Origin: Lacticaseibacillus kribbianus | GTDB taxonomy: Bacteria; Bacillota; Bacilli; Lactobacillales; Lactobacillaceae | Assembly (NCBI RefSeq): GCF_020180945.1 | Contig: NZ_JAIPUL010000001.1 | Location: 1,178,001-1,242,000, forward strand | Length of the DNA stretch: 64,000 nt | Direction of reading: 5' to 3' | Notes under the pieces: generated by a model | What the model was told of the DNA's origin: nothing | Seen by the model: only the letters and a program-made list of their open reading frames with translations | Database searches by the model: none | Part shown: one piece after another, positions 1 through 64,000 of the stretch | Layout of the letters: every line of letters starts with the position of its first letter | How positions within the stretch are numbered: the stretch's first letter is position 1 | Program-made: the position numbers and the translations under genes

Positions 1-641
1 GAGCCCGAAGTAGATGATCGGGCCCTTGGCCTGCTTGATCAACGCGACGGCTTCTTCGATGCGCACCGGATCCGGCTGAATCGCGTAAGGCGTGATCTGC
101 GTGTTGGCGTTGGAAACGTAATTGTCCTTGATCTGTGCCCAGCCGAAGTCCTTGGGATGGTGACCACGGCCGGCCCCTTCTTCTCGTAGGCCTCCTGAAT
201 CGCCTCGTCGATCACCTTCGGCAGGCTCTGGGCGGTCATGACGGTGCGGTTCCAGACCGCGACGTCGTTGAAGATCGGTTCCTCGTTCATCGCCTGGAAG
301 AAGTCGATGTTCATGTTCTTGGACGGCACCTGGGCGACGATGGCCAAAACCGGCACGCGGTCGATCTTGGCGTCGTACAGCCCGTTGAGCAGGTGAACCG
401 CGCCGGGGCCGGCGGAACCGAAGCAGACACCAATCTGGCCGGTGAGCTTCGCGTCCGCGGCGGCGGCGAGAGCGCCAGCCTCCTCGTGACGAACCTGAAT
501 GAACTTGATCTTGTCCTGCTGGTTGTGCAGCGCGTTCATCGTGGAGTCGAACGAGCCACCAGGGTAACCGTAGATGTGATTGACACCCCAGGATTCAATG
601 ACCTTGAGGACGGCGTCGGAGCCGCTGATTGTTTGTGTCAT
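1..641 (-). pseudogene. pox: Pyruvate oxidase, 5' part, frameshifted and cut by window edge
   Basis: Homologue of the thiamine-diphosphate/FAD pyruvate oxidase of lactic acid bacteria, which converts pyruvate, phosphate and O2 to acetyl phosphate, CO2 and H2O2. The first ~160 residues are a clean TPP-enzyme N-terminal domain (YGYPGGSFDSTMNAL, RHEEAGALAAAADAKL, FGSAGPGAVHLLNGLYDA). At 152-157 one base is missing from the codons after VVTIP: the reverse strand reads ATCCCAAGGAC where ATC-CCN-AAG-GAC is expected. The family sequence (KDFGWAQIKDNYVSN) continues in the next frame to the window edge, while the original frame stops at 39. The start ATG at 641 has a perfect AGGAGG eight bases upstream. 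The frameshift may be a real inactivation or a sequencing error in a short homopolymer; the rest of the gene lies outside. Confidence 0.85.
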
Positions 642-970
642 AATGAGCCTCCTATGTGTTTCATGCGTGTAAGTGCTGTAAGTCTGAAAGCGGGCGTTAG
701 CGGAACCGAAATTACCATGGAACCGCTTTACAAGGATTAGTCTAGCCCCCGTTCACGGTTTTGACCATATCCGCATCTATCCTGATTGTTTCCCAAAACT
801 GACAAAACTGTACCAGTCAACAACAGTGAGGTGTCTCCCATCCCCTCCATTGTCCGCCCCGACTGCACCGCGGGCAAGAAATCTGCCTGATGCTAGGCAG
901 TTTGATCATCGCCTTACTGCACGCTGGCCGGTGGCCTAAGCGCGCCGCGCTGCGCCCTGGGTAAAAAAAA
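642..970. other. Intergenic region between pox and ISL3 copy 1
   Basis: No credible gene. It holds the pox ribosome binding site (647-652), two direct GGAACCG heptamers 17 bases apart (702-708 and 719-725) in the presumed pox promoter area, a small hairpin (CTGCC..GGCAG, about 883-901), a partial copy of the terminator-associated repeat (911-960) and the A8 target duplication of the IS (963-970). Confidence 0.6.
911..960 (-). repeat. Terminator-associated hairpin repeat, locus A (partial unit)
   Basis: Read on the minus strand, this begins CCAGGGCGCAGCG and continues with GCTTAGGCCACCGGCCAGCG, matching the first half of the ~120-base repeat unit found complete at 15559-15680. The second half with the GCACTTT-loop hairpin is missing or too decayed to recognise. 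Before ISL3 copy 1 inserted, the box started two bases past the T8 tract of the terminator of the transporter gene at 2449-3381, the same arrangement as at the other loci. Confidence 0.65.
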
Positions 971-971
971 G

Positions 972-1026
972 GGTCTACACTTTCTGGTGTTGGAGAATTC
1001 CAACGCCGAGAGTGTAGACCTTTTTT
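972..1026 (+). terminator. Inward-facing terminator at the left end of ISL3 copy 1
   Basis: GGTCTACACT pairs with AGTGTAGACC (1011-1020); the inner part (GTGTTGG with CCAACGC) extends the stem with one bulge. TTTTTT follows at 1021-1026. It would stop transcription entering from outside before the transposase gene; part of the terminal inverted repeat forms one arm. Confidence 0.7.
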
Positions 1027-1113
1027 CAATAACAGCGCAAAATAAAAGGGCACCATCTAGCACCCGTTCTTCGCTCCAAGCGACCAAACCTAAAACAAAG
1101 CGAGGTATTAGTG

Positions 1114-2355
1114 ATGTCCAACCTTGATTCTACGCTCTCTGTCCTGGGATTGCCATACGAGAACATTCATGTAACCGCAGTTTACGACGGCTACCGAGGC
1201 CGGGGCAAGCGGCGCCTTCAGTACCACGTCATTGCGTGTGATCTCACTTACCACCGCGATACTTGTCCTCACTGTGGTGAAGACGCGTTGCGACCTAACG
1301 GTCATAAGGCGACACACATCCGCATTCAATCACTCAGTCAACTTCCAACGCTTCTTGAGCTTTCCAAACAGCGCTGGCTCTGCTCGGCCTGCCATCGTAC
1401 CTGTTCCGCAGAGACACCGCTTGTGGCCTACAATGACACGATTGCCCACTCAATCAAGCAAACAGTCCTACAGCTTGCCAGGCAGTCCCTCCCCGAAGCA
1501 GTGATTGCCAAAAATACGGGTATCTCTGCAGCGACAGTTCGACGAGAACTCAAGTCCCATCTCCACCATCGCAGTCGCCCGGAGTTGCCGACCAACCTAT
1601 GTTTTGACGAGTTTCGATCAACTCAGAATATGATGTCCTTCATCTGTATTGATGGCGATACCCATCGATTGGTGAAGCTTCTTGGCGACCGTCTGAATAA
1701 GACTATCAAGGACTTCTTTCTTGCCAACTACTCCACGGCAGAACGCGCCGCCGTTCAGACCATCACAATGGACATGAACGCCTCCTACCAAGCTTTTATC
1801 CACCAAGTTTTCCCCAATGCCCAGCTCATCATCGATCGCTTCCATATCGTTCAGTTGCTCGGTCACGCGGTGGACACTGTGCGCGTCGCAACGCTTAAGC
1901 AGCTCGACGACAAAACGAGCCGAGTCTACCGTATTCTTAAACATCAGTGGCGGCTCTTCCACAAGGCCGCACCGGACGCGATACACACCAAATACATGCG
2001 TGGGCTGAACGAGCATATCACGGAACAGGGCGCCCTAGATGTGGCGTTCACCGCCAACCCTCGGTTGGCCACAGTATGCGAAACCTACCAAGCGCTTCAC
2101 GATGCCTTGATGGGCCACAATCCGCGGCGGTTGTGGCAGTTACTTGAACACTACGAGTCAACCGGAACCGAAATGGACACCGCAATCCGCACGCTCAAAT
2201 CGAACCAGGCTGGAATTCTGGCGGCAGCGGACAGTTGGCGTTCCAACGGTCCACTTGAAGGGATTAATCGCAAGATCAAAGCGCTCAAGCGATCGTGCTA
2301 TGGATTCAGAGACCAAGCTCACTTCTTCGAGCGGATCTACCAGATTATCGCATAA
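1114..2355 (+). CDS. tnp: ISL3 family transposase
   Basis: DDE transposase that moves the surrounding element. The N-terminus has a zinc-binding pair (CPHCG near residue 50 and CSAC near residue 90) followed by a helix-turn-helix region (ARQSLPEAVIAKNTGISAATV). The DDE domain shows LCFDEF, then ITMDMNASY, and the late glutamate in GPLEGINRKIKALKRSCYGF. The length of 413 residues is normal for the family. GTG at 1111 directly precedes ATG at 1114; the GAGG at 1102-1105 is better spaced for the ATG. The gene looks intact, and its codon use is visibly less GC-rich than the host genes, consistent with recent arrival. Confidence 0.95.
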   Translation: MSNLDSTLSVLGLPYENIHVTAVYDGYRGRGKRRLQYHVIACDLTYHRDTCPHCGEDALRPNGHKATHIRIQSLSQLPTLLELSKQRWLCSACHRTCSAETPLVAYNDTIAHSIKQTVLQLARQSLPEAVIAKNTGISAATVRRELKSHLHHRSRPELPTNLCFDEFRSTQNMMSFICIDGDTHRLVKLLGDRLNKTIKDFFLANYSTAERAAVQTITMDMNASYQAFIHQVFPNAQLIIDRFHIVQLLGHAVDTVRVATLKQLDDKTSRVYRILKHQWRLFHKAAPDAIHTKYMRGLNEHITEQGALDVAFTANPRLATVCETYQALHDALMGHNPRRLWQLLEHYESTGTEMDTAIRTLKSNQAGILAAADSWRSNGPLEGINRKIKALKRSCYGFRDQAHFFERIYQIIA

Positions 2356-2357
2356 AT

Positions 2358-2386
2358 AACAAAAGAGCCCCTCCAAAGAGGAACTC
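2358..2386 (-). terminator. Inward-facing terminator at the right end of ISL3 copy 1
   Basis: On the minus strand GAGTTCCTC-TTTG-GAGGGGCTC forms a 9-bp stem (two G-U pairs) followed by TTTTGTT. It faces into the element, opposite to the transposase gene, and so blocks antisense transcription from outside. On the plus strand the two wobble positions become mismatches, so it is directional. Confidence 0.65.
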
Positions 2387-2431
2387 CCAGAAAATATCAA
2401 ATTATTCTTCAACACCAGTTGACGCAGAGCC

Positions 2432-2459
2432 AAAAAAAACAGCCGACCTCAGTCGACTG
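2432..2459 (-). terminator. Intrinsic terminator of the TDT transporter gene; target of ISL3 copy 1
   Basis: The minus strand reads CAGTCGAC-TGAG-GTCGGCTG followed by T8. The 8-bp stem includes the last sense codons of the transporter gene, and its TGA stop sits in the loop. The T8 tract is exactly the 8-bp target duplicated by the ISL3 element. Confidence 0.85.
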
Positions 2460-3381
2460 CTGATTGGCGCCAATCTTTTGTCATGAACCATGCGTAGCGA
2501 ACCAGCACCATCAAAACCGCCGCACCGGCTACGGCCCACTCCGCCCACTGAAGCGCGGTCAAAGCCGCGCTGTGCTGGGTCAGGGCCGCGACGTACTTGG
2601 TGATGGCGGTGGCGGTGATCGCAAGCGGGAAGGTGAAGGCGCCCATGCTCGGCACAAAGGCGTGGCGGACGTACGGCACGGCCAACCGCAGGGCGACGGC
2701 GTACAGCACCTGACAGAACACGAACAGCGCCGTGGCAAAGGCGGCGTTCGGCCGCGGCGTCACCGTCAGGTAGGCAGCGAGGCACAGGCTGGCCGGGGCC
2801 GCCAGAATCGTGGTCAGCGGCAGTGCCGAAACGGGCAGCGGCAGCCGGATCAGCCGCGCAATCACCCACGGGAACACCAGCGCGTAAAGCACCAGTGCCA
2901 GCCAGCTGGTGGCAGGCCCAAGCCAGGGCGCAAAGCCCCCGCAGGTCACCGGAATCACGCCGATGCCCACGAAGGTGACGAACCAGCTGGGCATCACCAT
3001 CGCGAGTTTTTTCGGTGCGCGCAGCAGATGGCGCCAGACGAACGTCGCCATGATGGCGTAGTGTGCGCCAACCGCGACCCACCAGGCAGCACGGGTCACG
3101 GCCAGCGGCACGCCGAGCCCGGTGGCAAAAACGGCCAGAAGCATCGTGGCCATCGTCAGGTTGGGCAGGACCGAGGTGATCACCGGATCCGCAAAGCCCG
3201 CAAAGGCCACCCGTGGTACCAGCAGAAACTTCAGCACCACGAGCACCCACAGCCCCAGCGCCAGCCACAGGCAGCTGCTGCCCAGCACCACCAGACCCAA
3301 GCTCGCGTTCAAGGACCCCCAGGACGCAAGCCCCAGCATCAGCCCGCACACCGGCAGCGGCAGGCGCGTCAAGAATTTCAT
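2449..3381 (-). CDS. TDT family transporter (tellurite-resistance/dicarboxylate type)
   Basis: Integral membrane protein of 310 residues with about ten hydrophobic segments and short loops, resembling the TehA/SLAC1/Mae1 superfamily. Family-like stretches include LPNLTMATMLLAVFATGL and FVPSMGAFTFPLAITATAI (the P-S-x-G-A-F-T-F-P segment). Family members export tellurite or carry dicarboxylates or anions; the substrate cannot be read from sequence. ATG at 3381 follows AAAAGGGGAG. The gene is transcribed alone, divergently from the acetyltransferase gene, and ends in its own terminator stem. Confidence 0.8.
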   Translation of the reverse strand: MKFLTRLPLPVCGLMLGLASWGSLNASLGLVVLGSSCLWLALGLWVLVVLKFLLVPRVAFAGFADPVITSVLPNLTMATMLLAVFATGLGVPLAVTRAAWWVAVGAHYAIMATFVWRHLLRAPKKLAMVMPSWFVTFVGIGVIPVTCGGFAPWLGPATSWLALVLYALVFPWVIARLIRLPLPVSALPLTTILAAPASLCLAAYLTVTPRPNAAFATALFVFCQVLYAVALRLAVPYVRHAFVPSMGAFTFPLAITATAITKYVAALTQHSAALTALQWAEWAVAGAAVLMVLVRYAWFMTKDWRQSAVD

Positions 3382-3415
3382 CGTACTCCCCTTTTCATCA
3401 TTAAATCCAAAAAGG

Positions 3416-3444
3416 AGTGTACCAAATCTCGGCGGGGCTGCCTA
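3416..3444 (-). promoter_or_regulatory. Promoter of the TDT transporter gene
   Basis: Minus strand TAGGCA, 17-bp spacer, TACACT, about 35 bases upstream of the start codon at 3381. Confidence 0.5.
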
Positions 3445-3500
3445 CTAGGGAGCGGCACCGCGGCCATTTTTTTCGCGGTCAATCCCGCCCCCGAACCCGC

Positions 3501-3528
3501 GTGACTTGGCCGCGCGGTGTGGTACACT
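3501..3528 (+). promoter_or_regulatory. Promoter of the GNAT gene
   Basis: GTGACT, 16-bp spacer, TACACT, about 20 bases upstream of the start codon at 3550. Confidence 0.45.
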
Positions 3529-3549
3529 GGCGGCAAAGGAGTGATGCGC

Positions 3550-4065
3550 ATGACACGCGAACAACCAACCGGACTGGCGCTGCGCGCGCCGACCCCGGCC
3601 GACACCGACTTCATCGTGGCCTACCGCACGGACCCAACGATTGCCCAGGCGGAGGGGCGCGACCCGGCACCGACCCGGGCGGCGGCGACCGCGTTTTTGA
3701 CCCGGCTCTTGGCCGGTGAGGCCGCTGGCACCAGCCGCACCTGGTTCTTGATTGTCGACGACCGCGCCGTCGGCATGATTGGGCTGTGGGGGTACACCGC
3801 CGACCGCACCCGCTGCGAGCTGGCTTACGGCCTGCTGCCGGCCTACCAAGGCCGCGGGCTGATGGGCCAGGCCCTGGAGACGGTGTGCGCGCAGGCCTTT
3901 GCACGCGATCCGCTCGTTGCGCTCGACTGCTACACGGCGTCAACCAACCTGCCCTCCCGCCGCCTGCTTGAAGCGCACGGCTTCACCCTGGCGGAGACGC
4001 TGCGCGAGCCGGACCAGACCGGGCGCGAGGTCACCATGGTCCGCTACCAGCGGCCGCGGCCGTGA
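3550..4065 (+). CDS. GNAT family N-acetyltransferase
   Basis: Acetyl-CoA-dependent N-acetyltransferase of 171 residues, of the RimJ/RimL type. LRAPTPADTDFIVAYRTDP is a typical N-terminal strand-helix. The acetyl-CoA loop appears as LLPAYQGRGLMGQALETV (Q/R-x-x-G-x-G/A), followed by NLPSRRLLEAHGF, the usual motif V. ATG at 3550 was chosen because AAAGGAG (3535-3541) ends eight bases upstream; the in-frame ATG at 3544 is too close. The substrate is unknown. It converges on ffh; the hairpin that once separated the two is now split by the IS3 element. Confidence 0.85.
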   Translation: MTREQPTGLALRAPTPADTDFIVAYRTDPTIAQAEGRDPAPTRAAATAFLTRLLAGEAAGTSRTWFLIVDDRAVGMIGLWGYTADRTRCELAYGLLPAYQGRGLMGQALETVCAQAFARDPLVALDCYTASTNLPSRRLLEAHGFTLAETLREPDQTGREVTMVRYQRPRP

Positions 4066-4163
4066 GGCGTCCGCGCCAACGGACCGCGCCAGATTCGGCA
4101 TGACCGCTCACCGCGGCGGCAATCCCAGTGATTCGTCCCGCTAAGAGCGACCCGCGGCAACGC

Positions 4164-4176
4164 AAAGGCGGCGCAA
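4164..4176. terminator. Left arm of an intergenic hairpin split by the IS3-family element
   Basis: AAAGGCGGCGCAA here is the exact reverse complement of TTGCGCCGCCTTT at 5680-5692. Removing the IS and one copy of its CTTC target duplication restores a 13-bp perfect stem with a 9-base loop (ACTTCTCGG) between the convergent GNAT and ffh genes, consistent with a two-way terminator with a weak TTT tail. Confidence 0.7.
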
Positions 4177-4220
4177 ACTTCTGAAGTGCAATAGAAAAGT
4201 TAGACAAGTTCAATTTTGAA

Positions 4221-5084
4221 TCAAGCAATCATGGCCTGTTCCCGGTACGCGACTGGGGTCAGGCCATTTTTGGTTCTCGAGATTCTGGCATTGTTGAACC
4301 AATCAACGTAGCCGTTCACCAGCTTACGCAAGCTGGTAAGGTCATCAATCCGATAACGATTCAGGCACTCGCGCTTCATCAGGTTGAAGAAGCTTTCGAT
4401 TGGCGCATTGTCATGGCAGTTGCCTTTGCGTGACATGCTCTGGACAATGTTCATGTCCTTCAGGCGCTGCTGATAGTCTGGCATCTGATACTGCCAGCCT
4501 TGATCAGAGTGAAGAATTGGTCGTACTCCTGCTTTGAGATGATTTTGTAGTTCATCAAGCGTCGCTTGGATAAGCGCCTTATTTGGTGAAGCACTGACAA
4601 TGGTGGCGAGGACTTCGCGACTAGCCTCATCGGTAATCGACGAGATGTAACCCCATTCGCCGTTATAGAGCCGAACCTGGGTGACATCGGTGTGAAGGAC
4701 GGTGAGCGGCTGTTTCGCGCCAAAATGTTGCTTCAAGATATTGGGGACGATATTACCAACCGTGCCTTTGTATGAGTGGTACTTGGCCGTGTGTTTGGAG
4801 TAAATCGTCACCTTCAAGCCCATGTCGCTCATCAGACGTCGAATCGTCTCCTCGGCATAATGAAACCCGTGCTTCAACGCTTCATCATGAATCCGCCGGT
4901 AACCGTACGTCTCCCTAGAATCGTAGTAGACCCGCTTGATGAACTTCTTAATCTCAGCGTACTTGTCGGCCTTCTTATCCCGCTTAAGGCGATCATAGTA
5001 CGTTGCTCGAGGCAACTTGAGTTGCCTAAGCAGCTCTTGAAAACCATAGCGCGACCTCAACGAGGTAACGATGCCCGCCTTCAC
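4221..5084 (-). CDS. IS3 family transposase OrfB (DDE integrase domain)
   Basis: Catalytic half of the IS150-type transposase, 287 residues. An N-terminal HTH_21-like segment (KFIKRVYYDSRETYGYRRI) precedes the rve integrase core. The acidic triad is visible as VLHTDVTQVR, ILHSDQGWQYQ and HDNAPIESFFNLMKRE. The reading frame opens with GTG at 5084, overlapping the OrfA stop (GTGA). The sequence GCAAAAGTGA at the overlap gives an A-AAA-G slippery site, so a fused OrfAB by -1 frameshifting is likely, as known for IS150. Confidence 0.92.
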   Translation of the reverse strand: MKAGIVTSLRSRYGFQELLRQLKLPRATYYDRLKRDKKADKYAEIKKFIKRVYYDSRETYGYRRIHDEALKHGFHYAEETIRRLMSDMGLKVTIYSKHTAKYHSYKGTVGNIVPNILKQHFGAKQPLTVLHTDVTQVRLYNGEWGYISSITDEASREVLATIVSASPNKALIQATLDELQNHLKAGVRPILHSDQGWQYQMPDYQQRLKDMNIVQSMSRKGNCHDNAPIESFFNLMKRECLNRYRIDDLTSLRKLVNGYVDWFNNARISRTKNGLTPVAYREQAMIA

Positions 5085-5656
5085 TTTTGCTGAGAGTGCT
5101 TCGGTGAGTTCTTCGTCAGGGTCGCGAGTGCTTTTAAAATATCACGATCCAGCTCTGCCTCGTGAAGCTTGCTTTTGAGTTCCAGAATCTCCTGTTGGTA
5201 CTTCTCTTCCTGCGTCGGCTCAAGTTTCTTGATTGGTTTGATTTTCTTGTGCTTACCCATGGCTGGTCTCCCTTTTTGAGTAGTGCGCAATCCAGCCACC
5301 CCTTGATCTCTCACGATGCGATACCAAGAATTGACCTGGCTGGGTGAGATGCCGAAATGAGCCGCAGTTTGCGCACGACTTACTTGATGTGTATGCACAT
5401 ACTCTACCACTGCAATCTTGAATGTTTGGGAGTATTCAACGTTTGTATGCTTAACTTTTAGAGAATCGAGGCCATGAGCCTTAGCCTGATTAACCCAAGT
5501 TTGGACGATTCTGACATGGGGTATTCCAAACTCTGTGCACAGATTTTTATAGCTTATGCCACCCTTAAGATACCTGGAGACAACCCTGATTTTAAATTCA
5601 CTACTGTATTTAGTCGTAAGAAAAGCCCCACAATCGTTAGACTTCTTGTCTAACAA
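5081..5656 (-). CDS. IS3 family transposase OrfA (DNA-binding)
   Basis: DNA-binding half of the transposase, 191 residues. It contains two helix-turn-helix-like blocks: KIRVVSRYLKGGISYKNLC and a second about 50 residues later (SRAQTAAHFGISPSQVNSWY). The C-terminal part is a basic stretch and a coiled coil (KYQQEILELKSKLHEAELDR), typical for OrfA oligomerisation. The frame opens with a TTG inside the terminal inverted repeat (5656), so the exact start is uncertain; no better start with a ribosome binding site is seen. Confidence 0.85.
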   Translation of the reverse strand: MLDKKSNDCGAFLTTKYSSEFKIRVVSRYLKGGISYKNLCTEFGIPHVRIVQTWVNQAKAHGLDSLKVKHTNVEYSQTFKIAVVEYVHTHQVSRAQTAAHFGISPSQVNSWYRIVRDQGVAGLRTTQKGRPAMGKHKKIKPIKKLEPTQEEKYQQEILELKSKLHEAELDRDILKALATLTKNSPKHSQQK

Positions 5657-5679
5657 TTGTAGGGCACTTCACTTCTCGG

Positions 5680-5692
5680 TTGCGCCGCCTTT
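5680..5692. terminator. Right arm of the hairpin split by the IS3-family element
   Basis: TTGCGCCGCCTTT, partner of 4164-4176. It lies 15 bases downstream of the ffh stop. In its present state ffh lacks an intact hairpin here. Confidence 0.7.
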
Positions 5693-5706
5693 CGTTGGTC
5701 TGGGCA

Positions 5707-7143
5707 TCAGGACTTGAAGCGCTTCACGTTCTTCAGGCGCTTTTTCTTGTTCTTCTTCTGCTTGCGAATCATGTTGTTCATCGCCATCTTGCCGAGGCGG
5801 CCCTGAATGCCGCCGCCCATCAGCCCGTCCATGCCGTTGAAGTTGCCCTTGTACATCTGGCTCATCATCTGCTTGGACTGGTTGAACTGCTTGATCATGC
5901 GGTTGACCTCGACGATCGGCCGCCCGGAGCCGGCCGCGATGCGGCGCCGGCGGCTCGGGTTCAGGAGGTCGGGATCCTCGCGCTCGGCCGGGGTCATCGA
6001 GTAGACGATGGCCTTTTGGTGCGCGATGTCCTTGGGGTCGACGTGGAAGTTCTTCATCGCCGGGTTGTTGGCCAGGCCCGGGATCATCTTCATGATCTCG
6101 TCGAAGGAGCCCATGTTGGAGACCTGGTCCATCTGCTCAAGAAAATCGTTGAAGTCGAAGCTGTTCTCCTTGATCTTCTCGGCGACCTGCTGGGCCTGCT
6201 TCTCGTCGTAGGTCTTTTGGGCCTTGTCGATCAGGGTCAGCATGTCCCCCATGCCGAGGATGCGGTTGGCCATGCGGTCCGGGTAGAAAACGTCCAGGGC
6301 GTCCATTTTTTCGCCCTGGCCGACGAACTTGATCGGCTTGCCAGTGACGGCGCGGATCGACAGCGCCGCCCCACCGCGGGTGTCCCCGTCCAGCTTGGTC
6401 AACACGACGCCGGTGAGGTCGAGGCGCTCGTTGAAGCCGGTCGCGACCTCGGTGGCCGCCTGACCGGTCATGGCATCGACCACCAGCAGGATTTCGGTCG
6501 GGTTGGCGATGTCCTTGATGTCGGCCAGCTCGGTCATCAGCTTGTCGTCGATCTGCAGGCGGCCGGCGGTATCGATGATCACGTAATCGTTGTGCTGCAG
6601 GGCGGCCTGGGCCATCCCCTGGCGCACGATGTCGCGCGGATCGACCGAAGTGCCCAGCTCGAACACCGGCACGCCGACGGACTGACCGACGACCTGCAAC
6701 TGCTCGATGGCGGCCGGGCGGTAAACGTCGGCGGCAATCAGGAGCGGGCGCGCCTGCTCGTTTTCGATCAGGTACTTGGACAGCTTGCCGACCGTCGTGG
6801 TTTTCCCGGCGCCCTGCAGCCCGACCATCATGATTACGGTCGGGATGTGCGGCGACTTGTTCAGCGGCACGGCGGCCTCGCCCATGGTCTTGACCAGCTC
6901 GTCGTTGACGATCTTGACGATCTGCTGGCCCGGCGTCAGGCTTTCCAGCACCTCAGCGCCGAGGGCCTTGGCCCGCACCGCCTTGATGAAATCCTTGACG
7001 ACGCCGAAGTTGACGTCAGCCTCGAGCAACGCGAGGCGAATCTCGCGCATCGCGCCTTGAACGTCGGCTTCGGTCACCTTGCCCTTGCGGCGCAGCCCGG
7101 CGAAGGCCTTTTGGAGCCGCTCGGATAATCCTTCAAATGCCAT
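5707..7143 (-). CDS. ffh: Signal recognition particle GTPase Ffh/SRP54
   Basis: GTPase subunit of the signal recognition particle; with SRP RNA it binds signal sequences of nascent membrane proteins and docks with FtsY at the membrane. The N domain is followed by the G domain with GLQGAGKTTT (108-116), DTAGR (191-195) and TKLDGDTRGG (249-258). The C-terminal M domain is methionine-rich (NRMIKQFNQSKQMMSQMYKG, GGGIQGRLGKMAMNNMIRKQ), with a lysine-rich tail. The length of 478 is normal. GAAAGGAAG precedes the ATG. It lies 12 bases downstream of ylxM. The usual neighbours rpsP-rimM-trmD do not follow; an IS and accessory genes do. Confidence 0.97.
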   Translation of the reverse strand: MAFEGLSERLQKAFAGLRRKGKVTEADVQGAMREIRLALLEADVNFGVVKDFIKAVRAKALGAEVLESLTPGQQIVKIVNDELVKTMGEAAVPLNKSPHIPTVIMMVGLQGAGKTTTVGKLSKYLIENEQARPLLIAADVYRPAAIEQLQVVGQSVGVPVFELGTSVDPRDIVRQGMAQAALQHNDYVIIDTAGRLQIDDKLMTELADIKDIANPTEILLVVDAMTGQAATEVATGFNERLDLTGVVLTKLDGDTRGGAALSIRAVTGKPIKFVGQGEKMDALDVFYPDRMANRILGMGDMLTLIDKAQKTYDEKQAQQVAEKIKENSFDFNDFLEQMDQVSNMGSFDEIMKMIPGLANNPAMKNFHVDPKDIAHQKAIVYSMTPAEREDPDLLNPSRRRRIAAGSGRPIVEVNRMIKQFNQSKQMMSQMYKGNFNGMDGLMGGGIQGRLGKMAMNNMIRKQKKNKKKRLKNVKRFKS

Positions 7144-7155
7144 AAGTCTTCCTTT

Positions 7156-7497
7156 CTACCGCGCCGCCTGATCGGCAACGCGCGTCAACAGCGTGCTCAG
7201 CTTGGCGTCTTCGGCGTAGGTGTGCTGAACGTAGCGCACCAAGGCGTCGACCGCCTGATTTTGGGCCTGGTAATTGGCCAAAAGGTGCAGTTTGGCCTCG
7301 TACTCCTCGAGGCTCGCCTCGGTGCGGCGGATGTTGTCGTACACCGCCTGGCGCGAGACGTCGAACTCGGTGGCAATCTCGCCCAGCGAGTAGTCGTCGC
7401 CGTAGTAAAGCTCGAGGTAGCTGTGCTGTTTCTCGGTCAAAAGCGCCCCGTAGAACTCGAACAGCGAGTTCATCCGGTTATTTTTATCGATTTGCAT
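7156..7497 (-). CDS. ylxM: YlxM/p13-like UPF0122 DNA-binding protein
   Basis: Small sigma-factor region-4-like helix-turn-helix protein (113 residues) that in many Bacillota is co-transcribed with ffh and thought to modulate SRP expression. [19 protein letters not shown] followed by [17 protein letters not shown] is the diagnostic HTH. ATG at 7497 has AAAGGAATGACGAT upstream. It forms an operon with ffh and is divergent from the membrane protein gene at 7661. Confidence 0.92.
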
Positions 7498-7622
7498 ATC
7501 GTCATTCCTTTGGCTGGTCTTACATTAGAATACCGATTCCACCGGCCGGCGTCAATCGCTGCCGGCCCGCGGTTACCCCTCGCGAACGTTTTCACAAAAC
7601 TAATGTGTTGCGCTTTCAAACG

Positions 7623-7631
7623 TGCTAGAAT
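7623..7631 (+). promoter_or_regulatory. Extended -10 promoter element
   Basis: TGCTAGAAT is an extended -10 (TGn-TAGAAT) 30 bases upstream of the ATG at 7661. No good -35 at 17 bp was found. Confidence 0.4.
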
Positions 7632-7660
7632 GGAGAGGCAATGAAATGGAGGGACTTTCT

Positions 7661-7975
7661 ATGGTAGCAACGATTCTCTACTGGGCCGTCGTCTGCGCGC
7701 TGATCGGCTGGGGTGCCTGGAACATTGTGTTCAGCGCCATCTACGTTCACAACCACGAAAACGGCAACCTGTGGTTCTTCGCGATTCTCAACGTCCTGAC
7801 CGTGCTGTTCACGGTCATCTTCAGCGTTGTGATGTCCAACACCGCGTGGCAGAAGTTCTGGCTCGTGGATTCCGTCACGAACGGACCGCTCCTGTTCTAC
7901 ATCATCATCGCTTACGTCGTCTTGATTGTCCTGCAGCTGATCTTGGGCCGCGAGAAGAAGATCGCGAAGGCGTAA
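7661..7975 (+). CDS. Small integral membrane protein of unknown function
   Basis: 104-residue protein with three predicted membrane segments (ATILYWAVVCALIGWGAW, FFAILNVLTVLFTVIFSVVM and LLFYIIIAYVVLIVLQLIL) and a short lysine-rich tail (REKKIAKA). No family is recognised. The ATG at 7661 is supported by GGAGGG ending seven bases upstream. It is a single-gene unit on the opposite strand to its neighbours and shares a bidirectional terminator with ftsY. Confidence 0.75.
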   Translation: MVATILYWAVVCALIGWGAWNIVFSAIYVHNHENGNLWFFAILNVLTVLFTVIFSVVMSNTAWQKFWLVDSVTNGPLLFYIIIAYVVLIVLQLILGREKKIAKA

Positions 7976-7980
7976 CAATC

Positions 7981-8005
7981 AAAAAAGGGCCGCTGGCCCT
8001 TTTTT
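7981..8005. terminator. Bidirectional intrinsic terminator
   Basis: AAAAAAGGGCC-GCT-GGCCCTTTTTT: A-tract, stem, short loop and T-tract on both strands, between the small membrane protein gene (+) and ftsY (-), which converge. Confidence 0.9.
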
Positions 8006-8013
8006 ATTTTGCC

Positions 8014-9018
8014 CTAGTTCTCGTCCGACTTGGGTTCGATCAGGCCCTTGAACAGGCCGTAGACGAACTTGTTGGGGTCGAACGCCTGCAGGTCGTCCAT
8101 CCCCTCGCCCAGCCCGACCAGCTTGACCGGCACGTGCAGCTCGTTGCGGATTGCCAGCACGATGCCGCCCTTGCCCGAGCCGTCGAGCTTGGTCAAGACG
8201 ATGCCGGACACCTTGGTGGTCTGGTTGAACTCCTTGGCCTGGCTCAGCGCGTTTTGGCCCGTGGTGCCGTCGAGCACCAACAGGACCTCCTGCGGCGCCT
8301 CGGGCAGCTCGCGCACGATCACGCGGCGAATCTTATCCAGCTCGTTCATCAGGTTGACCTTGTTTTGGAGCCGGCCGGCCGTGTCGACCAAAAGCACGTC
8401 GAACGCCTCCGCCTTGGCGCGGCGCACGGCGTCGTATACCACGGCGGCCGGGTCGCCGCCGGGCTCGGAGGTCACCACCGGCACCCCGTCGCGGCGGCCC
8501 CACTCCTCAAGCTGCGCGATGGCGCCGGCGCGGAAGGTGTCGCCCGCCGCCAGCAACACGGACTTACCCTGCTGCTGCAGCTGGTGGGCGAGCTTGCCGA
8601 TGGTCGTGGTCTTGCCCGCGCCGTTGACGCCGACGAACAGGAACACCGTCGGGCCAACAGGGGCGTAGTGCAGCGCGTTGTCCTCGGCCTCCCCCGCCTC
8701 GCCGTAGATGTCGACGAGCTTTTGAACGACGACCTGTGAGACCTCCTCCGGCCGCTTGGCGTTTTGCAGCTTCACGGAGTCGCGCAGCTCGTCGGTGAGC
8801 TGCACGGCGATCTCGTAGCCGACATCCGCGCCGATCAGCATCTCCTCGAGGTCGTCGAAGAAGTCCTCATCGACGGTGCGGAACCCGGCGAAAAAGGCGT
8901 TGAGCTTGGCGGAAAAGGTGTTGCGGCTCTTTTCGAGGCCCGCGTCATACTTGGCGGTCTCTTGCGTCTCCGGCTCGCCGCCGCCGAAGGCCTTCTTGAT
9001 TCGATCGAATAATCCCAT
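8014..9018 (-). CDS. ftsY: Signal recognition particle receptor FtsY
   Basis: SRP receptor GTPase; it binds the Ffh-ribosome complex at the membrane. The protein is 334 residues with a short acidic N-terminal A region and an NG domain: FVGVNGAGKTTT (P-loop, about 129-138), LLVDTAGRLQNK and VLTKLDGSGKGG. The gene begins one base after the smc stop; its ribosome binding site GGAGACT overlaps the end of smc, so translation is probably coupled. rnc-smc-ftsY is the classical Bacillota order. Confidence 0.96.
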   Translation of the reverse strand: MGLFDRIKKAFGGGEPETQETAKYDAGLEKSRNTFSAKLNAFFAGFRTVDEDFFDDLEEMLIGADVGYEIAVQLTDELRDSVKLQNAKRPEEVSQVVVQKLVDIYGEAGEAEDNALHYAPVGPTVFLFVGVNGAGKTTTIGKLAHQLQQQGKSVLLAAGDTFRAGAIAQLEEWGRRDGVPVVTSEPGGDPAAVVYDAVRRAKAEAFDVLLVDTAGRLQNKVNLMNELDKIRRVIVRELPEAPQEVLLVLDGTTGQNALSQAKEFNQTTKVSGIVLTKLDGSGKGGIVLAIRNELHVPVKLVGLGEGMDDLQAFDPNKFVYGLFKGLIEPKSDEN

Positions 9019-9019
9019 A

Positions 9020-12000
9020 CTAGTCTCCTTTGTGCGTTGCGTCGTCGGTGGCGAGCTGGTCCAAGGACACGGCCACCATGCTGGACACCCCGGACTCCTG
9101 CATCGTCACGCCGTACAGCATGTTGGCCGCAAGCATCGTGCCGCGCCGGTGCGTGATCACGATGAACTGGGTGTCGGAGCTGTAGTGCCGCAAAAATTCG
9201 CCGAAGCGGTTGACGTTGACCTCGTCCAGGCTGGCCTCGACCTCATCGAGGATCGAGAACGGCACCGGCCGCACCTGCAAGATGGCGAACAGCAGGACGA
9301 TGGCGGTCAGCGCGCGCTCGCCGCCGGACAAAAGCGACAGGCGCTGCAGCTTCTTGCCAGGCGGCTGGGCCGAGATCTCGATGCCGGTGTTGAGCAGGTC
9401 GTCCGGATCCGTCAGCGACAGCTGCGCGCTGCCGCCGCCGAACATCCGCGGGAAAATCTCCGTGAACGCCTGGTTGGTCGCCGTAAACATCGCGGCGAAG
9501 CGGCTGGCGACCTCCGAGTCGAGCTCGCCCATCGTTTTTTGCAGCATCGCCTTGGCCTCGAGCAGGTCGTCTTGCTGCTTGGTCAGAAAATCGTAGCGCT
9601 CCTTGACCGCGTCGTACTCGGCGATCGCGTTGGGGTTGATCGGCCCCAGCTCGTCCAGCCCCCGGCGTAACAGCTTCAGGCGGCTCTTGAGCATCGGCAG
9701 GTCGGCGACCTTGGCCGTTGTCGCGGCCAACGCGGCCTCAAAGCTCAGCTGGTAGGTCTCGCGCAGGGTCGTCAGGTGGTCGTCCAGGTGAATCTTCAGC
9801 CGGTTGAGGCTGATGCTCTGCTGCTCGGAGGCGGCCATCGCGGCCTTTTGCTGCGTGTAGGCGGTGGTGATCGAAGCCGACACGTTGCTCAGCTGCTCGC
9901 GGTTGGCCGCCTTGGCGCGGGTCAGCTCGTCTTGCGACTTGCGCAGCCCGGCAATGGTCGCCGTCAGTGACTTGATGGTCGCGGCCGAATCGGCGCCGAG
10001 GTCGGTGTGGGTCTCGGCGGCCGCGGTGATCGCCGCGATGCGCTCGGCCAGCTTGGCCTTTTGCGCCGCCGCGTCCTTGGCCGCGTCCTTGGCCCCAGCC
10101 AGCGCGGCCTTCGTGGTGTCTTGGGCCTGCTTGAGCACCGCCAGCTGGGTCGCTAGCTCGCTTCGCGCCGCCTGCGCGGCCGCGGCGGTCTGGCTGGCCG
10201 CGCCGAGGCGCTGCTTGAGGTCGGCGATGGTGGCGTTTTGGCCTTCGATCGCCGCGGCCACTGCGGTCGCCTGGGCCTCAAGCTTGGCCAGCTGTGCGTC
10301 GTAGTCGGCGGCGGCCGTCTCGGCAAGCCCGGCGGCCTGCGCCTGGCGCGTCAGCTGGGCCAGCGCGGTGTCCGCCGCGGCGGTCTGGGCCGCCTGGGCG
10401 GCGAGCGCCGCCTGGGCCTCATCGAACGCGGCCGCCGCGGCTTCGCCCGCGGCCTGGCGGTCCGCCAGTGCCTGTTTCTTGGCCGCCACGACGCCGCGCT
10501 GCTTGTCCAGCGCCGCGGTCATCTCGCGCAGGTGCGCGTGAAGTTCGGCGACCTCCTGGGTGCGGGCTAGGGGCGACGCGCCGGACTTCTTGGTCTGGCC
10601 CCCGGTCAGCGCCCCGCCCGGCGCCAGGATGTCGCCGTCGAGGCTGACGATGCGGTAGCGGTGCCCGGTCAGGTTGGCCAAGCGAATGCCGTCGTCCAGA
10701 GTCGACGCGACGATCAGGCTACCCAGCAGGTTGGCCATGACCGGGCGCACCTCGTCCTTGAAGCGCACCAAGTCGACGCCGACGCCGAGGTAGCCGGGCT
10801 GGCCGGCCAGAGCCTGCAGGGTGCTGGCTGGGAGCTGCCGTGGTCGCACCACGGCGGTCGGCAGGAACGTGGCCCGGCCGGCCGCGGTGCGCTTGAGGTA
10901 GGTGATACCCTGCTTGGCGGCCTGCTCAGTGGTGGTGACCACCGCCTGCAGGCTGCCGCCCAGCGCGACGTCGAGCGCCTGCTGGTACTTGGCGGGCACG
11001 GCGAGCAGCTCCGCCACCGCGCCGATAACGCCGGGCAGCGCGTCCTTGTGCTTGAGCACCGCCCGCACCCCGGCATAAAAGCCAGCGTAGTCGTCGCGCA
11101 GCTCCTGGAGCGTCTCGTAGCGCGCGTTGGTGCGCTGGTAGATGCTGCTGGCGGCACTCAGGCGCTCCTGCTCGTCCGCGTACGCGGCCCGGGCGGTCTG
11201 CTCGGCGACACTGGCCGCGTCGCGCGCGGTCAGGGCCCGCGTCTTGGCGTCGGTCAGCGCGTCTTGCGCCTTCTTGGCGGCCAGCACCTTCTCCCGCTGC
11301 GCCGCCACGGCCGCCGCCAGTTCACGCTGACGCGCGGTGGCCGCGGCGCTTTGGGAGGCAGCCAGCGCCGCGTCCTTCTTGGTGCCGGTCAGCGCGTTTT
11401 TGGTCTCGGCCTGCTCCTGAAGCAGCGCGATGTAGCGGGTCTGCGCCGCGTCGAGCTCCCGGTTCAGGGCGGCGGGATCGGCGCCCGCCGCCTGGGCCTG
11501 CTGCTGGCGCTGCAGCTCTTGTTGCTGGGTCGCCTGTTCCTTGGCCGTCTTAGTCAGCGCGGCCGCCTTGGCCTGCTGGTCCGCCTCAAGCTTGCCGGCG
11601 ACGCCCAGCTGGTCCTTCAGCTCGGCCAGGGTGGCCCGGGCGTTGCTGGCACGCTCTGCGGTCAGCTTGACCTCGCCGTTGAGGTTCTCCAGCCGCATGG
11701 ACTGGCTGAGCAGCTGGTCGTTGAGGGCCGTCAGCTTGGCCTCATACTCACTGTCGGCGGCGGTCAGGGCCTCGGAGCGCTGTTCGAGGTGGCTGACCTT
11801 AGCGCCGAGGGCGGTCAGCGTCTCCGCGGTTGCCGCGTGCTGGGCCTTGACCTCGGTTTGCTCCACACCCATCTGCCGAATCTCAAGCGCGAGGATGCTC
11901 TTGTGAACCGCCTGGTAGTCGGCGTTTTGGCGCTCGAAGTCGCGCGCCAAGGAGGCCTGCTCGGCCAAAGGCGTCACCTGGCGCGAGAGCTCGGTCACGA

Positions 12001-12580
12001 TGTCGTTGGCGCGGTCCAGGTTGTCGTCGGTTTCGTGCAGCTTCTGCTCGGCCTTTTCCTTTTGCTGCTTGTACTTCAGCACCCCGGCGGCCTCTTCGAT
12101 GATGCCGCGACGGTCCTTGGGCTTGGAATTGAAAATCGCCTCGACGCGTCCCTGGGAGATGAAGGAGAAGGACTCCTTGCCCAGCCCCGAGTCCATGAAC
12201 AGGTCGATGATGTCCTTGAGGCGGACGCTGCGGTTGTTGATCAGGAAGTCGGACTCGCCATCACGATAAAGCCGGCGACACACGGTGACCGTCACCGGCT
12301 GATTCTTCAGGTAGCCATCGCTGTTGTCGAAGGTCATGGTGACCTCGGCGCGGTTGAGCGCCGGACGCTGCGCCGTGCCGGCGAAAATCACGTCGCCCAT
12401 CTTCTCGCCGCGCAGACTCTTGGCGCTTTGCTCGCCCAGGGCCCAGCGAATCGCCTCGGTGATGTTGCTCTTACCGCTGCCGTTGGGCCCGACGATGCCC
12501 GTCAGCCCCGGCACGAAGTCGATCTCGGTTTTGTCCGCGAAGGACTTGAAGCCGAGAATCGTCAGATGTGTTAATTGCAT
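9020..12580 (-). CDS. smc: Chromosome segregation protein SMC
   Basis: Large condensin ATPase (1186 residues) that, with ScpA and ScpB, organises and segregates the chromosome. The N-terminal head has FKSFADKT and the Walker A GPNGSGKS (31-38). Two long alanine-rich coiled coils flank a hinge at roughly 500-690 (LPGVIGAVAELLAVPAKYQQ to ILAPGGALTGG). The C-terminal head has LSLLSGGERALTAIVLLFAI (signature) and ILDEVEASLDEVNVNRF (Walker B/D-loop). The start MQLTHLTILGFKSF at 12580 matches the family better than a GTG four codons earlier that overlaps rnc. The coiled-coil composition reflects the high genomic GC. Confidence 0.96.
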   Translation of the reverse strand: MQLTHLTILGFKSFADKTEIDFVPGLTGIVGPNGSGKSNITEAIRWALGEQSAKSLRGEKMGDVIFAGTAQRPALNRAEVTMTFDNSDGYLKNQPVTVTVCRRLYRDGESDFLINNRSVRLKDIIDLFMDSGLGKESFSFISQGRVEAIFNSKPKDRRGIIEEAAGVLKYKQQKEKAEQKLHETDDNLDRANDIVTELSRQVTPLAEQASLARDFERQNADYQAVHKSILALEIRQMGVEQTEVKAQHAATAETLTALGAKVSHLEQRSEALTAADSEYEAKLTALNDQLLSQSMRLENLNGEVKLTAERASNARATLAELKDQLGVAGKLEADQQAKAAALTKTAKEQATQQQELQRQQQAQAAGADPAALNRELDAAQTRYIALLQEQAETKNALTGTKKDAALAASQSAAATARQRELAAAVAAQREKVLAAKKAQDALTDAKTRALTARDAASVAEQTARAAYADEQERLSAASSIYQRTNARYETLQELRDDYAGFYAGVRAVLKHKDALPGVIGAVAELLAVPAKYQQALDVALGGSLQAVVTTTEQAAKQGITYLKRTAAGRATFLPTAVVRPRQLPASTLQALAGQPGYLGVGVDLVRFKDEVRPVMANLLGSLIVASTLDDGIRLANLTGHRYRIVSLDGDILAPGGALTGGQTKKSGASPLARTQEVAELHAHLREMTAALDKQRGVVAAKKQALADRQAAGEAAAAAFDEAQAALAAQAAQTAAADTALAQLTRQAQAAGLAETAAADYDAQLAKLEAQATAVAAAIEGQNATIADLKQRLGAASQTAAAAQAARSELATQLAVLKQAQDTTKAALAGAKDAAKDAAAQKAKLAERIAAITAAAETHTDLGADSAATIKSLTATIAGLRKSQDELTRAKAANREQLSNVSASITTAYTQQKAAMAASEQQSISLNRLKIHLDDHLTTLRETYQLSFEAALAATTAKVADLPMLKSRLKLLRRGLDELGPINPNAIAEYDAVKERYDFLTKQQDDLLEAKAMLQKTMGELDSEVASRFAAMFTATNQAFTEIFPRMFGGGSAQLSLTDPDDLLNTGIEISAQPPGKKLQRLSLLSGGERALTAIVLLFAILQVRPVPFSILDEVEASLDEVNVNRFGEFLRHYSSDTQFIVITHRRGTMLAANMLYGVTMQESGVSSMVAVSLDQLATDDATHKGD

Positions 12581-12584
12581 GCGC

Positions 12585-13289
12585 TCACTCACTCGGCCGC
12601 TGCAGCTTGGTCAGCGCGTCATTGGCCGCCGCCTGCTCCGCCGCCTTCTTGTTCTTGCCGGTGCCGGACCCCAGCACCTTGCCGTCGACGGTCACGTCGA
12701 CCAAAAACTGGCGGTCGTGCGCCGGGCCCGCCTCGCTCTGCAGCTCGTAGGCGATGACCACCTCGCCGTTTTGCTGCACGAACTCCTGCAGCGCCGTCTT
12801 GTGGTCCATGTTCGCCGCGAACTGGCCGGCCGCAATCTTGGGGAAAATCACCTGCTCGGCAAACAGCACGTTGGCCTTGCGCCCCTGATCCAGGTACAGC
12901 GCGCCGTTGAAGGCCTCGAACAGGTCCTCGAGCAGCGTCTTGCGCTGGCGTGCACCGGCATTTTCCTCACCCTTGCCCAGCTTGATGTACTGATCGAAGT
13001 GGGCCTCCTTGGCGAACGCCGAGAAGCTCTTCGTCTGCACGATGGCGGCCCGCATGCGGGTCAGCTTGCCCTCTGGCAGGTCAGGAAAGTGACGGTACAG
13101 GTAATCGGACACCGTGATCTCGAGCACGGCGTCGCCCAAAAACTCCAGTCGCTCGTTATCTTTGAGCCCCAATTCCTTGTGCTCGTTGACGTACGAGGAG
13201 TGGGTGAAGGCTTCGTCGAGAAGCGATAGGTCGTGGAACTCGATGCCGTAACGCTGCCTCAGCTCACTCACGAACTCTGATGCAACCAT
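12585..13289 (-). CDS. rnc: Ribonuclease III
   Basis: Double-strand-specific endoribonuclease that matures rRNA and processes structured mRNAs. The nuclease domain shows NERLEFLGDAVL (about 46-57) with catalytic acidic residues; the second acidic cluster is in LLEDLFEAFNGALYLD. A C-terminal dsRNA-binding domain follows (KTALQEFVQQNGEVVIAYEL and KKAAEQAAANDAL). The start at 13289 is set by the AGAGGGGGATACAAAATG context; upstream in-frame codons are non-conserved. Its stop lies four bases before the smc start. RNase III is a plausible processor of the long-hairpin repeats in this genome (inference). Confidence 0.96.
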   Translation of the reverse strand: MVASEFVSELRQRYGIEFHDLSLLDEAFTHSSYVNEHKELGLKDNERLEFLGDAVLEITVSDYLYRHFPDLPEGKLTRMRAAIVQTKSFSAFAKEAHFDQYIKLGKGEENAGARQRKTLLEDLFEAFNGALYLDQGRKANVLFAEQVIFPKIAAGQFAANMDHKTALQEFVQQNGEVVIAYELQSEAGPAHDRQFLVDVTVDGKVLGSGTGKNKKAAEQAAANDALTKLQRPSE

Positions 13290-13332
13290 TTTGTATCCCC
13301 CTCTGCGCAGAATCCGCGCATTATTCTTATCC

Positions 13333-13338
13333 ATTATA
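13333..13338 (-). promoter_or_regulatory. -10 element of the rnc-smc-ftsY promoter
   Basis: TATAAT on the minus strand, 43 bases upstream of the rnc start, with a weak TGGCAA at 17-bp spacing. Confidence 0.5.
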
Positions 13339-13425
13339 CAAGTCGGGGCGGGTGATTGCCACCGGTACCGGCGTCGCGTCGCCCAATCGGGCCAAATCTC
13401 GGCTTTCGCCCCGATCCGCCGAAGC

Positions 13426-13469
13426 AAAACGCGGCCGGCGCGAATTCCCGAAGAATCCGCGCCGGCCGC
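13426..13469 (-). terminator. Intrinsic terminator of oppA
   Basis: GCGGCCGGCGCG and CGCGCCGGCCGC form a perfect 12-bp GC stem with a 15-base loop, followed on the minus strand by GTTTTGC. Confidence 0.8.
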
Positions 13470-13505
13470 ATTGCCGTCGTTAGCCGCTCCGGTCTGACGC
13501 CCGCC

Positions 13506-15281
13506 TCAGCGGGTGCGGCGCGAAACGGTGATGTCCTGCCAGCGGTAGCCCGCCGCCCCGTACGCGATGGAGAGGTTTTGGACCCGGTCGTTGACCGGCA
13601 CCACCACCGTGCGGTAGGCCGTCGGCACGACGTAGCAGGCCTTGAGCATGTAATCCTGCCAGTCGCGGAAGGCCTGAACGCGCGTCGCCTGGTTCAAGGC
13701 GGCCGGCGCGTCGATGGCGGCCAACAGCCGCGTGTTGGTCGGGGTCACGAAGCGAGTCAGGTTGTAGCGCGCGGTCGGCCCGTACAGCGTGGCCGGCGAC
13801 GGCTCAGACGACACGCCCCACGTGGCCTCGAAGACGTCGATGTCCTTGGAGTCGGCGTGCAGCTTGTCGTAGAAGTTGTTGTACTCCAGCAGCCGCCCCG
13901 CGGTCAGGCGCACGCGCAGCCCCACCGCTCGCCACTGGCGGATGCGGGCAGCCGCAACCTTTTCCGCTGCGCCGTCCGACGCCGCCGCCGCGTAGTTGAT
14001 GGTCAGGCGCTTGCCGGTCGGATCCGTGCGCCAGCCGTCCTTGCCGCGCTTGTAGCCGGCCGCGTCCAACAGCGCGTTGGCCTTGGCCACGTCCTGCCGG
14101 TAGCCCGCAAGCTTCGCGTGAAACCGCGCGAACAGCGGCGGAATCAGCGTGGTGGCGGTCTGCGCCAGCCCGCCGAAGTAACGGGTGTTGGTGCCCTCAA
14201 TATCCAGCGCGGAAACCATCGCCCGGCGCAGCGCCGAATCGCTCATCTTCGCGGCCGGGTCCATCACGTTTTTGCCCCGCGCCGCGTCCCAGTGGCCGAC
14301 CTTGAAACCGAGGTAGCGGTAGGACAGGTCCGCGCGCCCGAGGTTGACGTAGTCGTCCAGCTTGCGGTAGTCGGCAAAACCGGCGCTTGGCATCTCGAGT
14401 GCCAGGTCGAACTGCTTGGCGCGCAGGGCCCCGACAATCGCCGCCGACGAGACCAGGGAGAATGTCATCCCCGCAAGCTTCGGCACGCCCTTGTAGTAAT
14501 AGCGGTTCGGCGCGTAGGTCACGGACTGCCCCGGCACCACCGCCTTCATGCGAAACGGGCCGAAGAACAGCGGGTGCCGGCGAATCTTTTGGCTCTGGGC
14601 CAGGTCGGCAAAGGGCACGTCCTTCAGGTAGTGGTACGGCGCGGCCGACTCCCAGATGATGCCGTTGCCCGATTGGGTGAACGACGGCCGCATGCGCTGC
14701 AGGTGAATCACCACCCGCCGCCCGTCCGGCCCGTCCGGCATCGTCAGCCCGGAGATCGTTTTCGCCTTGCCCGCGTGGTAGGCGGCCATGCCGACGATGT
14801 CCGTCATCGCCGTCGTGTAGCGCGCCGTGTCCACCGCGGGGTTGGCAAGCATCTCGTAGGCAAAAACGTAATCGCGCGCCGTGACTGGCCGCCCGTCGGC
14901 CCAGCGCACCGCGTCCTTGATGGTGACTGTCGCCGTCTTGGCCCGGTTGTCCAGGCGAAGCGTCGCCGCGCCGCTGTCCGTGATTTTGAAGGCCGCATCC
15001 GTGGCGAACAGGGGCTCGGCGGCCGGACGCATGAAGTCCGCGTCCGTCGCTGCGTCGTACAGCTCCTCGGAAAACAGTCCCGGGGTCGGCGCGTCGGCGA
15101 CCACGGCCACCGCCAGTCGGCCGCCGGCAATCGGCTTTTCGTTGGCACCGATTGCCGTCTTGAACGTCGCCGGTGCGACCGGCTTGCTCGGCGTCGGTTG
15201 CACCGCCTGCTTGCGACAGCCCCCAAGCACCAGCGCCAGCGCGAGCACTGCAACCAGCCTGAATCCCCTGTAACCCCTCAT
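13506..15281 (-). CDS. oppA: Oligopeptide ABC transporter substrate-binding lipoprotein (OppA-like)
   Basis: Extracellular solute-binding protein family 5, 591 residues. A signal peptide ends in the lipobox LVLGGC, with the lipidated Cys near residue 22, so the protein is anchored on the outer face of the membrane. Family features include FSEELYDAATDADFMRPAAE, VTIKDAVRWADGRPVTARDYVFAYEML and the substrate-pocket region PYHYLKDVPF. It would capture oligopeptides for an Opp permease, but no permease or ATPase genes lie nearby. It stands between acpP and rnc with its own promoter and terminator, splitting the usual plsX-acpP-rnc-smc order. AAAAGGGG precedes the ATG. Confidence 0.9.
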   Translation of the reverse strand: MRGYRGFRLVAVLALALVLGGCRKQAVQPTPSKPVAPATFKTAIGANEKPIAGGRLAVAVVADAPTPGLFSEELYDAATDADFMRPAAEPLFATDAAFKITDSGAATLRLDNRAKTATVTIKDAVRWADGRPVTARDYVFAYEMLANPAVDTARYTTAMTDIVGMAAYHAGKAKTISGLTMPDGPDGRRVVIHLQRMRPSFTQSGNGIIWESAAPYHYLKDVPFADLAQSQKIRRHPLFFGPFRMKAVVPGQSVTYAPNRYYYKGVPKLAGMTFSLVSSAAIVGALRAKQFDLALEMPSAGFADYRKLDDYVNLGRADLSYRYLGFKVGHWDAARGKNVMDPAAKMSDSALRRAMVSALDIEGTNTRYFGGLAQTATTLIPPLFARFHAKLAGYRQDVAKANALLDAAGYKRGKDGWRTDPTGKRLTINYAAAASDGAAEKVAAARIRQWRAVGLRVRLTAGRLLEYNNFYDKLHADSKDIDVFEATWGVSSEPSPATLYGPTARYNLTRFVTPTNTRLLAAIDAPAALNQATRVQAFRDWQDYMLKACYVVPTAYRTVVVPVNDRVQNLSIAYGAAGYRWQDITVSRRTR

Positions 15282-15327
15282 CGTGACCCCTTTTCCGCCT
15301 CTCGGCCCCCATCATGTCGTAGTTTCC

Positions 15328-15356
15328 ATTCTACAAAGGCCCCGGGGAGATTGCAA
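15328..15356 (-). promoter_or_regulatory. oppA promoter
   Basis: TTGCAA, 17-bp spacer, TAGAAT on the minus strand, 47 bases upstream of the oppA start. Confidence 0.65.
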
Positions 15357-15391
15357 GGCGACACGCGGTGGCGACTGGGGTCGGCGCTGCA

Positions 15392-15680
15392 CACGCACAC
15401 CGCTCGTCCTGCTATGTGTACCGCGCGCCGCTCTGATTCGTCGAGCTGCGAAGCGCAGCGGCCGCTCGTCCTGCTAGGGAAGGCACTCGGGGCCAAGTAC
15501 GCCCCAAGCGCCTTCCCTACGCTGGCCGGTGGCCTAAGCCCGCGCTTCTCCGCTCTGGTTCGTCGAACTGCGAAGCGCAGCGGCCGCTCGTCCTGCTAGG
15601 GAAAGCACTCGGGGCAAAGTGCGCCCCAAGCGCCTTCCCTACGCTGGCCGGTGGCCTAAGCCCGCGCTTCTCCGCTCTGG
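15392..15680 (-). repeat. Terminator-associated hairpin repeat, locus B (two full units plus a partial)
   Basis: Minus-strand units of exactly 122 bases lie at 15559-15680 and 15437-15558, with a partial third to about 15392. Each begins CCAGAGCG or a variant and ends TTCGACGAA-like. The hairpin cores are at 15608-15630 and 15486-15508; the first folds as TAGGGAAGGCGCTTGGGGC around loop GCACTTT, and all differences between its arms are G-U compatible. The box starts six bases past the U-tract of the acpP terminator. With the oppA promoter and that terminator, this accounts for the whole 15282-15725 gap. Confidence 0.8.
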
Positions 15681-15685
15681 GACTC

Positions 15686-15713
15686 AAAAAGCCGCCCCGG
15701 AAACCGGGGCGGC
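15686..15713 (-). terminator. Intrinsic terminator of plsX-acpP
   Basis: Minus strand GCCGCCCCGG-TTT-CCGGGGCGGC followed by TTTTTG. Confidence 0.9.
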
Positions 15714-15725
15714 CGCAGTGTTTGC

Positions 15726-15971
15726 TTATTTTTTCTGGTGATTCAGGACGTACTGGACGGCATCGCCGACGGTATCGATGTGTTCGGCATCTTCGTCAGG
15801 GATCTCAGCGCCGAAAGTATCTTCAAGCTCAAGGACAAACTCGACGGTGTCGATGGAATCGGCATCCAGGTCCTTCTTGAAGTTCAAGTCGTTGGTGATC
15901 TTATCTGCTGGGGTCTGGAAATGATCCTCAATCAGGCCAGCGATCTTATCAAATACTTCTTGCTCAGTCAT
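15726..15971 (-). CDS. acpP: Acyl carrier protein
   Basis: 81-residue carrier of growing fatty acyl chains. DLDADSIDTVEFVLELEDTF contains the DS(I/L) motif; Ser39 takes the 4'-phosphopantetheine. The protein is strongly acidic, as expected. The start at 15971 (MTEQEVFDK) follows GGAGGAGCC; longer in-frame starts are not conserved. It lies 79 bases downstream of plsX, forming a phospholipid-synthesis pair, and ends in a strong terminator followed by the repeat array. Confidence 0.95.
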   Translation of the reverse strand: MTEQEVFDKIAGLIEDHFQTPADKITNDLNFKKDLDADSIDTVEFVLELEDTFGAEIPDEDAEHIDTVGDAVQYVLNHQKK

Positions 15972-16050
15972 GACACGGCTCCTCCTTGTTGTTAACACGC
16001 ATTCAAGCATACCCGATTTCGTCCGGATTGTCTATGCCATTTCCCGTCGG

Positions 16051-17052
16051 TCAGTCCGGCTGGTGCGCATCGAAGTACGCCACGCTTTTCTGGACCGTCT
16101 GGTTTTCGACCATCGCCGCCACCTGCTTGACCGTGTAATAGACGGTGTCCGCGTCGGCGTTGCCGTGGGCCTTGACGACCGGCGCGCGCAGGCCCAGGAG
16201 CACCGCACCGCCGTAGCTCGAGACGTCAAAGGTTTTGGCGATCTCCTTGATGCCGCCCTTCAGGAGCAGCCCGCCGAGCTTGCCCTTGACGCCGCTGTCC
16301 ATGATGGCGTGCTTGACCAGGCGCAGGATCGTCTTGGCCGTGCCCTCGATTGCCTTGAGCGTCGCGTTGCCGGTGAAGCCGTCGGTCACCACGACGTCGG
16401 CCGCGCCCTGAAGCAGCGAATCCGCCTCGACGTTGCCGATGAAGTTGATGCCCGGCGTCGCCTCCAGCAGCTTGTAGGTCTCCTGGTGCAGGTCGTCGCC
16501 CTTGTTGGCCTCGCTGCCGTTGTTGAGCAGCGCCACGCGCGGCTTCTCAAGCCCACGCAGGTCGTGGGCGTAAAAATTGCCCATGACGGCGTACTGCACC
16601 AGCTGCACGGCGCGGTTCTCCGCGTTGGCGCCGACGTCCAGCATGATGAAGCCCTTGCCGTCAACGGTCGGCAGCGTCGGCGCAAGCCCCGGGCGGTCGA
16701 TGCCCGGAATGCGGCCGACGATGAACAGCCCGGCAGCTAAAAGCGCCCCGGTGGAGCCCAGGGAAATCACGGCGTCGGCCTCGCCCGACTTCACCGCCTG
16801 GGCGGCCAGCACCATGGAGGCCTGCTTCTTGCGGCGAATCGCGCGCACCGGCTCGTCGGTGCTTTCGACCTTCTCGGTGGTGTGCACGATGGTCAGGCGG
16901 GTGTCGTCTTGAATCAGCGGTCGAATCTTGGTCTCATCCCCGTACAGGGTGAAGGTGACGGATTCGGGCAGCTCGTTGCGCGCCCGCTCGACCCCTTGAA
17001 TCACGACTTCGGGGGCGTGGTCGCCGCCCATTGCGTCTACGGCAATTTTCAC
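16051..17052 (-). CDS. plsX: Phosphate acyltransferase PlsX
   Basis: Converts acyl-ACP and phosphate into acyl-phosphate, the donor for PlsY in phosphatidic acid synthesis. The N-terminal [17 protein letters not shown] and [19 protein letters not shown] motifs are diagnostic; [17 protein letters not shown] and [17 protein letters not shown] follow. The length is 333. The start is GTG at 17052 behind AAAGGAGTGAGCTGA. It lies between recG and acpP in the expected order. Confidence 0.95.
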
Positions 17053-17120
17053 TCAGCTCACTCCTTTGATTCCGATAGGCTTACTTTGCGCCAAGCCGGC
17101 GCATTTTGCAACTCCTGCCG

Positions 17121-19160
17121 CTAGTCCAGACTGCCGGTCTGCTGCTGCATCCGCGCCAGGTGCGCGCGCAGCGGGGCCAGCTCCGGCGCATCGAGCGTCG
17201 GGTCGCTGGCGAACAGCGCGGCGGCCACCTGCTGGGCGGCCGCCAGCGTCGCGTAGTCCGCCACCGGGTCGGCCACCTTGAACTCCGGCAGCCCGCTTTG
17301 CTTGTCGCCGAACAGGTCGCCGGAGCCGCGCAGCGCCAGGTCCTTTTCCGCCAGCTTGAAGCCGTCGGTGGTGGTGGTCATGATGGTCATGCGCTCGACG
17401 CCGGCGTCGTTCTTGGGGTCGGCGATCAGCACACAGTAGGCCGCGGCGGCCCCGCGCCCGACTCGCCCGCGCAGCTGGTGCAGCTGGGCCAGGCCGAAGC
17501 GGTCGGCGTCAAAAATCGCCATCACCGTCGCGTTGGGCACATCGACGCCGACCTCGACCACGGTGGTCGAGACCAGCACCTGCACCTCATTGGCGGCAAA
17601 GGCCCGCATGATTGCGTCCTTTTCGTCCGGCTTCATCTGCCCGTGCAACAGCGCCACCTTGGCCTGACCGGCGAACGCCGTGCTCAGCTTCTCGTACAGC
17701 TGCTCCGCGTTTTGAAGGTCGACCTTCTCGGACTCGGCGATCAGCGGTGTGATGGCGAAGACCTGGTGGCCGGCGGCGAGCTCCTGGCGCATGCGGTCGA
17801 TGGCTTGGCGCACCTGATTCTTGCGCACCCAACTGGTGGTGATCGGCTTGCGGCCGGCGGGCAGCTCGGTGATGCTCGAGACGTCCATCTCGCCGTACGC
17901 CGTGATGGCCAGTGTGCGGGGAATCGGCGTGGCGGTCATCGCCAAAAGGTCGGGGTGCAGGCCCTTCTCCTGCAGCACGCGGCGCTGGTTGACGCCGAAG
18001 CGGTGCTGTTCGTCGATCACGACCAGCCCGAGGTTGGCGTAGTCCACCGCCTTTTGGATCAGCGCGTGGGTGCCGATCACAATGTCGACGGCGCCGCTTC
18101 GCAGCCCGGCCAGGATCGGCCGGCGCGCCGCTGCGCTCGTCGAGCCGGTCAAGAGCGCGACGGTGACGTCGAAGGGCGCAAAGAGTTTCTTCAGCTTGGC
18201 GTAGTGCTGCTCGGCCAGGACCTCGGTCGGCACCATCAGGGCGGCCTGGTAGCGCGCCGTCACTGTCGCGTACATCACGATCGCGGCCACGATGGTCTTG
18301 CCCGAGCCGACGTCCCCTTGCAGCAGCCGGTTCATGTGCGACGGGGCGCGCAGGTCCGCGCAGATCTCGTTGACCACCGTTTTTTGCGCCGTCGTCAGCG
18401 TGAACGGCAGCGTCTGGATCAGCCCGCGCACCGCCTGGTTGTCGTAGGGGATCGCCAAGCCGTTGCCCGCGCTGTGGCTGTCCTCGCGCAGCGCCTGAAT
18501 CTGGCTTTCAAACAGGAAGAACTCGCGGAAAATCGCGCTGCGCCGCGCCGCCTTGGCCTCGGCCGCGCTGTCCGGAAAATGCATCCCGTGCACGATCTGC
18601 GCGTCGTCCAGCAGGCGGAACTCGGCGCGAATCGCCGCCGGCACCACGTTGCCCATCGTCTGGGCCTCGCGCTCGTACGCCGTTTTGACCAGCTCGACCA
18701 GCGTCGCCTGGCGCACGTGCTTGTTGACCGGGTAGATGCCGGCAAGGTCGGGGGCATCCACCTCCTGCGTGGCCAGCACCTTCATCCCCGTCATCGTGTG
18801 GCGCTTGGCGTCCCACTTGCCGTAGATGGCGGCCTCCTCGCCCTGCTCGAACTTGTCCTTGAGCCAGGGCTGGTTGAAGAAGGTGATCAGCACGACGTCG
18901 TGGTCGACCTGCAGGCGCAGGTTCAGCCGGTTCTTGCGCGGGCCGAAGCGGCTGACCACCGGCGGCGCCACCACGACGCCCTTGATGGTCAGCTTCTCCT
19001 GGTCGGCGGCCTCCGCCAGGTCCTTGACCTGCAGATCGTCGTAGCGAAACGGAAAGTAAAACAGCAGGTCGCCCAGGTTGGTCAACCCGAGCGTCGCGAG
19101 TTGCTCCGCCTTCTTGGGCCCGACCCCAGGCAGGACCGTCAATGCCTCTGTCAGTGCCAT
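17121..19160 (-). CDS. recG: ATP-dependent DNA helicase RecG
   Basis: Branch-migrating helicase that processes stalled forks and Holliday junctions. It is 679 residues long, with an N-terminal wedge/OB domain (LPGVGPKKAEQLATLGL, then GDLLFYFPFRYDD) and helicase motifs LLQGDVGSGKTIVAAIVM (I), IGTHALIQ (Ic), VVIDEQHRFG (DEQH), AMTATPIPRTLA (III), TTVVEVGVDVPNATVM (V) and QLRGRVGRG (VI). ATG at 19160 has AAAGGAGGT upstream. It lies between fakA and plsX, as in other lactobacilli. Confidence 0.96.
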   Translation of the reverse strand: MALTEALTVLPGVGPKKAEQLATLGLTNLGDLLFYFPFRYDDLQVKDLAEAADQEKLTIKGVVVAPPVVSRFGPRKNRLNLRLQVDHDVVLITFFNQPWLKDKFEQGEEAAIYGKWDAKRHTMTGMKVLATQEVDAPDLAGIYPVNKHVRQATLVELVKTAYEREAQTMGNVVPAAIRAEFRLLDDAQIVHGMHFPDSAAEAKAARRSAIFREFFLFESQIQALREDSHSAGNGLAIPYDNQAVRGLIQTLPFTLTTAQKTVVNEICADLRAPSHMNRLLQGDVGSGKTIVAAIVMYATVTARYQAALMVPTEVLAEQHYAKLKKLFAPFDVTVALLTGSTSAAARRPILAGLRSGAVDIVIGTHALIQKAVDYANLGLVVIDEQHRFGVNQRRVLQEKGLHPDLLAMTATPIPRTLAITAYGEMDVSSITELPAGRKPITTSWVRKNQVRQAIDRMRQELAAGHQVFAITPLIAESEKVDLQNAEQLYEKLSTAFAGQAKVALLHGQMKPDEKDAIMRAFAANEVQVLVSTTVVEVGVDVPNATVMAIFDADRFGLAQLHQLRGRVGRGAAAAYCVLIADPKNDAGVERMTIMTTTTDGFKLAEKDLALRGSGDLFGDKQSGLPEFKVADPVADYATLAAAQQVAAALFASDPTLDAPELAPLRAHLARMQQQTGSLD

Positions 19161-19192
19161 GGCTGACCTCCTTTCGGCTGCGTTGGATAACA

Positions 19193-19223
19193 ATAGGGCG
19201 GCCCACTGGGTGCGCCGCCCTAT
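19193..19223 (-). terminator. Probable terminator after fakA
   Basis: Minus strand ATAGGGCGGC-N11-GCCGCCCTAT followed by TGTTAT. The tail is weak, so read-through into recG is likely. Confidence 0.6.
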
Positions 19224-19226
19224 CAC

Positions 19227-20894
19227 TTACTCTACGGAAACCAGGTACGGGTAAACCGGCTGGTCCCCCTGGTGAATCTCGACTTCGACATCCGGGTTGG
19301 CGGAAGTGATCGACTCGGCAATTGCCGTTGCCTCAGCCTCGCTGCCGTCCGCCCCGATGATCAGGGTGACGATCTCGGAATCCTCGTCGAGCATCGCGGC
19401 CACCATGTCGCTGGCCGCCTGGGTGCGATCCGGTTCGGCAATCTTGATCTTGTTGTCGATGATGCCCATCCAGTCGTCCTTGTGGATCTCGAGGCCGTCG
19501 ATGGTGGTGTCGCGAATCGCCTGGGTGACCGAACCGGAGATGACATTGCCGAGCTCTTCGGTCATCGCCTCCGTGTTGGCCTCAAGCGTCGCCTCCGGGT
19601 TGAAGCCGAGCATTGCGGTCATGCCCTGATTGATGGTGCGGCTCTTGACGATCGCCACGTTGACGTCCGCGGCCTTGGCCGCCTCCGTCGCCGCCATGAA
19701 AATGTTGCTGTTGTTCGGCAGCACAATCACGTTTTCGGCGTGGGCGGCGGTAATCGCCTCGAGGATGTCGTTGGTGCTTGGGTTCATGGTCTGGCCGCCG
19801 TTGAGCACGTGGGTCACGCCTAGGCTCTTGAACAGCTCACCGAGACCGGCACCGGCGGCGATGGCCACCACGCCGGCGAACGCCTTAGGCTGCTCCTGCG
19901 CCGGAGCCTCCTTTTCGCGCTCGATGATCGACTCGTGCTGAAGGCGCATGTTGTCGACCTTGATCTTCTCAAGCGTCCCGAACTGCTGCCCGTACTTGAA
20001 GACCGTGCCCGGGTGCTCCGTGTGGACGTGAACCTTGACCACCTCGTCGTCGGCAACGACCAAAGTGGAGTCGCCGAGCTGGTTGAGGTACTGGCGGAAG
20101 GTCTCGTAGTCGAACGGCTTCGGGCTGTCGCCCTTGCCCAGGTTGACCATCATCTCCGTGCAGTAGCCGTAGACGATGTCCTCCGGGTTCAGCTGGGCCT
20201 GCGCGCCCTGGTGGTGGGTGGCCTTGACCATCTCGCCCATCTCGGTCTCGTCCGGCACGTACGCGTCGTCGTCAACTTCGCCGGACAGCCCTTCCTTGAA
20301 GCCCTCGTAGATGAAGACCAGCCCCTGGCCACCGGAGTCGACCACGCCGACTTCCTTGAGCACCGGCAGCAGGTCCGGCGTCTTGGCCAGGGCGCGCTTG
20401 GCGGCCTTGACCACCGCGTTCATCACGACCACGGCGTCGGTGGTCTGGGTGGCGGCCTTCAGCCCCGCCTTGGCCCCTTCGCGCGCGACCGTCAGAATCG
20501 TGCCTTCGACCGGCTTCATGACCGCCTTGTAGGCCGTCTCGACCCCGCCGGCGAACGCGTCGGCCAAGTCCTGCGCGGACAGCGTGTCCTTGCTTGCGAC
20601 GCTTTTGGCAAAGCCGCGGAACAGCTGCGACGAGATGACGCCGGAGTTGCCGCGAGCCCCCATCAACAGGCCCTTGCCCAAGTGCTTGGCCAGCTCGCCG
20701 ACCTGGTCGCTGTCGCTTTCAAGGACCGCCTTGGCCCCGGTCTGGAACGTCAGGAACATGTTGGTGCCCGTGTCGCCATCCGGCACCGGGAACACGTTCA
20801 GTGAGTTGACGAATTCGGCATTCTTCTTGATGCGGTGCGCGGCGATCCGGATCATGTCCGAGAACTTCGCCGCCGTGATTTCAGTAACTTCCAC
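19227..20894 (-). CDS. fakA: Fatty acid kinase ATP-binding subunit FakA (YloV, DAK/DhaL family)
   Basis: Phosphorylates FakB-bound exogenous fatty acids to acyl-phosphate, feeding PlsX/PlsY. The protein is 555 residues. The DhaL-type nucleotide domain shows LNVFPVPDGDTGTNMFLTF and GARGNSGVISSQLFRGFA, with VVDSGGQGLVFIYEG closing it. The middle domain contains VKVHVHTEHPG, and the C-terminal EDD-like part contains NGGQTMNPSTNDILEAI and VLPNNSNI. The start is GTG at 20894, eight bases after GGAGGAATT; 16 upstream in-frame codons are not conserved. It sits downstream of yloU and upstream of recG-plsX-acpP, so fatty acid activation and use are clustered. Confidence 0.93.
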   Translation of the reverse strand: MEVTEITAAKFSDMIRIAAHRIKKNAEFVNSLNVFPVPDGDTGTNMFLTFQTGAKAVLESDSDQVGELAKHLGKGLLMGARGNSGVISSQLFRGFAKSVASKDTLSAQDLADAFAGGVETAYKAVMKPVEGTILTVAREGAKAGLKAATQTTDAVVVMNAVVKAAKRALAKTPDLLPVLKEVGVVDSGGQGLVFIYEGFKEGLSGEVDDDAYVPDETEMGEMVKATHHQGAQAQLNPEDIVYGYCTEMMVNLGKGDSPKPFDYETFRQYLNQLGDSTLVVADDEVVKVHVHTEHPGTVFKYGQQFGTLEKIKVDNMRLQHESIIEREKEAPAQEQPKAFAGVVAIAAGAGLGELFKSLGVTHVLNGGQTMNPSTNDILEAITAAHAENVIVLPNNSNIFMAATEAAKAADVNVAIVKSRTINQGMTAMLGFNPEATLEANTEAMTEELGNVISGSVTQAIRDTTIDGLEIHKDDWMGIIDNKIKIAEPDRTQAASDMVAAMLDEDSEIVTLIIGADGSEAEATAIAESITSANPDVEVEIHQGDQPVYPYLVSVE

Positions 20895-20948
20895 TCGGTA
20901 ATTCCTCCGTATTGGCGCCTGCAGGTCGTGCCTGCAGGCCACGATCTG

Positions 20949-21314
20949 TTAATCTTCGCCGATGACGCGCACGCCCTGCACGATTACGGTCACCGTGTTG
21001 GCCGTGACCCCCAGCATGGTTTCGAGGTTGTACTTGACCTTGTCCTGGACGTTGCGGCACACCTCGGAAATCTTGGTGCCGTAACCGACCACGATGTTGA
21101 CCTCGACGGTGACGCCGTTGTCGGCCTGGCGCACCACGACGCCGCGCGAGAAGTTCTCGCGGTTCAGGATTTCGTTGAGATTGTCGCGAATCTGGTTCTT
21201 GCTGGCCATGCCAACGATCCCGTAGATATCGGTCGCGGCGCCACCAACAACTGTCGCGATGACATTGTTCGAGATATCGATGGTCCCGTACTTGGTTTTG
21301 ATTTTGACCGCCAT
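20949..21314 (-). CDS. yloU: Asp23/Gls24 family envelope stress protein YloU
   Basis: 121-residue Asp23-domain protein (DUF322). Members are membrane-associated or cytosolic proteins linked to cell envelope homeostasis; the molecular role is not settled. VVGGAATDIYGIVGMASKN and VNIVVGYGTKISEVCRNVQD are typical. TTAGGAGGTCAGCGC precedes the ATG. It is first in the yloU-fakA-recG-plsX-acpP run and divergent from rpmB. A small hairpin (AGCCCaagtGGGGCT, 21375-21390) lies in its leader. A second Asp23 gene is at 43531-43965. Confidence 0.92.
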   Translation of the reverse strand: MAVKIKTKYGTIDISNNVIATVVGGAATDIYGIVGMASKNQIRDNLNEILNRENFSRGVVVRQADNGVTVEVNIVVGYGTKISEVCRNVQDKVKYNLETMLGVTANTVTVIVQGVRVIGED

Positions 21315-21553
21315 GCGCTGACCTCCTAATGTTTGGGAATGTAATAAGCGCGATGCGCTTAGGAAAACGGGCCAAGCCCCACTTGGGCTCAGTAATTCTA
21401 GTCTAGTTTAGCATAGCAAATGCGGTTTTGAAAGCCGCCCGCCACCCTGTCAAGTAAAAGAACTTGGCAAAACTTCTTGCAATCCGCGGTGCCCTATGAT
21501 AAGTTAGTTGAGTGAAAAATCTGCGTAAGTGGATAAGCAAGGAGGTCCGAGAA

Positions 21554-21739
21554 TTGGCAAAAGACGTAATCACAGGGCGCCACACTGTATTTGGCAACAA
21601 GCGTTCGCACGCTTTGAACTCCAGCCGCCGCTCCTGGAAGGCTAACCTGCAAAAGGTTCGCATCCTGATCGACGGTAAGCCGAAGCGCGTTTGGGTATCT
21701 GCCCGCGCATTGAAATCAGGTAAAGTGACTCGGGTCTAA
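21554..21739 (+). CDS. rpmB: Ribosomal protein L28
   Basis: 61-residue large-subunit protein: [20 protein letters not shown] and [20 protein letters not shown] are diagnostic. The start is TTG at 21554, eight bases after GGAGG (21541-21545); upstream in-frame codons overlap that ribosome binding site and are not conserved. A TATGAT -10-like element is at 21495-21500. It is divergent from yloU and followed by a strong terminator and the repeat array. Confidence 0.95.
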
Positions 21740-21755
21740 CCTCCCGAGCACGTGA

Positions 21756-21782
21756 GGCCACCCCAAGCGGGTGGCCTTTTTT
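21756..21782 (+). terminator. Intrinsic terminator of rpmB
   Basis: GGCCACCC-caag-CGGGTGGCC followed by TTTTTT. The first repeat box of locus C begins five bases later. Confidence 0.9.
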
Positions 21783-21786
21783 GTTT

Positions 21787-22221
21787 CCAGAGCGGAGTGC
21801 GGCGGGCTTAGCCACCGGCCAGCGTAAGGGCAGCGCTTGGGGCGCACCTTGGCCCGAGCGCTCCCCTAGCTGGACGAGTGGGCGTTGCCGCACGGAGCTC
21901 GACGTTTCCAGAGCGCAGCGGGGCGAACTTAGCGGGATGGATTGCCTAGCCGGGGAACTTGGGCCGCACTTTGGCCCGAGCCCCCCGGCGTAGCAAGCCA
22001 CTCCCGCGTTGCCCCGCGGAGCTCGACGATGCCAGAGCGCAGCAGGGCGCATTTAACGGGATGGATTGCCTAGCCGGGGAACTTGGGCCGCACTTTGGCC
22101 CGAGTCCCCCGGCGTAGCAAGCCACTCCCGCGTTGCCCCGCGGAGCTCGACGATGCCAGAGCGCAGCGGCGGCGCACTTACCGACGGTTTGCCCTGCCAA
22201 GCTCGACGACCAGGGCGCACC
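21787..22221 (+). repeat. Terminator-associated hairpin repeat, locus C (tandem array)
   Basis: Units start with CCAGAGCG at 21787, 21908, 22032 and 22156, and a stub with CCAGGGCG starts at 22210. The spacings are 121, 124, 124 and 54 bases. Units 2 and 3 are nearly identical, which suggests recent duplication. Cores lie at 21836-21858, 21958-21980 and 22082-22104 (CTTGGGCC-GCACTTT-GGCCCGAG in units 2 and 3). The flanks of each unit also pair (GCGGGGC near the start with GCCCCGC near the end), so each unit is one long imperfect palindrome. The fourth unit lacks the core. With the two flanking terminators, the array fills the 21740-22287 gap between convergent genes. Confidence 0.85.
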
Positions 22222-22246
22222 AACCTTCCCCAAACCATCAGAATGC

Positions 22247-22280
22247 AAACGCGGGCGGTCCCTCAGGGCCGCCCGCGTTT
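22247..22280 (-). terminator. Intrinsic terminator of the MBG/MucBP-like gene
   Basis: AAACGCGGGCGGtCC and GGgCCGCCCGCGTTT form a long stem; the minus strand continues TTTGCATTC. It lies just downstream of the stop at 22288. Confidence 0.8.
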
Positions 22281-22287
22281 GTCTATC

Positions 22288-23382
22288 CTAGTTATCTTGG
22301 TCATCCTGCGGCACGTCATCTTGCAGTGCCTCGCGTCCAAACAGCTGGCGGGTCGCACGCCGCAGCAGCGCGGACATGTGCACCGGCTGCACCAAGGCCG
22401 CCGGTACCGTCAGCGGCAGGCTCGGCTCATCGATCGCCCCCGGCACCGGTGCCGCGCCGCTCACCGCGGCGGCCGCTGGCTCGGAATCGCGCGCCGAGAC
22501 TTCAGGCACCGCCGTCCCCTGCTCGTTTTGCTGCGTGGCTTGGTCCGAAACCGGCAGGCCGGGACCGTCTGCGACGGCATCGCGCACCGCCGCGTCCGGC
22601 ATCAATCGCTGGGCCAGCGCCTGCAGCTCGGCCTCCGGCGTCGGCGCCCACGGGTCGGCCGGCACGTAAATGGCCGCGACCCGCCCGCCCGGCTTGGCCG
22701 GCACCCGCAGCGGCTGCGGCAGCCGCTCAAGCGCCGCGAAATCCGGGTAGGTGGTGATCAACTGGCCCTGAAGCCCGTACACGCGCTGCGGCTCGGCAAT
22801 GGCCACACCGTTGCGGTCGACCGGCGCCAGAACGTACTCGATCACGTTGGGCAGGTACGACACGGTGACGAAGCGGTGCGCCGGGCGTCTGAAGCCCGTC
22901 TGCGGCGCCTCCGCGGGCACCGAGCGGTCGGGCACAAAGCCGAAGCGCGCGGGGCTTGGCACCGCGGGAAAAGCGCCCTGCGGCACGTACGCAACCCGGG
23001 GCTGCGCCACGCTGATCTCCTGATAAACCGCCACATCGAGGCGCTGCACCAGTGGCGGCGGTGTGCCCGCCCCCGCGCCGACGTAGGTGATGGTGCGGGT
23101 CAGCGCGATGGTGCGCGGCGTGACGGCCGGCACCACGGTCATGGTGCCGGGCACCACCGCGATGCTGGCCGGCGCAACGGTCGGATTGGCCTGGCGAAGG
23201 CGCGTCAGGCCGCCCTCGGACAGCGTCACTTGGTGGCCCCCGATGGCATCCGTGCTAAGCCCCGCGAAGTCCGCCGCGGTCCAGTCCGGCGCGCTCAGGC
23301 CCGTCAGGCGAAGCGGGTACGGCGCCGGCAGCACACCGCCTTTTTGAATCGCCAGGTCGGCGAGGTGAATCGTTGCGCGCAT
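22288..23382 (-). CDS. Protein with MBG- and MucBP-like segments, no signal peptide
   Basis: 364-residue protein. Residues ~22-84 (LTGLSAPDWTAADFAGLSTD then GGHQVTLSEGGLTRLRQANP) resemble the MBG-type modules of lactobacillar surface adhesins, and ~94-160 (TRTITYVGAGAGTPPP) resemble a MucBP/mucin-binding repeat. A second related strand pattern occurs near FVTVSYLPNVIEYVLAPVDR. The C-terminal ~90 residues are acidic and low-complexity. No signal peptide, transmembrane segment or LPxTG anchor is visible, which is odd for such modules. AAAGGAGGGCACGCG before the ATG and placement 14 bases after thiN argue for a real, co-transcribed gene. The domain assignment is by eye; function is unknown. Confidence 0.65.
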   Translation of the reverse strand: MRATIHLADLAIQKGGVLPAPYPLRLTGLSAPDWTAADFAGLSTDAIGGHQVTLSEGGLTRLRQANPTVAPASIAVVPGTMTVVPAVTPRTIALTRTITYVGAGAGTPPPLVQRLDVAVYQEISVAQPRVAYVPQGAFPAVPSPARFGFVPDRSVPAEAPQTGFRRPAHRFVTVSYLPNVIEYVLAPVDRNGVAIAEPQRVYGLQGQLITTYPDFAALERLPQPLRVPAKPGGRVAAIYVPADPWAPTPEAELQALAQRLMPDAAVRDAVADGPGLPVSDQATQQNEQGTAVPEVSARDSEPAAAAVSGAAPVPGAIDEPSLPLTVPAALVQPVHMSALLRRATRQLFGREALQDDVPQDDQDN

Positions 23383-23396
23383 CGCGTGCCCTCCTT

Positions 23397-24062
23397 TCAG
23401 TTATCGACGGTCTGGCCGCGCCAGTCGCGACTGTCCACCACCGCGACCACGCCCTGCGTGAAGCGGATGGTGACCGGCTGCTGGCCCAAAAACTCGTTGG
23501 ACGCCCAGGAAAACGGCGTGGCACTCGACCAGTCGTGCAGCGGGTACTTGGCGCCGACAATCGTCAGCGCCGCCACCGCGGTCAGCGGCACGATGCCCAG
23601 GTACCGGTAGCCCGGCGCCGGCTGCAGCACGTGTTCGCCCGGCCGGAAGAAGCGGACGCGGTTCTGGCGGTCCAGCACCTCAAGCTGCTCCGTGTGGGCC
23701 GCAAACCGCGGCTGCGTCGGCAGGAAAAGCGTGCTGAGCAGGTGGTCCAGCCGCCCGCCCGTGGCGGCCACCAGCCGCACCCGAGCGGCGCCGGCAGCAA
23801 AGGCCAGGCGCACGGCCATCTCCGTGTCCGTCTCGTCTTTTTCCGCCGGTGCGGTGTGAAGCGTTGCGACCGCTTGGGCCACGCGCGCGTGCTCGGCTTG
23901 GGTGAGCGAGTCGAAGTCCCCGACGGCAAAGGCGGGGGTGAGGCCGGCATCCAGCAGGTGCAGGGTGCCGCGGTCCACGCCGACCCAATCGCCGTCAAGC
24001 GCTGGCCAGCCGGCCGGCAACAGCCCCTGCGGCCCGCCGAGCATCAGGTTCAGCGTGCTCAT
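23397..24062 (-). CDS. thiN: Thiamine pyrophosphokinase
   Basis: Transfers pyrophosphate from ATP to thiamine, giving the cofactor used by enzymes such as pyruvate oxidase. The protein is 221 residues. VGVDRGTLHLLDAGLTPAFA, VGDFDSLTQ, EKDETDTEMAVRLA and ATGGRLDHLLSTL are the family motifs, with the metal/substrate acidic residues present. Its ATG overlaps the rpe stop (ATGA), so translation is coupled. Confidence 0.94.
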   Translation of the reverse strand: MSTLNLMLGGPQGLLPAGWPALDGDWVGVDRGTLHLLDAGLTPAFAVGDFDSLTQAEHARVAQAVATLHTAPAEKDETDTEMAVRLAFAAGAARVRLVAATGGRLDHLLSTLFLPTQPRFAAHTEQLEVLDRQNRVRFFRPGEHVLQPAPGYRYLGIVPLTAVAALTIVGAKYPLHDWSSATPFSWASNEFLGQQPVTIRFTQGVVAVVDSRDWRGQTVDN

Positions 24063-24709
24063 CGCGCCACCCGCCGCAGCTTGGCCAGCTGCGCGGCCGG
24101 ATCCGGTGCGGCATAGACGAACGAGCCGGCCACCAGAATGTCGGCGCCCGCCTCAAGCACCACCGGCGCGGTGGCGGTGGTGATGCCGCCGTCGACCTCG
24201 ATCTCATAGCTCAGCCCCAGCTGCTGGCGCAGGGCAGCAAGCTGTGCCACCTTGGCCGCCATTGCCGGAATGAAGCGCTGACCGCCAAAGCCCGGGTTGA
24301 CGGTCATCACCAGCACCTGGTCGACGATCGGCAGCACCGCCTCGATGCTGGCCACCGTGGTGCCGGGGTTGATCACGACCCCGGGCCGGCAACCGGCGGC
24401 GCGCACCTGCTGCAGCGCGCCGTACAGGTGCGGCGTCGCCTCGGCGTGAATCAGCAGGGTGTCGGCGCCCGCCTGCGCGAAGGCTGGAATCCAGCGCGCC
24501 GGATCCGAGACCATCATGTGCACGTCCAGCGGCAGGTTGGTCACCGGTCGAATCGCGGCCACCATGCCGGGGCCAAAGGTCAGATTGGCCACGAAATGCC
24601 CGTCCATCACGTCGACGTGCAACAGGTCGGCCCCGCCCGCCGCGACGACCTCGATGTCGTCGGCCAGGTGGGCGAAGTCCGCGCTCAGAATCGATGGTGC
24701 TAATTTCAT
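24059..24709 (-). CDS. rpe: Ribulose-phosphate 3-epimerase
   Basis: Interconverts ribulose 5-phosphate and xylulose 5-phosphate in the pentose phosphate/phosphoketolase pathway. The protein is 216 residues. APSILSADFAHL, HVDVMDGHFVANLTFGP, LDVHMMV, VMTVNPGFGGQ and EVDGGITTATAP supply the metal-binding His/Asp set of the TIM barrel. The start at 24709 is set by AAGGAGGAAGCAGC; upstream in-frame codons are not conserved. Confidence 0.96.
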   Translation of the reverse strand: MKLAPSILSADFAHLADDIEVVAAGGADLLHVDVMDGHFVANLTFGPGMVAAIRPVTNLPLDVHMMVSDPARWIPAFAQAGADTLLIHAEATPHLYGALQQVRAAGCRPGVVINPGTTVASIEAVLPIVDQVLVMTVNPGFGGQRFIPAMAAKVAQLAALRQQLGLSYEIEVDGGITTATAPVVLEAGADILVAGSFVYAAPDPAAQLAKLRRVAR

Positions 24710-24758
24710 GCTGCTTCCTCCTTGGGCACCGCCCGGCGGCGCCTTCCCCATAAGAATA

Positions 24759-24779
24759 GCGCAGTCGCTGCGACTGCGC
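24759..24779 (-). terminator. Hairpin between rsgA and rpe
   Basis: GCGCAGTCGC and GCGACTGCGC form a near-perfect palindrome with no proper U-tract (TATTCTTATG follows on the minus strand). It may be a partial terminator or a processing site. Confidence 0.35.
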
Positions 24780-24786
24780 CACTCAC

Positions 24787-25695
24787 TTATTTTTTGGTGT
24801 AAACCGGCCGCTTGCCCGCAAGCTCGGTGTGAAACTGCACGTAGTCGTCGTAGCGACTCTGCATGATGGTGCCGGCCTCAACCGCCGCCTTGACCGCGCA
24901 CTTGGGCTCGGCCAGGTGCTGGCAGGAGCGAAACTTGCAGTCGCCGGCCACCGCGACGAACTCCGGGAAGCGGTCGCGCAGGTTGTCCAGGGTGACGTCC
25001 AGCAGGTCCAGCGAGCTGAACCCCGGCGTGTCGGCGACCAGTCCCCCATCCGTGGCGAACAGCTCGGTGACGCGCGTGGTGTGGCGCCCGCGGTTCAGGG
25101 CCTTGGAGATCTCGCCGGTCGCAAGCTCGAGGCCGGGCACCAGGTGGTTCAAAAGCGTCGACTTGCCGGCGCCGGTCTGGCCGGTGAAAATGGTCAGCCG
25201 ATCGGCAAAGGTCCGGCGCACCGCGTCAAGCGTGGCGGGGCCAAACGGCGGCTCGCTGTGGAAGCTGCGGTAGCCGATCGCGGCGTAGCCGGCCAGCGCA
25301 TGGGTGATCTCGGCGAGCCGGGTGGCCGGCACCAGATCGGTTTTGGTCAGATAAATCGCCGCGTGGATGCGCTGCCCCTCGAGGTAGACCAGGAAGCGAT
25401 CCAGCAGGTTCAGGGAGAAGTCGGGCTCGGCGGCCGCGACCACCAAAAGCGCCTGGTCGACGTTGGCCACCGGCGGGCGCACCAGCAGGTTGTCCCGCTC
25501 GCACACGGACTCAAGCGTGCCGAGCTTCTCGCCTTCGCCGGGGGTGAAGCGGGCGAAGTCGCCGACGACCGGGCTGACCTGCAGCTTGCGCAGGCTGCCG
25601 CGGGCGCGGGTGCGGTAGATGGTGTCGCCGACCGCCAGATCGAAGTAGCCGCTGATTTGGCGGATGATGCGGCCGGTTTTTTGCTCATCACTCAC
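24787..25695 (-). CDS. rsgA: Ribosome small subunit GTPase RsgA
   Basis: Circularly permuted GTPase that assists late 30S maturation. It is 302 residues: N-terminal OB fold, then YLTKTDL (G4), [14 protein letters not shown] (G1) and [12 protein letters not shown] (G3), then the zinc knuckle [17 protein letters not shown]. The start GTG at 25695 follows GGAGGACAGTATCA; the first eight bases overlap the end of prkC. Upstream in-frame codons lie wholly inside prkC and are not conserved. Confidence 0.95.
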
Positions 25696-27715
25696 TGATA
25701 CTGTCCTCCGATTGCACGACGACCCCGTCGTTTTCGACCTTGTAGGCCCCCTTGGCATCCCCGACCAAGTTGAAGCTCAGGTTCACCTGCTGGTCGCTGG
25801 TGATCACCATCGTCTTGTAGACGTTGCCGATCTGGTGGTCGCTGTCCTGCAGGTAGATGGTGATGGTGTTGCCGGCCTGGCTGCTGCTTGAGGCGTCGCT
25901 GTCCCCATCCGACTCACTCGAGTCGGTGGTCGGCGCGTTGTACCGGACGGTGAAGCTGCGGGTGACCGTCTTGGCCTGGGTCTTCGGGTCCTTACCCTTG
26001 GACAGGGTGACCGAGAAGCTGTCCCCCGCCTTCACGTTGGTCTTGGCCGCCGTGCTCTGGGCAATGACCCTGCCCTCATCAACGGTGTCCGAGTACTCGC
26101 CGTCGTCGAAGGTCACGGTCAGGCCGTTGTCGTCGGCGTATTGTTGCACCTGCGCCTGGGTCTGACCGGTGAGGTTCGCCATCTCGAAGGTCGGCGTGCT
26201 GCTGGAGGAGGACTCGGCCGCCTTTTTGGGTGCCTTGGCCACGGTGAAGGTGATGGTGGTGTCCTTGGCCACCACCTTGGTGCCGGCCACGGGGTCCTGG
26301 CTCAGGATTGTGCCCGGCTCCACGTTGTCGCTTTCGCGCTTCTTCTGCTTGATCTTGAAGCCGCGCGCCTCAAGGTCCGCCTTGGTGTCGGTGTAAACGG
26401 CACCGGTGTAGTCGGACAGTGTCACCTTCTTGGGCCCCTTGGACAGCACGATGGCGACCTTGGTGCCCGTCTTCAGGCTGGTGTCGGCCCTGGGATCCGT
26501 CGAGATCACGAGGTTCTTGTCCACCTTGCTCGAGTAGGCGGTGGTCACCTTGCCCAGCTCCAGGTTCTGCGCCTCAAGCGCGGTTTGCGCCTGGGCGCGG
26601 GTCATGCCGGCGAGGTCCGGGACGCGTTCGTCCCCCTGCTTGCCGGAGAAGGCGAAGGCCAGTCCCCCGGCGATGGCCAGCACGACGACACCGAGCAGGA
26701 TGAACGGCCAGTACTTAGCCCAAAAGTTGCGCTTCTTGGCCGGCTTGGGCTTGGTCGCGGCCTCGGTTTTTTCAGGCGCTGCGGCCGCGGCGGCGACCAC
26801 CGGTGCGGCGGCCAAAGGCGCCGTGGGAATCACCTTGGTCTCCTCGAGGCTGCCATCGGCGGGCACCACGAACTTGGCCTCGTGGGCGCGCGTCGGCGAC
26901 AGCGCCGTCTTGAGGTCGAGGCTCATCGCGCTGGCGCTGGTGTAGCGGTTGGTCGGGTCCTTGGCGGTCGCCTTGAGCACGACGTTTTCAAGCGCCTGGG
27001 GAATCCGCGGGTCGAAGTCGCGCACCGCCGGCATGTCCTCTTGAAAGTGCTTGAGGGCGATGGACACCGCCGAGTCGCCCTCGAACGGCACGGTGCCGGT
27101 CAGCATCTCAAACAGGATGATCCCCAGCGCGTAGATGTCGCTTTGGCGCGTCGGCATTGAACCCCTGGCCTGCTCGGGCGACAGGTAGTGCACCGAGCCC
27201 AGAAGCGAGTTGGTCTGGGTCATCGAGTTGTCCGAAAGGGCGACGGCGATGCCAAAGTCAGTGATCTTGGCGTTGCCATCCGCATCGATCAGGATGTTTT
27301 GGGGCTTCAGGTCGCGGTGGATGATGTTGTGGTCGTGGGCCATCTGCACCGCGCTGAGAATCTGGGTCATGATATCGACGACCCGCTGGTACGGAATCGG
27401 AAAGTGCTCCACGATGTACTTCTTGAGGTCTGACCCCTGGACGTACTCCATGACCAGGTACTGCTGGCCGTGGCTTTCGCCGACGTCGTAAATCGACACG
27501 ATGTTCGGGTGAACCAGCTCGGTGGTCGCCATCGCCTCGCGCTGGAAGCGCCGGATGGTGTCCGGGTCGTTTTGCAGGTCCAGGCGCAGCACCTTGACGG
27601 CCACGTCGCGGTCCAAGATCAGGTCGTGGGCCAGGTAGACGTTGGCCATGCCGCCCTCGCCCAGGGTTTTGAGGAGCTGGTAGCGCTCGTTGAGAATGTA
27701 GCCTGGTTCGATCAC
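25688..27715 (-). CDS. prkC: PASTA-domain serine/threonine protein kinase
   Basis: Membrane eukaryotic-type Ser/Thr kinase that senses cell-wall muropeptides/lipid II and controls division and wall synthesis. It is 675 residues. The kinase domain has [14 protein letters not shown], catalytic Lys41, HRDLKPQN (133-140) and DFG (153-155). One transmembrane segment lies at ~336-356 ([20 protein letters not shown]). Three extracellular PASTA repeats cover ~362-580 ([20 protein letters not shown] opens the first), followed by a serine-rich linker and a short C-terminal domain. The start GTG overlaps the stp stop (GTGA), so kinase and phosphatase are made together. Confidence 0.95.
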
Positions 27716-28455
27716 ACTGTTGGCCCCCCGTCTTGATGAATGATGAGTGCGGTGATGTTATCCGGTCCCCCGGCCGCATTGGCCCGGTCGATCAGCTCCT
27801 GCGCCTTGTCGCCCAGGGGCTGCTCGCCGGCCAAAACGGTCGCGATGTCCGCGTCCGGCACCTGGTTGGTCAGGCCGTCTGAGCACAACAGCAGGTAGTC
27901 GTCTTGCTCCATGTCGTAGATGGTCACGTCCGCGTCGACATCGGCGGAGACGCCGAGGCTTCTCGTGATCACGTTTTTTTGCGGGAAGTTCTTGGCCTCC
28001 TGGGGCGTCAGCTCGCCGGTTTTGACCAGTTCGTTGACCAGGCTGTGGTCCTCCGTGATCTGCATCAGCCGGCCACGGCGGTACAGGTAGCAGCGCGAGT
28101 CGCCGATGTTGGCGACCACGAAGCGCGACCCCGAGATGATCACGGCCACCAGGGTCGTGCCCATCCCCGTCAGGTCGGCGTACTGCTGGGCCTTCTCGAG
28201 AATCACGGAGTTCTCCTCCTGCAGCTCGAAAATCAGCCAGCGGACGATGGTCTCAACGTCGGTGGTGCTCGTCTTTTCGAACGCGTAGCCGATGTGGGAC
28301 ACCGCCATCTCGGAGGCGACATCGCCGCCGAGGTGGCCGCCCATGCCGTCGGCCACGATGGCCAGCGTCGTGTCGGCGGTGTTGTGAAACAGCCCGACGT
28401 AATCTTCGTTGTTCGGCCTCTTTTGGCCGATGTCTGTGCGGTACGTGTATTCCAT
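27712..28455 (-). CDS. stp: PP2C-family serine/threonine phosphatase
   Basis: Cytosolic Mg/Mn-dependent phosphatase that reverses PrkC phosphorylation. It is 247 residues. [71 protein letters not shown] and [11 protein letters not shown] are the PP2C motifs with their metal-binding aspartates. The start at 28455 ([13 protein letters not shown]) follows AGGAGTGCAAG; the longer frame is not conserved. It lies between rsmB and prkC. Confidence 0.95.
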
Positions 28456-28471
28456 CTTGCACTCCTGCGCG

Positions 28472-29806
28472 TTAGGCGCGCTCCAAGCTTGCGATAAAGA
28501 AGCCGTCCGTGCCGTAATCGTCCGGGAACAGCTGAAGGGCCGGCGCATTGTGCGCGCGGGCCACCGGCGTCGCGGTCGGCACGGGCACCTGGTGAAAGTC
28601 CGGGTGCGCGGCCAAAAAGGCGGCGACGACTTCCTGGTTCTCCTCTGTCACCATCGTACACGTCGAGTAGGTCAGCCGTCCATGTGATTTTAGCAGCGGT
28701 GCGACCGCGTCGAGCAGGGCGAGCTGGATTTTTGGCAAATTCTCAAGGTCTTCAGGCCGCTTGCCGTAGCGGATCTCGGGCTTGCGGCGCAGCAGGCCCA
28801 GCCCCGAGCACGGCGCGTCGACCAGAATCTTGTCGAAAGTGGCCGCGTCAAAGTGCTCGCCCACCGTCCGCGCGTCCATCGCGCGGGCCGTGACGCGGTC
28901 GTCCAGGCCCAGGCGCTTGGCGTTTTGGGCGATCAGCCGCACCTTGTGGGGGTGCAGGTCGAGCGCGACGACCTCCCCGCCCTGGGCCGGGTCGAGGAAC
29001 TGCGCGATGTGCGTGGTCTTGCCCCCCGGCGCGGCGCAGGCGTCCAGCACCCGGTCACCCGGCTTCAGGTCGAGACTTGGGGCCACCAGCATCGAGCTTT
29101 CGTCCTGCATGGTGAAGGCGCCGACGGCAAACTCCGGCAGCCCGGCGAAGTGCCCGCCCGGGGCCACAATGCCGTCGGGGCTCAGGGCGCTCGGGGCCGC
29201 GTCCGGGAAGCGGTCGGCAAGCTCTGCCAGGAGCGCCTCACGGCTGCCCTTGGTGGTGTTGACGCGCAGACTTGCGGCCGGTGCCTGGTTGATGCTGGCC
29301 AGAATCGCCGCGGTCTTGGCTTCCCCCAGCTGGTCTTGAAGCTTTGCGACCAGCCAGCGCGGCACGCTGTAGGTGACGCTCAGCCGCTCAAGCGGATCGG
29401 CGATGGTTGCAGGATCCGGCAGACCTTTGCGCTGGATGCTGCGCAGCACCGCGGTGACGAGCTTGGCGATGCCGACGTGCCCCATCGTCTTGGCGATGCG
29501 GGTGGACTCAAAGAAGATCGCGCGGTCCGGAATCTTGTCGAGGTAGTGCATCTGGTACACCGCCGTCTCCAACAGCGCGAGCACCCAGTCATCCAGCTTC
29601 TTGCCTGCGGTGAACGGGGCCAGGTAGTAGTCAAGCGTCAGCTGGTGTTGAATCACGCCGTACACCAGGGTCGTGGCAAGCGCCGCGTCGCGCGGGTCAA
29701 GCCGCGCCTGCTGCAGCGTCGCGTCCAGCGCGAGGTTGGCGTAGCTGTGCTGCGCCTTCACTTTGGTCAGAATCTGCACGGCAAGCGTGCGCGGGTCGTT
29801 ACGCAA
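28472..29806 (-). CDS. rsmB: 16S rRNA (cytosine-967 C5) methyltransferase RsmB
   Basis: S-adenosylmethionine-dependent methyltransferase for 16S rRNA C967. It is 444 residues. The N-terminal NusB-like domain (RTLAVQILTKVKAQHSYANL) is followed by a Rossmann domain with LDACAAPGGKTTHIAQFL, the VDAPCSGLGLLRRKPEIRY motif and the catalytic TYSTCTM cysteine. The start TTG at 29806 lies behind AAGGAGACCTCATCA, overlapping the end of fmt by eight bases. Confidence 0.95.
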   Translation of the reverse strand: MRNDPRTLAVQILTKVKAQHSYANLALDATLQQARLDPRDAALATTLVYGVIQHQLTLDYYLAPFTAGKKLDDWVLALLETAVYQMHYLDKIPDRAIFFESTRIAKTMGHVGIAKLVTAVLRSIQRKGLPDPATIADPLERLSVTYSVPRWLVAKLQDQLGEAKTAAILASINQAPAASLRVNTTKGSREALLAELADRFPDAAPSALSPDGIVAPGGHFAGLPEFAVGAFTMQDESSMLVAPSLDLKPGDRVLDACAAPGGKTTHIAQFLDPAQGGEVVALDLHPHKVRLIAQNAKRLGLDDRVTARAMDARTVGEHFDAATFDKILVDAPCSGLGLLRRKPEIRYGKRPEDLENLPKIQLALLDAVAPLLKSHGRLTYSTCTMVTEENQEVVAAFLAAHPDFHQVPVPTATPVARAHNAPALQLFPDDYGTDGFFIASLERA

Positions 29807-30740
29807 TGATGAGGTCTCCTTCTTGGATGTCGCGCCCGGCGCCGTTCAAAAACGCGGCGATCGGCTGCTGGGCCTTGCCGGCGGGCTGGATTGAATCGAT
29901 GGCAAAGGTGGTGCCGTTCCCTGCGGCCACCACCAGGCGCTTTTTGGTGCGCGCGACCACGGTGCCCGGGGTCGCGGTGGTGGTGTCGGTCAGCGGCGTG
30001 ATCGCCCAGAGCTTGGTGCGCTCGCCGTTCAGGCTGACCCAGCCGCCGATCTCGGGGCGCAGGCCGCGCACCCAGTTGTCCAGCTTGTCAGCCGGCAGCG
30101 TGATGTCGAGGTGCTCCTCCTCTTTCTTGATGGTCGGCGAGAAGGTCACGAGGTCTTCCGGCTGCGGCGTCTTCACCGCGGTGCCCGCGATGATGCCCGG
30201 CAGCGTGTCCAGTAACAGGTCGCGCCCGAGCAGGCTGAGCTTGGCGAACGCGGTGCCGGTGTCGTCCTGGCGGGTCAGCGGCAGCTTCGCCTGCGCGTAC
30301 ATCCCGCCGGCATCCATCTGCTTGACCATCTCGATGATGGTGACCCCGGTTGCGGCGTCACCGTTGATGATGCTGTACTGAATCGGCGCGCCGCCGCGGT
30401 ACTTGGGCAACAGCGAGCCGTGCACGTTGACCGCCGCCACCTTGGCCGCCTTCAGGAAGCGCGTGGGCAGAAACTGCCCGTAAGCCGCCGTGACGATCAG
30501 GTCCGGGGAAAGCGCGATGGCCTGCTCAAGCTCCGGCGAGCCGCCGAGCTTCTCCGGCTGCAGCACGGTCAGGCCCAATGCCTTGGCCTTGGCCTTGACC
30601 GGCGATTCGTGCAGCACCTGCTTGCGCCCGACGCGGCGGTCCGGCTGGGTGAACACGGCCACCACCTGGTAGTCGGCGGCAAGCGCCGTGAGAATCGGTA
30701 CCGCGAACTCGGGGGTGCCCAGAAAAATCAGTGACGTCAT
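29799..30740 (-). CDS. fmt: Methionyl-tRNA formyltransferase
   Basis: Formylates initiator Met-tRNA using 10-formyl-THF. It is 313 residues. LIFLGTPEFAVPILTAL, VNVHGSLLPKYRGGAPIQYS (catalytic Asn/His region) and GVTIIEMVKQMDAGGMYAQA are diagnostic; a C-terminal tRNA-binding domain follows. The order priA-fmt-rsmB is standard in Bacillota. folD at 42068 supplies the formyl donor pathway. Confidence 0.96.
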   Translation of the reverse strand: MTSLIFLGTPEFAVPILTALAADYQVVAVFTQPDRRVGRKQVLHESPVKAKAKALGLTVLQPEKLGGSPELEQAIALSPDLIVTAAYGQFLPTRFLKAAKVAAVNVHGSLLPKYRGGAPIQYSIINGDAATGVTIIEMVKQMDAGGMYAQAKLPLTRQDDTGTAFAKLSLLGRDLLLDTLPGIIAGTAVKTPQPEDLVTFSPTIKKEEEHLDITLPADKLDNWVRGLRPEIGGWVSLNGERTKLWAITPLTDTTTATPGTVVARTKKRLVVAAGNGTTFAIDSIQPAGKAQQPIAAFLNGAGRDIQEGDLIIA

Positions 30741-30768
30741 GAATTGAAGATCCTTTCTTGGTGGCGGG

Positions 30769-33162
30769 CTACAGGAAGCTCTGCGGCTCGCGGTCGATGG
30801 CGACGAAGAAGCCGTCGCGCGTGCTTTTTTGCGTCTCGTCCAAAAGCCGCGTCAGCGTCTCGTCCAGCTTGGGCTCGCGCTTGTACTTGACCACCAGCTG
30901 GTAGAAGTAGCGGTTCTTCAGGCGCGCGATTGCGCTGGGCGACGGGCCCAGCACAATGGCGGCCGGCGACAACGCCGCGGTCAGCTCCCGGCTCATGCTG
31001 TAGATGGCCTTGGCCGCCTGGCTCTCGTCGGGGTGGCTGACGGTCAGCTTGATAGTGTAGTAGTACGGTGGGTAGTCGCCGCGGTGGCGAATCGCCATCT
31101 CCTGGGCGAAAAAGCCCTCGTAATCGTGGTTTTGGGCGAACTGAATCGCGTAATGGTCCGGGTTGAAGGTCTGAATGACCACCTCCCCGGCCTTGTTGGC
31201 GCGCCCCGCGCGGCCGGCCACCTGGGTCAGCAGCTGGAAGGTGCGCTCGGCGGCGCGGAAGTCCGGCATGGACAGCCCGTTGTCCGCGTTGATCACACCG
31301 ACCAGCGTGACGTTCGGAAAGTCCAGCCCCTTGGCGATCATCTGCGTGCCCAGCAGGATGTCGGCCTGCCCGGCCCCAAAGGCGTTCAGGATGCGTTCGT
31401 GGCCGCCCTTGCGCCGCGTGGTGTCCACGTCCATGCGCAGCACCCGCGCGGTCGGCAAAAGCTCGTGAAGCGCCTGCTCAACCTTTTGGGTGCCGGTGCC
31501 GTAGTAGCGAATCTTCTTGGATCCGCAGCTCGGGCAGCGGGTGGGAATCGGCTCCTCGTGGCCGCAGTAGTGGCAGCGCAGCGAGTGGCTGTCCATGTGC
31601 AGCGTCAGGCTGATGTCGCAGTTGGGGCACTGCACGACGAAGCCGCACTCGCGGCACATCACGAAGCTCGAGTAGCCGCGGCGGTTGAGCATCAGCACGC
31701 TTTGCTCGTGGCGCTCAAGCCGCAGCTGCAGCGCGTCGAGCAGGGGCTTGGAAAAATCCCCCTGCCCGCCCTGCTGGTAGGCCTGGCGCATGTCCACAAT
31801 GTGCACCGGCGGCAGCGGGTGCTGGTTGATGCGGTGCGGCAGCACCAGACGCTGGTACACGTTTTTGGCCGCGCGGGCCCGCGACTCCAGGCTCGGCGTG
31901 GCCGAACCCAGCACCACCGGCGCGTGAGCCTCGGCAGCGCGGTGCAGAATCACGTCGCGGGCGTGGTAGCGCGGTGCATCGTCTTGCTTGTAGCTGGACT
32001 CGTGCTCCTCGTCGATGATGAACACGCCGATGTTTTGCAGCGGTGCGAAGGCGGCGCTGCGCGCGCCGACGACCACCTGGGCCTCACCGCGCTGAATTCG
32101 GCGCCACTCGTCGAACTTCTCACCGTCCGACAGCCCGCTGTGCATCACCGCGACCGCCGCACCGAAGCGGCCCTTGACGCGCCGCACCATCTGCGGCGTC
32201 AGCGCGATCTCGGGCACCAGCATCATCGCCGTGCGCCCGGCCGCAAGTGCGGCGGCCATCACCTGCAGGTAGACCTCGGTTTTGCCCGAGCCCGTCACGC
32301 CCTCCAGCAGGAAGGTTGACGCCTGCTGCGCCGTCACGGCGGCCGTGATGGTCGAAGTCACCTGCGCCTGCTCCGGCGTCAGGGCCAGTGGCTTGGTGTG
32401 CGCCTGGTGATCCAGCAGCTCGTAGGGGGCGCGGTAGACCTCGCGCGCCTCAAGCGTCAGCCAGCCGCGCTTGGCGGCGGCGACCAGCTGCGGGCGGGTG
32501 ACCGCCTGAATGCTGGCCACTGCGGGCTCCTCCCCGTTTTCCCGCCAGTGGGCCAACAGCGTGAGGAGTTCGCGCTGCTTGGCCGCGTTGGCCCGCAGTT
32601 TTGCGGCCTCCGCTGCAAAGTCCAAGTCAGCGGGCACCACGTAATCGGCCGTCTTGACCTTGGCGCGGTCCTTGGCCTCGTAGCGCAGGCTCAGCGCGTT
32701 CTGCTGCACCAGCCGCGCGACGGCGGCCTCGGGCAGGTCGGCGACCGGCACGCTTGAGGCGCCGGCCAGCAGGGCTTGGGCCTCTTGGGTCGGGTGCGTC
32801 CCCAGCGTCACGGTCTTGACCGTGTCCACCTTCAGCATCGTCGGCAGCATGGTCTGGATGCAGGTGATCCAAAAGGCGAAGGTGGTGTCGGCCAGCCACT
32901 TGGAGAGGGCAAGCCCCGCCTGGCTGAGCACCGGCGCGTAGTCCAGCACCGCCAGGATCGGCTTGAGGTCGCCGGCGAAGGCGCTCGTTGACTCGACGCC
33001 CACCACCATGCCGGCGACCTGGCGCTGGCCGCGGCCAAATCCAACCCACACCCGCATGCCGGGCTGGATGGCGCCTTCAAGCGTCGCCGGAATCGCGTAG
33101 TCGAAGGGCCGGTCCGTCTGCATGGTCGGCACGTCGACGACGACCTTGGCCACCGCCGTCAC
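30769..33162 (-). CDS. priA: Primosomal protein N' (PriA helicase)
   Basis: Replication-restart helicase that recognises stalled forks and loads the primosome. It is 797 residues. The N-terminal 3'-end-binding domain (KVVVDVPTMQTDRPFDYAIP) is followed by LEGVTGSGKTEVYLQVMAAA (Walker A) and FIIDEEHESSYKQDDAPRYH (DEEH). A zinc-binding region with CRECG, CPNCD, CHYCG and CPSCG and helicase motifs (GTQMIAKGLDFPNVTLVGV, QVAGRAGRA) complete it. The start GTG overlaps the coaBC stop (GTGA). Confidence 0.96.
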   Translation of the reverse strand: MTAVAKVVVDVPTMQTDRPFDYAIPATLEGAIQPGMRVWVGFGRGQRQVAGMVVGVESTSAFAGDLKPILAVLDYAPVLSQAGLALSKWLADTTFAFWITCIQTMLPTMLKVDTVKTVTLGTHPTQEAQALLAGASSVPVADLPEAAVARLVQQNALSLRYEAKDRAKVKTADYVVPADLDFAAEAAKLRANAAKQRELLTLLAHWRENGEEPAVASIQAVTRPQLVAAAKRGWLTLEAREVYRAPYELLDHQAHTKPLALTPEQAQVTSTITAAVTAQQASTFLLEGVTGSGKTEVYLQVMAAALAAGRTAMMLVPEIALTPQMVRRVKGRFGAAVAVMHSGLSDGEKFDEWRRIQRGEAQVVVGARSAAFAPLQNIGVFIIDEEHESSYKQDDAPRYHARDVILHRAAEAHAPVVLGSATPSLESRARAAKNVYQRLVLPHRINQHPLPPVHIVDMRQAYQQGGQGDFSKPLLDALQLRLERHEQSVLMLNRRGYSSFVMCRECGFVVQCPNCDISLTLHMDSHSLRCHYCGHEEPIPTRCPSCGSKKIRYYGTGTQKVEQALHELLPTARVLRMDVDTTRRKGGHERILNAFGAGQADILLGTQMIAKGLDFPNVTLVGVINADNGLSMPDFRAAERTFQLLTQVAGRAGRANKAGEVVIQTFNPDHYAIQFAQNHDYEGFFAQEMAIRHRGDYPPYYYTIKLTVSHPDESQAAKAIYSMSRELTAALSPAAIVLGPSPSAIARLKNRYFYQLVVKYKREPKLDETLTRLLDETQKSTRDGFFVAIDREPQSFL

Positions 33163-34337
33163 AGGCTGGCCTCGATGCGGCGCAGAATCGCCGCGGCCAC
33201 CTCAACCTTGGCGGCCGCCGGCAGCGGCTCCGGTTGTTGGCCCGGCGCCAGCAGCGTGACGGCATTGTCGTCTGCGTTGAAGCCGCGCCCGCCGCCGACC
33301 TGGTTGGCCACCAGGAGGTCTGCCCCCTTGGCAAGCAGCTTGGCCTGCGCGTGGGCCAGCAGGTGGTCCGTCTCGGCCGCAAAGCCCACCACGAACTGGT
33401 GGGTGCGCCGCTCACCCAGGGTCTTGAGGATGTCTTGGGTCTGCGCAAGCGCCAGCGTCAGGCCGGCCGGGCCGTTCTTCTTGAGCTTCGCGTCGGCCGC
33501 CTGCTTCGGCCGGTAGTCGCTGACCGCCGCGGCCATGATCGCCACGTCGGTCTGGGCAAAGGCGCCAAGCACCGCGGTCGCCATCTCTTCGGCGCTCACC
33601 ACGGGGACCACCGCCACTTCGGGCAGCACCGGTAACGTCGCGGTGGTCACCAGGGTCACCGTGGCGCCGGCGGCCGCGGCGACGTTGGCCAGCGCTGTGC
33701 CCATTTTGCCGCTGGAGTCGTTGGTCATGTAGCGCACCGGATCCAGCCGCTCGCGGGTGCCGCCGGCGGTCACCAGCACACGCCGGCCGGCCAGAAAGGC
33801 CTCATCCTGCACGGTGGCGATGAACGCGGCAATCACCGCGGGGTCGGGCATGCGCCCGACGCCCGAGTGACCCTCGGCCAAAAAGCCGGTGGCCGGCTGC
33901 AGCACGTGAAAGCCCCAATCCTTGAGGTGCGCCACGTTGGCCTGGGTCTGCGGGTTGCGCCACATGCCGTCGTTCATTGCGGGCACCAGGAGCTTGGGGC
34001 CGTTGAAGGCCAAAAGCGTCGTGGTCACCACGTTGTCGGCCAGCCCGCACGCAAGCTTGGCCAGCGTGTTGGCTGTCGCCGGCACCACCACGGCTAGGTC
34101 GCACCAGCGGGCCAGCGCGACGTGGCCGACCTGCTCAGGGGCGGCGAGCTCGGCGGCGTCGGTCAGCACCGGGTGCTGACTGACGGTGGCCAGCGTGGAT
34201 TCGGTCACGAAGGTCGCGGCGCTGGCCGTCATCGCAACTCTCACCTCGTGCCCCGCGCGAATCAGGTCCCGCACGATGCCCGGCACCTTGTAGGCGGCGA
34301 TGCCGCCGGTCACGAACACGCCAATGTGTTTGGTCAT
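33159..34337 (-). CDS. coaBC: Bifunctional phosphopantothenoylcysteine decarboxylase/synthetase CoaBC
   Basis: Two consecutive steps of coenzyme A synthesis: coupling of 4'-phosphopantothenate with cysteine (CoaB) and decarboxylation (CoaC). It is 392 residues. The N-terminal flavoprotein domain has GGIAAYKVPGIVRDLIRAGH, VVPATANTLAKLACGLADN and VPAMNDGMWRNP. The C-terminal synthetase has VLVTAGGTRERLDPVRYMTN, DSSGKMGTALA and AAVSDYRPKQ. ATG at 34337 follows GGAGGGGTAGAG. It heads the coaBC-priA-fmt-rsmB-stp-prkC run with its own promoter. Confidence 0.95.
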   Translation of the reverse strand: MTKHIGVFVTGGIAAYKVPGIVRDLIRAGHEVRVAMTASAATFVTESTLATVSQHPVLTDAAELAAPEQVGHVALARWCDLAVVVPATANTLAKLACGLADNVVTTTLLAFNGPKLLVPAMNDGMWRNPQTQANVAHLKDWGFHVLQPATGFLAEGHSGVGRMPDPAVIAAFIATVQDEAFLAGRRVLVTAGGTRERLDPVRYMTNDSSGKMGTALANVAAAAGATVTLVTTATLPVLPEVAVVPVVSAEEMATAVLGAFAQTDVAIMAAAVSDYRPKQAADAKLKKNGPAGLTLALAQTQDILKTLGERRTHQFVVGFAAETDHLLAHAQAKLLAKGADLLVANQVGGGRGFNADDNAVTLLAPGQQPEPLPAAAKVEVAAAILRRIEASL

Positions 34338-34366
34338 CTCTACCCCTCCAGTCACAGTCTGGGTTC

Positions 34367-34386
34367 ATTATACCAAAAATTTTTGG
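34367..34386 (-). promoter_or_regulatory. coaBC promoter with adjoining palindrome
   Basis: Minus strand TGG-TATAAT is an extended -10 (34367-34372), 30 bases before the coaBC start. A perfect 14-bp palindrome CCAAAAATTTTTGG (34373-34386) abuts the -10 in the spacer and could be an operator. The -35 is weak. Confidence 0.5.
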
Positions 34387-34399
34387 CCCTTAACGCAAA

Positions 34400-34429
34400 C
34401 AACGGCCAACCCCATCGGATTGACCGTTG
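34400..34429 (-). terminator. Terminator of gmk-rpoZ
   Basis: CAACGGTCAATCC-GATG-GGGTTGGCCGTTG stem (some G-U pairs) with TTTGCGTT after it on the minus strand. Confidence 0.6.
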
Positions 34430-34437
34430 CCAAATCA

Positions 34438-34683
34438 CTACGCCTCGTGGTCGAGCTTCTCCGCGTCGCGCTCCAAGAGCTTGGAGTCCGGGTCGATGAT
34501 CACGTCACCGGCTGCGACCTCTTCAAGCGCCTGGCCGACGGTTTTGAGCGACCGGTAGCTCGTCAGCATGCGGATGCTGCCCGGCGTCTCGAGCTCGTGG
34601 GCCCGCTTGGCCGCAAGCACGGCAAGCGAGTAGCGGGACGGCACCTTGGCCAGCAACTTATCGATGGATGGGTAAATAATCAT
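34438..34683 (-). CDS. rpoZ: RNA polymerase omega subunit
   Basis: 81-residue omega subunit, which aids RNA polymerase assembly. [20 protein letters not shown] and AAKRAHEL are the conserved N-terminal block. AAAGGAGAAACTC precedes the ATG. gmk-rpoZ followed by coaBC-priA is the standard gene order. Confidence 0.95.
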
Positions 34684-34713
34684 GAGTTTCTCCTTTTGGC
34701 CGCAATGGCTGCG

Positions 34714-35322
34714 TCAGTTGACCATGTTCTTGTAGCGATCGATCACGCGCGGCACGCGCAGGTGCTCGCTTTCGATGATGCGCTCGATGCGCTGGACGGC
34801 CTTTGGCACCTCGTCGTTGACCACCGCGTAGTCGTAGTTGGCCATCATCTGGATCTCTTCTCGGGCCTGGGTGATGCGTTTTTCGATCACCTCGGCCGAG
34901 TCGGTGCCGCGCCCGGTCAGGCGGTTCTTGAGCTCGACCAGGTCGGGCGGGGTGAGGAAGATGAACACGCCGTCGGGGCACTTCTCGCGCACCTGCATCG
35001 CGCCCTTGACCTCGATTTCGAGCAGCACGTCGCGGCCCGAATCCAGCGTCTGGTTCACGTACTTCAGCGGCGTGCCGTAGTAGTTGTCGACGTACTTGGC
35101 GTACTCGAGCATCTGGCCGTCCGCGATTTCCTGCTCGAACTGGGCCTTGGTGCGGAAGTAGTAGTCCACCCCATCCTGCTCACCTGGGCGCATGTTGCGC
35201 GTCGTCATTGAGACCGAGTACTGAAAATCCCGGTAGTCACCTTCCAGCATGGCTTGCCGAACCGTCCCCTTGCCGACCCCGGACGGACCCGACAGCACGA
35301 TCAGCATTCCCCGTTCATGCAT
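34714..35322 (-). CDS. gmk: Guanylate kinase
   Basis: Phosphorylates GMP to GDP. It is 202 residues. The P-loop [10 protein letters not shown] (11-20), [20 protein letters not shown] (GMP-binding) and [20 protein letters not shown] are diagnostic. ATG at 35322 lies behind AAAGAGGTTAGAGC. The next gene upstream ends only three bases away, so the gmk promoter lies inside that gene. Confidence 0.96.
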
Positions 35323-35325
35323 GCT

Positions 35326-36003
35326 CTAACCTCTTTCATTCACTGTATTAGGACTATTATGCGTTTTTTGCCGCCAAATATCAAGGGTCTGTGCACCGTC
35401 CTTGCGTCCCTGCGCCAGCAGCCGGCGCCGGTGGCCGAGGGAAAAATCCGCCAGGCCCGCCAGCCGCGGCGCATCCAGCCGCAGCGTCGCCGCCCGCGCC
35501 GGCACCGGACCCAGCCCACTGGCGTGAATCGCCAGCACCTGCGTGGCCCCCAGCGCGTACGCCAGATCCACCGGCAGGTCGTCGACCAGCCCGCCGTCCG
35601 CGTACCATCGCCCCTGCCAGCGCACCGGCGGCATCAGCCCCGGCAGCGCGGCGGAGGCCTGGATGAAGTCGGGCCGCACGGTGACGTCCGCGACGTGCGG
35701 GTGCCGGGCCCTGAGGTCGCAGGCAACGGCCAGCGCCGGCCACGGCCGAACCACGGGCAGCGCCGCAAGGGCCGCCAGCTCGCGGGCCAGCAGTCGGTGC
35801 GGCAGGGCCGCTGGCAGCGGCCGCGCCCACCAGGCGGCGAGCGCCGCACCGGTCAGCCTGGTGGTCCCCAGCGCGTTGACGGCGCCGATCGAGGTGCCGA
35901 TGACGAAGCGCGGCCGCACCCCGCCTTCGAGCAGTTCGGCCAGCACACCGGCCTGATAGGCCCCGCGACTGCCCCCGCCGCCGAGCACGATTGCCATCAC
36001 CAT
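35326..36003 (-). CDS. Patatin-like phospholipase
   Basis: 225-residue protein with the patatin fold. The oxyanion motif is GGGGSRGAYQAGVLAELLEG, the nucleophile elbow IGTSIGAVNAL holds Ser38, and the catalytic Asp is in YADGGLVDDLP (Asp136, DGG). These support an acyl hydrolase with a Ser-Asp dyad acting on membrane or lipid esters; the substrate is unknown. ATG at 36003 has GGGGAGGGACAACG upstream. The open frame runs further upstream across a divergent promoter but without conservation. Confidence 0.85.
   Translation of the reverse strand: MVMAIVLGGGGSRGAYQAGVLAELLEGGVRPRFVIGTSIGAVNALGTTRLTGAALAAWWARPLPAALPHRLLARELAALAALPVVRPWPALAVACDLRARHPHVADVTVRPDFIQASAALPGLMPPVRWQGRWYADGGLVDDLPVDLAYALGATQVLAIHASGLGPVPARAATLRLDAPRLAGLADFSLGHRRRLLAQGRKDGAQTLDIWRQKTHNSPNTVNERG
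35356..35384 (-). promoter_or_regulatory. Promoter for gmk inside the patatin gene
   Basis: Minus strand TTGATA, 17-bp spacer, CATAAT, about 35 bases before the gmk start and within the last 60 bases of the patatin-like gene. Confidence 0.5.
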
Positions 36004-36043
36004 CGTTGTCCCTCCCCTGAGAAAATTTTTTTGTGCCAGGCGC

Positions 36044-36072
36044 TTGCCTTTCGGAACGTCTGTTCGTATAAT
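36044..36072 (+). promoter_or_regulatory. Promoter of the SOS-boxed small gene
   Basis: TTGCCT, exactly 17-bp spacer, TATAAT, 33 bases before the ATG at 36106. The spacer contains a LexA-type operator. Confidence 0.8.
36053..36066 (+). promoter_or_regulatory. LexA (DinR) SOS box
   Basis: GGAACGTCTGTTCG; its reverse complement CGAACAGACGTTCC matches the Bacillota consensus CGAACRNRYGTTYC at every position. It fills most of the -35/-10 spacer, so LexA binding would block polymerase. A second, weaker half-matching site (CAAACAAACGTTCG) lies at 36079-36092. Confidence 0.75.
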
Positions 36073-36105
36073 GAAGTCACAAACAAACGTTCGGAGGCCA
36101 TCACA

Positions 36106-36405
36106 ATGGAAAACAAAGCAAGCAGGCTTCAAACGGTCACGCTGACCCTGGTCAACCGCGCCCGCGATCTCTTCGACCTCAGCACCCCGGCGGCCGCGAT
36201 GCCGCAAAGCCAGCTGAAGCTGTTCGCCGACCAGGCCCAGGCCCGCCACTACCTTGTCGCCGTGTACTTTGCGGGCGAAGACCAGCCGCTGGTCGGCCAC
36301 GTGGCGCACCGACTGGGCCAGGACCGCCTCCTGATTCAAGCATACCGCAGCAACGTCGTGCGTGTCGCCCCGCTGGCCGCACTGCGCTACCTCAAGCGGG
36401 TCTAA
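36106..36405 (+). CDS. Small protein of unknown function with SOS-type promoter
   Basis: 99-residue basic protein: an N-terminal helix (ASRLQTVTLTLVNRARDLFD), a PQSQLKLFADQAQARHYLVA helix, then a strand-rich segment (VAVYFAGEDQPLVGHVAHRL, YRSNVVRVAPLAALRYLKRV) that resembles the small SH3-like/YolD-like fold seen beside Y-family polymerases, by eye only. CGGAGGCCATCACA precedes the ATG. The promoter has a perfect LexA box in its spacer, so induction by DNA damage is predicted. The gene is monocistronic, oriented against its neighbours, with a strong terminator, and next to recN's terminator. Confidence 0.8.
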   Translation: MENKASRLQTVTLTLVNRARDLFDLSTPAAAMPQSQLKLFADQAQARHYLVAVYFAGEDQPLVGHVAHRLGQDRLLIQAYRSNVVRVAPLAALRYLKRV

Positions 36406-36422
36406 TCCCACCCCTTCACGTC

Positions 36423-36460
36423 GAAGCACCGAGTCAGACTGCCTGACTCGGTGCTTCTTT
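36423..36460 (+). terminator. Terminator of the SOS-boxed gene
   Basis: GAAGCACCGAGTCAG-N5-CTGACTCGGTGCTTC, a perfect 15-bp stem, followed by TTTG. Confidence 0.85.
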
Positions 36461-36529
36461 GCGTCGCCACGGTCTGGACTAACTCCCCCAGAAAACCCGA
36501 GGCGGGCGCGGGCAACCGCTCCTTGACGT

Positions 36530-36557
36530 AAAAAAAGGAACCGCCCGCGGCGGTTCC
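36530..36557 (-). terminator. Terminator of recN
   Basis: Minus strand GGAACCGC-CGC-GGGCGGTTCC followed by T7. Confidence 0.9.
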
Positions 36558-36588
36558 AAGCCTTCAAATGTCTGGCGCTAGGTCGCGC

Positions 36589-38286
36589 CTACTCGCCGCG
36601 CAGCCCGGCCTTGGTCTTGTTGGCGAGGTCGAGCAGCTCCGTCGCGTGCGCCACGGCCAGGTGCGTGACCTCCTCGCCCGCCAGCATCCGAGCAATCTCC
36701 TGCACCCGCGCGGCGTGGTCGAGCTTCTGGACCGTCGTGCTGGTGCGGCCGCCCGCCACCGCCTTTTGAATCACGTACTGGTGGTCGGCCATCGCAGCGA
36801 CCTGCGGCAGGTGGCTGATGCACAGCACCTGGCTGTGCATGGCGATCTGGCTGATCTTGTTGGCGATGGCCTGCGCCACGCGCCCGGAGACGCCGGTGTC
36901 GACCTCGTCGAAGATGATGCTGGTGACGCCGTCGCTTTTGGCAAAAATGGTCTTGAGCGCCAGCATGATGCGCGACAGCTCACCGCCGCTGGCAATCTTG
37001 GCCAGCGGCTTGGCGCTTTCGCCCGGGTTGGTCTGGATGTAAAACTCGACCGCATCCGCCCCGAACTCGTGCAGCGTGTCGGCGGCGCCAAAGTGCACGG
37101 AGAACACGGTCTTGGCCATGTACAGCGCCGCAAGCTGCTCGTGAATCGCGGTGACCAGCTGCTTGGCCGCCGCCTTGCGCGCCGCCGTCAGCTTGGTGGC
37201 CTGCGCGAGAAGCGCGGCGTGCTGCGCGGCGACGCGCTGGTCCAGTCCCTCGGCGTCGGCCTCGGTGGCCTCCATCGCGGCAAGCTCCGCCGCGGCCTTG
37301 TCGCCGTACGCGATCACGGCTGCCGGGGTGGCGCCGTACTTGCGCTCCAGCTGCGCAATCAGGTCCAGCCGGTTCTCCACGGCGTCCAGGCGCCCCTCGT
37401 CCCACTCCAGCTGGTCGAGCTGGCGCGACAGGTCGCCCTGCGCGTCGGTCAGCGCGTAATACGCGGAGGCGATGCCCTGGCTGATCGCGTCGAAGGCGGG
37501 GTCGAGCTTGGCGATGCCCTGCATGTCGGTCATCGCGGCGGCCACCTGATCCAGCGGGCTTTGCTCCTCGTTGCTCAGCACCGCGTAGGCGTCGTTCAGA
37601 GCGTCGACGATGCGCTGGTAGTTGGCCAGGCGGTCGCGCTCGGCCGAGAGCTTGTCCTCCTCGTCGGCGGCAAGCTTTGCGGACTGAATCTCGTTGACCT
37701 GAAAGCGCAGCATGTCCAGCCGCTGGGCCCACTCGCGCTCGTTTTGCTGCTTCTTGGCCAGCGCTGCGCGGTCCTTTTGGTAGGCGGCAAAAGCGGTGCG
37801 GTATGCGGCCAAAAGCGGCTGCACCGTGGCCTGGGCGAACTGGTCCAACAGCCCCAGGTGCGTCTCCGGGTGGATCAGCTGCTGGTGCTCGTTTTGGCCG
37901 TGGATGTCCACCAGCGTCTCGCCGATTGCGCGCAGCGTGGCGGTGTTCACCAGCTCGCCGTTGACCCGGCAGAGGTTGCGCCCGGACGCGTAGAGGTCGC
38001 GCGACAACAGCACGGTGCCGTCGTCCGGGGCGAGCCCGTACTCGGCCATCACCGCCGCGGTCTTCGGGTTGGAGGTCGCGTCGAACAGCCCCTGCAGCGT
38101 CGCCTTGGCCGCGCCGGTGCGCACGAAGTCGGTGCTGCCGCGGCCCCCGGCCAGCAGGCTGACGGCGTCGATGATGATCGACTTGCCGGCGCCGGTCTCC
38201 CCGGTCAGCGTGGTCATGCCGCCGGCGAAGCTGAGCTCAAGCGTCTCGATGATCGCGAAGTCGTGAATCACAAGTTCCTGAAGCAT
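36589..38286 (-). CDS. recN: DNA repair protein RecN
   Basis: SMC-like ATPase acting early in double-strand-break repair. It is 565 residues. LTGETGAGKSIIIDAVSLLA carries Walker A (29-36); long coiled coils occupy the middle; the C-terminal head has IASGGELSRIMLALKTIFA and IIFDEVDTGVSGRVAQAIA. GGTGGGATAATCC precedes the ATG. It is the second gene after argR, the common argR-recN arrangement of Bacillota. Confidence 0.96.
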   Translation of the reverse strand: MLQELVIHDFAIIETLELSFAGGMTTLTGETGAGKSIIIDAVSLLAGGRGSTDFVRTGAAKATLQGLFDATSNPKTAAVMAEYGLAPDDGTVLLSRDLYASGRNLCRVNGELVNTATLRAIGETLVDIHGQNEHQQLIHPETHLGLLDQFAQATVQPLLAAYRTAFAAYQKDRAALAKKQQNEREWAQRLDMLRFQVNEIQSAKLAADEEDKLSAERDRLANYQRIVDALNDAYAVLSNEEQSPLDQVAAAMTDMQGIAKLDPAFDAISQGIASAYYALTDAQGDLSRQLDQLEWDEGRLDAVENRLDLIAQLERKYGATPAAVIAYGDKAAAELAAMEATEADAEGLDQRVAAQHAALLAQATKLTAARKAAAKQLVTAIHEQLAALYMAKTVFSVHFGAADTLHEFGADAVEFYIQTNPGESAKPLAKIASGGELSRIMLALKTIFAKSDGVTSIIFDEVDTGVSGRVAQAIANKISQIAMHSQVLCISHLPQVAAMADHQYVIQKAVAGGRTSTTVQKLDHAARVQEIARMLAGEEVTHLAVAHATELLDLANKTKAGLRGE

Positions 38287-38289
38287 GGA

Positions 38290-38742
38290 TTATCCCACCA
38301 TTTCCTCGAGTTCTGCCAAAAAGGCCGCCGCCGCTTCGGGCGTGCGGCAGATCACAAGAATTGCGGCATCGCCGGCGATGGTCGCAAACACGCGCGCGTC
38401 CTCCAGCTGGTCGATCAGGTTGCCGACCGCGGGCGCGGTGCCCGGCGTCATCACGAGGTGCACGAAGCGGTCCATCGCATCGCCACGCACAAAGGCCCCG
38501 ACCAGCGTGCGTCGGAGCTTGTCTAAGGGCGCCAGCTGCTTTTCCGGCGGCAGGGCGTAGCGGTACGCACCGCTTGGCTCCGGCACCTTGACCAGCTGCA
38601 TCTCCTTGATGTCGCGGGAGATGGTCGCCTGGGTCACGGGAATGCCAAGGGCCTTGAGCTTGGCGACGAACTCGCCCTGCCGCTCGATGACGCTGGTTTC
38701 AACTAATTGCCTGATGTGGGCCTGACGTTCACTTTTTTGCAT
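38290..38742 (-). CDS. argR: Arginine repressor ArgR/AhrC
   Basis: Hexameric arginine-responsive regulator of arginine synthesis and catabolism. It is 150 residues. The N-terminal winged helix has QAHIRQLVETSVIERQGEFV and PVTQATISRDIKEMQLVKVP. The C-terminal domain ends with DRFVHLVMTPGTAPAVGNLI and ARVFATIAGDAAILVICRT, where arginine binds (G-D-A-A-I-L region). The start at 38742 (MQKSERQ) follows CAGGTGCGTC. It is upstream of recN and downstream of tlyA. Confidence 0.93.
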   Translation of the reverse strand: MQKSERQAHIRQLVETSVIERQGEFVAKLKALGIPVTQATISRDIKEMQLVKVPEPSGAYRYALPPEKQLAPLDKLRRTLVGAFVRGDAMDRFVHLVMTPGTAPAVGNLIDQLEDARVFATIAGDAAILVICRTPEAAAAFLAELEEMVG

Positions 38743-38781
38743 GACGCACCTGCTTTCGATGTTAATCAAAGCATACCGCAT

Positions 38782-38800
38782 TCTGCATATTTACGCCAGA
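38782..38800. promoter_or_regulatory. Possible ARG box upstream of argR
   Basis: TCTGCATATTTACGCCAGA: the left half fits the ARG-box half-site TNTGNATWWWW perfectly, the right half only partly. Its position 40 bases before the argR start fits autoregulation. A weak call. Confidence 0.35.
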
Positions 38801-38828
38801 CTGATGAATAGATATGCAGCCGCTGGTG

Positions 38829-39650
38829 CTAGTGGCCAGGCCGCAGCTCCGCGTAGGCGCGCGCCAGGGTGTCGGCCACGCTGACGGTCTCGGCCTGAAC
38901 GCCCGGCACCTGCGCGTTTTGGAGGTGAATCAAAAACTCGATGTTGCCCTCCCCGCCCTTGATCGGCGAGAAGTCCAGCCCCAGCACGTTGTAGCCGGCC
39001 TCAAGCGCGAAGTTGACGATCATCTCGAGCACCGCCTTGTGGACGGCAGGGTCGCGCACGATGCCCTTCTTGCCGACGTTGGCCGGCCCGGCCTCGAACT
39101 GCGGCTTAATCAACGCGACGGCGTGGCCGCCGGGCTGCAGGATTGCGCGCAAGGGCGGCAGGATCAGCTTCAGCGAGATGAAGGAGACATCCGTCATCGC
39201 GAACTCGACTGGCCCCTTGGTGAAGTCGGCCGGCTTGCTGTAGCGGAAGTTCACCCGCTCCATCACCTCAACGCGCGGGTCCTCGCGCAGCTTCCAGGCC
39301 AGCTGGTTGTAGCCGACGTCCAGCGCGTAGCTGAGCTTGGCGCCGTTTTGCAGCGCCACGTCGGTGAAGCCACCGGTCGAGGCGCCGATGTCAAGCACCG
39401 TCAGGCCGCTCAGGTCCAGGCCGAACACGTCCAGCGCCTTGGCCAGCTTCAGGCCGCCGCGGGAGACGTAGGGCATCACCTTGCCCTTGACGTGCAGGAC
39501 GGACTCGCCGTCAATCTTGACGCCCGGCTTGTCCAGGCGCTCGTTGTTTTGGTCGTACACCTCGCCGGCCATCACGGCCCGCTTGGCCTGCTCGCGCGAC
39601 AGGAACAATCCCTGCTCGACCAGCAGCACATCTACTCGTTCTTTTTTCAC
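38829..39650 (-). CDS. tlyA: TlyA family rRNA 2'-O-methyltransferase
   Basis: 273-residue RNA methyltransferase (TlyA/FtsJ-like). The N-terminal S4 domain (ERVDVLLVEQGLFLSREQAK) precedes VSRGGLKLAKALDVF and the SAM-binding Rossmann domain VLDIGASTGGFTDVALQNGA; FAMTDVSFISLKLILPPLRA and IKPQFEAGPANVGKKGIVRD follow, with a K-D-K-type set as in 2'-O-methylases. The start is GTG at 39650 behind GAGGTAACT, eight bases after the ispA stop. The dxs-less ispA-tlyA-argR-recN order is usual in lactobacilli. Confidence 0.92.
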   Translation of the reverse strand: MKKERVDVLLVEQGLFLSREQAKRAVMAGEVYDQNNERLDKPGVKIDGESVLHVKGKVMPYVSRGGLKLAKALDVFGLDLSGLTVLDIGASTGGFTDVALQNGAKLSYALDVGYNQLAWKLREDPRVEVMERVNFRYSKPADFTKGPVEFAMTDVSFISLKLILPPLRAILQPGGHAVALIKPQFEAGPANVGKKGIVRDPAVHKAVLEMIVNFALEAGYNVLGLDFSPIKGGEGNIEFLIHLQNAQVPGVQAETVSVADTLARAYAELRPGH

Positions 39651-39657
39651 AGTTACC

Positions 39658-40515
39658 TCACTCGAAATACGTCAGAAAAGCGCTCAGCTGCGGCACCGGC
39701 CGGCTGAGGCCGCCAAGCGCCGCACGGGCGGCGGCGACCTGCTCGGCCAGGGCCGCGCGCGCCCCGTCAAGCCCAAGCAGGCTCGGGAAGGTCGCCTTGC
39801 CCTCGGCCACGTCCTTGTTGGGCGTCTTGCCCAGCTCGGCGGCCGTCTTGGTCGCGTCGTTGATGTCGTCTTGGATCTGGAAGGCCAGGCCAAACGCCGC
39901 GGCAAAGTCGCCGAGCGCCGCCAGGTCGGCCGCGCCGACGCCAGCGATCAGCGCGCCCATGCGCACCGCCGCCTCAATCAGCGCGCCGGTTTTCTCCGCC
40001 TGCAGTTGCCGCAGCGCGGCCAGGTCCAGCCGGTGGTGCTCGCCGTCCATGTCGCGCACCTGCCCGGCGACCATGCCGGAGGCGCCGGCCGCCCGGGCCA
40101 GCGTCTGCACCAGGGCGACCACCACGGCCGGCGGGGCGGCGACTTGGGCCGCCAGCCCGAAGGCTTCGGCCTGCAGCGCGTCGCCGGCGAGAATCGCCGT
40201 CGCCGTGCCGAACCGCTTGTGGCTGGTCGCGCGGCCGCGGCGCAGGTCGTCGTTGTCCATCGCCGGCAGGTCGTCGTGAATCAGCGAGTACGTGTGCAGG
40301 AACTCAAGCCCTGCAGCGGCGGGCAGTGCCTGCTGCACCGGCCCGTCGAAGCTGGCCACGGTCGCCAGGAGCAGCAGCGGCCGCAGCCGCTTGCCGCCCG
40401 CCATCACGGAGTAGCGCATCGCGTCCTGCAGGTGGGTGTTGGCCACCGCGTCGAGGGCCTGGGTCATCGTGGCCTCAAGCGGGGCGAGCAGGGTCTGGGT
40501 CTCGGGCTCAATCAT
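39658..40515 (-). CDS. ispA: Polyprenyl (farnesyl) diphosphate synthase
   Basis: Condenses isopentenyl diphosphate with allylic diphosphates to make farnesyl/geranyl diphosphate for undecaprenyl carrier and quinone synthesis. It is 285 residues. The aspartate-rich motifs are IHDDLPAMDNDDLRRGR (first) and FQIQDDINDATK (second), with GGKRLRPLLLLA for diphosphate binding. Its ATG at 40515 overlaps the xseB end by eight bases. Confidence 0.95.
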   Translation of the reverse strand: MIEPETQTLLAPLEATMTQALDAVANTHLQDAMRYSVMAGGKRLRPLLLLATVASFDGPVQQALPAAAGLEFLHTYSLIHDDLPAMDNDDLRRGRATSHKRFGTATAILAGDALQAEAFGLAAQVAAPPAVVVALVQTLARAAGASGMVAGQVRDMDGEHHRLDLAALRQLQAEKTGALIEAAVRMGALIAGVGAADLAALGDFAAAFGLAFQIQDDINDATKTAAELGKTPNKDVAEGKATFPSLLGLDGARAALAEQVAAARAALGGLSRPVPQLSAFLTYFE

Positions 40516-40732
40516 GGTCTTCCGGCGCAAAGTCCACCAGGGTGCCGTCCTCTTTGACCATCTTGGTCACCGTCTGCTCAGCGGTTTTCAGCGTTTTTTC
40601 CAGCTGCTGGCTCAGCTTGACGCCGGTCTTGAACTGGTCCATCGCCTCTTCCAAGGGCACCTGTCCCTGCTCGAGGCCGGCGACGATCTGCTCCAGGCGC
40701 GCGAGGTTCTCTTCAAAAGTTGGTTCAGCCAT
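40508..40732 (-). CDS. xseB: Exodeoxyribonuclease VII small subunit
   Basis: 74-residue subunit of ExoVII. FEENLARLEQIVAGLEQGQV and PLEEAMDQFKTGVKLSQQLE form the conserved two-helix body. The start at 40732 follows GAAAGGAAG and overlaps the xseA end by eight bases. Confidence 0.95.
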   Translation of the reverse strand: MAEPTFEENLARLEQIVAGLEQGQVPLEEAMDQFKTGVKLSQQLEKTLKTAEQTVTKMVKEDGTLVDFAPEDHD

Positions 40733-42071
40733 TGTTGGTCTTCCTTTCCTCAACCACCACCGGCACGATGCCGTCTTCCAGGTGGATGTTTGCGTGCTGA
40801 CCGGCGTGAAAATCGGCCCGCGTCTTCAACATGGTGCCGGACTCGTCCGTGACGTAGCTGTAGCCGCGCCCGAGGATCTTAAGCGGACTCAGGTGGTCCA
40901 GGGCGCCGGCGGCCTGCGCGAGCTGGGCCCGCTTGGCCTCCGTGTGGGCCTTGGCCGCAAGCCCCAGCCGCACCTGATCCTGGGCCAGGCGCTGATCGAG
41001 CGCCGCAAGCCGGCTGGCCAGGGCCTGGGGCTGCAGCTTGCTCTCGCCCAGCGTCAGGCGGTGACGCCGGTCGGCCAAGACGGCCTGGATGCCGCTGGTC
41101 AGCCGGCCAGTCAGCTGGTCGAGCTGCTGGACGTACTGATCGTACAGCCGCGTCGGCTGCGTCATCACGACGCTGGCCTGCACCCGCGCGAGCCGCGCGG
41201 CCTGGTTGGCCAAAAGCGCCTTGGTTGCGGTGACCACGCGCAGCCGGTCCTCCTCGAGGCGCGCCAGCGCGTCGACCAGGGGCACCGGGGTCACCAGTTC
41301 GGCGGCCGCGGTCGGCGTGGCCGCGCGGTGGTCGGCGACGAAGTCGGTGATGGTGACATCGGTTTCGTGACCGACGGAGCTGACCACCGGCATCGGCATC
41401 GCCGCAAGCTCCCGCGCGACGGCCTCCTCATTGAACGGCCACAGGTCCTCGATCGACCCGCCGCCGCGCCCGATGATCAGCGCGTCGTAATCGCCGGCCT
41501 CGCGCACGCGCCTCAGCTGGCGCACTAGGTCACCGGCCGCCGCCGTCCCCTGCACCACGGCCGGGTACAACACGAGCTGCAGGATCGGGTAGCGCCGCGC
41601 GACGGTGGTGCGGATGTCTTGGATCACCGCACCGCTGGGGCTGGTGATCACCGCCACGCGCTTGGGAAAACGCACCAGCGGGCGCTGGTTTTTGGCGAAC
41701 AGGCCCTCCGCGGCAAGCTTGGCCTTCAGCTGCTCAAGCGCCTGGTACAGCGCGCCGACGCCGTCCGGCTCCATGCTTTCGATCACGATCTGGTACTGGC
41801 CCGAGGCGTTGTACAGCGTCACGTGGCCGACCACGCGCACCTTCATCCCCTCCTCGGGGCGAAACTTCAGCTTGGCGAAGGCCCCCTTGAACATCACGGC
41901 CGAGATCTTGGCCCCATCGTCCTTCAGGGAGAAGTACTGGTGACCGGGGCGCAGGCGAAAGTTGCTCAGCTCGCCGGTCAGAAAAACGCGCGTCAGGTAC
42001 GGGTCCATGTCGAACTTGCGGCGCAGGTACGTCGTCAGGTCGCTGACGCTGAGGTACTCGGGTTCAGTCAT
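40725..42071 (-). CDS. xseA: Exodeoxyribonuclease VII large subunit
   Basis: Catalytic subunit of ExoVII, degrading single-stranded DNA. It is 448 residues. The N-terminal OB domain (YLSVSDLTTYLRRKFDMDPY, LTGELSNFRLRPGHQYFSLK) is followed by the nuclease domain with VITSPSGAVIQDIRTTVARR, IIGRGGGSIEDLWPFNEEAV and SSVGHETDVTITDFVADHRA, then a long coiled coil. The start overlaps the folD stop (ATGA). Confidence 0.96.
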   Translation of the reverse strand: MTEPEYLSVSDLTTYLRRKFDMDPYLTRVFLTGELSNFRLRPGHQYFSLKDDGAKISAVMFKGAFAKLKFRPEEGMKVRVVGHVTLYNASGQYQIVIESMEPDGVGALYQALEQLKAKLAAEGLFAKNQRPLVRFPKRVAVITSPSGAVIQDIRTTVARRYPILQLVLYPAVVQGTAAAGDLVRQLRRVREAGDYDALIIGRGGGSIEDLWPFNEEAVARELAAMPMPVVSSVGHETDVTITDFVADHRAATPTAAAELVTPVPLVDALARLEEDRLRVVTATKALLANQAARLARVQASVVMTQPTRLYDQYVQQLDQLTGRLTSGIQAVLADRRHRLTLGESKLQPQALASRLAALDQRLAQDQVRLGLAAKAHTEAKRAQLAQAAGALDHLSPLKILGRGYSYVTDESGTMLKTRADFHAGQHANIHLEDGIVPVVVEERKTNNG

Positions 42072-42916
42072 TGTAGTCGCCTCTTGGCTAAGGTTACGGT
42101 CTGCATCATCAACGCGGCGATGGTCATCGGGCCCACGCCGCCCGGCACCGGCGTGATGGCGCCGGCAACCGGCGCCACCGAGGCGAAGTCGACGTCGCCG
42201 ACCAGCTTGCCGGCGGCATTGCGGTCCATGCCGACGTCGATCACCACGGCCCCCGGCTTCACGGCGTCTGCCGTGATGAACTCCGGCTGGCCGGTCGCCA
42301 CCACCAACAGGTCCGCCTGCCGCGTCAGGGCGAACAGGTCGGGCGTCTTGCTGTGGGTGATGGTCACGGTCGCGTCGTGGTTGAGCAACAGCCCCGCCAT
42401 CGGCCGCCCGACGATGTTGGAGCGGCCGACGATCACCGCGTGCTTGCCGGCGACGGCGATGCCGTAGTGGTCGAGCAGCGCCATGATGCCAAGCGGCGTC
42501 GAGGCCACGACCCCCGGGGTGTTGGTCCACAGGCGGCCGACATTGACGGCGTGGAAGCCGTCGACGTCCTTGTCCGGCGCGATTGCGGCGATCACCGCCG
42601 CCTCATCGATCTGCGGCGGCAGCGGCAGCTGCACCAGGATGCCGTCGATGCTGGCATCGGCGTTCAGCGCCGCGATGGTGGCCAAAAGCGTCGCCTGGTC
42701 GGTGTCCGCCGGCAGGGTGTGCTTGACGGAGCGGATGCCGAGTTTTTCGGCGCGGCGCTGCTTGTTGCGGACGTAAATGGCGCTTGCCGGGTCGTCGCCG
42801 ACCAGCACCACGGCCAGTCCCGGGGTCACCCCGCGCGCGATCAGCTGCGCCACCTCCGCCTTGAGGGTCACCATCAGGTCGTTGGCGGTTTGCTTACCAT
42901 CTAGGATTGTTGTCAT
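42068..42916 (-). CDS. folD: Methylenetetrahydrofolate dehydrogenase/cyclohydrolase FolD
   Basis: Interconverts methylene-THF and 10-formyl-THF, the formyl donor for Fmt and purine synthesis. It is 282 residues. LAVVLVGDDPASAIYVRNKQ, DGILVQLPLPPQID, PDKDVDGFHAVNVGRLW, VIVGRSNIVGRPMAGLLLNH and TPVPGGVGPMTIAALM are the family motifs. GGAGGAAGACA precedes the ATG; it heads folD-xseA-xseB-ispA-tlyA. Confidence 0.96.
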   Translation of the reverse strand: MTTILDGKQTANDLMVTLKAEVAQLIARGVTPGLAVVLVGDDPASAIYVRNKQRRAEKLGIRSVKHTLPADTDQATLLATIAALNADASIDGILVQLPLPPQIDEAAVIAAIAPDKDVDGFHAVNVGRLWTNTPGVVASTPLGIMALLDHYGIAVAGKHAVIVGRSNIVGRPMAGLLLNHDATVTITHSKTPDLFALTRQADLLVVATGQPEFITADAVKPGAVVIDVGMDRNAAGKLVGDVDFASVAPVAGAITPVPGGVGPMTIAALMMQTVTLAKRRLQ

Positions 42917-42981
42917 TGTCTTCCTCCGTCTCTGGGGCCAGACCCCGTCTTGTGGGTGCGGCCGAACGCAGCCGTGGTGTC

Positions 42982-42987
42982 ATCATA
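42982..42987 (-). promoter_or_regulatory. Possible -10 element for folD
   Basis: TATGAT on the minus strand, 66 bases before folD, with a poor -35 (TTACGA at 17 bp). Confidence 0.35.
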
Positions 42988-43083
42988 CAAGACGACGCGA
43001 TGATTCGTAAAGCGCGGCGCACGATTCCTCAAGAGACTCTCACCCGGGGCTAAGAAAGGCTCAAAGCCGAACGAAGACACAGC

Positions 43084-43109
43084 GAGGGCCGTGACAAGTC
43101 ACGGCCCTC
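43084..43109. terminator. Hairpin downstream of nusB
   Basis: GAGGGCCGTGAC-aa-GTCACGGCCCTC, a perfect 12-bp stem but no U-tract on either strand. It may be a weak terminator between nusB and folD. Confidence 0.5.
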
Positions 43110-43122
43110 AGGTGGTGCGGTC

Positions 43123-43530
43123 TCAGGCCTTTGGGGCCGCGGACACGAAATGACCCAGGATGCCGTTCACGAAGCGGGCGGCCTGGTCGTCGCTGTAAGT
43201 CTTGGCCAGCTCGATGGCCTCGTTGACGGCCACCTTGGCCGGCAAGTCGGGCTCGAACTGCAGCTCGTAGAGGCCGAGGCGCAGGACGATCAGGTCCGGC
43301 TTGGTCAGCCGAGACAGCGACCAGCCCTTCTTGAGCTTGCCTTCGATGGCCGCATCAAGCTCGGCCGTGTGGGCGAGCACGCCGTCGATCAAGGTGATCA
43401 TGTAGGCCGAGGCGGTCTCGTCTTCCGGGACCACGTCGGCGTACACCGCCTGGCGGTCGGCGTCCGGGTTGCCCGCAAGCGCGAACAGCGCCTTGAACGC
43501 CGCCTCCCGTGATTCATGTCTGCCTAGCAT
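43123..43530 (-). CDS. nusB: Transcription antitermination factor NusB
   Basis: 135-residue helical protein acting in rRNA antitermination with NusE (S10). ESREAAFKALFALAGNP, LDAAIEGKLKKGWSLSRLTK, ILRLGLYELQF and VAVNEAIELAKTYSDDQAAR are conserved. It begins right after the yqhY stop, with GAGGATGAC as ribosome binding site. Confidence 0.94.
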   Translation of the reverse strand: MLGRHESREAAFKALFALAGNPDADRQAVYADVVPEDETASAYMITLIDGVLAHTAELDAAIEGKLKKGWSLSRLTKPDLIVLRLGLYELQFEPDLPAKVAVNEAIELAKTYSDDQAARFVNGILGHFVSAAPKA

Positions 43531-43965
43531 CTAGTCGTCATCCTCGGTTTCTTCGTCGTCTGCAAAAAGGTTCTCGGGATCGACCGGCGTGGCCTTTTCC
43601 GGCACCACCCCGACCACGTGGACGTTCACCGCGTCCAGCGTCAGATCCGTCATGTACAGCAGCTGCTCGCGCAGGGTCTGCTGCATGTCCAGCGCGACCT
43701 TGGGCACGGAGACCCCGTAGTCCAGGTACACGTAGACGTCCGCGGTCAGGTGCGTGCCGTCCACGGTCAGGGCCACGCCCTTGCCGTGGTTGGCGCGGCC
43801 GAACCACTCGTTGATCGAACTGGTCAGGCTGCCGCGCATCTGGTAGACGCCATCGACGCCGACCGCGGCGATGCCCAAGATAACCTCCAAAACTTCCGGG
43901 ACGATCTCGATTGTCCCCTGAGCATCCGTGCGGTTCGCAAGTATGATATTTGTTTCTTCAGCCAT
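43531..43965 (-). CDS. yqhY: Asp23/Gls24 family protein YqhY
   Basis: 144-residue Asp23-domain protein in the conserved efp-yqhY-nusB cluster; homologues have been linked to acetyl-CoA carboxylase and lipid metabolism. IVPEVLEVILGIAAVGVDGV, VYVYLDYGVSVPKVALDMQQ and TLREQLLYMTDLTLDAVNVH are typical; the tail is acidic (EETEDDD). GAGGAGGATGCCTA precedes the ATG. It is distinct from YloU at 20949. Confidence 0.92.
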   Translation of the reverse strand: MAEETNIILANRTDAQGTIEIVPEVLEVILGIAAVGVDGVYQMRGSLTSSINEWFGRANHGKGVALTVDGTHLTADVYVYLDYGVSVPKVALDMQQTLREQLLYMTDLTLDAVNVHVVGVVPEKATPVDPENLFADDEETEDDD

Positions 43966-43996
43966 TAGGCATCCTCCTCGATTGTTGTTCGGTCGG

Positions 43997-44554
43997 TTAG
44001 GCGCGCGAGATGTAGGTCCCGTCCTGGGTGTTGATGGTCAAAACGTCGCCTTCGTTGATGAAGAACGGCACCTGAACCACCAGCCCGGTTTCCATGGTCG
44101 CAGGCTTGGAGCCGCCGCTGCTGGTGTTGCCGCGCACGCCGGGTTCGGTGGCGGTGACGGCCAGGTCAACGGTGTTCGGCACCTCGACGCCCAGCGTCTC
44201 CTGGTCGTGCATGATCACCTTGACCTCCATGTTCTCCTTGAGGTACTTGAGCTCCTCGCGGATTTCGTCGCCCGGCAGAGACAGCTGCTCGTAGGTCTCC
44301 ATGTCCATGAAGACGTAGTTGTCGCCGTCCGCGTACAGGTACTGCATGGTCTTGGTGTTGATCTGCGCCTTCTCCACTTTTTCGGTGGAACGGAAGGTCT
44401 TCTCCTGCACGGCGCCGGTGCGCAGGTTCTTCAGCGTCGAACGCACGAAGGCAGAGCCCTTCCCCGGCTTAACGTGCTGGAACTCGACGATCCGCCAGAG
44501 ACCGCCATCCACTTCGATGGTCAAGCCGTTCTTAAAATCATTTACAGAAATCAT
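43997..44554 (-). CDS. efp: Elongation factor P
   Basis: 185-residue, three-domain translation factor that rescues ribosomes stalled at polyproline. The domain I loop reads [12 protein letters not shown], with the modifiable Lys32 present; [20 protein letters not shown] closes domain III. The start at 44554 ([11 protein letters not shown]) follows GGAGGAACCATA. Confidence 0.96.
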
Positions 44555-44590
44555 TATGGTTCCTCCATTATCGTTTGTAAACTCCACTTT

Positions 44591-44619
44591 ACTATAACAA
44601 GACTGCCCAACCGGCGCAA
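44591..44619 (-). promoter_or_regulatory. efp promoter
   Basis: Minus strand TTGCGC, 17-bp spacer, TATAGT, about 37 bases before the efp start. It likely drives efp-yqhY-nusB. Confidence 0.6.
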
Positions 44620-44706
44620 CCGCCGGCCGGCCTCACGATAATGGGTGTCCCCGTTCACTGACCGCAAGCTTTTGGCTCAGGTCCGGGCCGCTGCGACTTT
44701 TTTCCA

Positions 44707-45786
44707 CTATTTCACCTTCACCACGAGAATTTCCGCCGGCGCCTTGGTGGTCAACACCTTGGCCCCGGTTTCGGTAATCAACAGGTCGTCTTCGATGCGC
44801 ACCCCGCCGACGTTCGGCAGGTAGATGCCGGGCTCGTCGGTTTCGACGTTGCCTGGAACCTGCGGCACCGCGTTGTAGACGCCCCAGGCGCCCGGCCCCT
44901 CGTGAATCGACAGGCCGATGCCGTGCCCGGTGCCGTGGCCGAAGTACTGGCCAAAGCCTGCGTCATCGATGAAGCCGTGGGCGAAATCGTTGATCTGCCG
45001 CCCTGTGACGCCCGGCGCCATCAGCTCGGCCACACCCTGGTTGCAGGCGTAGACCACGCGGTAGATCGCCTTGATGCGCGCGTCGGGCTCGCCGACGGCA
45101 AAGGTGCGCGTGATGTCCGAGACGTAGCCCTGGTAGATGCAGCCCCAGTCCAGCGTGACCACGTCGCCTTCCTCAATCACCTTCGCTGTGGCCGCGCCGT
45201 GCGGCATCGCCGAGCGCGCGCCGCTTGCGACGATGGTCTCAAAGGAGGTGCCGGATGCGCCGAGCTTGCGCATGTAAAAGTCCAGGTCAAGCGCAACCTC
45301 GGCCTCGGTCATCCCGGGCTGAATGGTCGCCAGCACGTGTTCGTACCCCGCCTCGGCGATCTCGATCGCCTTTTGAATCAGGGCCAGCTCCGCGTCATCC
45401 TTGACCTCGCGCAGCGTCGCCACGAAGTTCTGGGTGGGCTGCCACTCAGTCGGCGCCGGCAGCCGCTTGAAGTCGGCGTACACCAGCACCTCGGCCTCAA
45501 AGCCCACGCGCGCCAGCCCGTGGGCGACGGCCAGCTCCCCGGCCTTGGCGAACAGCCCCGCCGTGTGTAGCACCAGCTCGCTGTTGGTCACCTCGGCCTG
45601 CACCTGCGTCGTGAATCGCGAGTCCGTGATCAAAAAGCTCTGCGTGGCGCTCACCAACAGCGCGCTTTCGTCGCCGGTGAAGCCGGTCAAATACGTCACG
45701 TTGGTCGCATCGGTCACCAGAAAGCCGTCGAGGTTCGCTTCGGCCAGCTTGGCCTGCAGCCGCTTGAGTCGCAAGTCATTCGTCAT
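44707..45786 (-). CDS. pepP: Xaa-Pro aminopeptidase (M24B family)
   Basis: Cytosolic metallopeptidase removing N-terminal residues preceding proline. It is 359 residues. The creatinase-like N-domain (LVTDATNVTYLTGFTGDESA) and the pita-bread catalytic domain show metal ligands in VVTLDWGCIYQGYVSDITRT, FGHGTGHGIGLSIHEGP, and E residues in TDEPGIYLPNVGGVRIEDDL. The start at 45786 (MTNDLRLK) is placed ten bases after AAGGG; two upstream ATGs are possible. Its place next to efp suits the shared proline theme and is common in Bacillota. Confidence 0.92.
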   Translation of the reverse strand: MTNDLRLKRLQAKLAEANLDGFLVTDATNVTYLTGFTGDESALLVSATQSFLITDSRFTTQVQAEVTNSELVLHTAGLFAKAGELAVAHGLARVGFEAEVLVYADFKRLPAPTEWQPTQNFVATLREVKDDAELALIQKAIEIAEAGYEHVLATIQPGMTEAEVALDLDFYMRKLGASGTSFETIVASGARSAMPHGAATAKVIEEGDVVTLDWGCIYQGYVSDITRTFAVGEPDARIKAIYRVVYACNQGVAELMAPGVTGRQINDFAHGFIDDAGFGQYFGHGTGHGIGLSIHEGPGAWGVYNAVPQVPGNVETDEPGIYLPNVGGVRIEDDLLITETGAKVLTTKAPAEILVVKVK

Positions 45787-45859
45787 GCTCATCCATCCCT
45801 TCATCGTTATTGGTCAACGCCGCCGCAGCGGCAGGAGCGCCCGCAGCACGGCCGCGGGC

Positions 45860-45884
45860 AAAAAAAACGCCCCGTGACCGGGGC
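45860..45884 (-). terminator. Terminator of rplU-prp-rpmA
   Basis: Minus strand GCCCCGGTCACGGGGC followed by GTTTTTTTT. Confidence 0.9.
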
Positions 45885-45893
45885 ATTTTCGTG

Positions 45894-46184
45894 TTATTCA
45901 GCTTTTTCGACTGGATAAACGGAGACTTGCTTGCGATCGCGACCCAGACGTTCGAATTTCACGATGCCGTCCGTCGTTGCGAACAGCGTGTCATCGCCGC
46001 CGCGACCAACGTTGGTCCCTGGGTGGATCTTCGTGCCGCGCTGGCGGTACAAGATGTTGCCTGCCAGTACGAACTGGCCGTCGGCGCGCTTAGCACCAAG
46101 ACGACGACCGGCAGAGTTCCGCCCGTTAGAAGTGGAACCGCCCCCCTTATGGTGGGAGAAGAATTGTAAGTCCATCTTTAACAT
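45894..46184 (-). CDS. rpmA: Ribosomal protein L27 (with cleavable N-terminus)
   Basis: 96-residue large-subunit protein near the peptidyl transferase centre. The N-terminal extension MLKMDLQFF ends at SHHKGGGST; in Bacillota this nonapeptide is removed by the protease Prp, whose gene is adjacent. [20 protein letters not shown] and [20 protein letters not shown] confirm L27. GGAGGTGTACAGATT precedes the ATG. Confidence 0.97.
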
Positions 46185-46209
46185 AATCTGTACACCTCCG
46201 AATGTTGAA

Positions 46210-46554
46210 TTAGGTTATATGGTTCGTTGTGACGCTCAGATAGTCCGCGCTGGTCGCCTGAATCTGGCCCAAGGAAAACCGCAGACTCTCAAGAAGAATC
46301 TGCGCCGTGTGGGCGGCATCCGGGGACAGGGTCGTCGGGATGGCCACCGTTAAGTGTCCCCCCTCGATTGCATCCACCGCCGTGACCGGGTCGAACCCGG
46401 TCAGGTGCTCGATGCCGTTGGCGGCACCGATGGTCACGGCCGAAACCGCGGCGCACACGATGTCGTGCCCGTATTCCCCCGAGTCGGCGTGACCCTTCAG
46501 CGTGAGCTTGCGGATCGTGCCGTCCTTGGCGAGCAAAAACTGCGCTTTGATCAT
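46210..46554 (-). CDS. prp: Ribosomal-processing cysteine protease Prp
   Basis: 114-residue protease (YsxB/DUF464) that trims the L27 N-terminus. [20 protein letters not shown] carries the catalytic His22 and Cys34. It lies between rplU and rpmA, as always in this clade. Confidence 0.95.
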
Positions 46555-46568
46555 GAGTTCAACCCCTG

Positions 46569-46880
46569 TTAGGCGTTGATCGCGTCGATAACGACCTTCG
46601 TGTATGGCTGGCGGTGGCCCTTCTTCTGGTGGCTGTGCTTCTTAGGCTTGTACTTGTAGGTAACAACCTTCTTTTCGCGCCCTTGCTTCTCAACCTTACC
46701 AGTGACCGTTGCACCGTCGATGGTCGGCGTGCCGATCTTGGCATCGCCTTCACCTGCGACCAGGATAACCTGATCGAAGGTCACCGTTGCGCCTTCTTCA
46801 ACATCGAGCTTCTCGACGTAAAGTGCCGAACCGACTTCAGCTTTGTACTGCTTGCCGCCAGTTTTGATAATTGCGTACAT
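46569..46880 (-). CDS. rplU: Ribosomal protein L21
   Basis: 103-residue protein. [20 protein letters not shown] and [20 protein letters not shown] are diagnostic. ATG at 46880 lies behind AGGAGGTGCACAAG. It is the first gene of rplU-prp-rpmA, preceded by a structured leader. Confidence 0.97.
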
Positions 46881-46995
46881 CTTGTGCACCTCCTGTTGCC
46901 CGTAGGCTAATTCCCCTGAGGACTCGCCAAGCCGGGTGCTAAGCTTTGAAACCCGGCGTTGCGCGGTTGCAGATGAGGGGTGACAAATACAACGT
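46881..46995 (-). promoter_or_regulatory. Structured leader of rplU (L21 leader-like)
   Basis: The ~115-base untranslated region contains a hairpin with arms GCCGGGT and ACCCGGC (46931-46957 on the plus strand) and a run of conserved-looking bases before the ribosome binding site. Position and size fit the L21 autoregulatory leader known in Bacillota; assignment is by position and fold only. Confidence 0.5.
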
Positions 46996-46999
46996 ATCG

Positions 47000-47028
47000 A
47001 TTGTATCAAAGACCACTCCCCCGCGCAA
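47000..47028 (-). promoter_or_regulatory. rplU promoter
   Basis: Minus strand TTGCGC, 17-bp spacer, TACAAT, starting the rplU leader about 110 bases before the ATG. It lies back-to-back with the promoter at 47048-47076. Confidence 0.65.
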
Positions 47029-47047
47029 GCAAAATGTCAAAGTCGCC

Positions 47048-47076
47048 TTGTGGCAGGCCCCGCGTTCCGTTATACT
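47048..47076 (+). promoter_or_regulatory. Promoter of the small membrane protein gene
   Basis: TTGTGG, 17-bp spacer, TATACT, 32 bases before the ATG at 47109. Confidence 0.6.
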
Positions 47077-47108
47077 GTCTTTCAGAATCCCAAAAACGAG
47101 GCGAACCC

Positions 47109-47345
47109 ATGACAACCCTGATTGTTCTTCTCTTATTTATATTGTCAGGCGGCCTGACGGTGATGACCACAGCCAAGCTGCACGCGCCGTGGCGCTACAT
47201 CGTCGCCGCGCTGTGCATCCTAGTCGTCGCGGGCGCGTCCGCCAAGTTCTTCGGCACCGGTGCCTTGACCGTCGGCCTCGCCGCCTGGATGCTGGCGCTG
47301 GCCGTCGCACTCAACGCGCTGCGCTACTTCCTGCGCGAACACTGA
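47109..47345 (+). CDS. Small hydrophobic membrane protein, unknown function
   Basis: 78-residue protein with about three hydrophobic segments (TLIVLLLFILSGGLTVM, WRYIVAALCILVVAGA, LTVGLAAWMLALAVAL) and a short charged tail. No family is recognised. GAGGCGAACCC precedes the ATG, a good promoter lies upstream and a strong terminator follows, so it is a stand-alone gene. The last codons (TACTTCCTGCGCGAACAC) are repeated almost exactly just after the stop (47345-47366). Confidence 0.7.
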   Translation: MTTLIVLLLFILSGGLTVMTTAKLHAPWRYIVAALCILVVAGASAKFFGTGALTVGLAAWMLALAVALNALRYFLREH

Positions 47346-47383
47346 GCTACTTCCTGCGCGAGCACTGAGCTACAAGCGCTAAG

Positions 47384-47414
47384 AAACGGGACCCACCGAC
47401 CGGTGGGTCCCGTT
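47384..47414 (+). terminator. Terminator of the small membrane protein gene
   Basis: AAACGGGACCCACCG-ac-CGGTGGGTCCCGTTT: 15-bp perfect stem with TTT tail. Confidence 0.8.
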
Positions 47415-47424
47415 TGCTGTTTAT

Positions 47425-47696
47425 GCGCCGGCCGGTGGCCCAACCGTCTCGTCTAGGCTACCCGTCACGCTAAGTGCGCGCTTCTGCGCCGTGGGATCGT
47501 CGAGCTACGCGGGGCAACGCCGGTTCGTCTAGCTAAGCCAACCGGCTAAGTGCGCCCCGCTGCGCCCTGGATTGTCGTCGGGCTACGAAGCGCTACGCGG
47601 GAACGGCTTGCTACGCCAGGTCTCTCGGGCCAAAGTGCGGCCCAAGCGCCCTGCCTAGGCAACCCGTCACGCTAAGTGCGCGCTTCTTCGCCCTGG
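47425..47696 (-). repeat. Terminator-associated hairpin repeat, locus D (three degenerate units)
   Basis: Minus-strand units begin with CCAGGGCG at 47696 and 47570 and CCACGGCG at 47494; lengths are 126, 76 and about 70 bases. Only the first has the core (47624-47646, CTTGGGCC-GCACTTT-GGCCCGAG). The second retains the outer arms (GCACTTAGC, GTTGCCCCGCGTAGCTCGACGA) but lacks the core. The first box starts four bases past the U-tract of the cytochrome b5-like gene's terminator. With two terminators, the array fills the 47346-47784 gap between convergent genes. Confidence 0.8.
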
Positions 47697-47699
47697 TAC

Positions 47700-47730
47700 A
47701 AAAACAGGCGGCGCCATGATCGCGCCGCCT
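47700..47730 (-). terminator. Terminator of the cytochrome b5-like gene
   Basis: AGGCGGCGC and GCGCCGCCT arms, followed on the minus strand by GTTTTTG. Confidence 0.85.
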
Positions 47731-47784
47731 TGCCCCTGCCAAGGACCTTCAGTATACCACCGATCCTGCAGGCTGCAACACTGG

Positions 47785-48018
47785 TTAGCCGACGTACTTA
47801 CCGACCACCGGCAGCTTGGCCAGGACGGACTTGCCGTGCGGTGCGTGCACAATCACGTCGCTCAGGTCCTGCCCGGCGTGGTTGCCGTGGTGGTTCTCGC
47901 CCGCCCACGCCGGCACGTTGGTGAGGTCGTACACCACGCCGTCGATTGCGACGTACTTCTTGGGGTCATCCACCCCGTTGTACTTGGCCAGTGTTTCCTT
48001 GGTGAACGTTTCTGTCAT
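47785..48018 (-). CDS. Cytochrome b5-like heme-binding domain protein
   Basis: 77-residue soluble protein with the cytochrome b5 fold: TKETLAKYNGVDDPKKYVAI, DGVVYDLTNVPAWAGENHHG (with a histidine cluster, HHGNHAGQDLSD, in the place of the HPGG heme ligand region) and DVIVHAPHGKSV. The canonical first ligand motif is altered, so heme binding needs proof. Of three consecutive ATGs, the one at 48018 is best spaced from AAGGGG. Function in lactobacilli is unknown. Confidence 0.8.
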   Translation of the reverse strand: MTETFTKETLAKYNGVDDPKKYVAIDGVVYDLTNVPAWAGENHHGNHAGQDLSDVIVHAPHGKSVLAKLPVVGKYVG

Positions 48019-48150
48019 CATCATTTCCCCTTCCGTGACAAGATTGTCTACAACCTAATTATAGTCATTTGGGGGCGCCGTGTCCAACAATATGCCTCGC
48101 GGTGCGGCTCGGTCTCAGGTCTGATGTTTCACTTATTTCAGCCATTGCAC

Positions 48151-48179
48151 TTGACTAACTTATTAAATACAAGTAGACT
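48151..48179 (+). promoter_or_regulatory. Promoter of the 40-codon gene
   Basis: TTGACT, 17-bp spacer, TAGACT in AT-rich sequence, 54 bases before the ATG at 48233. One of the strongest promoters by consensus in the window. Confidence 0.65.
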
Positions 48180-48232
48180 AGTCACATTGTCAAAAGGCCA
48201 TTCATGTACTTATACGAATGGAGGTAATATAC

Positions 48233-48355
48233 ATGAAATACAAGATTCAATTAGACACGTCCAACCAACTCTTCATCGCGATCGACCTCAGTGACCAGAA
48301 ACACACTGCCACCGGTCGAACCATCGAGCAGGCGGTCGCACACCTGAACAATTGA
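48233..48355 (+). CDS. 40-residue protein, HicB-like N-terminal segment
   Basis: Short gene preceded by GGAGGTAATATAC, eight bases from the ATG. The product begins MKYKIQLDTSNQLFIAIDLS and ends ATGRTIEQAVAHLNN. This spacing (two strands, then a T/G-x-T-x-E-A helix) recalls the N-terminal half of HicB-type antitoxins, though no HicA toxin gene is adjacent. The upstream 200 bases are strikingly AT-rich for this genome. A hairpin CCATTC..GAATGG (48198-48221) overlaps the first bases of the ribosome binding site. The gene is complete; ISL3 copy 2 inserted downstream, in its terminator. Confidence 0.6.
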   Translation: MKYKIQLDTSNQLFIAIDLSDQKHTATGRTIEQAVAHLNN

Positions 48356-48371
48356 TGCCTTGTGCCAAAGC

Positions 48372-48386
48372 AAACGCCCGGTTCAC
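48372..48386. terminator. Left arm of terminator interrupted by ISL3 copy 2
   Basis: AAACGCCCGGTTCAC pairs (one G-U) with GTGAGCCGGGCGTTT at 49862-49876. Removing the IS and one target duplication restores a 15-bp stem with loop AAAATT between the 40-codon gene (+) and manA (-). Confidence 0.8.
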
Positions 48387-48437
48387 AAAATTGGCTCTGC
48401 GTCAACTGGTGTTGAAGAATAATTTGATATTTTCTGG

Positions 48438-48466
48438 GAGTTCCTCTTTGGAGGGGCTCTTTTGTT
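48438..48466 (+). terminator. Inward-facing terminator at the right end of ISL3 copy 2
   Basis: GAGTTCCTC-TTTG-GAGGGGCTC followed by TTTTGTT. In this location it can terminate transcripts of the 40-codon gene, replacing the interrupted terminator. Confidence 0.65.
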
Positions 48467-48468
48467 AT

Positions 48469-49710
48469 TTATGCGATAATCTGGTAGATCCGCTCGAAGA
48501 AGTGAGCTTGGTCTCTGAATCCATAGCACGATCGCTTGAGCGCTTTGATCTTGCGATTAATCCCTTCAAGTGGACCGTTGGAACGCCAACTGTCCGCTGC
48601 CGCCAGAATTCCAGCCTGGTTCGATTTGAGCGTGCGGATTGCGGTGTCCATTTCGGTTCCGGTTGACTCGTAGTGTTCAAGTAACTGCCACAACCGCCGC
48701 GGATTGTGGCCCATCAAGGCATCGTGAAGCGCTTGGTAGGTTTCGCATACTGTGGCCAACCGAGGGTTGGCGGTGAACGCCACATCTAGGGCGCCCTGTT
48801 CCGTGATATGCTCGTTCAGCCCACGCATGTATTTGGTGTGTATCGCGTCCGGTGCGGCCTTGTGGAAGAGCCGCCACTGATGTTTAAGAATACGGTAGAC
48901 TCGGCTCGTTTTGTCGTCGAGCTGCTTAAGCGTTGCGACGCGCACAGTGTCCACCGCGTGACCGAGCAACTGAACGATATGGAAGCGATCGATGATGAGC
49001 TGGGCATTGGGGAAAACTTGGTGGATAAAAGCTTGGTAGGAGGCGTTCATGTCCATTGTGATGGTCTGAACGGCGGCGCGTTCTGCCGTGGAGTAGTTGG
49101 CAAGAAAGAAGTCCTTGATAGTCTTATTCAGACGGTCGCCAAGAAGCTTCACCAATCGATGGGTATCGCCATCAATACAGATGAAGGACATCATATTCTG
49201 AGTTGATCGAAACTCGTCAAAACATAGGTTGGTCGGCAACTCCGGGCGACTGCGATGGTGGAGATGGGACTTGAGTTCTCGTCGAACTGTCGCTGCAGAG
49301 ATACCCGTATTTTTGGCAATCACTGCTTCGGGGAGGGACTGCCTGGCAAGCTGTAGGACTGTTTGCTTGATTGAGTGGGCAATCGTGTCATTGTAGGCCA
49401 CAAGCGGTGTCTCTGCGGAACAGGTACGATGGCAGGCCGAGCAGAGCCAGCGCTGTTTGGAAAGCTCAAGAAGCGTTGGAAGTTGACTGAGTGATTGAAT
49501 GCGGATGTGTGTCGCCTTATGACCGTTAGGTCGCAACGCGTCTTCACCACAGTGAGGACAAGTATCGCGGTGGTAAGTGAGATCACACGCAATGACGTGG
49601 TACTGAAGGCGCCGCTTGCCCCGGCCTCGGTAGCCGTCGTAAACTGCGGTTACATGAATGTTCTCGTATGGCAATCCCAGGACAGAGAGCGTAGAATCAA
49701 GGTTGGACAT
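48469..49710 (-). CDS. tnp: ISL3 family transposase
   Basis: Predicted protein identical to that of copy 1 at 1114-2355: zinc-binding CPHCG/CSAC, a helix-turn-helix and the DDE domain with LCFDEF, ITMDMNASY and GPLEGINRKIKAL. The gene is intact. Identity over the full length means transposition or gene conversion was recent. ATG at 49710 is preferred to GTG at 49713. Confidence 0.95.
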   Translation of the reverse strand: MSNLDSTLSVLGLPYENIHVTAVYDGYRGRGKRRLQYHVIACDLTYHRDTCPHCGEDALRPNGHKATHIRIQSLSQLPTLLELSKQRWLCSACHRTCSAETPLVAYNDTIAHSIKQTVLQLARQSLPEAVIAKNTGISAATVRRELKSHLHHRSRPELPTNLCFDEFRSTQNMMSFICIDGDTHRLVKLLGDRLNKTIKDFFLANYSTAERAAVQTITMDMNASYQAFIHQVFPNAQLIIDRFHIVQLLGHAVDTVRVATLKQLDDKTSRVYRILKHQWRLFHKAAPDAIHTKYMRGLNEHITEQGALDVAFTANPRLATVCETYQALHDALMGHNPRRLWQLLEHYESTGTEMDTAIRTLKSNQAGILAAADSWRSNGPLEGINRKIKALKRSCYGFRDQAHFFERIYQIIA

Positions 49711-49797
49711 CACTAATACCTCGCTTTGTTTTAGGTTTGGTCGCTTGGAGCGAAGAACGGGTGCTAGATGGTGCCCTTTTATTTTGCGCTGTTATTG

Positions 49798-49852
49798 AAA
49801 AAAGGTCTACACTCTCGGCGTTGGAATTCTCCAACACCAGAAAGTGTAGACC
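49798..49852 (-). terminator. Inward-facing terminator at the left end of ISL3 copy 2
   Basis: Mirror of 972-1026. It can end manA transcripts entering the element, substituting for the interrupted manA terminator. Confidence 0.7.
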
Positions 49853-49861
49853 CACAAAATT

Positions 49862-49877
49862 GTGAGCCGGGCGTTTT
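49862..49877. terminator. Right arm of terminator interrupted by ISL3 copy 2
   Basis: GTGAGCCGGGCGTTTT, partner of 48372-48386, 20 bases downstream of the manA stop. Confidence 0.8.
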
Positions 49878-49896
49878 ACTGTCTAATCGAACCGTT

Positions 49897-50871
49897 CTAC
49901 GCTTCCTCGGCGCCTGGCGTGGAGGTGATGATCATCATCTTGCCGTCGAGTGTCCAGTCCTTGATCTGGTTCGGGATGATGAAGTGGCGACCCTTTTCGA
50001 TTGGGTAGGTCTGCCCATCGGCCGTCAGGGTCCCGGACCCTTCTAGGACGGAGAACAGCGTGTAAGGTGCCGTTGCGTGCTGGGTCAGCTTGCCGTCGAG
50101 GTCGATCTTGTACACGGAGAAGAACTTGGAGATTGGCGCGGTGACGAAGGTCGTGATGGTCGCATCGTCCACCTTTTGGGTCGTGATGTTGAGCTTCGGG
50201 TCAACGCTCGGCACGGTGGTCGTGTCGATGCTCTGCTGCAGGTGCAGCTCGCGCTTGTTGCCTGCAGCGTCGGTGCGGTCGTAGTCGTACAGGCGGTAGG
50301 TCGTGTCCGAGCTCTGCTGGGTCTCAAGCACCATGATGCCCTTGTTCAGGGCGTGGATCGTCCCACTCGGCACGTACACGAAGTCGCCGGTCTTGACCGA
50401 CACCTTGCGCAGCAGGTGCTCCCAGTCGCCCTTGTGGATCATGTCGGCGAGCTCCTCGCGCGTCTTGGCGTGGTGGCCGTAGATCAGGTAGGAGCCGGGT
50501 TCGGCGGAGATCACGTACCAGCACTCGGTCTTGCCGAGCTCGCCTTCGCGCTCGTGCGCGGCCGCGTAGGCGTCATCCGGGTGCACCTGAACGGACAGGC
50601 TGTCGTTGGCGTCCAGAATCTTGGTCAGCAGAGGAAAAACCTTGCCCTTTTGGTGGCCGAAGTACTCTTGGTGATCCCGCCACGCGACGTCGAGCGTGGT
50701 GCCGGCAAGCGGGCCGTTGGCGATCACGTCCGGGCCGTTCGGGTGCGCCGAGATGGCCCACAGTTCGCCGATCTGGCCATCTGGAATGTCGTAGCCGAAG
50801 TCGGTGGCCAGCTTGCGGCCGCCCCAGATCTTGTGGTGAAAGACAGGTTCGAGAAAAATAGGTTCAGTCAA
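49897..50871 (-). CDS. manA: Mannose-6-phosphate isomerase, class I
   Basis: Zinc enzyme interconverting mannose 6-phosphate and fructose 6-phosphate. It is 324 residues, the short Bacillota form. LTKILDANDSLSVQVHPDD supplies metal ligands, GKTECWYVISAEPGSYLIYG carries the conserved E, and YVPSGTIHALNKGIMVLETQ the last His. The start is TTG at 50871 behind AAGGAGGAAGTATT. It is transcribed toward the IS. Confidence 0.95.
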   Translation of the reverse strand: MTEPIFLEPVFHHKIWGGRKLATDFGYDIPDGQIGELWAISAHPNGPDVIANGPLAGTTLDVAWRDHQEYFGHQKGKVFPLLTKILDANDSLSVQVHPDDAYAAAHEREGELGKTECWYVISAEPGSYLIYGHHAKTREELADMIHKGDWEHLLRKVSVKTGDFVYVPSGTIHALNKGIMVLETQQSSDTTYRLYDYDRTDAAGNKRELHLQQSIDTTTVPSVDPKLNITTQKVDDATITTFVTAPISKFFSVYKIDLDGKLTQHATAPYTLFSVLEGSGTLTADGQTYPIEKGRHFIIPNQIKDWTLDGKMMIITSTPGAEEA

Positions 50872-50909
50872 AATACTTCCTCCTTGAAGGTGACGCGAGA
50901 TTTAGACTT

Positions 50910-50928
50910 TTCATCCGCTTACATTCTA
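50910..50928 (-). promoter_or_regulatory. manA -10 region with cre-like site
   Basis: Minus strand TGT-TAGAAT (extended -10, 50923-50928), overlapped by TGTAAGCGGATGAA (50910-50923), which resembles a CcpA cre site with one mismatch in the terminal CA. Catabolite control would suit a sugar isomerase. Confidence 0.35.
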
Positions 50929-50942
50929 ACATACCGCCCGGC

Positions 50943-51923
50943 TCAATGTTGCGCTTTCAGGAACGCGGCCACGAATTCGTCGCGGCGGTCGAGAAACGCC
51001 AGGTTGGGCCGCGGGTGCACTCGGTTGGTCAGCACGATCACCGACTGACGCAGCGCGGGCGCCAGCAGCCAAAACGTTCCGGTGAAGCCGGTGTGGTACA
51101 GCCAGGTGCGCCCGGCCGCGTCAGTTCGCAGGTCCCAGCCGAGGCTGCGGCCCAGGCCGTTGACCGTGTAGTCCTCGGCCAAGCGCGCGAAGCTCGCCGG
51201 CCACGCCGGGCTTTGCCGCGTGCCGAACGCGAACTCGGAAAAGCGCATCAGGTCCTCGAGGCTCGCAAACAGCCCGGCGGCCCCGCTGTGGCAGCCGAGC
51301 ACCGCGCTTTTGGGGTCGTGCACCCGCCCCTGCCGCAGCCCGAACTCCGGGCTGTAGCTGGTTGGCACGCAGCGCTCGGGGTGCGGCGTGAAGGTCGCCT
51401 GAGGCAGGTCCAGCGGCCGCAGCACCCGGTGCGTGATCAGGGTCTGAATCGGCGCGAGATCCAGCCGCTCTAGCGCCCAACCGACCAGCAGCAGGTTGAC
51501 GTCGCGGTACACCACCACTTGATCGACCTCGGGCGTCACCGAAAGCTGGGTCAAAAGCGCCTGGCGCAGCGCCGGTGCCGCTAGGTCGTCGCGGTGGGGA
51601 ATGTAGCCCTCAAGCCCCGACGTGTGGGTCAGCGCCTGGCGGAAGGTCGTGGTGCCGGTGAACTCGGGCACAAGCGTCGCAATCGGCTGGTCAAGCGCCA
51701 CCTTGCCGGCATCCAGCGCCTGCAGGAACAGCGTGGTGGTGCCGATCACCTTGGTCAACGACGCCAGATCGTACAAGGCGCCGGCGTGCAGCGGCGCCGG
51801 GTGCGGCGCCGTTTGCGCGTTCCCCAGCACCTGCAGGTCGGCCCGGCCGGCGTGCAGGTAGGCCGCCGACAGGCCCGGCGCGACCCCCGCCATTTTTTCC
51901 CTCAGCAGGCGCAGTGTATCCAT
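50943..51923 (-). CDS. Serine hydrolase of the beta-lactamase class C/PBP4* family
   Basis: 326-residue protein without an obvious signal peptide, so probably cytosolic. The nucleophile motif is DLASLTKVIGTTTL (SxxK), followed by ALTHTSGLEGYIP and LLYHTGFTGT-like WLYHTGFTGTFWLLAP (third motif HTG). The second motif reads VVYRDVNLLLVGW, with Arg where Ser/Asn is usual (YSD/YSN), so activity may differ. Such proteins act as esterases, peptidases or wall-modifying enzymes. GAGGAAGAGATTGA precedes the ATG; the VOC gene lies 15 bases upstream. Confidence 0.85.
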   Translation of the reverse strand: MDTLRLLREKMAGVAPGLSAAYLHAGRADLQVLGNAQTAPHPAPLHAGALYDLASLTKVIGTTTLFLQALDAGKVALDQPIATLVPEFTGTTTFRQALTHTSGLEGYIPHRDDLAAPALRQALLTQLSVTPEVDQVVVYRDVNLLLVGWALERLDLAPIQTLITHRVLRPLDLPQATFTPHPERCVPTSYSPEFGLRQGRVHDPKSAVLGCHSGAAGLFASLEDLMRFSEFAFGTRQSPAWPASFARLAEDYTVNGLGRSLGWDLRTDAAGRTWLYHTGFTGTFWLLAPALRQSVIVLTNRVHPRPNLAFLDRRDEFVAAFLKAQH

Positions 51924-51938
51924 TCAATCTCTTCCTCT

Positions 51939-52784
51939 CTACGGCCCGACCGAAAACCACATGGTCAGCCGGTTGGGCCCGGTCACCATCAGGTACTGGG
52001 CCGAATCAACGCGGCGCACCGGCCACTGGTGGCCGCGCACGTTGGCCTCAAGCGCCACCAGGGCTGCCGCGTTGGGCAGCACCAGGTTAACGTAGCGGCC
52101 GCCGGCGTGGACCTCGCGCCGCGCGCGGGCCTTGGGCGCCGCCTCCACGACGACGGAAAAATGTGCTGCGGCATCCCCGACGGTCAAAAAGGCGTGGTCC
52201 TCGGCCTGCTGCTGCGGAACCATCCCCAGGATGTCCCCGAGGTACGTTGCCGTCTCGGCCACCAGCCGCGTGCGCACCACCAGCTGCGCCAGCTCGACAC
52301 GCTCCGGCCTCGCAAAGTGGACGCCGCGCGGCAGGCTCGGCGCCGGGATAGCCACCGTGGTCCCATCGGCGAAGTCGTAGGTGCGCGAGATTGCCCCGCT
52401 CAGCCCCGGGTCAAAGGCCAAACGGACCAGGTTGTGCTCCGGGTCCACGAAGCTGACCCCCAGCGCAAAGCCCGTCTCCCACCAAGACAGCGCCACCCCG
52501 TGCGCCGCAAGCCGCGCGGCGACGGCCATCAGGGCGTTGCGGGTCGGCAGGTTCAGGCCGAAGCCCGACAGCCCGGCCGGCGGCGTCTTGAGCAGCCGGC
52601 CGCCGCCTTCGATCATCGCCAGCACGTGCCGCCGACCGTTGCCGAGCAGCGCCTGGTGCGCGTCCTTTTTGAGCAGCGTCAGCCCCAGCGTGTCCTGGTA
52701 CCACGCCACCATCTGCGCCATGTTCTGCACGCGCACGCCGACGAAGCCTAGGCGCGTGCGCCGGTCCAAGACAAAACGTTGCAT
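51939..52784 (-). CDS. VOC family (glyoxalase/dioxygenase-like) protein, CatE-type
   Basis: 281-residue protein with two tandem VOC modules: LGFVGVRVQNMAQMVAWYQD with TLGLTLL opens the first and ELAQLVVRTRLVAETATYLG with DILGMV the second. The fold binds a metal, and members include extradiol dioxygenases and glyoxalases; full metal ligands cannot be assigned here. The start at 52784 (MQRFVLD) is set by GAGGTGGTGGCG. Confidence 0.8.
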   Translation of the reverse strand: MQRFVLDRRTRLGFVGVRVQNMAQMVAWYQDTLGLTLLKKDAHQALLGNGRRHVLAMIEGGGRLLKTPPAGLSGFGLNLPTRNALMAVAARLAAHGVALSWWETGFALGVSFVDPEHNLVRLAFDPGLSGAISRTYDFADGTTVAIPAPSLPRGVHFARPERVELAQLVVRTRLVAETATYLGDILGMVPQQQAEDHAFLTVGDAAAHFSVVVEAAPKARARREVHAGGRYVNLVLPNAAALVALEANVRGHQWPVRRVDSAQYLMVTGPNRLTMWFSVGP

Positions 52785-52847
52785 CGCCACCACCTCGAGT
52801 CCGGTTCCCCCATCCCTAAGGATAAAACCGGCGGCGGCAAAAAGCGA

Positions 52848-53669
52848 TTAATCTGCTCGCAGCGGCGCGGTGATGGCAAAGGCGTCAAGCGGCGCCGTGC
52901 CGTGCGCGGCCGCCTGGGCGGCCAGCGGCGGCAACAGCGCCCGAATGCGGGCGGCCGCGGCCGCAGGCAGCGCCGCCTGCGCCACCAGGTCCGGTGTGCC
53001 GGCGACCTCCCACTGTCCATCCTGCATGCCCGTGGTCGCAACCGTCGCGGTGGTCGGGGCAAACCCGAGCGCCGCAAGCGGCGCAGTCAGCTCCTCCGGC
53101 GTGATCAGTGTGCGGATGTTGGCCGCCCCGGCCGGCAGGGTGTTGGCGATGGCGGCCTGAATCAGGGCCGCCTGCAGGTGCGCGACCTGGGCGACATCGG
53201 CCACCACCAGCGACCAGTCGGCGATGGCGACCGCGTTGACCGCCGGGACCACCGCCTCCAGCAGCACGGTGAAGGCGGCAAGGCTTGGGAAGTACCAGCT
53301 GGCGTGCGCAATCACCAGCACGTCGAAGCTGCGCGGAGCAAGCGCGGCCCGGGTGACGTCGCAGCCGAGGTGGCAGCTGATGCGGGCGCCAAGCGGCCCG
53401 GCCGCCAACTTGGCCTGCGCCTCCCCGATGGTCACCGGCGCGCCGTAATCAGGGCTGGCAATGTCGTAGGCCTCGACGTGCCCGCTCGGCCCGACCGCCG
53501 CGGCCAGGGCCGCCGTCATGTCGCCCTGACCGCAGCCGACCTCAAGCACGCGGGCCCCGGGCCGGATGCCCCAGTGGGCGACCAGCCGCTGACGGTAGCG
53601 CGTCTGGGCCGGTTGAATCGAATCCTGCGGCGAAATGCCCATCGCCGCCACAATTTCTTCTGTATTCAT
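52848..53669 (-). CDS. Class I SAM-dependent methyltransferase
   Basis: 273-residue methyltransferase. Motif I is RVLEVGCGQGDMTAALAAAV, motif II/acidic residue VEAYDIASPDYG, and RSFDVLVIAHASWYFPSLAA is motif IV. The target is unknown. GAGGAGGCAGAC precedes the ATG at 53669. It is 63 bases upstream of the VOC gene and may be co-transcribed with it. Confidence 0.85.
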   Translation of the reverse strand: MNTEEIVAAMGISPQDSIQPAQTRYRQRLVAHWGIRPGARVLEVGCGQGDMTAALAAAVGPSGHVEAYDIASPDYGAPVTIGEAQAKLAAGPLGARISCHLGCDVTRAALAPRSFDVLVIAHASWYFPSLAAFTVLLEAVVPAVNAVAIADWSLVVADVAQVAHLQAALIQAAIANTLPAGAANIRTLITPEELTAPLAALGFAPTTATVATTGMQDGQWEVAGTPDLVAQAALPAAAAARIRALLPPLAAQAAAHGTAPLDAFAITAPLRAD

Positions 53670-53751
53670 GTCTGCCTCCTCGCACGGCTGGCCGTGCATG
53701 CCCAGTCTACCACAAGGCGGCGCGCCACCCCAGGACCCGAGGCGCGGACCC

Positions 53752-53844
53752 GACTAGCGACGCTTTGGCACTCGGGGGCATAGTGCGCCCCAAGTACCGT
53801 TGCTAGGCTACTCGACCCGCTAAGTGCGTCGGCTTTCGCCCTGG
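53752..53844 (-). repeat. Terminator-associated hairpin repeat, locus E (one unit)
   Basis: Minus strand CCAGGGCG at 53844, then GCACTTAGCGGGTCGAGTAG, core CTTGGGGC-GCACTAT-GCCCCCGAG (53771-53794) and outer arm. The outer stem pairs TAGCAACGG with a matching tail. The box starts about five bases past the U-tract of the exporter operon terminator. Confidence 0.75.
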
Positions 53845-53848
53845 GCAC

Positions 53849-53880
53849 AAAAACAAGGACGTGCCGCAGCACGCCCTTGT
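53849..53880 (-). terminator. Terminator of the tetR-exporter operon
   Basis: Minus strand AAGGGCGTGC-TGCG-GCACGTCCTT followed by GTTTTTG. Confidence 0.85.
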
Positions 53881-53893
53881 CGCTTGAAAATGA

Positions 53894-55771
53894 TTAGATC
53901 GCCACGTTGCCGGAGAACTGGCTGTTGTAAAGATCGGCGTAAAAGCCGTTCTTGGCCATCAGCTGGTCGTGGTTGCCGGTTTCGACAATCGACCCGTGGT
54001 TCATCACGATGATGTTGTCCGCGTCGCGGATGGTGCTCAGACGGTGCGCGACGACGAAGCTGGTGCGGTCCTTCAGCAGGCGACTCATCGCGTGCTGGAT
54101 GTGGACCTCGGTGCGGGTGTCGACGGAGCTGGTCGCCTCGTCCAGAATCAGAATTTCGGGATCGGCGACGAAGGCCCGGGCGATTGTCAAAAGCTGACGC
54201 TGGCCTTGGGAGATGTTTGAGGCTTCCTCGTTCAGGACGGTGTCGTAGCCCTTAGGCAGCTGGCGGACGAAGTTGTCCACGTGCGCGGCCTTGGCGGCGG
54301 CCAGGATCTGGTCGTCGGTGGCGTCCTCGCGCCCGTACTTCAGGTTGTCCCAGATGGTGCCGGTGAACAGCCAGGTGTCCTGGAGCACCATCGCAAAGTG
54401 GCTGCGCAGGTCCTCACGGCTCATGTCGCGCGTGTCGACGCCGTCCAGGCGAATCGCGCCGCCCTTGACGTCGTAAAAGCGCTCCAGCATGTTGATCACG
54501 GTCGTTTTCCCGGCGCCGGTCGGGCCGACGATGGCGACCATCTGCCCCTCCTTGACGTCGAGGTTGTAGTCGGTCATCAGCAGGTCCGCGCCGTCGTAGC
54601 CGAACTTGACGTGGTCCATGGTCAGCTTGTTGTGGTCGTCTGGCACGGCCGGCATGCCGGACGGCTCGTCCGTCATGTCGGGTTCGTCCAGCACCTCAAA
54701 GACACGCTCCGCCGAGGCGATGGTGCTTTGAATGGTGTTGGCGAGGTTGGCCAGCTGCGAGATCGGCTGGGAGAACTGCTGGGTGTACTGCAGGAACGCC
54801 TGCACATCCCCCAGGCTGACCGTGCCGTTGGACACGGCCAGGCCGCCGAAAATGGCGACGAAGACGTAGCCGATGTTGTTGATGAAGGTCATCAGCGGCA
54901 TGATGATGCCGGAGACGAACTGCGCCTTCCAGGCCGCGTCGTAGAACTTCTGGTTTTCCACCTCAAAGTTCTGCATGACCGTCTCTTCACGGTTGAAGGA
55001 CTTGACGATCACCTGGCCGGCGTAGTTCTCCTCGACCTGGTCGTTCAAGAGCCCGAGGGCCTTTTGCTGACCGGCGAAGAACTTCTGCGACTTCGGCGCG
55101 ACGATGCCGACCACCACCAAAGACAGCGGGATGGTGATCAGGGCGATCAGGGTCATCTTGCCCGAGATCGAGATCATCATCCACAGCGTCCCGATGAACG
55201 TGACGGTGCTGGTGACGATCTGCGTCAGGCTCTGCTGCAGGGTCGAGGCGATGTTATCCATGTCGTTGACCGCGCGTGACATCACGTCCCCGTTGGAGTG
55301 GGTGTCGTAGTAGTTGATCGGCACGGTTTTCATCTTGTGCTTGAGTTCCTTGCGCAGGTCGTAGACGGTGCGCTGGGAGATGCGGGTCATGATGAACTGC
55401 TGCAGGAAGGAGAACACCGCAGACGCCAGGTACATGAAGATGACGGTGATGATGATGCCCTTGATCTTGTCAAAATCGATTGGGAACTCGGCCATCTGGA
55501 TGCCGGCCTTCTGCTGGGCGACACCCTTCATGTAACCCTTGAAGATCTCGGTGGTGACCTGACCCAGCACTTTCGGGGTGCGAATCTGGAAAATCGTCGC
55601 GGCGATGGCAAGAAGCAGCACCACCCCGATGCCGACGAGGCGGGACTTCATGTAGCCCAAAAGCCGCATGGTCGTGCCCCAGAAATTCTTCGGCTTTTCG
55701 ACTAGGCCCATGCGCGGACCCGGGCCGTGGCCGCCACCCATGCGCTGCTGTGGCCGTTTCGTTTCTGCCAT
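53894..55771 (-). CDS. ABC transporter, permease-ATPase half (LmrD-like, catalytic site intact)
   Basis: 625-residue half of a heterodimeric type IV ABC exporter. The N-terminal extension (QQRMGGGHGPGPRMG) precedes six transmembrane helices. The NBD has GPTGAGKTTVINMLERF (Walker A), a degenerate signature ISQGQRQLLTIARA, Walker B ILILDEATSSVD with the catalytic Glu, and the H-loop VVAHRLSTIRDAD. The non-canonical signature complements the degenerate Walker B of its partner, as in LmrCD. The ATG overlaps the partner's stop (TAATG). Confidence 0.93.
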   Translation of the reverse strand: MAETKRPQQRMGGGHGPGPRMGLVEKPKNFWGTTMRLLGYMKSRLVGIGVVLLLAIAATIFQIRTPKVLGQVTTEIFKGYMKGVAQQKAGIQMAEFPIDFDKIKGIIITVIFMYLASAVFSFLQQFIMTRISQRTVYDLRKELKHKMKTVPINYYDTHSNGDVMSRAVNDMDNIASTLQQSLTQIVTSTVTFIGTLWMMISISGKMTLIALITIPLSLVVVGIVAPKSQKFFAGQQKALGLLNDQVEENYAGQVIVKSFNREETVMQNFEVENQKFYDAAWKAQFVSGIIMPLMTFINNIGYVFVAIFGGLAVSNGTVSLGDVQAFLQYTQQFSQPISQLANLANTIQSTIASAERVFEVLDEPDMTDEPSGMPAVPDDHNKLTMDHVKFGYDGADLLMTDYNLDVKEGQMVAIVGPTGAGKTTVINMLERFYDVKGGAIRLDGVDTRDMSREDLRSHFAMVLQDTWLFTGTIWDNLKYGREDATDDQILAAAKAAHVDNFVRQLPKGYDTVLNEEASNISQGQRQLLTIARAFVADPEILILDEATSSVDTRTEVHIQHAMSRLLKDRTSFVVAHRLSTIRDADNIIVMNHGSIVETGNHDQLMAKNGFYADLYNSQFSGNVAI

Positions 55772-57501
55772 TAGTCCTCATCCCCTTCCCGAATCTGTGA
55801 CTTGATGATCTCCTGATACGTGACGTTGGAAGCCTTCAGCTCGGCGTGGCTGCCGCGCCCGACCATCTTGCCGTCCTCGAGCACCACGATGGTGTCCGCG
55901 TCGGCGACAGTGGAGACGCGCTGGCCGACGATGACAACGACGCGGTTGGAAATCTTCTCGTCGTCCTTCAGCGCCTGGCGCAGCATCGCGTCGGTCTTGA
56001 AGTCAAGCGCCGAGAACGAGTCGTCGAACACGTAGACGCTGGCGTCCTTGACCAGCGCACGGGCAATTGCCAGCCGCTGCTTTTGGCCGCCGGAGAAGTT
56101 GCCGCCGCCCTGCTCGACGTGGTAGTCCAGGCCTTCCGGGTTCTCTTCGATAAAGTCCTTGGCCTGGGCGATCTCAAGCGCGTGCCAGATCTCGTCGTCC
56201 GTCGCGTCCTCGTTGCCGTACTTCATGTTGTCGCGCACGGTGCCGGTGAACAGGTTGGCCTTTTGCGGCACGAAGGCGACCGCGTCGTGCAGCGCCTTGA
56301 GGTCAAGGTCGCGCACGTTCACGCCGTCAACTTTGACCGCCCCGGCCTCCACGTCGTAAAAGCGCGGAATCAGGTTGACCAAGGTCGACTTACCGGAACC
56401 GGTGCCGCCGATGATGGCCAGCGTCTGGCCGGCGTGCATGTCAAAGTCGATGCCGGTCAGGGCCGGGTCCTCGGCGCCGTGGTAACGGAAGTCCACGTGG
56501 TCGAAGGTCAGGCTTGCGTGCTGTTGATCAAGCGGCGTCGGGTTGGCCGGCGTCTTGATGGTGGTGGTGAGGTTCAGCACCTCGTTGATGCGGGTCGCGG
56601 AGGCCTGCGCACGCGGGATGAACATCAGAATCATCGACAGCATCATGAAGCTCATCAGAATCTGCATCGCGTAGGTGATGAACGCGATCAGGTTCCCGGT
56701 TTCAAGCGCCTGCTGCGCGATCAGGTGACCGCCCCACCAGTCGATGCCGATGTTGGTCCCCGACATGATCAGGGTCATCACCGGCATCGCCAGCGCCATG
56801 ATCGAGAAGACCTTGACGGCGTTGTCGGTATAGTCCTTGTTGGCGTCGTCGAAGCGTTCCTGCTCGAAGTCGTCCTGGCGGAAGGCCCGGATGACGCGGA
56901 CGCCGGTCAGACCCTCGCGGAAGACCAGGTTGATCTTATCCGTTTTCTCCTGCATCTTGCGGAACAGCGGCACGGCGAAGACCATCATGATGCCGATGAA
57001 CACCATCATAATCGGGATGACGATCAGGAAGATCATCGTCAGCGTGTGGTTCTTCTGGTAGGCCAGAAAACTTGCCCCGACCAGCATGATTGGCGCCATG
57101 ATCATCATGCGCAGGATCATCACCCACACGTTTTGAATCTGCGTGACGTCGTTGGTGGTGCGGGTGATCAGGGAGCTGGTGCCGACCTGATCCATCTCGT
57201 CGTGGGAGAAGTTAATCACCTTGCGGTAGATGTCCGAGCGGATGCGCTGCCCGAGCTTCTGGGACACCTTGGCGGCCAGAAAAACGTTGCAGACACTGGC
57301 GACAACGGAGATCACCGCGCAGCCGATCATCTTGAAGCCGGCGTGCCAGATGTAGTCGGTGTCGCCGAGCGCGACGCCTTTGTTGACGATGTCGGCGGTC
57401 AGGTTCGGCAGGTACAGGCTTGCGACCACCTGCACGATCATGAACAAGACCGCGCCGAGGATGGCCCACGCCGAAGCGCGACCCTTTGCTAACTTAAACA
57501 T
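55771..57501 (-). CDS. ABC transporter, permease-ATPase half (LmrC-like, degenerate catalytic site)
   Basis: 576-residue partner of the preceding half-transporter. Six transmembrane helices precede an NBD with GGTGSGKSTLVNLIPRFY and a canonical signature FSGGQKQRLAIARAL. Walker B, however, reads VYVFDDSFSALD, with Asp replacing the catalytic Glu, and the H-loop reads VGQRVSTV, with Gln replacing His. This is the hallmark of the degenerate site in asymmetric multidrug exporters (LmrCD, TM287/288, BmrCD). AAGGAGGCAACGA precedes the ATG, which overlaps the tetR end by eight bases. It probably exports drugs or bile salts (family-based). Confidence 0.94.
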   Translation of the reverse strand: MFKLAKGRASAWAILGAVLFMIVQVVASLYLPNLTADIVNKGVALGDTDYIWHAGFKMIGCAVISVVASVCNVFLAAKVSQKLGQRIRSDIYRKVINFSHDEMDQVGTSSLITRTTNDVTQIQNVWVMILRMMIMAPIMLVGASFLAYQKNHTLTMIFLIVIPIMMVFIGIMMVFAVPLFRKMQEKTDKINLVFREGLTGVRVIRAFRQDDFEQERFDDANKDYTDNAVKVFSIMALAMPVMTLIMSGTNIGIDWWGGHLIAQQALETGNLIAFITYAMQILMSFMMLSMILMFIPRAQASATRINEVLNLTTTIKTPANPTPLDQQHASLTFDHVDFRYHGAEDPALTGIDFDMHAGQTLAIIGGTGSGKSTLVNLIPRFYDVEAGAVKVDGVNVRDLDLKALHDAVAFVPQKANLFTGTVRDNMKYGNEDATDDEIWHALEIAQAKDFIEENPEGLDYHVEQGGGNFSGGQKQRLAIARALVKDASVYVFDDSFSALDFKTDAMLRQALKDDEKISNRVVVIVGQRVSTVADADTIVVLEDGKMVGRGSHAELKASNVTYQEIIKSQIREGDED

Positions 57502-58141
57502 TCGTTGCCTCCTTAGGTGCGACCACCCCGTACTGAATCCAGTTCAGCAGCTGGGCCAGCCGGGACTTGACCTCGCCGATCGGCAGGACCTCCCCCGCCG
57601 CCCGGTGGTTGTAATAATGGCCGATGGTCTGCATGAACAACCCCATCACCTGCCGAATCAGCATCCGCAGGTCATCGTCCGAGTCCACGCGCAGCGGCGT
57701 GCGGTCGATGTTTTCGACCAGAAACTGGGTCAGCTGGCCGTGCGGCGGCTTCTTCGGCCCCGGCGACAGCTTGGACACCGAGTGGAAGTCCATGTACATG
57801 AAGACGTTGGCGTAAAAATCGGCGTGCGGCCCCTGGACGATGGTGTCGATCAGGCGGTCGAACATCTCGGCCATCGCGGCGAAGAAGTCGCCGTGCTGGT
57901 CAATCACCGTCTGGCGCATCATCTGCTCGGTGTTTTGGCGCATGCGCTCGAGCAGGTAGAAGAAGACGTCGGCCTTGTCGTCGAAGTATTGATAAAAGCT
58001 GCCGCGCGGAATCCCGGCGTCCTTAATGATGTTCGAGATGCTGGCGTCGGCGAACGGCGCGCGGGCGAATTCCGCGTACGCGGCCTTGATCAGGCGCATC
58101 CGCTTCTCGTCCGCAAGCCGAAAGAATGTTGGCTTTGGCAT
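57494..58141 (-). CDS. TetR/AcrR family transcriptional regulator
   Basis: 215-residue repressor; first gene of the exporter operon. The HTH is RLIKAAYAEFARAPFADASI and NIIKDAGIPRGSFYQYFDDK, followed by a ligand-binding domain. Start at 58141 (MPKPTFF) behind GAAAGGAGTGCCTC. An imperfect palindrome immediately after its own -10 suggests autoregulation and exporter induction by substrate. Confidence 0.92.
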   Translation of the reverse strand: MPKPTFFRLADEKRMRLIKAAYAEFARAPFADASISNIIKDAGIPRGSFYQYFDDKADVFFYLLERMRQNTEQMMRQTVIDQHGDFFAAMAEMFDRLIDTIVQGPHADFYANVFMYMDFHSVSKLSPGPKKPPHGQLTQFLVENIDRTPLRVDSDDDLRMLIRQVMGLFMQTIGHYYNHRAAGEVLPIGEVKSRLAQLLNWIQYGVVAPKEATNV

Positions 58142-58225
58142 GAGGCACTCCTTTCCATGTGTGTGCGCCTGCCGCGCAAAAGGCGTTCGACAGGCGAATG
58201 ACGGCGCCGCCACGCGGCGACACAC

Positions 58226-58245
58226 TGTCATGTGACAAGATGTCA
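58226..58245. promoter_or_regulatory. Probable TetR-family operator
   Basis: Minus strand TGACATCTTGTCACATGACA contains two overlapping inverted repeats, TGACA-N3-TGTCA and TGTCA-N2-TGACA, starting at the last base of the -10 of the tetR promoter. Confidence 0.6.
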
Positions 58246-58272
58246 TTATACACCGATGAAAGAATCAGGCAA
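58245..58272 (-). promoter_or_regulatory. Promoter of the tetR-exporter operon
   Basis: Minus strand TTGCCT, 16-bp spacer, TATAAT, about 104 bases before the tetR start. Confidence 0.7.
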
Positions 58273-58313
58273 GCGTCTCGAGGCGGATTCACAGTTTTTT
58301 CACAATTTAGAAC

Positions 58314-58434
58314 CCAGGGCGGAGCTGGGCGCACTTAGGCAACCGGCTAGCGTAAGGTAACGCGTTGGGCCGCACTTTGCCCGATGCGTTACCTTAGCTG
58401 GACGCGTTGCCGTTGCCCCGCGGAGCCCAACGAC
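58314..58434 (+). repeat. Terminator-associated hairpin repeat, locus F (one unit)
   Basis: Starts CCAGGGCGGAGC, core near 58364-58385 (GTTGGGC-cGCACTTT-GCCCGAT) within a long stem TAAGGTAACGC..GCGTTACCTTA that is almost perfect. It ends with CGTTGCCCCGCGGAGCCCAACGAC. At this locus it is the end of the unit, not the CCAG box, that adjoins a terminator (the gpm-family gene's, ten bases away). With the promoter/operator, it explains the 58142-58483 gap. Confidence 0.75.
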
Positions 58435-58444
58435 TTGACCGCGT

Positions 58445-58474
58445 CAAAAAGGGTACCGGCAGCTTGCCGGCACC
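58445..58474 (-). terminator. Terminator of the phosphoglycerate mutase family gene
   Basis: Minus strand GGGTGCCGGCAAGCTGCCGG then TACCC and TTTTTG. Confidence 0.85.
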
Positions 58475-58483
58475 CTTTCACGT

Positions 58484-59179
58484 TTAGTCTGTTGGCTCGG
58501 GCGTCTGGTCGGATAGCGCGAGCAGGCTGCGCCGGGCGGTCAGGTTGACCCCCAGCACCTGCCAGTCGTCGCCGGTCACATCGACGCGGGTCACGCTGGT
58601 GTTTTTCAGCAGCGTGGTCGGCAGCTTCGCGGGCGCGAGCTGGTAGACCAGGGCGCTGAGCACCACGCCGTGCGCGACGATCAGCACGTTGGCGCCGTCC
58701 GCAATGTCGGCGACCAACCCGCGTACCGTGGTGGTCACCCGGTCGCACAGTGCCGGCAGGCTCTCGGCCTGGCCGGTCGAGTCCATGCGCTGGAAATTGC
58801 GAATCAGCTGCGGGAATTTTTGCCCGCCGGTCCAGACTCGGGCCATGGTCGCCGCACCGTAGCGGCGCAGCGAGGCCGTGATCAGGCCCCAGTTGGAGAC
58901 GCCCTCGAGCCCGCCGAAGTAGTACTCGCGCAGGCCGGTCAGCTGCTCCAGGCGCGGCGGATTGGGGTGCGCGGCCAGAATACGGTTGGCCGTGGTCACG
59001 GCGCGTTGGCGATCCGAGCTGAAGGCCGCGTCAAAGCGGATCGGCGCGAGCAGCTCACCGAGCCGGTCGGCCTGCCCCAACCCCTTGGCCGTCAGCGGCG
59101 CGTCGGTGAAGCCCTGAAGCCGCTGCGCCTTATTCATTGCGGTTTCGCCGTGTCTCACAAGGTATAGATGAACTGTCAT
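58484..59179 (-). CDS. Histidine phosphatase (phosphoglycerate mutase) family protein
   Basis: 231-residue member of the histidine phosphatase superfamily. LYLVRHGETAMNKAQRLQGF carries the catalytic RHGE, FSSDRQRAVTTANRIL the second Arg, LREYYFGGLEG the acid, and VLIVAHGVVLSALVY the second His. The lack of mutase-specific loops suggests a phosphatase rather than glycolytic mutase. ATG at 59179 lies behind GGAGGGGACAGTGCG. Confidence 0.88.
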   Translation of the reverse strand: MTVHLYLVRHGETAMNKAQRLQGFTDAPLTAKGLGQADRLGELLAPIRFDAAFSSDRQRAVTTANRILAAHPNPPRLEQLTGLREYYFGGLEGVSNWGLITASLRRYGAATMARVWTGGQKFPQLIRNFQRMDSTGQAESLPALCDRVTTTVRGLVADIADGANVLIVAHGVVLSALVYQLAPAKLPTTLLKNTSVTRVDVTGDDWQVLGVNLTARRSLLALSDQTPEPTD

Positions 59180-59266
59180 CGCACTGTCCCCTCCTGTACT
59201 TTCATATGCTTTCATGGTAACATATTGGCCGAATATCAAACAGGGACCTAAGTCGGAGGTGGCTGC

Positions 59267-59587
59267 ATGAAAATCGCAGAGATGGTCTTAACATATTTAC
59301 ATTCACACCCAGAGAACCGCCGCGACATCGCCCAAGGCTACCAGAACGTGGTGGCCTTCGCCCTGCCCGACAACGTGCTTTTTCCCTACGGCGCCGAGGT
59401 CTTCCCGGCCGACCAGCTCAACGCGTTTCGCGTCCCCGATGAATTTCTCACCGAGCAGGCGAACCTCGTGGCCTGGCTGGGCAGCAAGCTCGATCCCGAC
59501 GAGCCGCCGGTGCCCACCGAGCTGTGGCTCACGCTGAGTCACGTGACGGCCGCTAGCGAGCTGTACATCGAGGCCTCCTTTGAATAA
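59267..59587 (+). CDS. Conserved-looking protein of unknown function (106 aa)
   Basis: Acidic 106-residue soluble protein, with ENRRDIAQGYQNVVAFALPD and TELWLTLSHVTAASELYIEA as its most distinctive stretches. No motif or family is recognised. TCGGAGGTGGCTGC precedes the ATG. The next gene overlaps its last eight bases, so the two form a coupled pair. Confidence 0.7.
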   Translation: MKIAEMVLTYLHSHPENRRDIAQGYQNVVAFALPDNVLFPYGAEVFPADQLNAFRVPDEFLTEQANLVAWLGSKLDPDEPPVPTELWLTLSHVTAASELYIEASFE

Positions 59588-59765
59588 GCGCACCCGCGCC
59601 TTGGTTCAAAAGGCGATTCAGGCCGGCATTCTGGCCTTCCTGCTGTACCTGTCGAGCTACGCCTTCCACTGGCCGTGGCTCCTGTTCGGGGTCCTCGGCA
59701 CGGTGGTGTACGGTGCGCTGTGCCTGGGCTACGCGGTTTTTTGGTGGTGGCTGAGTAGGCGCTGA
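59580..59765 (+). CDS. Small membrane protein (61 aa), coupled to the preceding gene
   Basis: Two hydrophobic segments (AGILAFLLYLSSYAFHWPWL, and VLGTVVYGALCLGYAVFWWW) between basic ends (NKRTR, LSRR). The start is TTG at 59580, overlapping the preceding stop by eight bases; a GAGG lies upstream. The TGA stop lies inside the stem of the terminator. No known family. Confidence 0.65.
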   Translation: MNKRTRALVQKAIQAGILAFLLYLSSYAFHWPWLLFGVLGTVVYGALCLGYAVFWWWLSRR

Positions 59766-59785
59766 CTGCGGTCGGCGCTTTTTTT
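59759..59785 (+). terminator. Terminator overlapping the stop codon at 59763-59765
   Basis: GCGCTGAC-TGCG-GTCGGCGC followed by TTTTTTT. The repeat box of locus G starts six bases later. Confidence 0.85.
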
Positions 59786-59790
59786 GTATT

Positions 59791-59955
59791 CCAGGGCGGA
59801 GAAACACGGGCTTAGCAGATCGACTAGCCTAGCTCGGATACTTGGGCCGCACTTTGGCCCGAGTGACTTGGCGTAGCAAGACGCACCGGCGTTGCCCCGC
59901 GGAACCCGACGACCAGGGCGGAGAAGCACGGGCTTAGCAGATCGACTAAGGCCGT
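59791..59955 (+). repeat. Terminator-associated hairpin repeat, locus G (one full and one core-less unit)
   Basis: Unit 1 spans 59791-59912 (122 bases) with core 59841-59863 (CTTGGGCC-GCACTTT-GGCCCGAG). Unit 2 starts CCAGGGCG at 59913 and repeats GAAGCACGGGCTTAGCAGAT of unit 1. It then jumps to CTAAGGCCGTGC, leaving a short hairpin without the core. It runs up to the end of the next gene on the minus strand. Confidence 0.8.
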
Positions 59956-59959
59956 GCCC

Positions 59960-60226
59960 CTACCGCTTCCGCCGTTTTCTGCGCTTGGTCGCGGTTCGTG
60001 GCCGCGGTGTAGTCGGCGCCGCTTGAGGCTGCGGCTCGGCCGGCTTTTTCCGCGCCCCGTGCCGCAGCGCATCCACCACCAGCGCCACGAAGACCAGCGC
60101 CACCAGTCCCTGCGCCCACCAGGCGTTCAGCCAAGAGCGGCCTAGCCACGCGCCCAACAGCAGCACCAGCATCAGCACCTGATCAATGGCCTGCCGCCGC
60201 AGCGCCGTTTTACTCAATTCCCGCAT
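59960..60226 (-). CDS. Small membrane protein with basic C-terminal tail
   Basis: 88-residue protein with two hydrophobic segments (VLMLVLLLGAWLG and QGLVALVFVALVVDAL) and a proline/lysine/arginine-rich tail ending KRRKRRKR, likely cytoplasmic. No family. The start at 60226 is about eight bases after GGGAGGG; ATG at 60232 is possible. Confidence 0.6.
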   Translation of the reverse strand: MRELSKTALRRQAIDQVLMLVLLLGAWLGRSWLNAWWAQGLVALVFVALVVDALRHGARKKPAEPQPQAAPTTPRPRTATKRRKRRKR

Positions 60227-60330
60227 CGTCATCCCTCCCGTGTCCATGCTATCACGTTGCTTCGCATCGCGACACCAATTGCGCTACACTTGAGGTAGCG
60301 TTCTCACCGTCACGCACAGGAGGAAAAAAC

Positions 60331-60945
60331 ATGAAGCACGTCTGGCGTCAAGCCGAGAAGAACCTGTACCTGCCCAAGGACATCGCGCTAATTGATGTTC
60401 CCGCCGCGCCCTACGTCACGCTGGACGGCACCGGCGACCCGAACACCCCTGCCTTTGGCGCGAAGATCCAGGCGCTGTACACCATCAGCTACGCGATTCG
60501 CAACCTGCTGAAGGCAGAAGCCGATTACACCGTCTACCCGCTGGAGGGCCTGTGGACCACCCCCGCCGCGCCGCAGCCGGGCGCGCTGAACAAGACGGAG
60601 CTGATCTACCGGATCGGCATCCGCCAGCCGGAGCGCGCCACGCCCGAGATTTTCCAGACCGCAATGGCCGCAGCGGCCAAAAAGGGCCTGCCCGAGCTGG
60701 CCGCGGTGCGCCTGAGCAAACAGCACGACGGCCTGTGCTTGCAGGCAATCCACGTCGGACCATTCGACACCGAGGGTGAGACCTTCGCCAAGCTGGAGGC
60801 CGAGGCCGCCGCCCGCGGACTGAGGCTGCGAGAGCTTGACGGCTACCACCACCGCGAAATCTACCTGTCGGACTTTCGCCGCGTCGCTCCTGCCGCGACG
60901 AAAACGCTGCTGCGTCTCGGCGTGGCGGAGGCGGCCTCATGCTAG
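60331..60945 (+). CDS. GyrI-like small-molecule-binding domain protein
   Basis: 204-residue protein of the GyrI/SBMBP-like superfamily: KNLYLPKDIALIDVPAAPYV, TLDGTGDPNTPAFGAKIQAL, YPLEGLWT and HVGPFDTEGETFAKLEAEAA are family-typical. Such proteins bind or hydrolyse small ligands; the ligand is unknown. ACAGGAGGAAAAAAC precedes the ATG. anmK starts inside its last codons. Confidence 0.85.
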   Translation: MKHVWRQAEKNLYLPKDIALIDVPAAPYVTLDGTGDPNTPAFGAKIQALYTISYAIRNLLKAEADYTVYPLEGLWTTPAAPQPGALNKTELIYRIGIRQPERATPEIFQTAMAAAAKKGLPELAAVRLSKQHDGLCLQAIHVGPFDTEGETFAKLEAEAAARGLRLRELDGYHHREIYLSDFRRVAPAATKTLLRLGVAEAASC

Positions 60946-62066
60946 CGGCGGGGATCATGTCCGGCACGTCGCTTGACGGCATCGACGTCGCACTGGTCGA
61001 CATCACTGGGGCGGCGGAGGAGACGCAGGTGGCGCTGAAATTTTTCGCCACCTACCCGATCGACCCGGCGCTCCGGGCCAAGATTCAGGCCAACCTGGCT
61101 AATGAGACGAGCACGGTCGAGGCGCTGACCAGCCTGGACTTCGCGCTGGGTGAGGCCTTCGCCGCGGCGGTCGTTCAAGCCTGCCGGTCGTTCGGCATCG
61201 CGTCGCGCGACCTCGGCTTCGTCGCCTCGCACGGCCAAACCCTTTACCACCTGCCCAAGCCGCCGGCCGGAGAGGTCGCCTCGACGCTGCAGCTGGGCAA
61301 CGCCAGCGTCATCTGTGAGCGGACCCAGACCACCGTGGTCGCCAACTTCCGGGAGCGCGACATGGCGGTCGGCGGCCAGGGCGCCCCGATTGTGCCGTAC
61401 TCCGAGTACGTCCTGTACCGCAGCACCACCAGCACCCGCATCCTCCAAAACATCGGCGGCATCGGCAACGCGACCGTGATTCCGCGCAACGCGACGCTGG
61501 ATCGGCTCACCGCCTTCGACACCGGCCCGGGAAACATGGTGATCGACGAGCTATGCCGGCGCTTTTACCACGAGGAGTACGACAAGAACGGCGCGCACGC
61601 CGCGGCGGGCCACGTCAACCAGGCGGTGCTCGATGCGCTGCTGGCCCACCCCTACTTCGCGCGGCGCCCACCCAAAACGACCGGGCGCGAGCTGTTCGGC
61701 GCGCAGTACGTCGACGAGCTGTTGGCGACACACCACCTGACCCCCGACGACTGGATCGCCACGGCCACCGCGCTGACCGCCCAGACCATCGCCGATGCCG
61801 TGCGTCCCTTCGCCATCGGCCCCACCGAGCTGATTGTCGGCGGCGGTGGCGGCTACAACCCCACGCTGATGGCGGCGATCCGCGCCGCCCTGCCGGAGGC
61901 GACCGTGCGCACCCAGGAGGACTTGGGCCAGCGCGCGGACGCCAAGGAGGCCGTGGCGATGGTCGTGCTGGGCAACCAGACCCTCCACCACCTGCCGAGC
62001 AACGTGCCAAGCGCCACCGGGGCCAGCCGCCCCGTGATTCTGGGCAGCGTCACCTACTACGATTGA
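60939..62066 (+). CDS. anmK: Anhydro-N-acetylmuramic acid kinase
   Basis: Converts 1,6-anhydro-MurNAc from cell-wall turnover to MurNAc-6-phosphate. It is 375 residues. GIMSGTSLDGIDVALVDITG, ASHGQTLYHLPK, NIGGIGNATVIPRNA, FDTGPGNMVIDEL and VGGGGGYNPTLMAAIRAALP are the family motifs with catalytic Asp in the GMSGTSxDG/ FDTGPGN region. ATG overlaps the upstream stop; GGAGGCGGCCTC is the ribosome binding site. Confidence 0.94.
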   Translation: MLAAGIMSGTSLDGIDVALVDITGAAEETQVALKFFATYPIDPALRAKIQANLANETSTVEALTSLDFALGEAFAAAVVQACRSFGIASRDLGFVASHGQTLYHLPKPPAGEVASTLQLGNASVICERTQTTVVANFRERDMAVGGQGAPIVPYSEYVLYRSTTSTRILQNIGGIGNATVIPRNATLDRLTAFDTGPGNMVIDELCRRFYHEEYDKNGAHAAAGHVNQAVLDALLAHPYFARRPPKTTGRELFGAQYVDELLATHHLTPDDWIATATALTAQTIADAVRPFAIGPTELIVGGGGGYNPTLMAAIRAALPEATVRTQEDLGQRADAKEAVAMVVLGNQTLHHLPSNVPSATGASRPVILGSVTYYD

Positions 62067-62072
62067 TCAGCC

Positions 62073-62101
62073 AAAACGCCGCTGGGACCCAGCGGCGTTT
62101 T
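62073..62101 (+). terminator. Terminator of the GyrI-like/anmK operon
   Basis: AAAACGCCGCTGGG-ac-CCAGCGGCGTTTT. Confidence 0.88.
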
Positions 62102-62195
62102 GAGTTGGCCGGTTTGCCGGCGTCCGACAAGAAGGACACGTTGAATGTCGCCAAGCCCGGCGCCGGCGCGTATACTGGTCGCGGAGGTGTTAACG

Positions 62196-62534
62196 ATGCA
62201 TGAAATTCCCCAGACACTTGACGCGGCGAAGGCCCTGGCCGCAAAATCCGCCGGCTCGGCGCACCCGCTGAGCCTCGACACTGTGATTCGACTCGGCCTG
62301 CAGAACTGGCTTCAGGAGCTGTGCGACGAGGCCTTCGAGGGCGGCTACCTGACCGTCACGCTCGACGACCGCGGCCTCACTGTGATCGGCATCACCGGCG
62401 CGGTGGCATACGCCGAGCCCGATTTTCAGCCGGCGCCCCAGGTTGCCGCGTTCAAGGCAGACGCCCACGCGACGCTGCTGCGCCTGCAGACCAAGGTGCG
62501 CCAGCTGGTCGACTCCGGCAAGCTTCAGGGCTAG
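62196..62534 (+). CDS. Protein of unknown function (112 aa)
   Basis: Soluble 112-residue protein: an N-terminal helical part (LDAAKALAAKSAGSAHPLSL), a central strand region (GGYLTVTLDDRGLTVIGITG) and a C-terminal helix (ADAHATLLRLQTKVRQLVDS). No family recognised. GGAGGTGTTAACG precedes the ATG at 62196 and TATACT lies at 62171-62176. Confidence 0.7.
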   Translation: MHEIPQTLDAAKALAAKSAGSAHPLSLDTVIRLGLQNWLQELCDEAFEGGYLTVTLDDRGLTVIGITGAVAYAEPDFQPAPQVAAFKADAHATLLRLQTKVRQLVDSGKLQG

Positions 62535-62546
62535 TAAGCAGATTTC

Positions 62547-62575
62547 TGGTCAAATCTTCGGTCGCGGTCTACACT
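62547..62575 (+). promoter_or_regulatory. Promoter of the YcaC-like gene
   Basis: TGGTCA, 17-bp spacer, TACACT, 21 bases before the ATG at 62597. Confidence 0.5.
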
Positions 62576-62596
62576 GCGGGTATAGGAGGTGTTACC

Positions 62597-63217
62597 ATGA
62601 CCAGCTTACCCCGCCGTGACCCAAGCACCGACCCACTTTTGACCCCGGAAAATTCGGCTCTGCTGGTGATCGACTACCAGCCCACCCAGATTGAATCGAT
62701 CCAGTCGATGCCCCACCCGCAGCTTTTGCAAAACGTGGCGCTGACCATCCGCCTCGCGCGGCTCTACGAGGTGCCCATCGTGCTGTCCACCGTCAACGTC
62801 GCCACCGGCCGCAACCAAGACACCGTCCCCGCACTGCGCCGCCTGATGCCCGACGTGCCGAGCCTCGACCGTACCAGCATCAACGCGTGGCAGGACCGCG
62901 AGTTCCTGGCCGCGGTCCACGACCTCGGCCGTCCGCACCTCGTGATGGCCGCCCTGTGGACCGAGGCCTGCCTGACCTTCCCGGCGCTCGACGCGCTGCG
63001 CGAGGGCTACCAGGTCCACCCGGTGGTCGATGCCGTGGGCGGCACGTCGACCCTCGCCCACGACACCGCGCTGGCGCGCCTGGGCCAGGCCGGCGCCGGC
63101 CTGATCACCAACGCGCAGCTGGCCTGCGAGTGGCAGCGCGACTGGAACCGCACCGCAACCGTGCCCGAGTTCGTCGACCTGCTGGCAGCGGCGGGCGACT
63201 TCGTGAAGCTGGACTAA
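62597..63217 (+). CDS. Isochorismatase-like hydrolase, YcaC type
   Basis: 206-residue cysteine hydrolase. SALLVIDYQPTQIESIQSM gives the catalytic Asp, ALWTEACLTFPALDAL the catalytic Cys. RTSINAWQDREFLAAVHDLG, DAVGGTSTLAHDTALARLGQ and LACEWQRDW match YcaC rather than nicotinamidase or isochorismatase. The natural substrate of YcaC proteins is unknown. The conserved catalytic Lys position near RTSINAW reads Arg here, by eye. AGGAGGTGTTACC precedes the ATG. Confidence 0.88.
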   Translation: MTSLPRRDPSTDPLLTPENSALLVIDYQPTQIESIQSMPHPQLLQNVALTIRLARLYEVPIVLSTVNVATGRNQDTVPALRRLMPDVPSLDRTSINAWQDREFLAAVHDLGRPHLVMAALWTEACLTFPALDALREGYQVHPVVDAVGGTSTLAHDTALARLGQAGAGLITNAQLACEWQRDWNRTATVPEFVDLLAAAGDFVKLD

Positions 63218-63218
63218 A

Positions 63219-63250
63219 CCCAGAGCGGCGCAAGGCGCTCTTAGCGGGAC
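63219..63250 (+). repeat. Possible deleted hairpin-repeat unit, locus H
   Basis: Starts CCAGAGCGGCGC and continues GGCGCTCTTAGCGGGAC. The CCAGAGCG box and CTTAGCGGGA segment match the first third of repeat units in locus C. The last part forms the left arm of the following terminator. Confidence 0.4.
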
Positions 63251-63274
63251 GCAGCCTTTGTGTCCCGCGTTTTT
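63244..63274 (+). terminator. Terminator of the YcaC-like gene
   Basis: GCGGGAC-N11-GTCCCGC followed by GTTTTTG. Confidence 0.8.
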
Positions 63275-63295
63275 GTGCGTCCCCCCGCCCGCGAC

Positions 63296-63325
63296 TTGCA
63301 ATCCGCCGCTTTGAGCGCGTAGAAT
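63296..63325 (+). promoter_or_regulatory. Promoter of the TMEM175-like gene
   Basis: TTGCAA, 18-bp spacer, TAGAAT, 27 bases before the ATG at 63353. Confidence 0.6.
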
Positions 63326-63352
63326 ACGGGCAACACCACGAAAGAGGCTACT

Positions 63353-64000
63353 ATGACAAAACTCAAAACGCGGCTGGACGCGTTCTCGGATGCGATCATC
63401 GCCATCATCATCACCATCATGGTGATGAACATTCCACCGGTGCTGCACGACTCGGTGTCGGGCTACCTGCAGCTGGGCAAGAGCGTGGGCATCTACCTGA
63501 TCTCATTTCTCTTCATCGCCAACATCTGGTACCAGCACGCCACCGCCTTCGCCGAGATCGACCGGGTGACCTACCGCCTGCTTTTGCTCGACCTGCTGTT
63601 CCTCGGGCCGCTCGCGCTGATGCCGCTGCTGACCAAGATGATGGCGCTGAACACCACGCGCTGGACCGTCATGCTGTACGGCGCGCTGCAGCTTTTGGTC
63701 AACTGGCTTTTCCGCTGGCTGGCCAAGTCGATCATCCACCTGCAGTACACCGACCGCTCCGAGATGCGCAAGGTCTACACCAAAATCTACGGCGACAACA
63801 ACCTGCTGCTCAGTGCCTGGAGCCTGGTCGCCCTGGTCGCCGCGTACTTTTGGCCAGAGGCGGCGATGTTTTTCTACCTCGCCTACCCGATTCTGATGTT
63901 CGTGTTGAGCGCCCAGGCCCGCCAGCAGTTCTGCGAGGCGGAAAGCCTGCCGGAGGACCAGCAAAAAGAGTACGAGCACCTCACCGCCCTGCAGCGCCGC
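63353..64000 (+). CDS. TMEM175-family membrane protein, 3' end beyond window
   Basis: Open reading frame from ATG 63353 (AAAGAGG upstream) through the last base of the window, at least 216 residues. The N-terminus MTKLKTRLDAFSDAIIAIII carries the R-x-x-x-FSD signature of bacterial TMEM175 potassium channels in the first helix. Further hydrophobic segments (GIYLISFLFIANIWYQHA, LLLLDLLFLGPLALMPLL, WTVMLYGALQLLVNWLF, LLLSAWSLVALVAAYFW, MFFYLAYPILMFVLS) give about six transmembrane helices. Likely a potassium-permeable channel in the cytoplasmic membrane. The stop codon is not in the window. Confidence 0.85.
   Translation, partial: MTKLKTRLDAFSDAIIAIIITIMVMNIPPVLHDSVSGYLQLGKSVGIYLISFLFIANIWYQHATAFAEIDRVTYRLLLLDLLFLGPLALMPLLTKMMALNTTRWTVMLYGALQLLVNWLFRWLAKSIIHLQYTDRSEMRKVYTKIYGDNNLLLSAWSLVALVAAYFWPEAAMFFYLAYPILMFVLSAQARQQFCEAESLPEDQQKEYEHLTALQRR

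Follow-up and report, generated by a model that had tools for sequence, protein, structure and literature searches.

Eight loci in the DNA stretch analysed here (the window: 64,000 nt of the 2.79-Mb genome of Lacticaseibacillus kribbianus, 64% GC) carry members of a family of repeats that are probably short, non-autonomous mobile elements of Lactobacillaceae, recognised by their structure and docking at gene ends. The unit is about 122 nt long and is repeated head-to-tail, with 1 to 8 copies per array, and the right (3') ends of arrays are truncated units of varied length. In this genome the units mostly begin with CCAG. Units of the CCAG type end in CGACGAT, in which GACG reads CGTC on the other strand, and the other types end in CGTTTTA or CGTTATG. 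RecG relatives place the genome in the genus Lacticaseibacillus, with L. parakribbianus (genome G010, matched to it at 100% over 3,959 nt) as the nearest species (89% RecG identity).

The window was searched by iterative nhmmer and then with a covariance model (CM) built from 68 units of the same genome. The preliminary description had listed seven loci, and nhmmer found the unit at all of them, with the CM confirming the full units. It had also placed six of the seven just past a terminator U-tract, which agrees with the gaps of 2, 5, 4, 3, 4 and 5 nt measured at 960, 15680, 21787, 47696, 53844 and 59791, respectively. The lone exception among the seven is 58314, where a T-run lies at distance 13 under a looser rule and the locus is not terminator-flush under the final rule. 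At 911–960 the CM gave no match, and nhmmer found only the beginning of a unit. The eighth locus, at 63220, was absent from the earlier list. The features of the window are as follows.

920–960, minus strand: isolated 5' piece of a unit, its first ~41 nt (nhmmer), 2 nt past a terminator T-run.
966–1026, minus strand: terminator hairpin before this fragment (inverted repeat 966–984/1008–1026 and T-run).
15350–15436, minus strand: probably a decayed partial unit, last (3') in the array that follows an ACP-like gene (weak CM match, E 0.34, and sequence).
15437–15558, minus strand: full unit 2 of this array (CM 124.4 bits).
15559–15680, minus strand: full unit 1 of this array (CM 121.5 bits), 5 nt past the terminator T-run.
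15690–15714, minus strand: intrinsic terminator of the ACP-like gene 15726–15971 (gene named by reading).
21754–21778, plus strand: intrinsic terminator of an rpmB-like gene (named by reading; missed by the gene finder).
21787–21906, plus strand: full unit 1 of the array downstream of the rpmB-like gene (CM 105.9 bits).
21908–22030, plus strand: full unit 2 of this array (CM 117.2 bits).
22032–22154, plus strand: full unit 3 of this array (CM 109.6 bits).
22156–22210, plus strand: unit lacking its middle part, then a short partial unit that runs to ~22221 (CM 31.3 bits and sequence).
47436–47493, minus strand: partial unit at the 3' end of an array (nhmmer).
47496–47570, minus strand: internally deleted unit (CM 66.3 bits).
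47574–47696, minus strand: full unit (CM 113.2 bits), 3 nt past a terminator T-run.
47706–47730, minus strand: terminator hairpin preceding the 47436–47696 array (inverted repeat).
53727–53844, minus strand: single diverged unit (CM 46.7 bits), 4 nt past a terminator T-run.
58314–58434, plus strand: single unit, antisense to both called neighbours (CM 117.2 bits).
59791–59913, plus strand: full unit (CM 74.1 bits), 5 nt past a terminator T-run.
59913–59948, plus strand: partial unit consisting of the 5' arm, 3'-most in this array (nhmmer).
63220–63291, plus strand: truncated unit that follows the stop codon of ORF 62666–63217 at 2 nt (nhmmer 63220–63252; CM E 0.03).

To the window were added 20 evenly placed stretches of the genome (L150–L169), giving a sample of 464 kb in which nhmmer detected 64 full and 17 partial units in 35 arrays. 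Extrapolation gives about 385 units and 211 arrays for the whole genome. Their density was uneven: seven of the 20 stretches (L150, L157, L159–L162 and L168) contained no arrays according to nhmmer, the CM seeing one 46-nt piece in L161, and four C4 stretches contained 13. In a first draw of 60 genomes the CM matched 26, the L. kribbianus genome included; these were 26 of the 30 genomes of the genus and none of the 30 others. G008, G011, G019 and G025 gave no match at E 0.001. A family-wide draw yielded matches in 16 of 201 genomes and 8 of 40 genera, eight of the 16 carriers belonging to Lacticaseibacillus. Among named species, for which the CM search covered 39 of 80 RecG loci, the carriers included L. 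daqingensis, L. jixianensis, L. hegangensis, L. suilingensis, L. suibinensis, L. manihotivorans and L. zhaodongensis, together with one species outside the genus, Lapidilactobacillus luobeiensis. Copy numbers per genome are lower bounds, as at most 150, 59 or 17 candidates per genome were scored with the CM. Queried with one unit, plasmid and phage collections gave no match, and four pattern scans of viral contigs returned 0, 0, 1 and 1 contigs, both lacking a CM match.

No Rfam family matched the unit; the four matches at L010, to miRNA and snoRNA families, were far below the gathering score. The only Rfam match in the window reaching that score was a ribosomal protein L21 leader at 46909–46978 on the minus strand. 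The literature searched names no family of this kind either, in agreement with the preliminary description. Five unit sequence strings led to no paper, a result that excludes subscription papers and is no proof of absence.

The unit folds into a single rod of 44 model pairs. From the base upwards it comprises P1 (4 pairs), a 3x3 loop (GGA/GNA), P2 (7 pairs), an asymmetric loop with CTTA, a long helix, and a cap loop with CTT. In the units of the L. kribbianus genome, 92.4% of cells were paired and 34 of the 44 pairs showed double changes, a level reached in none of 500 shuffles. The covariation score was 0.486, against 0.179 in shuffles, with 520 versus 158 double-changed cells, and sliding the partner by 1–3 columns lowered pairing to 30%–42%. 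For 75 distinct units from other genomes, whose alignment was fitted to the model and thus leans toward the structure, the corresponding values were 93.2% of cells paired, 42 of 44 pairs double-changed, a covariation score of 0.910 versus 0.199 and 1,218 versus 331 double-changed cells. Many unpaired positions are conserved in these 75 units (for example a third-position A in 62, a loop G in 72 and a loop T in 74), and others vary. Conserved unpaired positions combined with free but paired arms fit a model of recognition by shape. Coding function was rejected by argument, since units of 119–128 nt with indels keep no frame.

Folding energy by itself does not pick the strand in every case: the z-scores of three window units were -5.6, -6.5 and -6.6 on the element strand and -2.9, -3.2 and -7.2 on the opposite one. 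At model pairs, G-U outnumbered A-C by 192 to 48 in the L. kribbianus genome and by 155:33, 46:2 and 9:1 in other groups, the sequences being related and therefore non-independent; two conserved wobble pairs supplied part of this excess (47 and 23 cells in the L. kribbianus genome). Because A-C on the element strand corresponds to G-U on the other strand, the excess identifies the element strand as the one that folds. It does not separate RNA from DNA, since G-T is tolerated in single-stranded DNA as well.

The preliminary description had associated the family with terminators on the basis of the window, and this held across the genome sample. Among 67 arrays whose left end is intact, 38 began 0–6 nt after a terminator T-run, compared with 2.45% in a null of random intergenic positions (11,979 position-strands; binomial P 3e-43). 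The gap between the T-run and the unit was 4 nt in 15 arrays, 5 nt in 10, 3 nt in seven, 2 nt in three, 6 nt in two and 0 nt in one. The T-run was directly followed by G at 37 of 38 array terminators versus 82 of 124 others, and by GT at 24 of 38 versus 19 of 124 (P 3e-8). The second class comprised 16 of the 67 arrays, which were flush with a stop codon (null 3.65%, P 2e-9): 13 began within 4 nt of the stop codon, and in three the stop was completed by the first bases of the element. Such completed stops were allowed for the arrays and not in the null; the strict count of 13/67 gives P 8e-7. The 67 arrays were the top-scoring matches together with an unbiased sample. Three of 70 distinct arrays were left out for low score, two of them fragments in the window (920 and 63220) and the third in L158, and weak or 5'-truncated arrays are under-represented in the set. 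Both the null and the background set of 124 terminators rest on gene calls made by a simple codon-score method, which found 406 genes in the 464-kb sample and misses small genes (the gene ahead of 21787 is an example). The hairpin cut-offs also differed slightly, being -6 for array terminators and -8 for the others.

Neither target was found at 13 of the 67 arrays. By eye, a Shine-Dalgarno region adjoins three of them, which are antisense (L154, L165-7775 and L169), weak terminators may precede two others (L017 and L023), and a further one is the window locus 58314. In other genomes, a crude rule assigned six of 52 loci to the antisense Shine-Dalgarno class and left 27 of 52 in none of the three classes. 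Some copies are thus antisense and abut a Shine-Dalgarno region, so the targets exceed terminators. Arrays occurred on both strands of one window, which shows that their orientation follows the genes and not the replication fork; fork orientation as an explanation was rejected.

The two edges of the arrays behaved differently. The left end was almost always intact, the first matched model position being 1–4 in 69 of 70 arrays. In a mirrored test, none of the 67 right ends was exactly flush; with a slide of up to 60 nt allowed, 13 of 67 met an antisense terminator, which leaves the right side with some relation to gene edges. These data bear on the possibility that the units land anywhere in neutral intergenic DNA and that later deletions trim the intervening sequence up to a functional edge. 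Flush positions at several kinds of edge (terminator, stop codon and antisense Shine-Dalgarno) fit such trimming, and the truncated right ends show that deletion occurs. Against it, none of the right ends was exactly flush and the left ends had almost never lost bases; the T-run-GT bias is unexpected under trimming. We regard untargeted insertion with trimming as improbable.

Another proposal of the preliminary description, a backup terminator, is weakly opposed by the data. In a comparison of nine array-flush terminators with 124 others, the former were not weaker (T-run 5.6 versus 4.9, P 0.08; hairpin energy -17.5 versus -17.9, P 0.93), and the unit lacks a U-tract.

The position of the arrays could also reflect a functional 3'-UTR RNA, in which the rod is selected in cis because it protects mRNA 3' ends, blocks read-through or stalls ribosomes. 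Selection would then keep the place at the gene end and copies would spread by gene conversion, comparable to what was proposed for the E. coli REPs located near stop codons. The sense orientation, flush with stops and terminators, is in line with such an RNA, as are the covariation and the G-U excess. Arrays are also rare between divergent genes, where one lies of the 31 arrays whose two neighbours were both called, versus 46 of 192 intergenic regions longer than 100 nt, according to crude gene calls. On the other hand, 38 of 67 arrays lie past a terminator, where little transcript should reach, and the terminators that bear them are not weaker. In other genomes, some copies are antisense and precede start codons (for example at three of seven G027 loci), with the folding strand remaining the same in G027 (46:2).

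Comparison with the sister species bears on the same question. Twenty-five L. kribbianus arrays could be placed in the 788 kb of L. parakribbianus sequence searched, some placements containing long unaligned stretches. Nine of these sites had recognised units in both species, as a functional RNA would predict, and 16 had no recognised unit in this nearest relative, contrary to it; one of the latter, L019, was counted as empty and yet keeps a remnant. We consider a functional 3'-UTR RNA unlikely. Reading of the printed sites showed that the target is present at nine of the 16 unit-less ones: a terminator at L048, L012, L051, L044, L151 and L029, and a stop codon at L013, L152-10386 and L166-10373. 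Two of them, L051 and L029, contain a different repeat in place of the rods.

The second repeat, of about 455 nt, was also seen in L. parakribbianus at L070:9551-10003, after the ACP-like gene, and carries promoter-like boxes and its own terminator. Seven places in the 788 kb matched it over at least 290 nt and others over shorter lengths. At the ACP-gene, L051 and L029 sites it occupies slots where the L. kribbianus genome has rod arrays. No match was found in the 464-kb L. kribbianus sample, and none above chance in Rfam. At the rpmB-like and ACP-like loci the terminators differ strongly between sister species, compared across the named species, though the genes align well, while other loci keep a recognisable terminator.

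Eight shared loci had full units in both species, and unit identity there did not exceed 0.80, save for two leftmost units (0.96 at L164-18788 and 0.93 at L165-12281). The low identity at shared loci indicates that places persist while units turn over. Within multi-unit arrays, 88 of 140 units were closer to a unit in another array than to any in their own. Linkers matched the local left flank over a mean of 1.03 nt versus 0.53 nt expected (55 arrays, 0 of 5,000 permutations as high); the match covers 1–4 nt, has no defined length and is missing in many arrays. Growth at the left edge, with the youngest units leftmost, was unsupported. Neither the CM score (first minus last unit 2.1 bits, 49 arrays, P 0.60) nor nearest-relative identity (P 0.35) showed younger leftmost units, and at two of the loci shared with L. 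parakribbianus the leftmost unit is the conserved one (96% and 93%), which argues against simple left-edge growth.

The clearest sign of recent spread is a set of near-identical copies in G093, a genome of another genus. It has at least 10 copies, 87%–100% identical, of which six (L263–L268) are 97%–100% identical. Conservation sets in abruptly with the unit's first base; the left flanks differ except in being rich in A, and in roughly half of the copies the shared sequence continues into a trailing hairpin. Under the crude rule, two of ten copies lie within 15 nt of a stop codon, one abuts an antisense Shine-Dalgarno sequence and seven belong to no class. One gene at L063 (G001:C26, L. daqingensis), read by eye as NAD(P)H-hydrate dehydratase in the same way as the ACP and rpmB names, lies between two oppositely oriented rods, both behind almost identical terminators; this layout may be an assembly duplication.

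The preliminary description had also offered a non-autonomous mobile element targeting terminators. Its mobility is the best-supported option, given the unit-less sister sites, the exchange of units between loci, the T-run-GT preference and the precise left versus ragged right edge. Its target proved to be wider, with stop codons as a second class.

Known movers were sought in the array-rich genomes. The Y1 transposase (PF01797) was absent from G000, G010, G001 and G093; it was present in 13 of 30 genomes of the genus and 5 of 10 others tested. This largely refutes, for these genomes, the view that the units are REP/BIME-type repeats moved by a RAYT (Y1) transposase. Like REPs, they are palindromic, abundant and downstream of genes, and a share of E. 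coli REPs is also close to stop codons (446 of 4,072 within 15 nt; PMC12306157). The unit, however, is three to six times as long as a REP, and its copies form head-to-tail arrays instead of the mostly inverted REP dimers (PMC3733652). We consider this origin very improbable.

A retro-element related to group IIC introns would share the kind of target, since these introns insert after terminator stem-loops at a TTGT-type motif (PMC7923331), which resembles the T-run-GT found here. No reverse transcriptase (PF00078) was detected in G000, G010, G001 and G093, no group II intron (RF00029) in any of six genomes, and the rod has no intron-like anatomy, so this origin is largely refuted too and retains very little probability.

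IS110 (PF01548) was found in three of seven genomes (G000, G001 and G093) and was absent from the array-rich G010. In G000 it is a relic of 100 aa whose locus yielded no rod. Of the four copies in G093, three lie beside a rod block (L294:1015-2812, L294:6543-8362 and L293:383-2250), two of them directly after the T-run of the trailing hairpin and one about 7 bases before the rod; the rod at L293 carries an insertion and is missed by the CM. The fourth copy (L295) has no rod within 3 kb. This IS110 looks like an element choosing hairpin or T-tract sites, rather than moving rods. RAYT, reverse transcriptase, group II intron and IS110, the four families searched, were thus rejected as movers for the L. 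kribbianus genome.

Returning to the mobile-repeat reading, targeted insertion accounts for the data better than do tolerance and trimming. The young G093 copies do not show it, seven of the ten belonging to no class by the crude rule. Targeted insertion is favoured by the precise left edge, the T-run-GT bias, the empty sites with the target present, the mosaic arrays and the short flank match. A putative enzyme would recognise the plus strand in its folded state, whether RNA or single-stranded DNA, together with a gene-end target, and would insert units repeatedly at the same edge or convert existing ones. Arrays would persist because the gene's 3' edge tolerates them. As a tentative proposal, the rods may be the visible part of an undescribed insertion system of Lactobacillaceae in which a folded single strand, RNA or DNA, is recognised by shape and brought to gene ends (the T-run-GT of terminators, and stop codons), in sense and repeatedly at one site, independently of a Y1 transposase or reverse transcriptase. 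Several facts stand against the mobile-repeat reading. The four mover families searched explain nothing in the array-rich genomes, sharing at nine of 25 loci could mean retention by function, and no target class accommodates 13 of 67 arrays or, in other genomes, 27 of 52 loci.

If the mobile-repeat reading holds, a single genome contains hundreds of insertions that mark gene ends almost to the base; to our knowledge, no short bacterial repeat has been reported to do so. It would also raise a testable question, namely by what means an element that brings no enzyme locates terminators and stop codons. Arms that vary freely and yet stay paired would present a strong case of structure-only selection, and the conserved loops point to a putative binding protein. 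Many genes of Lacticaseibacillus, a genus that includes strains used in food and as probiotics, would have their 3' ends shaped by the arrays, which could find use as markers for distinguishing strains or as tools for insertion specific to gene ends.

Among known repeats, REP/BIME/REPIN elements (GTAG, CGTC) are alike in being short, palindromic and intergenic, in having many copies, mostly downstream of genes, and in that some lie near stop codons and are plausibly transcribed (PMC3733652, PMC12306157). The family described here differs in its ~122-nt rod versus a REP palindrome of 20–40 bp, in its head-to-tail arrays, in precise docking past terminator T-runs and in the absence of a Y1 transposase from the four key carriers (G000, G010, G001 and G093). 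REPs carry an unpaired tag, GTAG or CGTC, at one end; here GACG, which reads CGTC on the other strand, occurs near the end of CCAG-type units, and the other types end in CGTTTTA or CGTTATG. The string "lactobacill" is absent from PMC3733652, PMC12306157 and PMC10969869. BOX elements of Streptococcus pneumoniae are likewise interspersed repeats with tandem copies and a predicted folded RNA, but have distinct boxA and boxC ends around boxB copies, whereas here there is one unit family whose arrays end in a truncated copy; the source consulted on BOX does not describe docking at terminators (PMC3049150). MITEs, among which Bcr1, RUP, ERIC and EFAR are classed (PMC3733652), are also non-coding, non-autonomous, located next to genes and 70–300 bp in size. 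Unlike the rods, whose arms vary with compensation and whose structure is conserved, they have terminal inverted repeats of 15–30 bp read by a transposase; the resident IS families searched in the carriers were Y1 and IS110. Where a MITE has a target site duplication, the linkers here show the flank match of 1–4 nt, above permutation and of no defined length. The insertion site of group IIC introns, after a terminator stem-loop at TTGT, has its counterpart in the 38 of 67 terminator-flush arrays with GT at 24 of 38, but the rods contain no ribozyme domains and no domain V (RF00029, 0/6), and the four key carriers have no reverse transcriptase. Derivation from a bridge-RNA element of the IS110 type is at odds with the absence of the transposase from G010. 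Integron attC sites, as in CALIN arrays, are imperfect hairpins at gene 3' ends that are recognised as folded strands; they recombine as the bottom strand and have RYYYAAC/GTTRRRY boxes and the IntI integrase. Unlike attC sites, the units described here have no gene cassettes between them, and their folding strand lies in sense with the upstream gene.
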